From a virus, in IMG/VR virus record IMGVR_UViG_3300037502_004027, positions 1 through 24,837 of that record: a DNA stretch of 24,837 nt; one strand, given 5' to 3'. Positions 1 to 24,837 of the stretch are shown here, in pieces. The position numbers were made by a program, and so were the translations under genes. The notes beneath the pieces were generated by a model that saw only the letters and a list, made by a program, of their open reading frames with translations, was not told where the DNA came from and ran no database searches. Numbering within the stretch: position 1 is the stretch's first letter; the number at the start of each line of letters is the position of its first letter.

Positions 1-100
1 TATCTTGCTCGTACCAACCAAAATCTTTAATAATTTTTGATTTGTCAAGAGTTGGCTCTGGTTCTTTAACTTTATAATTGGTAAATTTAGATTTTGCCAT
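1..100 (-). CDS. Partial hypothetical protein, N-terminal end only
   Basis: The complement of 98-100 is an ATG two bases after the stop of the upstream gene, and the reading frame stays open to the window edge (33 codons). The visible start reads MAKSKFTNYK and is rich in Lys, Pro and Glu. It is the last visible member of the minus-strand run that begins at 3923. The Shine-Dalgarno site is weak (GAAAG about 8 bases upstream). The protein continues outside the window, so no family can be assigned. Confidence 0.6.
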   Translation of the reverse strand, partial: MAKSKFTNYKVKEPEPTLDKSKIIKDFGWYEQD

Positions 101-102
101 GA

Positions 103-549
103 TTAACTTTCAATATAAATTTTTGATAATTTATTTTTTAATTTTTTTAAAGCAGTGTCTACTTTTCTTTTAGATTTTATTAAGTCTCCAACTTTGGCAT
201 CTATTTCAGATTGCATTTCGCAAGATTGAGTTTCTAGTTGACTTATTTGTTGTTTTAAATCAGAAACATTTGTATTGTGTTCAGGAATAAGGCATTTAAT
301 AACTAAATATTCGCCGCATCCTGAAGCTGAGGACCATTTACATAGTTTGGTTAACTTAAATATTGAAGATGGTTTCAAACTAGCAATTCTCTTTTTTTGA
401 GAATCAGAAAAATTATCATTATTCATAACATCTGATAATGTAAATTCTGAAGGCATTGATCTATAATGATCAAAATATCCATTACTTTCTCGCAAAATAC
501 GGCATGAGCCAGAATCATCGGCTATATAAAATTTATATTTTTTATTCAT
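103..549 (-). CDS. Hypothetical protein with C-terminal coiled coil
   Basis: 148 residues, not recognised. The N-terminal two thirds is a mixed soluble region with three cysteines; two of them lie in the stretch KWSSASGCGEYLVIKC. From about residue 95 to the end the sequence is a long heptad-like helix rich in Lys, Glu, Gln, Leu and Ile (DLKQQISQLETQ, then KSKRKVDTALKKLKNKL), which predicts a coiled coil and so oligomerisation. The start ATG overlaps the stop of the upstream gene in an ATGA arrangement, so the two are probably translationally coupled. No membrane segment or signal peptide is visible. Function unknown. Confidence 0.75.
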   Translation of the reverse strand: MNKKYKFYIADDSGSCRILRESNGYFDHYRSMPSEFTLSDVMNNDNFSDSQKKRIASLKPSSIFKLTKLCKWSSASGCGEYLVIKCLIPEHNTNVSDLKQQISQLETQSCEMQSEIDAKVGDLIKSKRKVDTALKKLKNKLSKIYIES

Positions 550-1031
550 AAATTATCTTTATATCCCTTGCCTTGATAATAAGCTTCTCTTAACAACTCT
601 GCAATAGACGGACCATCATCATTTGAATAAGCAAATTCTCTTAAAGCATCTGTTTCACGAATCAATTCAATAACCTCATGAGCTTTTTCTTTGTATTTAA
701 CAAGATTTTCCACTTCTTTAAGAGCGCCGGTTAAATTAAGATGCTTTTTATCTTCTGGATCTATAATTTTTCTTAACTCTGCTGCTACATCTGCATTACC
801 TTCTGAGCGACCAGCGTTGTAAGTCTCGCTATCAGTTTGGATATATGTAGTAGCTGGATATAACGCAGGTTTACTAGACGAATAGTTAAGGTCTGCTCTT
901 AAGATGTCAATTTCTCTTAACAGTAGTTGTACATGAGAATTAGAAACATCTCGTGCGCTAGAACGATTTGGCTCTGCTAAAGCTTCACGAATTTCTTGTT
1001 CATCTTTTGGTGATAAGATTTTATAGCTCAT
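546..1031 (-). CDS. Hypothetical protein, mostly helical
   Basis: 161 residues, not recognised. The sequence is hydrophilic and rich in Glu, Arg, Asp and Leu, with helical stretches (LLREIDILRADL near the N-terminus, GALKEVENLVKYKEKAHEVIELI in the second half, given here only as its landmarks VENLVKYKEKA). It starts at the ATG complement of 1029-1031, preceded by an AAGGAAAG ribosome-binding site. The stop overlaps the next start by four bases. It belongs to the minus-strand run of small genes behind the promoter near 3950. No catalytic motif, metal site or membrane segment is evident. Confidence 0.75.
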   Translation of the reverse strand: MSYKILSPKDEQEIREALAEPNRSSARDVSNSHVQLLLREIDILRADLNYSSSKPALYPATTYIQTDSETYNAGRSEGNADVAAELRKIIDPEDKKHLNLTGALKEVENLVKYKEKAHEVIELIRETDALREFAYSNDDGPSIAELLREAYYQGKGYKDNL

Positions 1032-1058
1032 TTTTCTTTCCTTTTTAAGGGAAACTCC

Positions 1059-1195
1059 TCAGTGGATAATTGGTTTTTTAACTAAAATACCATATGATAA
1101 ACATCCAAAGCGTATGTCATCATCAGTATCCCCAGATACGAATTTTTCTTTATTACCAGAGATATCAACTATCTCAAATCCGTCGTCGTGGGGCT
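1059..1195 (-). pseudogene. Probable out-of-frame C-terminal remnant of the gene at 1169-1474
   Basis: A frame different from that of the 101-residue gene is open here and ends at the TGA complement of 1059-1061. It encodes DDGFEIVDISGNKEKF, then DDDIRFGCLSYGILVKKPIIH (residues split here for brevity), with acidic and glycine content typical of the neighbouring genes rather than of an accidental frame. There is no own start or ribosome-binding site near its beginning. The simplest reading is that it was the C-terminus of the upstream gene before an indel or a recombination at the GC-rich boundary. A sequencing indel is an alternative. Confidence 0.45.
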
Positions 1196-1474
1196 CGTGG
1201 CGTAGCGTCGGATGCGGTATATACGAATATACCGGTTGCCTTGGGCACGCTTCTCCGCGATGGCAAGCTCTCTCGAAGGGAAACACCCGTCTGGGATCCA
1301 GTGTGGGATTGGCTCACCGTACATCCGGATGAACACAGGACGCTCACCTGGCTTATGCCACCACAGTTCCCACCATTCGGCTTTGAGCTTCCTCATGGTT
1401 GCACCAGTCGCATCAGTCGCATCACAAATAGCCTCCGCAACTTGGTCTAATGGTACAATTTTAATTTTAGACAT
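1169..1474 (-). CDS. Hypothetical protein with GC-rich core, probably frameshifted at its 3' end
   Basis: 101 residues starting MSKIKIVPLDQVAEAI, from an ATG with a good AAAGGAAAT ribosome-binding site just upstream. The first about 10 codons are AT-rich like the rest of the window. The body then becomes strikingly GC-rich and encodes a Trp-, Arg- and Pro-rich segment (AEWWELWWHKPGERP). The frame ends after YATSPTTTDLR, exactly where base composition returns to AT-rich. The downstream AT-rich stretch is open in another frame and encodes a plausible protein end. This suggests a lost 3' frame or a recombination junction. The family is not recognised. Confidence 0.55.
   Translation of the reverse strand: MSKIKIVPLDQVAEAICDATDATGATMRKLKAEWWELWWHKPGERPVFIRMYGEPIPHWIPDGCFPSRELAIAEKRAQGNRYIRIYRIRRYATSPTTTDLR
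1185..1450. other. GC-rich patch in an AT-rich genome
   Basis: Counting by hand, 1201-1320 is about 57-58% G+C, whereas neighbouring lines are near 30-35%. Both edges are abrupt. The patch lies entirely inside the gene at 1169-1474 and leaves AT-rich sequence at both gene ends. This looks like DNA acquired from a higher-GC source. Confidence 0.7.
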
Positions 1475-1497
1475 ATTTATTTCCTTTTAATATTAAA

Positions 1498-1899
1498 TTA
1501 TTTAAGCCAATCCGGTACAGTACTAGAAGTAAAATCTTCTCCCCAAGTAGGATCTCTATTAAATAGAATGCTTGCTCTATATTCTAGTTGGTTATCTTGA
1601 AACCCAACTAAAATTTTTCCAGAGAACATGCTCTGACGAGTACTGCCCGCTATTAAATGATTTGTTGTTTTTAAGTCAATTGCAGTTTTACAAAGTTTAC
1701 GGATATCCTCTGGATTATTACTTACATTCCACCTAAGGATAAGTATGTCTTTGGGAGTAAAATAATTTCCAGGAAGCCATTGACCATCGTAAAAAACTTC
1801 ATAATCTTCAATTCTCGTATCGCCAAGATCATACATTGGCATCATGCCCCAAGGAATATAATCATATAAAATTGTTGGAATACTAATCATATTATTCAT
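1498..1899 (-). CDS. Hypothetical protein
   Basis: 133 residues, not recognised. It starts MNNMISIPTILYDYIPWG and is rich in Asp, Tyr, Trp and Pro, with a probable beta-rich fold (EDYEVFYDGQWLPGNYF, KILVGFQDNQLEYRASILF). No membrane segment, cysteine cluster or catalytic motif is visible. Its start overlaps the stop of the upstream gene by four bases (ATGA), so translation is probably coupled. It is a member of the minus-strand run of small genes from 3923. Confidence 0.75.
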   Translation of the reverse strand: MNNMISIPTILYDYIPWGMMPMYDLGDTRIEDYEVFYDGQWLPGNYFTPKDILILRWNVSNNPEDIRKLCKTAIDLKTTNHLIAGSTRQSMFSGKILVGFQDNQLEYRASILFNRDPTWGEDFTSSTVPDWLK

Positions 1900-2093
1900 C
1901 TTTCATTCTGATCATCATGATTCGATACTATTGAATATCCGCACATGCATTTTAAAATAACTCTTGGACCATTGGAGGTTGACCAAGTATAACATTCTTT
2001 ATTAAAAAATTTTTTATGGTTAATTAAACAAGAATCAAAATCTAATTTTGAACTAACTATATCTACGTTATGTAATTTGCCATGATCTGTCAT
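1896..2093 (-). CDS. Small hypothetical protein with a CxC pair
   Basis: 65 residues, not recognised. It contains four cysteines: a lone one in DFDSCLINH, one in NKECYTW and a close pair in LKCMCGYSIV. With the neighbouring histidines these could bind a metal, but the spacing matches no zinc-ribbon pattern I can name. The start ATG follows two bases after the stop of the upstream gene, and the stop overlaps the next start by four bases. Soluble and short; role unknown. Confidence 0.65.
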   Translation of the reverse strand: MTDHGKLHNVDIVSSKLDFDSCLINHKKFFNKECYTWSTSNGPRVILKCMCGYSIVSNHDDQNER

Positions 2094-2095
2094 AA

Positions 2096-2389
2096 CTACT
2101 CTTTTTCTTTATCTAATTCTTCTAGATAAAATGGTAAGGCTCCATCAGGCATTTTTTGGATAGGAAACGCTGCCTTACTAAAATAATTAGTAAAAGACTC
2201 AGTAATATTGCATGAAGTGCAAGTAATTAGCCCACCTAATACCCTAAGAGGATTTGTATGAGCCTTTTGTAGGGTTGACTTTCCACAATGGACACATTCA
2301 CCTTCTATAGCAACCCATTTGGCATTTGAGATTAATGCTTGCATTCCTGTTTGGTTTACCAGTGCTTTTTTAACAAAATTTTGGTTCAT
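2096..2389 (-). CDS. Small zinc-ribbon-like protein
   Basis: 97 residues. It carries two CxxC knuckles about 25 residues apart (ECVHCGKS and ITCTSCNITES), the classic spacing of a four-cysteine zinc ribbon. The protein is otherwise soluble with an acidic tail (YLEELDKEKE). Such ribbons in phage proteins often mediate nucleic-acid or protein binding, but no specific partner can be named. The start overlaps the upstream stop by four bases. It is part of the minus-strand operon of small genes. Confidence 0.7.
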   Translation of the reverse strand: MNQNFVKKALVNQTGMQALISNAKWVAIEGECVHCGKSTLQKAHTNPLRVLGGLITCTSCNITESFTNYFSKAAFPIQKMPDGALPFYLEELDKEKE

Positions 2390-2709
2390 GACTTTACCTT
2401 GGCTTTTCCATCAGTATCAAATATAATTTGGCTTACTTGTAACGGAATATATGGAGTTACAGCAGTATGCTTGATGAAATGTCCTTCTGGTACATAATGG
2501 TCAATTCTAATTGGGATTCCGTAAAATCTAACAGGGTCAATTGTTCCAAAATATGGCGCATCATAATTTACAGATGCTTTCTTAGCAAATGACATAATAT
2601 AGTTGTCATAATCTTTTGGATTAACAAAAATGCAATCTATTATCTCATTATTAATCAATAATTGATTTATATATTGTTTAAGTTTAAACATATAATCTAC
2701 ATCACTCAT
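2386..2709 (-). CDS. Hypothetical protein with NPKDY motif
   Basis: 107 residues, not assigned to a family. The N-terminal half is helical (MFKLKQYINQLLINN), followed by CIFVNPKDYDNYIMSF and then FYGIPIRIDHYVPEGHF. The pattern of a hydrophobic strand, NPKDY, a helix and later a G-x-P-[IV] strand also occurs in the gene at 8990-9385, so the two are probably distant paralogues. The arrangement vaguely recalls the C-terminal part of HK97-type capsid domains, but it is too short to claim that. The stop overlaps the next start by four bases. Confidence 0.7.
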   Translation of the reverse strand: MSDVDYMFKLKQYINQLLINNEIIDCIFVNPKDYDNYIMSFAKKASVNYDAPYFGTIDPVRFYGIPIRIDHYVPEGHFIKHTAVTPYIPLQVSQIIFDTDGKAKVKS

Positions 2710-2731
2710 TATTTCACCCCAAAACTTGGAA

Positions 2732-2944
2732 CTATAATTTCACATCTCTAATCCATTGTTGAAGTGCAGCAATAATTCTTTCAGCTTCCACCATACCTTG
2801 AAGATTTGCGGGCAAAGTAAAAACACCCCAATCTCCACTACAAGGATCTTCCGTTTCAATTCTAAGATCGTTATCTTCTCCAATGTTCATATATAGCTCA
2901 CCGCATGCTCCAGAAATATTGCTTTTAAAAAAATTATTGTTCAT
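2732..2944 (-). CDS. Small hypothetical protein
   Basis: 70 residues, not recognised. The composition is acidic (NIGEDNDLRIETEDPCSGDWG) with a C-terminal helix (AERIIAALQQWIRDVKL). It contains two cysteines. The start is at an ATG with only a poor Shine-Dalgarno site upstream (GCGACAATTAAA). It is in line with its neighbours in the minus-strand run. No membrane segment. Confidence 0.65.
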   Translation of the reverse strand: MNNNFFKSNISGACGELYMNIGEDNDLRIETEDPCSGDWGVFTLPANLQGMVEAERIIAALQQWIRDVKL

Positions 2945-2974
2945 TTTAATTGTCGCCTGTTACAGTAATATATT

Positions 2975-3181
2975 TTATCTTGTAATATCCGTAATCCATG
3001 GTCGTAAATCTACAATATTGTACCAATCATATTTCTTACCATCAATCATATATAAATGATTAGTAATCTTAGTAACTTGAGCTTCAGCCTCTTCCATGGT
3101 TTCATAGGCGTCAATCCAATCACCAGCACCTCGCTCAGGATAATAAGCCTCTCCCGCCATTAATAAATAATACTTAATCAT
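2975..3181 (-). CDS. Small conserved-looking hypothetical protein
   Basis: 68 residues beginning MIKYYLLMAGEAYYPERG, followed by AGDWIDAYETMEEAEAQV and KKYDWYNIVDLRPWI. This layout, a KYYLLMAGE start, a GDWI turn, an EEAE helix and a YDWY-IVDL strand, is one I recognise from short uncharacterised proteins of phages and bacteria. It has no assigned function. A likely small alpha/beta domain with a beta-strand hairpin. The AGGGATTATT upstream of the ATG serves as ribosome-binding site. Confidence 0.75.
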   Translation of the reverse strand: MIKYYLLMAGEAYYPERGAGDWIDAYETMEEAEAQVTKITNHLYMIDGKKYDWYNIVDLRPWITDITR

Positions 3182-3199
3182 AATAATCCCTGAAATAAA

Positions 3200-3307
3200 T
3201 TATAGATAATTTTCAGAGTTTTCTATCATAGTAGATGCAATTGAAAAAACTTCTTCAAATAATTTACCTAATCGAACCAATGACTCCCTACCACCAAATG
3301 ATGTCAT
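3200..3307 (-). CDS. 35-residue duplicate of the C-terminus of the gene at 3543-3923
   Basis: A short frame beginning with the ATG complement of 3305-3307, which overlaps the upstream stop as ATGA and has GGAGA at the right distance. It encodes GGRESLVRLGKLFEEVFSIA, then STMIENSENYL. The C-terminus of the gene at 3543-3923 reads GGRMGLVRLGKLFEEIFSVS, then SSMIDCSGDYL, so about two thirds of the residues match. It is either a functional microprotein or what remains after tandem duplication and deletion. The good ribosome-binding site and intact frame favour expression. Confidence 0.6.
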   Translation of the reverse strand: MTSFGGRESLVRLGKLFEEVFSIASTMIENSENYL

Positions 3308-3546
3308 AAATAGTCTCCCCTTTTATCTAATTCTTCTAGGCTAGAAGCTAAATCTCGAAGAATCCTGATCGCAAGTTTTTGCGCTTCTTGTTTCGATTTC
3401 GGAGTCGAATCTAAATTCCCAATAAGGCGTTCATAACGAAGAAGATTTACGCTCTGGTAATTTAATCCATCGTCAAACCCTAGTAGTACAGGAACATATC
3501 CTTCTAATTTAGACAAAATCTCAACATGAGGAAAAAAAGATTTCAT
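3304..3546 (-). CDS. Hypothetical protein
   Basis: 80 residues when started at the ATG complement of 3544-3546 (MKSFFPHVEILSKLEGYV). I chose this start because it overlaps the upstream stop as ATGA and has GGAGA seven bases before it; the frame is open six codons further upstream but with a poorer site. The C-terminal half is helical (QEAQKLAIRILRDLASSLEEL). It lies between a gene and that gene's truncated duplicate. Function unknown. Confidence 0.7.
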   Translation of the reverse strand: MKSFFPHVEILSKLEGYVPVLLGFDDGLNYQSVNLLRYERLIGNLDSTPKSKQEAQKLAIRILRDLASSLEELDKRGDYL

Positions 3547-3923
3547 AAATAATCTCCAGAGCAATCTATCATAGATGATGATACTGAAAAAATTTCTTCA
3601 AATAACTTTCCCAGTCTAACCAAACCCATTCTACCGCCACATGAATGAATATTTCTCTGAAAATCTACCTCAGAACATCCATCCCATTTAATAAAACCTT
3701 CTACATATGGCTCTGCTTTAGAAATGTCAGCAGTGAAATCTATAGCGCCATCATCATTAAAATAAATAAACTTATGAGGAGAGCCATTTCCATCATCATA
3801 AACTCTTGTTTCAAAGACTTGAAAGTCAACTGAAACAGTGGAAGAATTCTTAATTCGTAAAAAGAATTCAATGTCATTGAGCCAATGTTCTTGCCAATCT
3901 GTATTTAAAATATTATTTTGCAT
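3543..3923 (-). CDS. Hypothetical protein, first gene of the minus-strand operon
   Basis: 126 residues, not recognised. The N-terminal two thirds is aromatic and acidic with a probable beta fold (KFIYFNDDGAIDFTADISK), followed by a helical C-terminus with GGRMGLVRLGKLFEE. That C-terminus is duplicated in the short gene at 3200-3307. This is the first gene behind the strong promoter at 3947-3974, with a leader of only about 17 bases, so it should be the best-expressed member of the run. No signal peptide or membrane segment. Confidence 0.75.
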   Translation of the reverse strand: MQNNILNTDWQEHWLNDIEFFLRIKNSSTVSVDFQVFETRVYDDGNGSPHKFIYFNDDGAIDFTADISKAEPYVEGFIKWDGCSEVDFQRNIHSCGGRMGLVRLGKLFEEIFSVSSSMIDCSGDYL

Positions 3924-3935
3924 GATAAAAATCTT

Positions 3936-3952
3936 TATAATGAATCATTATA
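3936..3952. promoter_or_regulatory. Palindromic operator-like site over the -10 box
   Basis: TATAATGAATCATTATA is a perfect inverted repeat with 8-base arms around a central A. It covers the -10 hexamer and the predicted transcription start of the minus-strand promoter, a classic position for a repressor site. The two-component operon starts 106 bases away on the other strand. No DNA-binding protein gene is recognisable nearby. Confidence 0.45.
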
Positions 3953-3974
3953 ATATTTATAAAATATAAGTCAA
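3947..3974 (-). promoter_or_regulatory. Strong sigma70-like promoter of the 3923-to-1 operon
   Basis: Reading the minus strand, TTGACT (complement of 3969-3974), a 16-base AT-rich spacer and a perfect TATAAT (complement of 3947-3952) precede the gene at 3543-3923. The expected start of transcription is near 3940. It drives the whole minus-strand block towards position 1. Confidence 0.75.
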
Positions 3975-4057
3975 GTCTAGCTTTAATTTAAAAAATACAT
4001 GTATTGTTACAAAATATTGTCTAATAAATTAGAAATGAATATTTTAACATAGAAATA

Positions 4058-5113
4058 ATGAGTGATTATATCAAAAGCATCAATTTTCAAGAGCTAATTG
4101 AATTAACAAATGAATCATCTTTGGTTTCCAAGACTGATGCTAAAGGTACTATAACTTATGTAAATGAAAAATTTATTAAAATATCAGGTTGGTCAAAAGA
4201 AGAATTAATAGGGGCAAATCATAATATTGTCAGGTCTGGATTCCATGACAAAGAATTCTGGCAAGATATGTACAGAACAACAATAAAAGACAAGAAAATA
4301 TGGAATAAAATTGTTACAAACAAAAATAAAAACGGTAAACTCTACTATGTAGATACTTTTATCAAAGCACATTTTAAAAACAATAAATTAATTGGTTTTA
4401 TTTCTGTAAGACAAGATGTTACCAGTATCGTAGAAACTTTAAATGATTTAAATCAAAAAAATGGATACTTAGAGCATGCTGCCAAAATTTTAAGACATGA
4501 CATGCATAGCGGAATCAATGTTTATATCCCTAGAGGAGTAGCTTCTTTAGAAAGAAGATTAACCGAAGAAGTAATAAATAAACTTAAACTTAATGCCCCT
4601 ATTAAACTAATTAAAGAAGGCTTAGAACATACTCAAAAAGTATACAAAGGCGTAAAAGAGTTTACTAATTTAGTTAAAAATAACTCAACACTAGATAAAA
4701 ACGAATATGATTTAAAGTCAATTTTAAATCATTATTTAAGTACCACTGCTTATAAAGACCAAATTATAATTAATGACTTAATTAGTCTAGAAGTTAATGA
4801 ATCTCTTTTTTGTACAGCCATAGATAACTTAATTAGGAACGGTCTAAAATACAATGACTCAGAAAACAAATTAGTAAAAATTTATATGGATCAAGATTAT
4901 TTATGTGTAGAAGATAATGGTCGTGGTATGACTCCTGAAGAGTTTGAAACATTTTCAAAACCTTATGCTAGAAAAGCAGCACAATCTGAGCCTGGAACCG
5001 GATTAGGTCTAAATATTAGCTTAGCAATTTTAAAAGAACATAATTTTACCGTAGAATGCCACAAAATACAAAATAATAATGTCGGAACAATCATAAAAAT
5101 TAAATTGAGGTAG
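4058..5113 (+). CDS. Soluble PAS-domain sensor histidine kinase
   Basis: 351 residues. An Aer-like PAS domain covers about residues 14-125 (TDAKGTITYVNEKF, GWSKEELIGANHNIVR, NKNKNGKLYYVDT), a type that in known proteins often senses redox state through FAD. A dimerisation and phosphoacceptor helix follows with RHDMHSG, His147 being the likely phosphorylated residue. The ATP-binding domain has an N box (DNLIRNGLKYN, 256-266), a G1 box (EDNGRGM, 285-291) and a G2 box (GTGLGLN, 313-319). No membrane segment is present, so it should act in the cytoplasm. It is followed after two bases by a response regulator. The kinase motifs look intact; the ligand is unknown. Confidence 0.92.
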   Translation: MSDYIKSINFQELIELTNESSLVSKTDAKGTITYVNEKFIKISGWSKEELIGANHNIVRSGFHDKEFWQDMYRTTIKDKKIWNKIVTNKNKNGKLYYVDTFIKAHFKNNKLIGFISVRQDVTSIVETLNDLNQKNGYLEHAAKILRHDMHSGINVYIPRGVASLERRLTEEVINKLKLNAPIKLIKEGLEHTQKVYKGVKEFTNLVKNNSTLDKNEYDLKSILNHYLSTTAYKDQIIINDLISLEVNESLFCTAIDNLIRNGLKYNDSENKLVKIYMDQDYLCVEDNGRGMTPEEFETFSKPYARKAAQSEPGTGLGLNISLAILKEHNFTVECHKIQNNNVGTIIKIKLR

Positions 5114-5115
5114 TA

Positions 5116-5550
5116 ATGCTTATCGAATCAATATTGCTAGTAGATGATGAAAGCTTGTTTCATTTAGTATTTGAAGATGCTTGCAGCTTATTAGATATTT
5201 CTTTAAATCTATACAGCATCAGCAAATCTGAAGATGCAGAAAAGCTTTTTCAACAAATCCAAGAAGGTAAAATCAAAAAACCAGATTGCGCTTTCGTAGA
5301 TTTAAATATTGTAGGCTCTAGTTTTGATGGTATTGAATTAATTAACAAAATTAATCATCAATATGGCAACGGCTGTGTGATAGGTATTATATCTTCTTCT
5401 TCTGACAAAGTAGAAATTACTAAAGCCAAGTCTGTAGGCGCTCAATTTTGGATTGTAAAATCTGATGAAATAGAACCTAGATTAAATGAATTTAAAAAAG
5501 ATTATGAAGGTTACAAGAATAAAACAAATCCTTTTAAGGTCTACAAATGA
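5116..5550 (+). CDS. Single-domain response regulator (CheY-like)
   Basis: 144 residues forming one receiver domain. The acidic pocket is Asp10-Asp11 (LLVDDES), the phosphoacceptor is Asp62 (CAFVDLNIVG), the conserved Ser is in IISSSS (93-96) and the conserved Lys is Lys115 (FWIVKSDE). No DNA-binding or enzymatic output domain follows, so it should act through protein contact, as CheY does. It has a good GAGGTAG ribosome-binding site, starts two bases after the kinase gene and overlaps the next gene by four bases. Partner of the adjacent kinase by context; its target is probably the membrane protein encoded next. Confidence 0.9.
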   Translation: MLIESILLVDDESLFHLVFEDACSLLDISLNLYSISKSEDAEKLFQQIQEGKIKKPDCAFVDLNIVGSSFDGIELINKINHQYGNGCVIGIISSSSDKVEITKAKSVGAQFWIVKSDEIEPRLNEFKKDYEGYKNKTNPFKVYK

Positions 5551-6095
5551 AATTAAATAAAGAAGCAGAAGAGATATTAATTAATATAGCCGCCGATAAA
5601 GGGCTGTATGTTGAAGGAAACATATTAAAAGTTATCGAAAGTGATAACGAAAAATTTTCTTCATATCTTTCAACTGCTATTGAAAAAGATAAAGAAACTA
5701 GAAGAAAAAGATTAGAAATTACAAAACAAATTCAAGAACAAAATGTTGAGTTAAAGAAAAGTCAAGATAAAAATAAAATATTAATGGAAGATTTGCAATC
5801 GGCTCTTAAAACAACAGAGGATGCTAAAAAAAGCATTGAAAGCGATTTAGAAATACTTCAAAAGAAAAAGCAGTTCGAACTTATAGACATAATAGTCCGA
5901 ACTGCCTTATTCCTAATAGTAAGCGTTGGCATAGTTACTACAATATTATTTATTTTTACAATAATAAAAGGAACGGAAACACAACTAGTAGGTCATGCCT
6001 GGACCTCTATGTTTAGCATTTTATTAACCAATAGCTTTAGTATTATTGGTACTATAATGGGCGTTAAATATGCTTCCAATAAAAATAATGAGTAA
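5547..6095 (+). CDS. Coiled-coil membrane protein, putative output of the two-component operon
   Basis: 182 residues, not recognised. The first about 45 residues are a small soluble region. Residues about 45-110 form a long charged helix (KDKETRRKRLEITKQIQEQ, QSALKTTEDAKKSIES) typical of a coiled coil. Two membrane segments follow, about 113-136 (ALFLIVSVGIVTTILFIF) and 152-174 (SMFSILLTNSFSIIGTIMG), and a short charged tail. No signal peptide. The start overlaps the stop of the response regulator (ATGA), which strongly couples the two. Inferred role: inner-membrane effector or receptor for the response regulator. Nothing in the sequence identifies a transport or enzymatic activity. Confidence 0.8.
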   Translation: MKLNKEAEEILINIAADKGLYVEGNILKVIESDNEKFSSYLSTAIEKDKETRRKRLEITKQIQEQNVELKKSQDKNKILMEDLQSALKTTEDAKKSIESDLEILQKKKQFELIDIIVRTALFLIVSVGIVTTILFIFTIIKGTETQLVGHAWTSMFSILLTNSFSIIGTIMGVKYASNKNNE

Positions 6096-6115
6096 ATCTT
6101 ACCACAAGATAATTT

Positions 6116-6463
6116 TCATAATTTAGCTTTATTGTAGTCTGCTGAATACCATAATGCCATTGCCTCAGGTGTCTTAAACTTTTCCCATTTACCAGTTTCA
6201 GGATTAAAAGCCCCTGTACGACTATTAATCTCTTTTAAGGTCTCATCCATAGCAATATTAGGATCATAGCCCCTAATACGCATAGCGTTGGCTGCAAACA
6301 CAATCATATCACATAAAGCATCAATCTCTCCACTGCCATCTTTGGCTCGAAGAAACTCACTCAATTCTTCTGCCAAGAATGAAGCATGAGCAGTTTTGTC
6401 CCACTCAATGTTTAAAAGTCCTCGTTCATTTGCCCAAGCATTAATTTTATTAAAATGTGTCAT
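6116..6463 (-). CDS. MazG-like nucleotide pyrophosphohydrolase
   Basis: 115 residues. The all-helical NTP-pyrophosphohydrolase pattern is visible: LAEELSEFLRA with Glu32, Glu33 and Glu36, and GEIDALCDMIVFAANAM with Glu46 and Asp52 as the second acidic cluster that would bind magnesium. The C-terminal SRTGAFNPETGKWEKFKTPE, then ALWYSADY, is a tail I know from phage members of the family. These enzymes hydrolyse (d)NTPs to monophosphates, and MazG can also lower ppGpp-related signals; the substrate here is unknown. It has its own promoter upstream and an AAAAAAGGAAAT ribosome-binding site. Confidence 0.8.
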   Translation of the reverse strand: MTHFNKINAWANERGLLNIEWDKTAHASFLAEELSEFLRAKDGSGEIDALCDMIVFAANAMRIRGYDPNIAMDETLKEINSRTGAFNPETGKWEKFKTPEAMALWYSADYNKAKL

Positions 6464-6482
6464 AATATATTTCCTTTTTTAT

Positions 6483-6511
6483 AACATAGTCACTTTGATA
6501 GTAGTTGTCAA
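6483..6511 (-). promoter_or_regulatory. Sigma70-like promoter of the MazG-like gene, overlapping a divergent -35 box
   Basis: The minus strand has TTGACA (complement of 6506-6511), a 17-base spacer and TATGTT (complement of 6483-6488). The same bases on the plus strand read TTGTCA (6505-6510), which could be the -35 box for the endolysin gene, with only a poor -10 (TAATTT at 6528-6533). The TTGTCAA core is shared by the two directions. Confidence 0.6.
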
Positions 6512-6571
6512 CTCTACCAAATATCAATAATTTTTCATAACAATAAACAATTTAAAGTAGGCAGGTACAAT

Positions 6572-7261
6572 ATGAATATTTCAGCTAATGGTTTAGATTT
6601 AATTACGCGTTGGGAAGGATTAAAACTAACTAGATACATATGCCCTGCTGGAAAGCCTACTATTGGAGTAGGTCATGTAATACTTCCTAGTGAAAATATT
6701 CCAAATACAATTACTCGTGAATTTGCAATGGAATTATTAAAAAAAGATGTTGAAAGATTTGAAAAAGCTGTTAATACTCTTATCACAGTAGAGTTAAATC
6801 AAAACCAATTTGATGCCTTGGTTTGCTTTATTTTTAACACAGGTGAAGGTGGTTTAAAAAATACTGGCGTTTCTAAAGCCGTAAATTCTAAAAACTTTGC
6901 AGCTGTACCAGCAGCACTTCGTCTATGGAATAAAATTAAAGTAAATGGAGTGTCTCAAGAAAATAAAGGTCTTACTAATCGCAGAATCTCTGAAGCTGAA
7001 TTGTTCATGAGACCTGTTGAAACTCTTATAGTTACAGGTTCCGCTCCTACATTTGTAACATTTACTCCTGATTTACTTAAAAATATTCAAACAAAATTAC
7101 AATCTATAGGTTTGTATACTATTAAGATTGATGGATTATATGGTCCAAGCACTAAAAGAGCTATCGAGACATTTGCTCGAAATAATAGCATTGATTATGT
7201 AATAGATCCTAAACAAGGAATTCGTAGTGATATCCTTGATATGATCAATAAAATATCTTAA
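6572..7261 (+). CDS. Endolysin: GH24 lysozyme with C-terminal peptidoglycan-binding domain
   Basis: 229 residues. The N-terminal domain has the phage lysozyme active site EGLKLTRYICPAGKPTIGVGH (split here: Glu15, Cys24, Thr30), the Glu-Cys-Thr form of the T4/P21 catalytic triad. It would hydrolyse the MurNAc-GlcNAc bond of peptidoglycan. Further family marks are NQFDALVCFIFNTG and GLTNRRISEAELF. Residues about 165-215 (NIQTKLQSIGLYTIKIDGLY, GPSTKRAIETF) form a PG_binding_1-type domain. There is no signal peptide or SAR segment, so release would need a holin, which was not found here. The gene stands alone on the plus strand; its stop overlaps the stop of the convergent gene. Confidence 0.93.
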   Translation: MNISANGLDLITRWEGLKLTRYICPAGKPTIGVGHVILPSENIPNTITREFAMELLKKDVERFEKAVNTLITVELNQNQFDALVCFIFNTGEGGLKNTGVSKAVNSKNFAAVPAALRLWNKIKVNGVSQENKGLTNRRISEAELFMRPVETLIVTGSAPTFVTFTPDLLKNIQTKLQSIGLYTIKIDGLYGPSTKRAIETFARNNSIDYVIDPKQGIRSDILDMINKIS

Positions 7262-7566
7262 TCAGATTTTCTTTTCAAGAGATTTAATTCTTGTTTAAGA
7301 GAAACAATTTCTTGTCGCAACTCTTTATTTAAAGTCTCTAGCTCAATCCTATGATTGATGTAATATTCATTAAGAATATCAGGAACCCAACTAAAGTCTC
7401 TAGCTAATGTTTGGTCCTCTGGCTCTCCGCCATCTTGCGCTATTACTCTAGCTACTTTTCCATCTGGATGAGTTTCCGCTAAAACCCAAAAAAAATCATT
7501 GTGGTCATATCCCATTCCTGCTAAGCGCGGATCGTTTGAAGCTAATACTTGAAATGGTTTAAACAT
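7258..7566 (-). CDS. Hypothetical protein with C-terminal coiled coil
   Basis: 102 residues, not recognised. The N-terminal part is a compact probable alpha/beta region (NDFFWVLAETHPDGKVARVI, then AQDGGEPEDQTLARDFSWVP). The last about 35 residues are a leucine-rich heptad helix (ELETLNKELRQEIVSLKQEL) that predicts a dimeric coiled coil. It is the last gene of the 9385-to-7258 run and is convergent with the endolysin, the two stop codons overlapping. No terminator hairpin is obvious at this junction. Confidence 0.75.
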   Translation of the reverse strand: MFKPFQVLASNDPRLAGMGYDHNDFFWVLAETHPDGKVARVIAQDGGEPEDQTLARDFSWVPDILNEYYINHRIELETLNKELRQEIVSLKQELNLLKRKSD

Positions 7567-7576
7567 ATTTTAATCT

Positions 7577-7999
7577 TTATTTTGAATTTTTTTGTAACTC
7601 AATTTCATCTAATTTGGCTTGTAATAATTGATTTTCTTTTTTATATTTTTGCAAATCATATTCTAATTGACTTAGAATATTGTGATAAGTAGGAGGGTCT
7701 GTAGGACTTTCCCTGCCATTAGCAACAATATTACAAAATTCTGTTAAGAGATTATTTTTCTCACATAAATCTCTAAGATGCTGCAATCTAACTGCATACC
7801 ATTTTTCACTATGAATTAGTTGCTTTGCCATGTCAATTAAAGAAGCTGCCTTGTTTCTTAATTCTAAGATTAATAGAATGTCTTCATTTAATTTTAATGC
7901 TTGCGACAAATCTTTCGCAATCCAAGTTCCAGGAGTGGCTTTTTGATGCAAGCGAGTTAATTCAGATAATTGTTCTTTATTTAGGTATTTATTATCCAT
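7577..7999 (-). CDS. Hypothetical coiled-coil protein
   Basis: 140 residues, not recognised. It is almost wholly helical, with the most regular heptads at the C-terminus (SQLEYDLQKYKKENQLLQAK). A short region near the N-terminus, TRLHQKATPGTWIAKD, is a recurring opening in small phage proteins that I have seen annotated as hypothetical only. It has two or three cysteines but no knuckle pattern. It sits ten bases from the next gene and five from the previous one, and is presumably co-transcribed with them. Confidence 0.75.
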   Translation of the reverse strand: MDNKYLNKEQLSELTRLHQKATPGTWIAKDLSQALKLNEDILLILELRNKAASLIDMAKQLIHSEKWYAVRLQHLRDLCEKNNLLTEFCNIVANGRESPTDPPTYHNILSQLEYDLQKYKKENQLLQAKLDEIELQKNSK

Positions 8000-8004
8000 A
8001 TTAA

Positions 8005-8250
8005 TTACGTCTCGTTCCCAAAAATTTCGGATTCTTTAATCTCAGATATTTTTTTATCACGTAAAATATTATTAATCTTATGCACTACTGCATCTAATTT
8101 CCCGATAATAAAACTTTTATCATCTACTGTAGCTTCTAATTGATGAAGTGCATAATTCAATTCATCTAAATAAGATGGGTTCAATAAATTAGCTAACTTT
8201 TTAAGTTCATAAGCCGCAATTTTTTGATTACTTTCTTTACGATTAATCAT
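8005..8250 (-). CDS. Small helical hypothetical protein
   Basis: 81 residues, not recognised. The sequence is helical and charged (AAYELKKLANLLNPSYLDEL, NYALHQLEATV, LDAVVHKINNILRDKK). There is no cysteine, membrane segment or catalytic motif. The start ATG is preceded by GAATAAGAAAAA, a weak ribosome-binding site. It lies in the same minus-strand run as its neighbours. Confidence 0.7.
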   Translation of the reverse strand: MINRKESNQKIAAYELKKLANLLNPSYLDELNYALHQLEATVDDKSFIIGKLDAVVHKINNILRDKKISEIKESEIFGNET

Positions 8251-8256
8251 TTTTTC

Positions 8257-8391
8257 TTATTCCGATTGAAAGTAATCATACCATTCATAACAATATTGGC
8301 AATATAAATCACACTGATCATCATCCCAAACATACAAATGCTTATGATCAGGGCTATCAGAACAATATTTACAATCTAATGATTCTTTCAT
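8257..8391 (-). CDS. 44-residue zinc-knuckle protein
   Basis: When started at the ATG complement of 8389-8391 the protein is 44 residues, MKESLDCKYCSDSPDHKH to the end. The frame is open 16 codons further upstream, but that part overlaps the previous gene. The chosen ATG lies just after the upstream stop with a GAAGA site. It carries two CxxC pairs (DCKYC and YCQYC) with about 20 residues between them, including DHKH histidines, so a single zinc ribbon is likely. The tail is acidic and aromatic (YEWYDYFQSE). Role unknown. Confidence 0.65.
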   Translation of the reverse strand: MKESLDCKYCSDSPDHKHLYVWDDDQCDLYCQYCYEWYDYFQSE

Positions 8392-8392
8392 T

Positions 8393-8650
8393 TTAATCTT
8401 CGCTTTTACCACTAAACCAAGAAAATTTATTATCTTCAATATTATTTGCTTTAAATGATTTTTTCCATGCTTCTAATATTTCAGATAATTTATAAATTTC
8501 ATCTGGGTCCAGATACACTTCTAATTTAGAAGTTTCATCACAATCAGTAATAGAAAACTCTATAAATTTTTCATTGGTAGAGTCAACAGTTAATGAGGAA
8601 TTATATTCTGATTTTTGAAATTTATGTTTAGAGTTTGAAGAATGAGTCAT
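8393..8650 (-). CDS. Small hypothetical protein
   Basis: 85 residues, not recognised. The Ser- and Lys-rich N-terminus (MTHSSNSKHKFQKSE) is probably disordered. A beta-like middle (EFSITDCDETSKLEVYLDPD) and a helix (EIYKLSEILEAWKKSF) follow. Its start lies 23 bases inside the upstream gene with GAAAG before it, a modest overlap that suggests coupled translation. No metal site or membrane segment. Confidence 0.65.
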   Translation of the reverse strand: MTHSSNSKHKFQKSEYNSSLTVDSTNEKFIEFSITDCDETSKLEVYLDPDEIYKLSEILEAWKKSFKANNIEDNKFSWFSGKSED

Positions 8651-8993
8651 ATTTATTTTCTTTCAAAAATGCATCAATTTTTTCTTCAGGAATATTATTT
8701 TCCTTTGCAAAATTTTTAAAATTAACAAGCATATCATAATGAGGATATTCTGTTGCATCATACAATGCATTGTGTATATCTAAATACCCTGCAGACATAG
8801 CTGGTATATATGCCTCAGGTCCAAACTTAAATACCTCATACAAGGCGTACCGATATGAACCTCTATCTACCAGATCAGCTTGATTAAGCCTTTTTACCAC
8901 AGCGCAAAAGGCATGTAAACGCTCTTTATTAGATAAAGATTCCCAATATTTCTCTGAAATATCTTCTTCAGATTTTGTATTATTTTCTTTCAT
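8628..8993 (-). CDS. Hypothetical protein
   Basis: 121 residues, not assigned. It is helical throughout, with KERLHAFCAVVKRLNQADLV, RGSYRYALYEVFKFGPEAYI and an acidic tail. The motif DRGSYRYALYEVF followed by AYIPAMSAGYLDIHNALY has the look of a conserved small phage family. The start overlaps the upstream stop by four bases (ATGA). It is a soluble cytoplasmic protein by composition. Confidence 0.7.
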   Translation of the reverse strand: MKENNTKSEEDISEKYWESLSNKERLHAFCAVVKRLNQADLVDRGSYRYALYEVFKFGPEAYIPAMSAGYLDIHNALYDATEYPHYDMLVNFKNFAKENNIPEEKIDAFLKENKYDSFFKL

Positions 8994-9385
8994 AGATTTA
9001 ATATGGTATATGGCTTATTACCATAAACTTTTCCCTCTTCTGCTTGTCTGCTAACATAAACTGGTTTAGCAACTTCGCCTTGAGCCGCAAAATAACCCAC
9101 AATGCCTTGCAATAATAAATCTCTATTAGTTTCTGGTTCAAATCCAGAATGATGATTTAACGTTAACATTAACTTTTGATAATCTTTTGGATTAATAGCT
9201 ACAGAAACGCAATTATCTTCAAATAAGCAAAAAGATATTTGTTTTAATAAACAATTCTCATAATCATTCACTTTGCCCTCAACTCTTTCTTTTAATTCTG
9301 AATTTTTAATTGAAGGTCCAGTATAAAGATTACTCCAGCCTTCTTTCTCTAGCATGTCTAGAAATTGCTTGTCAACTTGCTTCAT
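8990..9385 (-). CDS. Hypothetical protein with NPKDY motif, possibly leaderless
   Basis: 131 residues. The N-terminal part is helical (MKQVDKQFLDMLEKEGWSNL). The middle contains CVSVAINPKDYQKLMLTL and later GEVAKPVYVSRQAEEGKVYG. It shares the I/V-x-NPKDY motif and a following P-[VI] strand with the gene at 2386-2709, so the two are probably distant paralogues. Its promoter -10 box lies only 6 bases upstream of the ATG, which would leave no 5' leader. A downstream start at the internal Met11 is possible, but no Shine-Dalgarno site precedes it. First gene of a seven-gene run. Confidence 0.7.
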   Translation of the reverse strand: MKQVDKQFLDMLEKEGWSNLYTGPSIKNSELKERVEGKVNDYENCLLKQISFCLFEDNCVSVAINPKDYQKLMLTLNHHSGFEPETNRDLLLQGIVGYFAAQGEVAKPVYVSRQAEEGKVYGNKPYTILNL

Positions 9386-9391
9386 GCAAGC

Positions 9392-9419
9392 ATGATAATT
9401 TTTAAAATTAAACTGTCAA
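9392..9419 (-). promoter_or_regulatory. Sigma70-like promoter of the 9385-to-7258 operon
   Basis: The minus strand has TTGACA (complement of 9414-9419), a 16-base spacer and TATCAT (complement of 9392-9397). The predicted start of transcription falls at or next to the ATG at 9385, so the first gene would be translated without a leader. Confidence 0.65.
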
Positions 9420-9431
9420 GCCCGCACAATT

Positions 9432-9465
9432 AAAAAAAGAAGAGCGTCTCCACTCTTCTTTTAAA
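9432..9465 (-). terminator. Rho-independent terminator of the small lipoprotein gene
   Basis: A 10-base stem, AAAAGAAGAG (9435-9444) with CTCTTCTTTT (9453-9462), encloses an 8-base loop. On the minus strand it is followed by a run of seven T. It lies 20 bases after the stop of the small gene at 9482-9622, between that gene and the next promoter. Confidence 0.75.
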
Positions 9466-9481
9466 ATTAGAACAAATTAAT

Positions 9482-9622
9482 TCATTTATTGTTAGATAAT
9501 AACACAGAATCACTTGAACTGACTAATTTACATGAAGTAAATGTTGAGACTGTAATTAATGCAACAGCAATAAATAAAGGAGTAAAACTAGCTGCCCCTA
9601 CTACTAAAAAATTATTTTTCAA
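9482..9622 (-). CDS. 46-residue putative lipoprotein or single-span membrane protein
   Basis: A TTG start (complement of 9620-9622) lies five bases after AGGAGG, the best ribosome-binding site in the window. The protein opens MKNNFLVVGAASFTPLFIAV, then ALITVSTFTSCKLVSSSD, ending LLSNNK. It has a positively charged N-terminus, a hydrophobic stretch (residues 5-28) and Cys31 preceded by F-T-S, a lipobox-like site although Phe at -3 is not ideal. It would be a lipoprotein exposed at the periplasm, or a small membrane protein if uncleaved. It has its own promoter and terminator, as phage morons do. Possible roles are superinfection exclusion or an o-spanin-like lysis function; neither is shown. 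Confidence 0.7.
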   Translation of the reverse strand: MKNNFLVVGAASFTPLFIAVALITVSTFTSCKLVSSSDSVLLSNNK

Positions 9623-9673
9623 ATAAACCTCCTATAATTTATTTGTGCGTAAAATTTGCACCTTTATATTTAT

Positions 9674-9701
9674 ATCATAATTTTTATAGATTTGATGTCA
9701 A
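9674..9701 (-). promoter_or_regulatory. Sigma70-like promoter of the small lipoprotein gene
   Basis: The minus strand has TTGACA (complement of 9696-9701), a 16-base spacer and TATGAT (complement of 9674-9679). The leader of about 45 bases contains GTGCAAATTTTACGCAC, an imperfect inverted repeat at 9645-9661, before the AGGAGG site. With perfect -35 and near-perfect -10 boxes this should be a strong host-type promoter. Confidence 0.7.
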
Positions 9702-9717
9702 ATACATTTATTTTAAT

Positions 9718-9749
9718 AAAAAAAGGAGAGTGTTTCCACTCTCCTTTTT
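9718..9749 (-). terminator. Rho-independent terminator of the prkA operon
   Basis: A perfect 12-base stem, AAAAAGGAGAGT (9720-9731) with ACTCTCCTTTTT (9738-9749), has a 6-base loop. On the minus strand it ends in a run of eight T. It lies 19 bases after the prkA stop and closes the long minus-strand operon. Confidence 0.85.
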
Positions 9750-9768
9750 AACTCTATATCATATACAT

Positions 9769-11700
9769 TCAACTATCTCGCCACAAATTCGCCGCTGCAA
9801 AAGATAATATCTCTTCCGCCGAATCAGGGCTATACCCAATTTTCATCAACTGCTCTGTCATCTCTGAATATTTCTTCTGCTGCTCAGAATCTCTTGTCTT
9901 GCTCTTAGTTACAATCCTAGCAATTGACTTAATGCCAGTAATCAAATATGACTCAATCGCTTCCTTCAAAGGCTCATAACTAGTATATTTAATACTATCT
10001 CCTCGCCTCATCCTAGAAAACATATATGCCGTCACATCACTTCTAAAGCCATCCTTAGATGAACCAGTAATTCCAATCTGCTCCTCAATAGATTTAAGGA
10101 ATTGTTCATCAGGCTGACGCTCTTCTTTAGTCACACGATCCTTTAGTTTAGTACGTGTTACATAAGCCTCTGCATGATCCATATAGTTTTCAAACAAAGA
10201 TTGAGCTTGCTCTTCATAAGCAGTAATAAATGCCTTGGCAATTTCGCTTTCTAGTATCTTTAAATACTCTTCTCGAATTACTTTTTGTAGCAACTCTAAG
10301 CAATGTGCCTTAAATTGCTCATCAGTAATTTGCTCTTTCACCATTTTAGTTAGTGAATTAATCACACTAACTGGAGTAATCATGTTCTTTTCAGAATTGG
10401 TTAAAGCATGATCTAACGCCTTAGTGATAAATCTAGTAGAAATACCATCCAATCCTTCATGCTTAGCCTCTTCTCGTAGATCCTTAATATCTACTTTCTT
10501 GACTCTGCCCTTCTCAATAATATCCTCACCATTGTAAATCTTCATCTTGGTAAGAAGGTCACATTTATTAGATGTCTTTAATCGACTCATTACTGAGAAC
10601 ATAGATGCTACTTTCAAAGTATGAGGGGCAATATGTGCTGTGAAATCAGATTTTCCTAACATCTTTTCATAAATTTTAATTTCTTGATTTAATTCAAGAC
10701 AATAAGGAACTGCTACTTTCACAATACGGTCTAAAATAGCCTCATTAGTATGTTCTGATTGGAACCTATTCCATTCAGCTTCATTGCAGTGAGCTAAAAT
10801 GACACCATCAAAATGAAGCATGTCTGATTTACCAGGAGAAGGTACTCGTTTTTCCTGAGTGGCTGTAATAATAGTATGTAAGAATTCAATTTCATTCTTA
10901 AATACTTCTACCAATTCTACAATGCCACGATTACCTACGTTAAAAGCACCGGTTAATGATAAAGCTCTAGGGTCATCTTCTGAGTACTTATCTAGTTTAG
11001 AAATGTCTACTGAGCCAATAAGTACGGATACGTCTTGAGAGTTAGCATCCATAGGAGGTACAGCAGCTACACCACGTCTAGCTCTTTGGGAAAAAGAAGT
11101 TTCTTCTACTTCGAAGTTTTCATATTTACCATCTAGTTCATTCATTAATTTATGACGAGCTACTGGAGAAATATCTCCTTCAATTTTTACATTTAAAGTT
11201 TTTTCAAAATTATCTCGTAAAGAGCGAGGAATTAATTGTAAAGGCTCACCACGATGAGGATCGCCCTTTAGATGGTAGTATTTCTTACTTTCTAGTGCCT
11301 TTTTAATATGTTCAGTGAGGGCAGACTTACCGGCACCTACAGGACCCATGAGCAACAATACTTGTCTAGATTCTTCACCACGTTGAGCGGCAGAAGATAA
11401 GAATGACATAACTTTGTTAATGACGTTCTCCATGCCGAAGAATTCGTTTTCAAAGTATTTATAGAGTTTGATATTATCTCCGTCAAAAATTTTACGTTTA
11501 CGAATATCGGAATCTGGCATAGTATCTACGCCGTGTTCGACAATTGACTCGTAAAGTCTTTTATGAGCGCTTTTTACAATAGATGGATCTTTTTCTACTA
11601 GCTCAATATAATCCATCAAGTTACCAGAAAACTTTTTATTTTGACTGGCAGATTCTCTTGCTGATTGAATTTGTTTTAATAGTTGTTCTTTGGTGCTCAT
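9769..11700 (-). CDS. prkA: PrkA/YeaG-family AAA+ serine protein kinase
   Basis: 643 residues, the length of E. coli YeaG. The N-terminal AAA domain has Walker A GPVGAGKS (119-126), a Walker B-like DGVILAHCNEAEW (298-310) and NQEIKIYEKML (338-348), all in the order found in bacterial PrkA. The C-terminal part (about 400-643) matches the PrkA C-terminal domain, with GISTRF and an ending resembling YeaG (QQKKYSEMTEQLMKIGYS). In bacteria PrkA acts with YeaH and SpoVR in starvation or stationary phase, as a protein kinase, though an AAA+ protease-like activity has also been proposed. Here yeaH and spoVR homologues lie just upstream in the same run. The start has a clear AGGAAAT site. Motifs look intact, so activity is likely. 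Confidence 0.95.
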   Translation of the reverse strand: MSTKEQLLKQIQSARESASQNKKFSGNLMDYIELVEKDPSIVKSAHKRLYESIVEHGVDTMPDSDIRKRKIFDGDNIKLYKYFENEFFGMENVINKVMSFLSSAAQRGEESRQVLLLMGPVGAGKSALTEHIKKALESKKYYHLKGDPHRGEPLQLIPRSLRDNFEKTLNVKIEGDISPVARHKLMNELDGKYENFEVEETSFSQRARRGVAAVPPMDANSQDVSVLIGSVDISKLDKYSEDDPRALSLTGAFNVGNRGIVELVEVFKNEIEFLHTIITATQEKRVPSPGKSDMLHFDGVILAHCNEAEWNRFQSEHTNEAILDRIVKVAVPYCLELNQEIKIYEKMLGKSDFTAHIAPHTLKVASMFSVMSRLKTSNKCDLLTKMKIYNGEDIIEKGRVKKVDIKDLREEAKHEGLDGISTRFITKALDHALTNSEKNMITPVSVINSLTKMVKEQITDEQFKAHCLELLQKVIREEYLKILESEIAKAFITAYEEQAQSLFENYMDHAEAYVTRTKLKDRVTKEERQPDEQFLKSIEEQIGITGSSKDGFRSDVTAYMFSRMRRGDSIKYTSYEPLKEAIESYLITGIKSIARIVTKSKTRDSEQQKKYSEMTEQLMKIGYSPDSAEEILSFAAANLWRDS

Positions 11701-11708
11701 CTTATTTC

Positions 11709-11921
11709 CTAAACTCTTCTAAACGTTTTCCCAAACTTAGCTGGTGGAAGATTCATAGAATGATCTTCTTCATTTTCTTGATTTTCTTGATTTGATTGTA
11801 ACTCGTTAATAATCTCTTGCAAATATAAAACAATTTCTCTTGCTTTATCTTGTTCAGAATCTGGCTTTCTTAAAATAGAAAGAATAGTATGATAATAATT
11901 ATTTTTATCTATTATATTCAT
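11709..11921 (-). CDS. Small hypothetical protein between spoVR and prkA
   Basis: 70 residues from the ATG complement of 11919-11921, starting MNIIDKNNYYHTILSIL; a TTG three codons upstream is an alternative. The first half is helical (EQDKAREIVLYLQEIINEL), the middle is a Gln-, Asn- and Glu-rich linker (QSNQENQENEEDHS), and the tail is basic (PPAKFGKTFRRV). I know of no such gene in the bacterial prkA-yeaH-spoVR clusters. Its position, one base from the spoVR stop codon and eight from the prkA start, suggests a phage-specific partner or adaptor of that system. Function unknown. Confidence 0.65.
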   Translation of the reverse strand: MNIIDKNNYYHTILSILRKPDSEQDKAREIVLYLQEIINELQSNQENQENEEDHSMNLPPAKFGKTFRRV

Positions 11922-11922
11922 A

Positions 11923-13248
11923 TTAGTCAATAGAAATTACCTCATCATTTACTTTAGCTAATAACCTAACAGCATTGCCCCACAAAGTCTTAATATGATG
12001 TACTACTGTAGTAGCATATGTTACTTCTAAATCCCTTCCATCGTGTTCATGATATAAAACCAATTCATTATTTCTTCTAACTTCTTCTATGTACACAATT
12101 GGAATAGACCCGCCACCAACAGATTGGGCTAATTCATTTCTAATAACTTCCCAACCATCTTCATCAGATATATCTTCAACTACTAATCCATGACCTCTTT
12201 TTTTGACGTAACTGAACAAATTTAATTCAGCACATAATTCTTGGTCAAGATATTGCCTAATAAATGACGCATCGTGGCAAGCCTCTCTAGCAATCAAACA
12301 TTCTTCCCAGCCATATTTGTTTTCTATATGCCTAAAAAGATGAAAGCCAAGATGATAAGGATTAATAGATCCTACATGAGGACGAATTACTTGATTATGA
12401 GATTTGATAATAGGAAGATGTAATTCAGAGTCTAAATCTAGATCGTGGCAAATTTTATAATGTGTGTAACTAGCAACGCCTTCATTGATTATCTTAGTTT
12501 GGATTTGTGGCCAGAAATATTGACCTTCATCTCTGATGATATCAATAATATCTCTTTTCCAACTAGGCAATTTGGCATTCTCAGAAATGAAACCTAATAA
12601 ATCATAATCTGGTTCCAATGGAATTTTCTCTAATTCTCTTTCTAATCTTATTTTTCTATTAGATTCATTTCTAATTTTAGCTTCTTTTAATTCTTGTAAT
12701 TTTTCTTCTCGTACTTCTTCCTGTGTTCTACGACGCAATCCATATTTAGTAGTCTGAAACTGAATAGCGTGGCAAGCATCAATTATTTTTTCTACTTGCT
12801 CAATGCCAATATTAGGATCCTCTACATATGATTGAATTCTTTTTTTGGCAGCTCTAAATCTTTGAATGACAGATTCAGGTCTGGTATCTTTGAACATTCT
12901 GTTGTTTTTGAAAAAATCAGAATGTCCCACACAATGAGCCATAATCAAAATCTGTAAATAAAGAGGATTTTCTCTCATCAAATAAGCAATGGAAGGATTA
13001 CTATTAATAATTAGTTCGTAAGGGAGTCCCTCCATGCCAATATCATACATTTGATGAGTTCGCTCAAATGATTTACCAAAAGACCAATGACTATACATAG
13101 ATGGCATGCCATGGTGAGCCATAGCTCCAATCATTTCATAATAGTCAATTGTTTCATATTCAATTGGAAATGGATCTAGCTTGTACTTAGGATAAATCTC
13201 ATTAATTTTTTCATCCCACTTTTCTAGATCCTCTAATGTATAATCCAT
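11923..13248 (-). CDS. spoVR: SpoVR/YcgB family protein
   Basis: 441 residues, slightly shorter than B. subtilis SpoVR or E. coli YcgB. The conserved core is clear: MYSHWSFGKSFERTHQMYDI (51-70), GLPYELIINSNPSIAYLMRE (74-93) and QILIMAHCVGHSDFF (99-113), followed by the IQRFR and CHDL-containing helical body. SpoVR is needed for spore cortex formation in Bacillus, and in other bacteria it belongs to the PrkA-YeaH-SpoVR stress set; its biochemistry is not known. It starts at an ATG with CGAGG seven bases upstream, two bases after the yeaH stop. The conserved His, Cys and Glu residues of the core are present, so the protein is probably functional. Confidence 0.95.
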   Translation of the reverse strand: MDYTLEDLEKWDEKINEIYPKYKLDPFPIEYETIDYYEMIGAMAHHGMPSMYSHWSFGKSFERTHQMYDIGMEGLPYELIINSNPSIAYLMRENPLYLQILIMAHCVGHSDFFKNNRMFKDTRPESVIQRFRAAKKRIQSYVEDPNIGIEQVEKIIDACHAIQFQTTKYGLRRRTQEEVREEKLQELKEAKIRNESNRKIRLERELEKIPLEPDYDLLGFISENAKLPSWKRDIIDIIRDEGQYFWPQIQTKIINEGVASYTHYKICHDLDLDSELHLPIIKSHNQVIRPHVGSINPYHLGFHLFRHIENKYGWEECLIAREACHDASFIRQYLDQELCAELNLFSYVKKRGHGLVVEDISDEDGWEVIRNELAQSVGGGSIPIVYIEEVRRNNELVLYHEHDGRDLEVTYATTVVHHIKTLWGNAVRLLAKVNDEVISID

Positions 13249-13250
13249 AA

Positions 13251-14429
13251 TTAAACCTCGGAGTCTACTCCATTTAAAATATTCTTAAACGCTAACCAAA
13301 CATCTTCTTTCTTTAAGATGTATGCCGTATGCAATTTTTTATCTCTTAACGGCTGCAATACGTCATATAACGTAGTTGGTTGCTGATAGGTATCATCTGA
13401 TGTGTCTTTGTCTGGAGATATTTCACAATATCCAAATAACTGACATATCTCTTTTAATTCTGAAACCTTATCTGCAAAAGGCTTATTATCAAAACTATAA
13501 TTATCTCCATCGCTACATTGGAAAATATAAATATTCCAAGCAGAAGGATGATATCGTTTATCTATAATGTCATGTACTAAAGTTACACCAGTAGAGGCAA
13601 CTGTTCCACCATATGTACTTTGAGTAAAGAAAGCTTTTTCATCTACTTCTCTAGCTTCTGCATCATGGGTGACAAAGACGATATCTAATGTTTCGTATTT
13701 GCTACGAAGGAATTGATACATAAGAAAGCAAAAGCTTCTAGCTAAAAACTTTTTATCAGTGCTCATCGAGCCTGAAACGTCCATTAAGAAAAAGACTACT
13801 GCATTAGTGCAAGGCTCTTGTTTCAATTTAAAATGACGATATTTCAAATCATCTTCATGAAATGGGAAAGTTTCGCCTTCTTCTGCTGTTTCTGGGTCGA
13901 ACCCAGAAGCTTTCATACGTTTAATTCTAGCAATGGCAGATTTCTTTTTATCTAATCTAGGAAGAATACCATCTGGTCTGTAGCCAGAGCGTTTTAATTT
14001 ATCTTGAGAGATGTTGGCTAATTGTTTTCGCTTTAATTCTGGTAATTGTAGTTCTGAAAAAAGATAATCAGATAGTTCCTCTAGTGAAATTTCTACGTCG
14101 TAAAATTCCTCACCTTTATCATTCCCTCCTTTATTTCCAGGAGCATTTTGCTCTTGATCCGCATCCCCAATTTTTTGACCTTTTTTAAGATCTTTACCAG
14201 GAGCAGACCCAACTTTCTTACTAGAATTGGCGCCATATACAAATTTATATTCTTTAATACCTCTTACTGGTATTTTGAATTTCTTTTTGCCATTTTCACC
14301 AATAATAGACTCTTCTGCAACAATTTTGTGAATCCCTTCTTTGATCGCTTTTTGTATCTTTTCTTTATGACGACGCCTATCAGAAGCAGAACGATCAGCA
14401 CTAGTTTTATGTTCTCTAAAAATGCTCAT
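13251..14429 (-). CDS. yeaH: YeaH/YhbH family protein with VWA-like domain
   Basis: 392 residues, the length of B. subtilis YhbH. The N-terminus has the family signature DRSASDRRRHKEKIQKAIKE (12-31) and KKKFKIPVRGIKEYKFVYG (48-66), a Gly-, Lys- and Asn-rich linker, then a VWA-like domain with MIDAS motif MDVSGSMS (Asp217, Ser219, Ser221). In bacteria yeaH is co-transcribed with prkA and may be its partner or substrate-presenting factor. It is directly followed by spoVR and then prkA; the order yeaH-spoVR-x-prkA differs from the usual prkA-yeaH-spoVR. Cytoplasmic by sequence. Confidence 0.93.
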   Translation of the reverse strand: MSIFREHKTSADRSASDRRRHKEKIQKAIKEGIHKIVAEESIIGENGKKKFKIPVRGIKEYKFVYGANSSKKVGSAPGKDLKKGQKIGDADQEQNAPGNKGGNDKGEEFYDVEISLEELSDYLFSELQLPELKRKQLANISQDKLKRSGYRPDGILPRLDKKKSAIARIKRMKASGFDPETAEEGETFPFHEDDLKYRHFKLKQEPCTNAVVFFLMDVSGSMSTDKKFLARSFCFLMYQFLRSKYETLDIVFVTHDAEAREVDEKAFFTQSTYGGTVASTGVTLVHDIIDKRYHPSAWNIYIFQCSDGDNYSFDNKPFADKVSELKEICQLFGYCEISPDKDTSDDTYQQPTTLYDVLQPLRDKKLHTAYILKKEDVWLAFKNILNGVDSEV

Positions 14430-14434
14430 GTATA

Positions 14435-14716
14435 TTATATATCCTGTTCAGGAAACTTGTTTAAAACAGCATTCCATCTTTTAATCCACCATTCCATTTC
14501 TCTAATAGTAGAAGGAGCAATACTAGCAAAATATCCATGATATGGAACATGTTGCCCGCCTTTTTGCTGTTTACTATTAACGGCTGCTTGAAATGTTTCT
14601 TTGATAAGCTCTATTTCATCTATAATCTTATCTCTTTGACACCAAGGACATTCAGGAGTATTAGACCAATGAGACTCATGTGTTTGACAATATTGTAAAT
14701 TATTTATTTGGTTCAT
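14435..14716 (-). CDS. Small putative zinc-binding protein
   Basis: 93 residues, not recognised. The N-terminus holds YCQTHESHWSNTPECPWCQR: Cys9-x3-His13 with Cys23-x2-Cys26, a likely CHCC zinc site. The remainder is helical (DEIELIKETFQAAVNS) with EMEWWIKRWNAVLNKF near the end. The start overlaps the upstream stop by four bases. It lies five bases before yeaH in the same transcript, so it may be an accessory of either the metabolic set or of ordinary phage functions; the sequence does not decide. Confidence 0.7.
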   Translation of the reverse strand: MNQINNLQYCQTHESHWSNTPECPWCQRDKIIDEIELIKETFQAAVNSKQQKGGQHVPYHGYFASIAPSTIREMEWWIKRWNAVLNKFPEQDI

Positions 14717-15012
14717 GCTAACTTATACAGTTTATAATTATTTTGTTCTACTTTGTCAAGTACTGAGGATAAATCTTTAAATGCAGAAATTAAACTTTTG
14801 CCTTTTCCCTCTACGATATTAGACTCAGTAGAGGGAAAGGGATTAGCTATATAAGTAATATACTCATTACCTTCTTCTTGAAATAATGGAAATACATACC
14901 AAACATTTTGATACTGATAGTACTCAGTGCTTATCATAATATATTTGGCTTGTTTGTAGGTTAACTTTTTTAACCTATTTTGTATTTTCACTATTTCTTT
15001 AGAAACTTTCAT
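14713..15012 (-). CDS. Hypothetical protein
   Basis: 99 residues, not recognised. A basic helical N-terminus (MKVSKEIVKIQNRLKKLTYK) is followed by an aromatic beta-like middle (EYYQYQNVWYVFPLFQEEGN) and a helical end (LISAFKDLSSVLDKVEQNNY). It overlaps both neighbours by four bases (ATGA), so all three are translationally coupled. No cysteine knuckle, membrane segment or catalytic motif. Confidence 0.7.
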   Translation of the reverse strand: MKVSKEIVKIQNRLKKLTYKQAKYIMISTEYYQYQNVWYVFPLFQEEGNEYITYIANPFPSTESNIVEGKGKSLISAFKDLSSVLDKVEQNNYKLYKLA

Positions 15013-15923
15013 ATTTTACTTCTAAATCTATCTAAATATTTTAGATAATGGTCTGCTGGTTTTGTCTTTTCTGTTGTAGATGTTTTCCCTGCCGGTTTGG
15101 GGAATCTATTTTCGTGCGGCAAAACTTGATCTATATTTGCTCGGTCTAACATATCGCTATGCGTTGTTTTAATTTTTCCAGAACTATCGTCTACAAAAGA
15201 AACGAAAATTCTACCAGGCATTTTATTATTGTCAATAAATGAGCCTATTTCTGTTGCTAATAAATTAATTGCCGTATTGTATGCAGCTTCATCAAATGGA
15301 ATAATTTCTTTTTTACCTAAAGGAGTATTTGGATAATCTTTCGTGAAAAGACCTCCAGATCTCATTACCGGATCTTTAAATAATCCAGGATTATCATACT
15401 GAGGAAAATCATCCCAAAAATCTTGAGGAACAACGCCTAAAGGCTCGCTAATTGTTACAAAATAAATCTGTCCGCTAAGCTGTAATTCCCCATTGTTTTG
15501 CATTTCTAAAATTCTATGATAAGCATTATACAAATCTGATTTTTTAGGTCTAGTTAGCCCCCATGGTTTTGTTTTAGCACAAGGAACTAAAATAATTATT
15601 TTATAACGATCAGGAATTTTAAAATTCCTTATTTTAGCGAACCAATCTTTAATTTTAGGATTATTTAATAAATTAACTGTTTCTCCTGGAGTATATGCTG
15701 TTAAAGTTTCATCTAATTTTTTATTAGATTTTTTACTTCTATCTAACATATATTGTCTAAAAGAGTCCCATTTATCAGGAGAGATATATGGAAATTCTGA
15801 ACCAGGTCTTGATTGACCTAATTGGCTTTTTTCAAGATCAGATAACACTATAGGGTAATCATCTGTTTCAGAAGCTAATTTATAAAATAAATTGATATTT
15901 TGAATAAGTTTATAATTTTTCAT
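15009..15923 (-). CDS. ArcS/DUF5591-like protein with virion-type N-terminus
   Basis: 304 residues from the ATG complement of 15921-15923 (MKNYKLIQNINLFYKLASE); the frame is open eight codons further upstream. The middle has ILVPCAKTKPWGLTRPKKSD (about 111-130) and ISEPLGVVPQDFWDDFPQYD (158-177). This pair resembles the PCS-x-KPY and TSPLGVVPRELE blocks of archaeosine synthase ArcS, which acts on 7-deazaguanine in tRNA. The similarity is by eye and at superfamily level. No other 7-deazaguanine gene is in the window. The N-terminal FYKLASE peptide looks like a processing signal shared with the gene at 19584. The gene follows aceA by 45 bases. Confidence 0.7.
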   Translation of the reverse strand: MKNYKLIQNINLFYKLASETDDYPIVLSDLEKSQLGQSRPGSEFPYISPDKWDSFRQYMLDRSKKSNKKLDETLTAYTPGETVNLLNNPKIKDWFAKIRNFKIPDRYKIIILVPCAKTKPWGLTRPKKSDLYNAYHRILEMQNNGELQLSGQIYFVTISEPLGVVPQDFWDDFPQYDNPGLFKDPVMRSGGLFTKDYPNTPLGKKEIIPFDEAAYNTAINLLATEIGSFIDNNKMPGRIFVSFVDDSSGKIKTTHSDMLDRANIDQVLPHENRFPKPAGKTSTTEKTKPADHYLKYLDRFRSKI

Positions 15924-15939
15924 ATTAAAATATGAAAAA
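15916..15939. repeat. 11-bp inverted repeat over a start codon
   Basis: TTTTTCATATT (15916-15926), two bases, and AATATGAAAAA (15929-15939) form a perfect 11-base inverted repeat. On the minus-strand mRNA the hairpin contains the ATG of the ArcS-like gene. It may sequester that start or be an operator. A/U-rich pairs make the hairpin weak. Confidence 0.5.
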
Positions 15940-15968
15940 ATAACCATGATAAAGCATCTAATTTGCTA

Positions 15969-17207
15969 TCAGAATTGATCTTCTTCAGTAGAACCATGTA
16001 AAGCCAAAGTAGAAGATTTGCCTGCAGAAATTACTTGAGCTACTTGATCAAAGTAAGAAGTTCCTACTTCCCGCTGATGCTTAGTGGCAGTATATCCTTT
16101 TTTCTCTGCATTAAATTCTGCTTGTTGCAATTGTGAATAAGCCGCCATTCCACGATCTTTATAAGCATGAGCCAATTGATACATAGAATGGTTTAGTGTA
16201 TGGAATCCAGCTAAAGTTACAAATTGGAATTTGTATCCCATAGCCCCTAATTCTCGTTGGAACTTAGCAATTGTTTCATCATCTAAATTCTTCTTCCAGT
16301 TGAAAGAAGGGGAGCAGTTATATGCTAGCAACTTTCCAGGAAATTTGGAATGTATAGCTTCTGCAAACATTTTAGCTTGTTGTAAATCAGGAGTAGAAGT
16401 TTCCATCCAAATCAAATCTGCATATGGAGCATATGCTAAACCACGAGCTACAGCTCTTTCCATGCCAGTCCTGCAAAGATGATAAAAACCTTCTGAAGTA
16501 CGTGGCTTATTACCCTCAATATAATCATGATCATATGGATCAACATCACTAGTAATTAAATTAGCCGAATCTGCATCAGTACGAGCGATAATAAGAGTAG
16601 GAACGCCCATTACATCAGCGGCGAGACGTGCAGCAGTTAATGTTCTAATGAATTGAGAAGTAGGAACTAATACTTTACCTCCCATGTGACCGCATTTTTT
16701 TTCTGAAGCTAATTGGTCTTCAAAATGAACAGCTGCAGCTCCAGCCTCAATCATAGCTTTAGTTAATTCAAAGACATTAAGAGGACCGCCAAATCCGGCT
16801 TCTGCATCAGCCACAATAGGGGCGAACCAATCTGTGTTAGATTTACCCTCAGATGTTTCAATTTGGTCTGCTCGTTGTAATGCATTGTTAATGCGTTTAA
16901 CTACAGAGGGAACACTATTAGCTGGATATAGGCTTTGATCTGGATACATTTCCCCGGCAAGATTGGCATCAGCAGCTACTTGCCATCCAGAAAGATAAAT
17001 AGCTTTTAATCCGGCTTTAACTTGTTGCATAGCTTGATTGCCGGTAAGAGCACCTAGAGCGGCAACGTATGGTTCTTCATGAAGAAGTTTCCACAACTTT
17101 TTAGCACCATCGGTGGCTAAGGTATAAGCGATTTGTTTGGAGCCACGTAAACGAACTACATCTTCGTGAGAATAATTTCTGACAATGCCTTGAAATCTAT
17201 CTTTCAT
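15969..17207 (-). CDS. aceA: Isocitrate lyase
   Basis: 412 residues, close to bacterial isocitrate lyases. It splits isocitrate into glyoxylate and succinate, the first step of the glyoxylate shunt. Visible family motifs: [20 protein letters not shown] (71-90), ADAEAGFGG (133-141, metal-binding Asp), [18 protein letters not shown] (161-178) with catalytic Cys172 in KKCGH, and NCSPSFNW near residue 300. All catalytic residues I can check are present, so it should be active. Its G+C content appears higher than that of its neighbours, which suggests acquisition from a host. It has AGAGGAA as ribosome-binding site. Malate synthase, the next enzyme, is not in the window and would have to come from the host. 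Confidence 0.97.
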
Positions 17208-17218
17208 AATTCCTCTAA

Positions 17219-17749
17219 TTATTTAAAAATTAATTCTGTTTGTTTTTTGTTAACTATTTTAATAAATTCTTCTTGAGAAGAAGTATTGATTTGATGACCA
17301 AAATAGTAAAATATTTTATTTTTTATTAAACCATTTTCTAAATATTCAATATAAGCAGGTCCATCATTTCTATGATAAGACTGAGAATATGGGGGAGTAT
17401 CTTCTGTTTTCCAATACTCTATCTGTTTATTTCCGTTAGGATAATATTCAATAGTAGTTGGACCATCTAATCTATAATATTTATTGTGTTGCCACCACTC
17501 TTCTATTTTAATGTTTTTATTATTAAAATAAGCTATTTTAGCTGGACCATTTTCTCGATGACATTGACCATTTATATAATAACTTTCAAATTCAATATTT
17601 CCATTATCATCATAAGATATATATGCCGGACCATTTTCTCGATGCCACTCTTTATTACAAGTCCAAAGCTCATATTTCTTCTTCATTTTATGAAGAAGGA
17701 CTTCTTTTATTATTTGGTTAGGGAAATAATGAGTGAATTTTATTTTCAT
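17219..17749 (-). CDS. MORN-like repeat protein with HRxxGPA units
   Basis: 176 residues with four copies of a repeat beginning HRENGPAYI (36), HRENGPAKI (64), YRLDGPTTI (92) and HRNDGPAYI (126), each followed by Y-x-x-N-G-N and an aromatic strand ([17 protein letters not shown]). Repeats of this sort occur in large phages, giant viruses and some bacteria as MORN-like beta-hairpin scaffolds; the function is unknown. The protein is soluble. It sits eleven bases before aceA in the same run. The N-terminal 35 residues and the C-terminal 35 have no repeat. Confidence 0.8.
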
Positions 17750-17754
17750 GAAAA

Positions 17755-18021
17755 TTACATATATAAATCTTTTTTAATTTTTTTTAAAGTTTCTTGTAAA
17801 CATGGTTTTAGTTTTTCTAAAACTAGATCCATATTAATATTGTCAATATCTTCTAATGTCGGTTTAGACACATAGACATAAGGAGAAGAAAATTCACAAA
17901 TAATATTTTCTGGAACTCTAAAATGAGTATCGTGAGAAATAGCTTCATCAATTAAGCGCTCAAAAAGATAAGTAACCCAATTTTCATCATTACAATCTTT
18001 AATTTTTAAATTCTGCTCCAT
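17755..18021 (-). CDS. Small hypothetical protein
   Basis: 88 residues from the ATG complement of 18019-18021 (MEQNLKIKDCNDENWVTYLF). The frame is open 26 codons further upstream, but those overlap the previous gene, while this ATG has GAAGAGG at a good distance. The body is mixed alpha/beta (LIDEAISHDTHFRVPENIIC) with a Lys-rich helical end (LKPCLQETLKKIKKDL). Three cysteines without a knuckle pattern. Function unknown. Confidence 0.65.
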   Translation of the reverse strand: MEQNLKIKDCNDENWVTYLFERLIDEAISHDTHFRVPENIICEFSSPYVYVSKPTLEDIDNINMDLVLEKLKPCLQETLKKIKKDLYM

Positions 18022-18238
18022 ATGCCTCTTCAAGAGTGTGGTATTTAGATTTTTTGATTGGCTCTCTCCAATTATAATTAGGCACACTGCGCAAGTCAAC
18101 CTCTACATAAAAACTATCTTTTATCCAGAATGGCTCAGTATTTGATACTAAATCTGGTCGCTCTTGCTCTAGCACAGAATGACTAATATAAACTTGTGAC
18201 CAATTATTATTTAATAAGTTTTGAATTGTATTTTTCAT
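17999..18238 (-). CDS. Small hypothetical protein
   Basis: 79 residues from the ATG complement of 18236-18238 (MKNTIQNLLNNNWSQVYISH); a TTG six codons upstream is an alternative start. The middle has PFWIKDSFYVEVDLRSVPNY and a C-terminal KYHTLEEAYGAEF. Its last 23 bases overlap the next gene, whose ribosome-binding site lies inside it. Not recognised. Soluble. Confidence 0.65.
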   Translation of the reverse strand: MKNTIQNLLNNNWSQVYISHSVLEQERPDLVSNTEPFWIKDSFYVEVDLRSVPNYNWREPIKKSKYHTLEEAYGAEFKN

Positions 18239-18262
18239 TTTAAAATATATTACCAAATAAAA

Positions 18263-19510
18263 TTAGGCTCCATAATCAGTTTTCCAAGGAGGGAAGCCTA
18301 ATACTTTAAACAAATCTAATTTATTTGGAGTATTGTCGTATTGAGTTCTAGTTACATTGCCATAAGCTATTACAGATGGATTAGTAAAACTATACTTTAA
18401 CATATAATTATTGGCAAATATAGCAGAATTACCATTTCCTCCAAATAAAAAAGCCCTATCATAGATAATAGCTAAATGAGAAGAAGATACGTTTCCTGGA
18501 ATAGTTTTTCCTGAATCTCCCCATTGAAGCGGAGTATTTAAATTACATTGCAATATTTTTGTTTGATATTTTTCATTATAAGTAGCGCTATTGGTAGGCG
18601 CAATTAAATATCCTTTGTCACCAACTGTAAAAAATTGACCTGAACAAGATTCTAATGGCAAAATATAAGCAGAAGTAGACCAAGTAGTAGGATCGCTAAG
18701 TGAAGCGGTAAAAATACTATTTATAGCATATCCATCAAAGTTTTGCCCTCCAAATAAATACACATTAGTATCTATGATGGCTAGATGAGAATTATACAAA
18801 GGAATAGGCAGTGTAGATCCAGTATCTTGCCAAGATAATGGATTGCTAGTTGACGCTCTTAAAATAGCTGCAGTTGCATGAGTAATTTCATATCCGCCGA
18901 ACAAATAAATGTAACCATCTATAATAGCCAGTTGAGAATTTTGAACTCTTTTAGGTAAAAGAGGTCCATGATCGGTCCAATTTAATGGATCAGTTACACT
19001 AGCAGAATAAATATGATCGGTGGATTGAGTGTCAGCTCCTCCAAACAAGTAAATATAACCATCTATAATAGCTAATTGTGAACCAGAGATAGGGCTAGGC
19101 AATATTCCAGAAGTAACTTCCCACTCTGCAGGTCTATTCAAATTGGCTCTAAGTATAGAATCTGAATGTTTACCACCAAAAATATATACGCTGCCTTGAT
19201 ATCCGTCATAACCATCAACATATCCATCAATTACCGCAATTTGTCCTTCATAAACAGAAAGCGGTAACACTTTTTTCATAGCAGACCAAGTAACTATGTC
19301 TGGAAAAGATATGTTTAAAGGAAAATTAAAATCTGCAATAACAGAACTATCTAAAATAGCATAAGCAGTAACATCTACTAATGGATTAGATCCAGATTTT
19401 AAACCAGTATAAAAATTTCCATTAAAATCGGGCTCATCATCTACTACCCAAGTTCTATATTGAGTAATATTTAGATCTACGTCCCTGCCAATCATTTTAT
19501 AGCGTACCAT
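18263..19510 (-). CDS. Kelch-like beta-propeller protein, probable virion or attachment protein
   Basis: 415 residues from the ATG complement of 19508-19510; a TTG five codons upstream and an ATG five codons downstream are also possible. The body is built of repeated blades with the pattern SQLAIIDGYIYLFGG, then an Asx- or Thr-rich loop and an I-x-x-A-S-x-x-P-x-x-W strand (IYSASVTDPLNW, ILRASTSNPLSW, IFTASLSDPTTW, ILQCNLNTPLQW). I count about six or seven blades from residue 85 to 380. The flanks (RDVDLNITQYRTWVVDDEPD, then DLFKVLGFPPWKTDYGA at the end) are not propeller. Such phage propellers usually sit on tail or neck structures and bind proteins or sugars. It is the first gene of the long minus-strand run that later carries aceA and prkA. 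Confidence 0.8.
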   Translation of the reverse strand: MVRYKMIGRDVDLNITQYRTWVVDDEPDFNGNFYTGLKSGSNPLVDVTAYAILDSSVIADFNFPLNISFPDIVTWSAMKKVLPLSVYEGQIAVIDGYVDGYDGYQGSVYIFGGKHSDSILRANLNRPAEWEVTSGILPSPISGSQLAIIDGYIYLFGGADTQSTDHIYSASVTDPLNWTDHGPLLPKRVQNSQLAIIDGYIYLFGGYEITHATAAILRASTSNPLSWQDTGSTLPIPLYNSHLAIIDTNVYLFGGQNFDGYAINSIFTASLSDPTTWSTSAYILPLESCSGQFFTVGDKGYLIAPTNSATYNEKYQTKILQCNLNTPLQWGDSGKTIPGNVSSSHLAIIYDRAFLFGGNGNSAIFANNYMLKYSFTNPSVIAYGNVTRTQYDNTPNKLDLFKVLGFPPWKTDYGA

Positions 19511-19583
19511 GCATAAATACTGCAATATTCAGGGATATAAATATTATTTTACTCTTAATTATCAATAAAAAAATATTACATAT
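19511..19583. promoter_or_regulatory. Divergent promoter region, weak candidates only
   Basis: Minus strand: TTGATA, 16 bases and TATTTA would serve the kelch-to-prkA operon, a poorer match than the other promoters of the window. Plus strand: TATAAATA (19536-19543), the form of T4-type late promoters, lies 40 bases before the gene at 19584. In sequence this AT-rich neither can be called with certainty. Confidence 0.3.
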
Positions 19584-20549
19584 ATGAAATATATACAGGC
19601 TATAAATAAAGTAAAAGAAATAGATAAATTAGCATATGATTTATCTAAAGTAAAATTATTATCTTTTGCAAATGAAGATGAGAAAAATACAAATCAATTA
19701 CTTAAATTAAAAGAAGAATCTTGGGAAGAAAAATCTAAAGAAATACAATCTATAGAAAAAAAATATAACTTTTTAATTAATGTACTATCTGTTTTATCTT
19801 GGTTGCCAATTCCTGTTGGAAATCCATTCAGTCTAGCTTTAGCTGGGGATGCAATGGCTAAGAAAAATTATTTAGATGTTGTTTTATGTATAATAGGAGC
19901 TTTGCCAGGAGTAGGTTCTTTTGGAAAAGTAGTAAGCTTAGCTAGAGGAGCGCCTAAATGGGTAACTTTATTATTAAATACGGCAAACAGATTAGGTATT
20001 TTGTCTGCTGTTAAACCAGCCATATTATGGCTAGCAAATACTATTAAAAATGTTAATTTGCACAAAATAATCACTTGGGACTTATATAAAAAATATGTCA
20101 TTAAAACATTAGGGCAAAATTCTGCAACTTGGCTTTTTCAAAAAAAATCTAGCGCATTGTCAATCAATAGTGCAAATTTATTCTCATTTGCTGGCGAAGA
20201 ATGGGTTCCAAATGAAAATTTTAAACAGGCTCAAAAAGAACTAAAAGATTTGGGAAGCAAAATTGAAGATATGGTAAATGCGGCTTCTAAAGGAAAAGAA
20301 TTACCAGTAAGCCCTGCAAAGCCAATAGCTGGCACATCTGCTACTAACGCTCCTCCTAGTGAAGAATTATTTGTTCAACAAGAAATGAAATTGATTAAAG
20401 ATAGAAAATTCAAAAGCTTTACTGATGAAAAATTAAATAAAATTAAAAATGATTCTAAATATGAATTAGATAAAAGTGATAAAGATGCTATTCAGCAAGA
20501 GTTAGATGATAGAGAAATAGATATTGAATTAGGTATTACTAGAGGCTAA
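19584..20549 (+). CDS. Probable virion-associated protein with hydrophobic core segment
   Basis: 321 residues, no known family. The N-terminus MKYIQAINKVKEIDKLAYDL runs into LLSFANE (25-31), a peptide that recurs as LFSFAGE at 199-205 and resembles LFYKLASE of the gene at 15009. These could be prohead protease sites. A hydrophobic Pro- and Gly-rich region (about 64-140) includes LPIPVGNPFSLALAGDAM and IIGALPGVGSFGKVVSLA, similar to the segment preceding toxin domains in polymorphic toxins and to membrane-active virion proteins. The C-terminal 100 residues are charged, with an Ala-Pro-Thr-rich linker and an Asp- and Lys-rich helical end. It is the only plus-strand gene between two minus-strand blocks and converges with the helicase gene, overlapping it by 11 bases. 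Confidence 0.7.
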   Translation: MKYIQAINKVKEIDKLAYDLSKVKLLSFANEDEKNTNQLLKLKEESWEEKSKEIQSIEKKYNFLINVLSVLSWLPIPVGNPFSLALAGDAMAKKNYLDVVLCIIGALPGVGSFGKVVSLARGAPKWVTLLLNTANRLGILSAVKPAILWLANTIKNVNLHKIITWDLYKKYVIKTLGQNSATWLFQKKSSALSINSANLFSFAGEEWVPNENFKQAQKELKDLGSKIEDMVNAASKGKELPVSPAKPIAGTSATNAPPSEELFVQQEMKLIKDRKFKSFTDEKLNKIKNDSKYELDKSDKDAIQQELDDREIDIELGITRG

Positions 20550-22038
20550 ATTTATTTACAATAAATAATTTAGATTTTGCCCTGGTACAAGCTACATAAG
20601 CTAGATTAGCCTCTTCGTTTGGCTTTTCTAAAAACTTTAGATTTTCATCTAACCATTGCTTTAATGTCCATCTAAGCACAAAAATATTATCTCTTTCTAA
20701 TCCTTTAGCCCGGTGAATAGTAGATAAGATAATTATATTGTTTTCATCAGTATCATTAAATAATTCAATAGCTTTTTGCTCCACTTCGTTTAATGAAGTG
20801 CATTCTTCGCATAAATTTACTAAACATTCATACCTATCTAATACGTTTTCTATATTAATATTTTTTTGCAACAACCTGTCAACTTCTTCTTTTTTCCAAT
20901 TATCTAGCCATTTTAGAAAAGCAGGTATTTGTTTTTTCTTAGATTTCTTAATTAAGAATCCTAATTGCTTACCTACATCCCTGCCTCGAATATTAGCCTT
21001 CATACCTAATTTAATAAATTGCATGCAAATTTTAATCATTGGCGCATTAGTTCTAGATAGAATAAAGCAGCCTGGCTTTGCCATAGTATAAAGAGAATTT
21101 AAAGATGTTTCTACTATTTCTCCATCTTTTGCAGAGTCTGGGCAAGTAATATCTGGAACCCAATTTTTTGCTAAATTAATAATTTTTTTAGGACATCTAT
21201 ATGAAATTGGTAAAGTTAATATTTTAGATTTGTCTTGTTTTTTTACATCTTGGACAATAGAAGAATCAGCAAACCTCCATCCATAAACAGCTTGGTTAGG
21301 ATCTCCTACTACAATCATTCTGCCACCAGCGGTACAAACTTTTTTAGCCATTACCAATTGAGATTTATTCAAATCTTGATATTCATCAACAAACACATAA
21401 TGATACTGTCCTAAAAATAAATTATAAACAAAAGGAAACCAGCACATATCATTAAAATCAATTTTGTTAGTCATAGCTTTATCTTTACCTAAAGCCTGAA
21501 TCACATATTTAATAAATGATTTTCTATCTAAATCTCCAACATCAATTCCAAATTGATCAATTATATCCTCAATTTGAGAAGGAGTATCTTGCAAGCTATA
21601 TTTGCAATATGCAATTGTGTCACAAATATTAACAATTAAATCATATTCTGAATCTTCATCTAGTAATTCTTTAACAATATTAAAGACTTTGTTATCATCT
21701 ATTTCTACATTTCCAAATTTTTGTTTGATAGCACGATAGCCTAAAGAATGAAATGTAAGAACATCTACATAAGAGGGAGATCTGGAACGCAATTCTTCTT
21801 GAATTATTTTATTGAAAGCTAAAGCAATAGCTTTTTTTCCTTTAGGTATATATTTAAAACTTTCCACGATAGAAGTAGTTTTGCTAGCTCCCGCATAAGC
21901 TTCTACAATAGTATGCCCTTCGCCTTGGGCGATATCTTTAAACAAAGCTTTTTGATAAGTGGACCATTCTAATTTAGGCGCAGCTTTAACCAAATAAGAT
22001 TTGTCTTCTTTTTTAGGAGGAAATTTGCTTTTATTCAT
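20539..22038 (-). CDS. UvrD/Rep-like superfamily 1 DNA helicase
   Basis: 499 residues with the SF1 helicase motifs in order: Walker A AYAGASKTT (47-55), in which Ser replaces the usual Gly before Lys; motif II VFVDEYQD (215-222); motif III GDPNQAVYGWR (245-255); motif IV LPISYRCPKK; motif V TIHRAKGLE (about 443-451); and motif VI VACTRAKSKL (482-491). It would use ATP to unwind DNA in the 3'-5' direction and could act in replication, recombination or repair. It is shorter than UvrD (about 720), closest in layout to the compact FBH1/phage class, and seems to lack the large 1B/2B insertions. Cytoplasmic. It is preceded by a gene of unknown function in the same run. Confidence 0.92.
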   Translation of the reverse strand: MNKSKFPPKKEDKSYLVKAAPKLEWSTYQKALFKDIAQGEGHTIVEAYAGASKTTSIVESFKYIPKGKKAIALAFNKIIQEELRSRSPSYVDVLTFHSLGYRAIKQKFGNVEIDDNKVFNIVKELLDEDSEYDLIVNICDTIAYCKYSLQDTPSQIEDIIDQFGIDVGDLDRKSFIKYVIQALGKDKAMTNKIDFNDMCWFPFVYNLFLGQYHYVFVDEYQDLNKSQLVMAKKVCTAGGRMIVVGDPNQAVYGWRFADSSIVQDVKKQDKSKILTLPISYRCPKKIINLAKNWVPDITCPDSAKDGEIVETSLNSLYTMAKPGCFILSRTNAPMIKICMQFIKLGMKANIRGRDVGKQLGFLIKKSKKKQIPAFLKWLDNWKKEEVDRLLQKNINIENVLDRYECLVNLCEECTSLNEVEQKAIELFNDTDENNIIILSTIHRAKGLERDNIFVLRWTLKQWLDENLKFLEKPNEEANLAYVACTRAKSKLFIVNKFSL

Positions 22039-22071
22039 AAAAGTGAATGAATCATGAGACAGAGACTTATA

Positions 22072-23085
22072 TCAAGTGAGCGCTAAATATTTGTAAGCGT
22101 CAAATACTTCCACAGCAGCAGCGTTAGATGGAGTCATATTAATAATTTTAGAAAAATTAGAAATCAAATATTCTAAATAATTTAAGCTTGAAATAGCGCT
22201 GAACCTACCATTTTTAGAAGCCGTATACTGTACAATATACTTTTTAACACGCTTACGACCAGCTTCTCTTATACTAGAGATAATAGTGTCGGGAACAGAA
22301 ATATTATCAACTTTTTCTATAAATTTATGACTAGATTTAATTACAAATCTATGAATATCTTTTTCTATAGAAGCGGAGCTTAATAGATCTTCTGGATTTT
22401 CATTTGGAAATATATTGCAAAACAACATATTTTTTTTATAAAAATTATTAACAAACTTAAATTTATTAGATGCTCCATTAGACTTTTGTAAAGTAGTATT
22501 TACTTCTCCTAAATAAATGGCACAATCTTTTCTTACTGTTTGATAAACACCTCCTATTACTAAATCTTTTTTCTTAATAGAAGGCAGTTTTTCTTTATTT
22601 TTAAATTCTAAAATAGAATTATACAATTCAGATCCTATTCTAATTAATTTTAATTTTGAACCGAACTTTGCCCAAATAAACTCGCCTTGCAAAATGCCTC
22701 CGGACTTAGCCCCTTCAGTAAGGATAGTTTCCATTAAAACATCTTGCTTAAGATCAAGCAAAAAATTATTAATTAATATTTTATAATGACTATTTCCTCC
22801 AAATCTTTTTTGCAAAGAAAATAAGCGTATATTTTTAATTGGAGTATTATCTATTGATAAAATATTAGTGCCAGAAGCGGTTTTATAATTTAACCTTTGA
22901 ATATTTTTCTTAGCTATATTTAAAGTTAATGAATCATTGGAATCTGCTACCTCTGCAGGCGTTACTTCTTCTTTATTTTTTGCAGAGTAATAAGTTTTTA
23001 AATTCCAATCTGGACCAGAATATAAATTTTTGGTTCCAGAATATACATATGAAATTGATTTAGGAATATCGCCAACTATAATCAT
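22072..23085 (-). CDS. Hypothetical protein
   Basis: 337 residues, not recognised. The N-terminus MIIVGDIPKSISYVYSGTKN has no signal peptide. The middle contains KKDLVIGGVYQTVRKDCAIY followed by LGEVN, a D-L-x-x-G-x-x-Y-x-T strand pair that may be a small beta-barrel module. The region about 110-155 (LLDLKQDVLMETILTEGAKS, FIWAKFGSKLKLIRIG) is mixed. The C-terminal part is helical (SIREAGRKRVKKYIVQY) and ends in FDAYKYLALT. It lies between the helicase and HNH genes, so a DNA-metabolism role is possible, but nothing in the sequence shows it. Confidence 0.75.
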   Translation of the reverse strand: MIIVGDIPKSISYVYSGTKNLYSGPDWNLKTYYSAKNKEEVTPAEVADSNDSLTLNIAKKNIQRLNYKTASGTNILSIDNTPIKNIRLFSLQKRFGGNSHYKILINNFLLDLKQDVLMETILTEGAKSGGILQGEFIWAKFGSKLKLIRIGSELYNSILEFKNKEKLPSIKKKDLVIGGVYQTVRKDCAIYLGEVNTTLQKSNGASNKFKFVNNFYKKNMLFCNIFPNENPEDLLSSASIEKDIHRFVIKSSHKFIEKVDNISVPDTIISSIREAGRKRVKKYIVQYTASKNGRFSAISSLNYLEYLISNFSKIINMTPSNAAAVEVFDAYKYLALT

Positions 23086-23120
23086 ATTTTTGTTCTATAA
23101 ATTAAAAGACATAATTACTG

Positions 23121-23633
23121 TCACAGTTTAAGAGTATCAAGAATTTTAATTAGTTTTTCAAAATTAAATTTAATTATCTTACTTTCATACATTTCAAATA
23201 ATTTAATCTCTGAGTAAGTCTCATAAATAGAGATATCTAAATCATCTATTTTTAGAAATTGAGAGGCTTGATAGATTAATATAATAGGTACTGCCTGATT
23301 CTCATTTAAAATTTCTTCTTTGGCTATATTTAAAATTTTTATTTTTAAATTAATAGAATATAAGGTTTTATATTTTTCTATTTTCTCTGGAGAGAAATTG
23401 TATTCTTGGCAAAATTCAAAGAATGGTTTGCTACCTCTTTTATTATTGCACTTAGCACAAGCAACTGTTAAATTAGTAGCATTAAAGGGACCGTCCAGAC
23501 TATCTGGAATAATGTGCTCCATGGTGACAGTTTCTTGTGTTAAGTGCTTGCCACAATAACAACAGACTAAACCATCACGATTTGTTACATATTGTTTTAT
23601 ATATTTTTGTCGTTGTCGCTGCCGTAACCCCAT
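23121..23633 (-). CDS. HNH endonuclease
   Basis: 170 residues from the ATG complement of 23631-23633; a TTG three codons upstream is possible but overlaps the previous gene. The HNH/ββα-metal domain is clear: CCYCGK (24-29), MEHIIPDSLDG (38-48, His40), NATNLTVACAKCNNKRG (51-67) with Asn54 and the CxxC of the second zinc pair (Cys59, Cys62). The basic N-terminus (RQRQRQKYIKQYVTNRDG) suits DNA binding. The second half is unrelated helical sequence. Such enzymes in phages act as homing endonucleases, packaging nicking factors or restriction-type nucleases; without an intron or a terminase beside it, a free-standing nuclease is most likely. Confidence 0.9.
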   Translation of the reverse strand: MGLRQRQRQKYIKQYVTNRDGLVCCYCGKHLTQETVTMEHIIPDSLDGPFNATNLTVACAKCNNKRGSKPFFEFCQEYNFSPEKIEKYKTLYSINLKIKILNIAKEEILNENQAVPIILIYQASQFLKIDDLDISIYETYSEIKLFEMYESKIIKFNFEKLIKILDTLKL

Positions 23634-23634
23634 A

Positions 23635-24030
23635 TCAAACAAATACAGATAATGTGTCTATTTTATTAAGAAACTTAAGTAGTTTGCAGTAAAAATTTAC
23701 TACTTGCTCTATATTTAATTGTTCTGATGTACCCATATAACTGTCAGGAGAAAAATTAGAAGAAATTTCTTTTAAATCTTTAAACTTAGAATCAGATAAA
23801 GGGACTAAAATATTTCCATTTACAATGGCTCCATCTATATCTCTTTCAATTTGAACAATGTGAAAATTAGTTTCATATTTAAAATCTTGTTTAGTAGTAC
23901 AGCATACTAATTTATAGTTAAATAAATTTAAATGATATGTTATTTCCTTAAATACAGAAAGATATCTTGTGGCTTGCGCCCTAAATTGAGCAAAATCCAA
24001 AGTAGCGCCAAAGTTAAATGTAAAAATCAT
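23635..24030 (-). CDS. Hypothetical protein
   Basis: 131 residues from the ATG complement of 24028-24030 (MIFTFNFGATLDFAQFRAQA). A TTG six codons upstream is also in frame but lies at the predicted transcription start. The protein is mixed alpha/beta (VFKEITYHLNLFNYKLVCC) with NFHIVQIERDIDGAIVNGNI and a helical end (QVVNFYCKLLKFLNKIDTL). Not recognised. First gene behind the promoter at 24053-24080, transcribed towards the HNH nuclease and the helicase. The stop lies one base from the next ATG. Confidence 0.7.
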   Translation of the reverse strand: MIFTFNFGATLDFAQFRAQATRYLSVFKEITYHLNLFNYKLVCCTTKQDFKYETNFHIVQIERDIDGAIVNGNILVPLSDSKFKDLKEISSNFSPDSYMGTSEQLNIEQVVNFYCKLLKFLNKIDTLSVFV

Positions 24031-24052
24031 AATAGCACCATTTACCAACTAT

Positions 24053-24080
24053 AGTGTAATTTTTTAAAAATGACTGTCAA
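24053..24080 (-). promoter_or_regulatory. Sigma70-like promoter of the 24030-to-20539 operon
   Basis: The minus strand has TTGACA (complement of 24075-24080), a 16-base spacer and TACACT (complement of 24053-24058). The -35 box and start of the spacer (CTTGACAGT) are identical to those of the promoter at 9392-9419. The terminator of the upstream gene lies 20 bases before it. Confidence 0.55.
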
Positions 24081-24099
24081 GCCTAGATAATTTAAAAAT

Positions 24100-24125
24100 A
24101 AAAAGGCAGCCTAGGCTGCCTTTTT
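24100..24125 (-). terminator. Rho-independent terminator
   Basis: AAAAAGGCAGCC (24100-24111) and its mirror form a perfect 26-base palindrome, GGCAGCCTAGGCTGCC at its core, flanked by A and T runs. It lies 20 bases after the stop of the gene at 24146-24493. The symmetric A/T flanks could let it work in both directions. Confidence 0.85.
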
Positions 24126-24145
24126 AAACTTTAAATAACTACTTT

Positions 24146-24493
24146 TTAGTTAATATTTAAATTATTTTTTGAAATATGTTCATGTTGTTGGATTAATTGT
24201 AAACATTCGTGCGCTTGACTTACAGCATCTCCAAAATAAGGGTTTTTAGAGATCGCTTTTAAAAAGCTTTTAATATGTGGTAAAGATTGTTGCTTTACAA
24301 AACCGCTTTTAATTGACTCTTCAACTCCAAGCTCCATAATGTGCTCTATTTGGTTTTGAATTTGCCAGCCTAATTTATTATACTCTTGACAAATATTAAT
24401 AATGTCAGAGATATCTATCGGGATGCTAAATTCTTCTTCAGTAGAATCGGATACTTGAGGTAAAAAAGAACTTTGAAAAACATTGGCAGTCAT
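24146..24493 (-). CDS. Hypothetical helical protein
   Basis: 115 residues from the ATG complement of 24491-24493 (MTANVFQSSFLPQVSDSTEE); this start has GGAG eight bases upstream, whereas an in-frame ATG four codons earlier overlaps that site. After a disordered N-terminus the protein is helical (DISDIINICQEYNKLGWQIQ, HIKSFLKAISKNPYFGDAVS). Not recognised. It stands alone: a terminator follows it and 151 non-coding bases precede it. Confidence 0.7.
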   Translation of the reverse strand: MTANVFQSSFLPQVSDSTEEEFSIPIDISDIINICQEYNKLGWQIQNQIEHIMELGVEESIKSGFVKQQSLPHIKSFLKAISKNPYFGDAVSQAHECLQLIQQHEHISKNNLNIN

Positions 24494-24644
24494 ATGCAAC
24501 TCCATATCAAGGATATTATATTAATAAAAATACAACCAACTACTTATATTTAACCCTCCTAGTTTATAAAACTTTGCTACTATAAATATAACAAAATATT
24601 AGAAATATAATTAGTTATTGACTTTAATATGGATAAGTAAAACT

Positions 24645-24836
24645 TTACTTTATAAGTGACAACTCCTCATATAAAACATCAAAACCATAAATATGGTATA
24701 ATTTTTCCATTTCCTCTCTTAACTGCGGAACCATGGCAGAATATTCAGTAATAGAATTTTTTCCATCGTGAACTTCATAAAAAATATTTTCTAGTAGATT
24801 TTTATCATACATCGATTTTAATCTATCAAAACTAGA
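24645..24836 (-). CDS. Partial hypothetical protein, C-terminal end only
   Basis: The minus strand is open from the right window edge to the TAA complement of 24645-24647, giving the last 63 residues of a protein. It reads FDRLKSMYDKNLLENIFYEV, then KNSITEYSAMVPQLREEMEK and LYHIYGFDVLYEELSLIK. Helical and charged. A weak A/T-rich inverted repeat, AAGTAAAACTTTACTT, overlaps its stop. The rest lies outside the window. Confidence 0.65.
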   Translation of the reverse strand, partial: SSFDRLKSMYDKNLLENIFYEVHDGKNSITEYSAMVPQLREEMEKLYHIYGFDVLYEELSLIK

Positions 24837-24837
24837 C

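Follow-up and report, generated by a model that had tools for sequence, protein, structure and literature searches.

A 383-base gap between prkA (9769–11700) and a 131-codon gene (8990–9385) houses a minus-strand cassette that, with a probability of roughly 0.55, we consider to be a real and self-contained accessory (moron-like) gene from which a huge phage makes a small lipoprotein. The stretch analyzed, hereafter the window, is the whole 24,837-base IMG/VR record IMGVR_UViG_3300037502_004027. It is a fragment of a huge phage, with genes for a phage lysozyme and an HNH endonuclease, a cluster of prkA, DUF444 and spoVR, and a weak match to a virion protein; the IMG/VR contigs closest to it in PrkA reach 361 kb. 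The existence of the cassette is held with high confidence. It probably gives rise to a 46-residue membrane-anchored peptide, which is likely a lipoprotein precursor.

Anatomy of the cassette and its surroundings

An earlier sequence-only reading had described a promoter, AGGAGG, a TTG start, 46 codons with a hydrophobic N-terminus and a cysteine, and a terminator, all inside 9432–9701. Every one of these parts is present there as described, and the strand, which had been left unstated, is the minus strand. The features of the locus are as follows.

9769–11700, minus: PrkA serine kinase gene (PF08298, 2e-139), upstream neighbor, outside the cassette
9717–9751, minus: prkA terminator, upstream of the cassette, 86% identical to the cassette terminator
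9674–9701, minus: sigma70-type promoter of the cassette, TTGACA-16-TATGAT, 11 of 12 consensus bases
9628–9633, minus: Shine-Dalgarno (SD) sequence AGGAGG, 5 nt ahead of the TTG (9622–9620), conserved in the relative
9582–9638, minus: module of SD, start and codons 1–14, 86% identical to positions 290679–290736 of the relative G001
9482–9622, minus: 46-codon open reading frame with TTG start and TGA stop (9484–9482), putative lipoprotein precursor, N-terminus homologous to gene L083 of the relative
9532–9530, minus: Cys31 codon of the 46-codon frame
9435–9462, minus: intrinsic terminator of the cassette, hairpin and U tail, −15.5 kcal/mol, z −5.1, beginning 20 nt past the TGA stop
9392–9419, minus: second promoter, TTGACA-16-TATCAT, serving gene 8990–9385, with 71% identity to that of the cassette
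8990–9385, minus: gene for 131 amino acids without assigned function, downstream neighbor, outside the cassette

The pattern TTGACA-N15-18-TATNAT had two sites in the window compared with 0.28 expected, and both lie at the cassette locus. The full AGGAGG was found for the cassette gene alone among the 31 window genes checked, most of which have a weak SD or none, and, in the nearest relative, for 3 gene starts out of the 242 (1.2%) that some 174 kb contained. Exactly one frame in the real window had both a lipobox of the PS51257 type and an SD in which five or all six bases match. Frames of 30–120 amino acids with this combination appeared in none of 200 dinucleotide-preserving shuffles of the whole window, and frames of 40–120 amino acids under equal SD and lipobox criteria in none of 20,000 shuffles of the intergenic gap. 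Codon use of the 46-codon frame was weakly gene-like, scoring above 99.3% of stop-free shuffles (0.7% reach it); it is not strong evidence. The antisense frame outscored it in codon use, but has no SD.

Several further observations concern the two promoters and their surroundings. The sequence AAAAATTATSAT occurs in three copies, at 408–419 (plus), 9392–9403 (minus) and 9674–9685 (minus), against 0.17 expected. A phage-specific promoter class was considered and not retained: in the relatives the strict promoter was not enriched over a reversed-pattern control, and the one copy near prkA in the relative falls within a gene. The last base of the second promoter lies 7 bases from the ATG of gene 8990–9385; since this gene has no SD and the promoter ends just before its ATG, a leaderless mRNA is predicted.

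Other genes of the window were noted as well. The genes for PrkA, DUF444 (YeaH-like) and SpoVR are grouped at 9769–14429 (minus), and relatives of PrkA are encoded on 192 IMG/VR stretches; the jumbo phage RsoM2USA likewise carries prkA and spoVR (PMC8504454). Adjoining this cluster is an isocitrate lyase family gene (15969–17207, minus; PF00463, E 4e-108), an unusual metabolic gene for a phage. Three consecutive genes (4058–6095, plus), for a PAS histidine kinase, a response regulator and a protein whose C-terminal segments are hydrophobic, run opposite to the majority of the window genes, and a Kelch-repeat protein (18263–19525, minus) weakly matches a family of virion structural proteins (phrog_16120, E 6e-6).

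The encoded peptide and its longer relative

The 46-residue product, MKNNFLVVGAASFTPLFIAVALITVSTFTSCKLVSSSDSVLLSNNK, has a lysine at position 2, a charge-free stretch of 28 residues, Cys31 within F28-T29-S30-C31, and 15 residues after it. Lipoprotein precursors under a PS51257-type rule have a lysine or arginine in the first seven residues, an uncharged hydrophobic core and a lipobox cysteine at positions 15–35. The peptide conforms to this rule, with Cys31 in FTSC, and its hydrophobic region is long for a lipoprotein signal. It does not match the strict lipobox [LVI][ASTVI][GAS]C in the form used in PMC11893012, having Phe at −3. Protein searches in IMG/VR, phage records, Pfam, PHROGs and PADLOC gave nothing significant: PHROGs gave no match better than one of E 0.1 to an unknown family, and tblastn against phages returned no match.

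One homologue was found, by searching the whole records behind prkA loci (24 records covered). It lies on the 361-kb contig IMGVR_UViG_3300034073_005389 (G001), whose PrkA is 96% identical to that of the window. The DNA match covers the SD and first codons (86% over 58 bases, 290679–290736, E 4e-11), and the protein match covers residues 1–32 (53%, E 2e-5 for that genome among the 24 records searched). The gene of the relative has 201 codons (290117–290719, minus), and its ATG start aligns to the TTG of the window. In the signal region, 17 of 31 residues are identical and Cys31 is in register. The first 14 residues agree at 13 positions counting the initiator, two of them (A11, T14) via synonymous change; residues 15–28 are mostly divergent with hydrophobicity retained; and T29-S30-C31 are conserved, with synonymous changes at T29 and S30. 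This homology of the start region supports the strand, frame, TTG start and export signal of the window gene. Conservation of the cysteine and the hydrophobic segment, which had been set beforehand as a test of the sequence-only reading, was thus observed, in one relative only.

The 201-residue protein is itself a putative lipoprotein and is probably exported. It comprises a signal region in which both C28 and C31 are possible, a DAG-rich linker and about 125 further residues, whereas the cassette peptide has neither the linker nor the long mature part. Homology is limited to the signal peptide, and the very short mature tail of the cassette product is unique to it. The suggestion that the cassette product is a lipoprotein gains support, short of proof, from the signal peptide and Cys31 that it has in common with this longer lipoprotein-like protein. 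When IMG/VR was scanned for the signal module, with degenerate DNA patterns and by alignment, the 361-kb relative was the sole match. Small lipoprotein-like frames are present on other prkA-bearing contigs too.

For the 201-residue protein, Pfam, PHROGs and PDB gave no match, and an AlphaFold model from the single sequence (pLDDT 32) was not usable. A PsbP/DcrB-like domain suspected by eye found no support. Two bacterial matches to this protein covered mostly signal and linker and were not accepted as homologues, and a second, weak match from the whole-record search (G012, E 0.014) was to an unrelated frame and was dropped.

A variable site and the competing readings

The site downstream of prkA is variable, since different genes occupy it in the four closest PrkA relatives: an EamA-type transporter in L003, a homologue of the 7258–7566 gene of the window in L004, a GIY-YIG/NUMOD3 endonuclease in L005 and another gene without assigned function in L006. 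In L003, a homologue of the 8628–8993 gene of the window comes after the transporter. Close relatives thus lack the cassette at this position, and at the sequence level it has its own promoter and its own terminator. Moron loci such as that of HK97 gp15 likewise have their own promoter and terminator at a site of variable content. In addition, the terminator and promoter repeat in the same order about 284 bases apart (86% identity over 35 bases and 71% over 28). The description of the locus as a moron-like, self-contained cassette holds on these grounds, with a duplicated flanking terminator-promoter module in addition. The flanking repeats fit acquisition of the cassette through recombination at similar boundaries; they may also reflect no more than the natural likeness of two terminators, and of two promoters, within a single phage. 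As a separate observation in this region, L003 18411–18920 is a fusion of two seemingly separate window genes, 8005–8250 and 8990–9385 (the first half recognized by eye), an apparent case of gene shuffling among small families.

Of the other explanations, the one that we regard as possible but doubtful is a remnant: the mature part of a larger lipoprotein would have been lost by deletion or recombination, leaving a functionless peptide. The 201-residue homologue matches in the signal peptide alone, the 16-residue mature tail has no relatives, and the window has TTG where the relative has ATG, all of which speak for such decay. Against it, the near-consensus dedicated promoter, the full SD and the terminator are all intact, and no comparable promoter or hairpin directly flanks the gene of the relative, so that the cassette is more than a version of that gene shortened where it stood. 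The two loci differ in position: the 201-codon gene follows another gene some 25 kb away from prkA and has no promoter-terminator frame, whereas the cassette adjoins prkA. An unlikely further reading is that prkA-bearing huge phages reuse a module of about 57 bases, consisting of SD and signal peptide, recombined with unrelated mature parts: the 16-residue tail here, the 170-residue linker and domain in the relative. New envelope lipoproteins could then arise quickly, and the duplicated terminator-promoter blocks would serve as recombination handles.

It is also unlikely that the peptide remains unprocessed, its 28-residue stretch being a transmembrane segment or stable signal peptide that perturbs the inner membrane in the fashion of a small holin or a colicin lysis protein. 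The long hydrophobic core, the weak lipobox and a mature part too short for folding are in keeping with this, but T29-S30-C31 are conserved through synonymous change, in register with a probably exported longer protein, and the endolysin gene is 2.2 kb off on the other strand. We consider it very unlikely that the transcript acts as RNA, or that promoter and terminator serve only as insulation between prkA and the gene that follows, with the frame incidental. Strong hairpins do bound a short transcript; yet the full SD is correctly spaced, the start and signal peptide are homologous to those of the 201-residue protein, Rfam and tRNA scans gave no matches, and the predicted fold of the entire transcript is just a little more stable than those of shuffled sequences (z −1.6). 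The sequence-only reading had also offered an Rz1-type lysis protein. A small lipoprotein-like frame in a phage would suit an outer-membrane spanin subunit, but there is no overlapping or adjacent i-spanin frame, the mature part is not proline-rich and the gene lies outside any lysis cassette and does not adjoin the endolysin gene; on gene arrangement and composition we rejected this identity, to which we assign a negligible probability.

Proposed role and meaning

On the preferred reading, a real accessory lipoprotein gene, host RNA polymerase would produce a short, strong transcript of about 230 nt, and its TTG start would be translated well owing to the full SD, an uncommon feature among these phages. 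Sec would export the 46-residue precursor, Lgt would acylate it at Cys31 and signal peptidase II would cleave it, so that some 16 residues (CKLVSSSDSVLLSNNK) stay behind as a lipopeptide in the host envelope, held by the lipid anchor. Most likely this lipopeptide would alter the envelope of the infected cell to the advantage of the phage; our confidence in such an accessory envelope function, as predicted from sequence, is moderate.

Colicin lysis (bacteriocin release) proteins and entericidins are similar to the cassette peptide in precursor size and have a lipoprotein signal. The cassette differs from them in lacking a colicin or antidote partner and in a mature part about half as long, and no match to either family was found for the peptide.

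Exclusion of rival phages, which the sequence-only reading had proposed alongside help in lysis, is tentatively the leading single possibility for the role. Phages are known to encode lipoproteins of this function (PMC9586334, PMC11893012, PMC13164509), and lipoproteins with demonstrated exclusion also occur outside Llp/Cor (PMC11893012). The superinfection exclusion lipoproteins Llp (phage T5) and Cor (T1/phi80-type phages) resemble the cassette product in being encoded by a small phage lipoprotein gene. In Llp, however, the mature part spans 58 residues or more and contains a Cys11-Cys58 disulphide, and the gene is beside that of the receptor-binding protein (PMC9586334), whereas the cassette peptide has about 16 mature residues and no second cysteine, and its gene adjoins prkA. 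Neither Llp/Cor homology (PHROGs, phage tblastn) nor a cysteine pair was found in the 46-residue peptide, which has one cysteine, and no receptor-binding or tail-fibre gene lies beside the cassette, whose neighbors are prkA and the 131-residue protein gene. Membership of the Llp/Cor family was rejected on cysteine count, mature length and gene neighborhood. Folding, or the plugging of a receptor in the manner of Llp, is also improbable for a tail of about 16 residues, so any exclusion would operate by different means.

The cassette gene is of an ordinary kind among phage accessory genes. Small accessory lipoproteins are one means by which phages alter infected cells, and genes such as this one, with 46 codons and a TTG start, are easily overlooked by gene callers. 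If expressed, it would provide a compact and testable envelope peptide in a huge-phage group, for which a search of 50,697 phage records gave no close match, and the common signal sequence would offer a handle for finding further such genes. If a remnant, it would still document the movement of signal sequences between genes.
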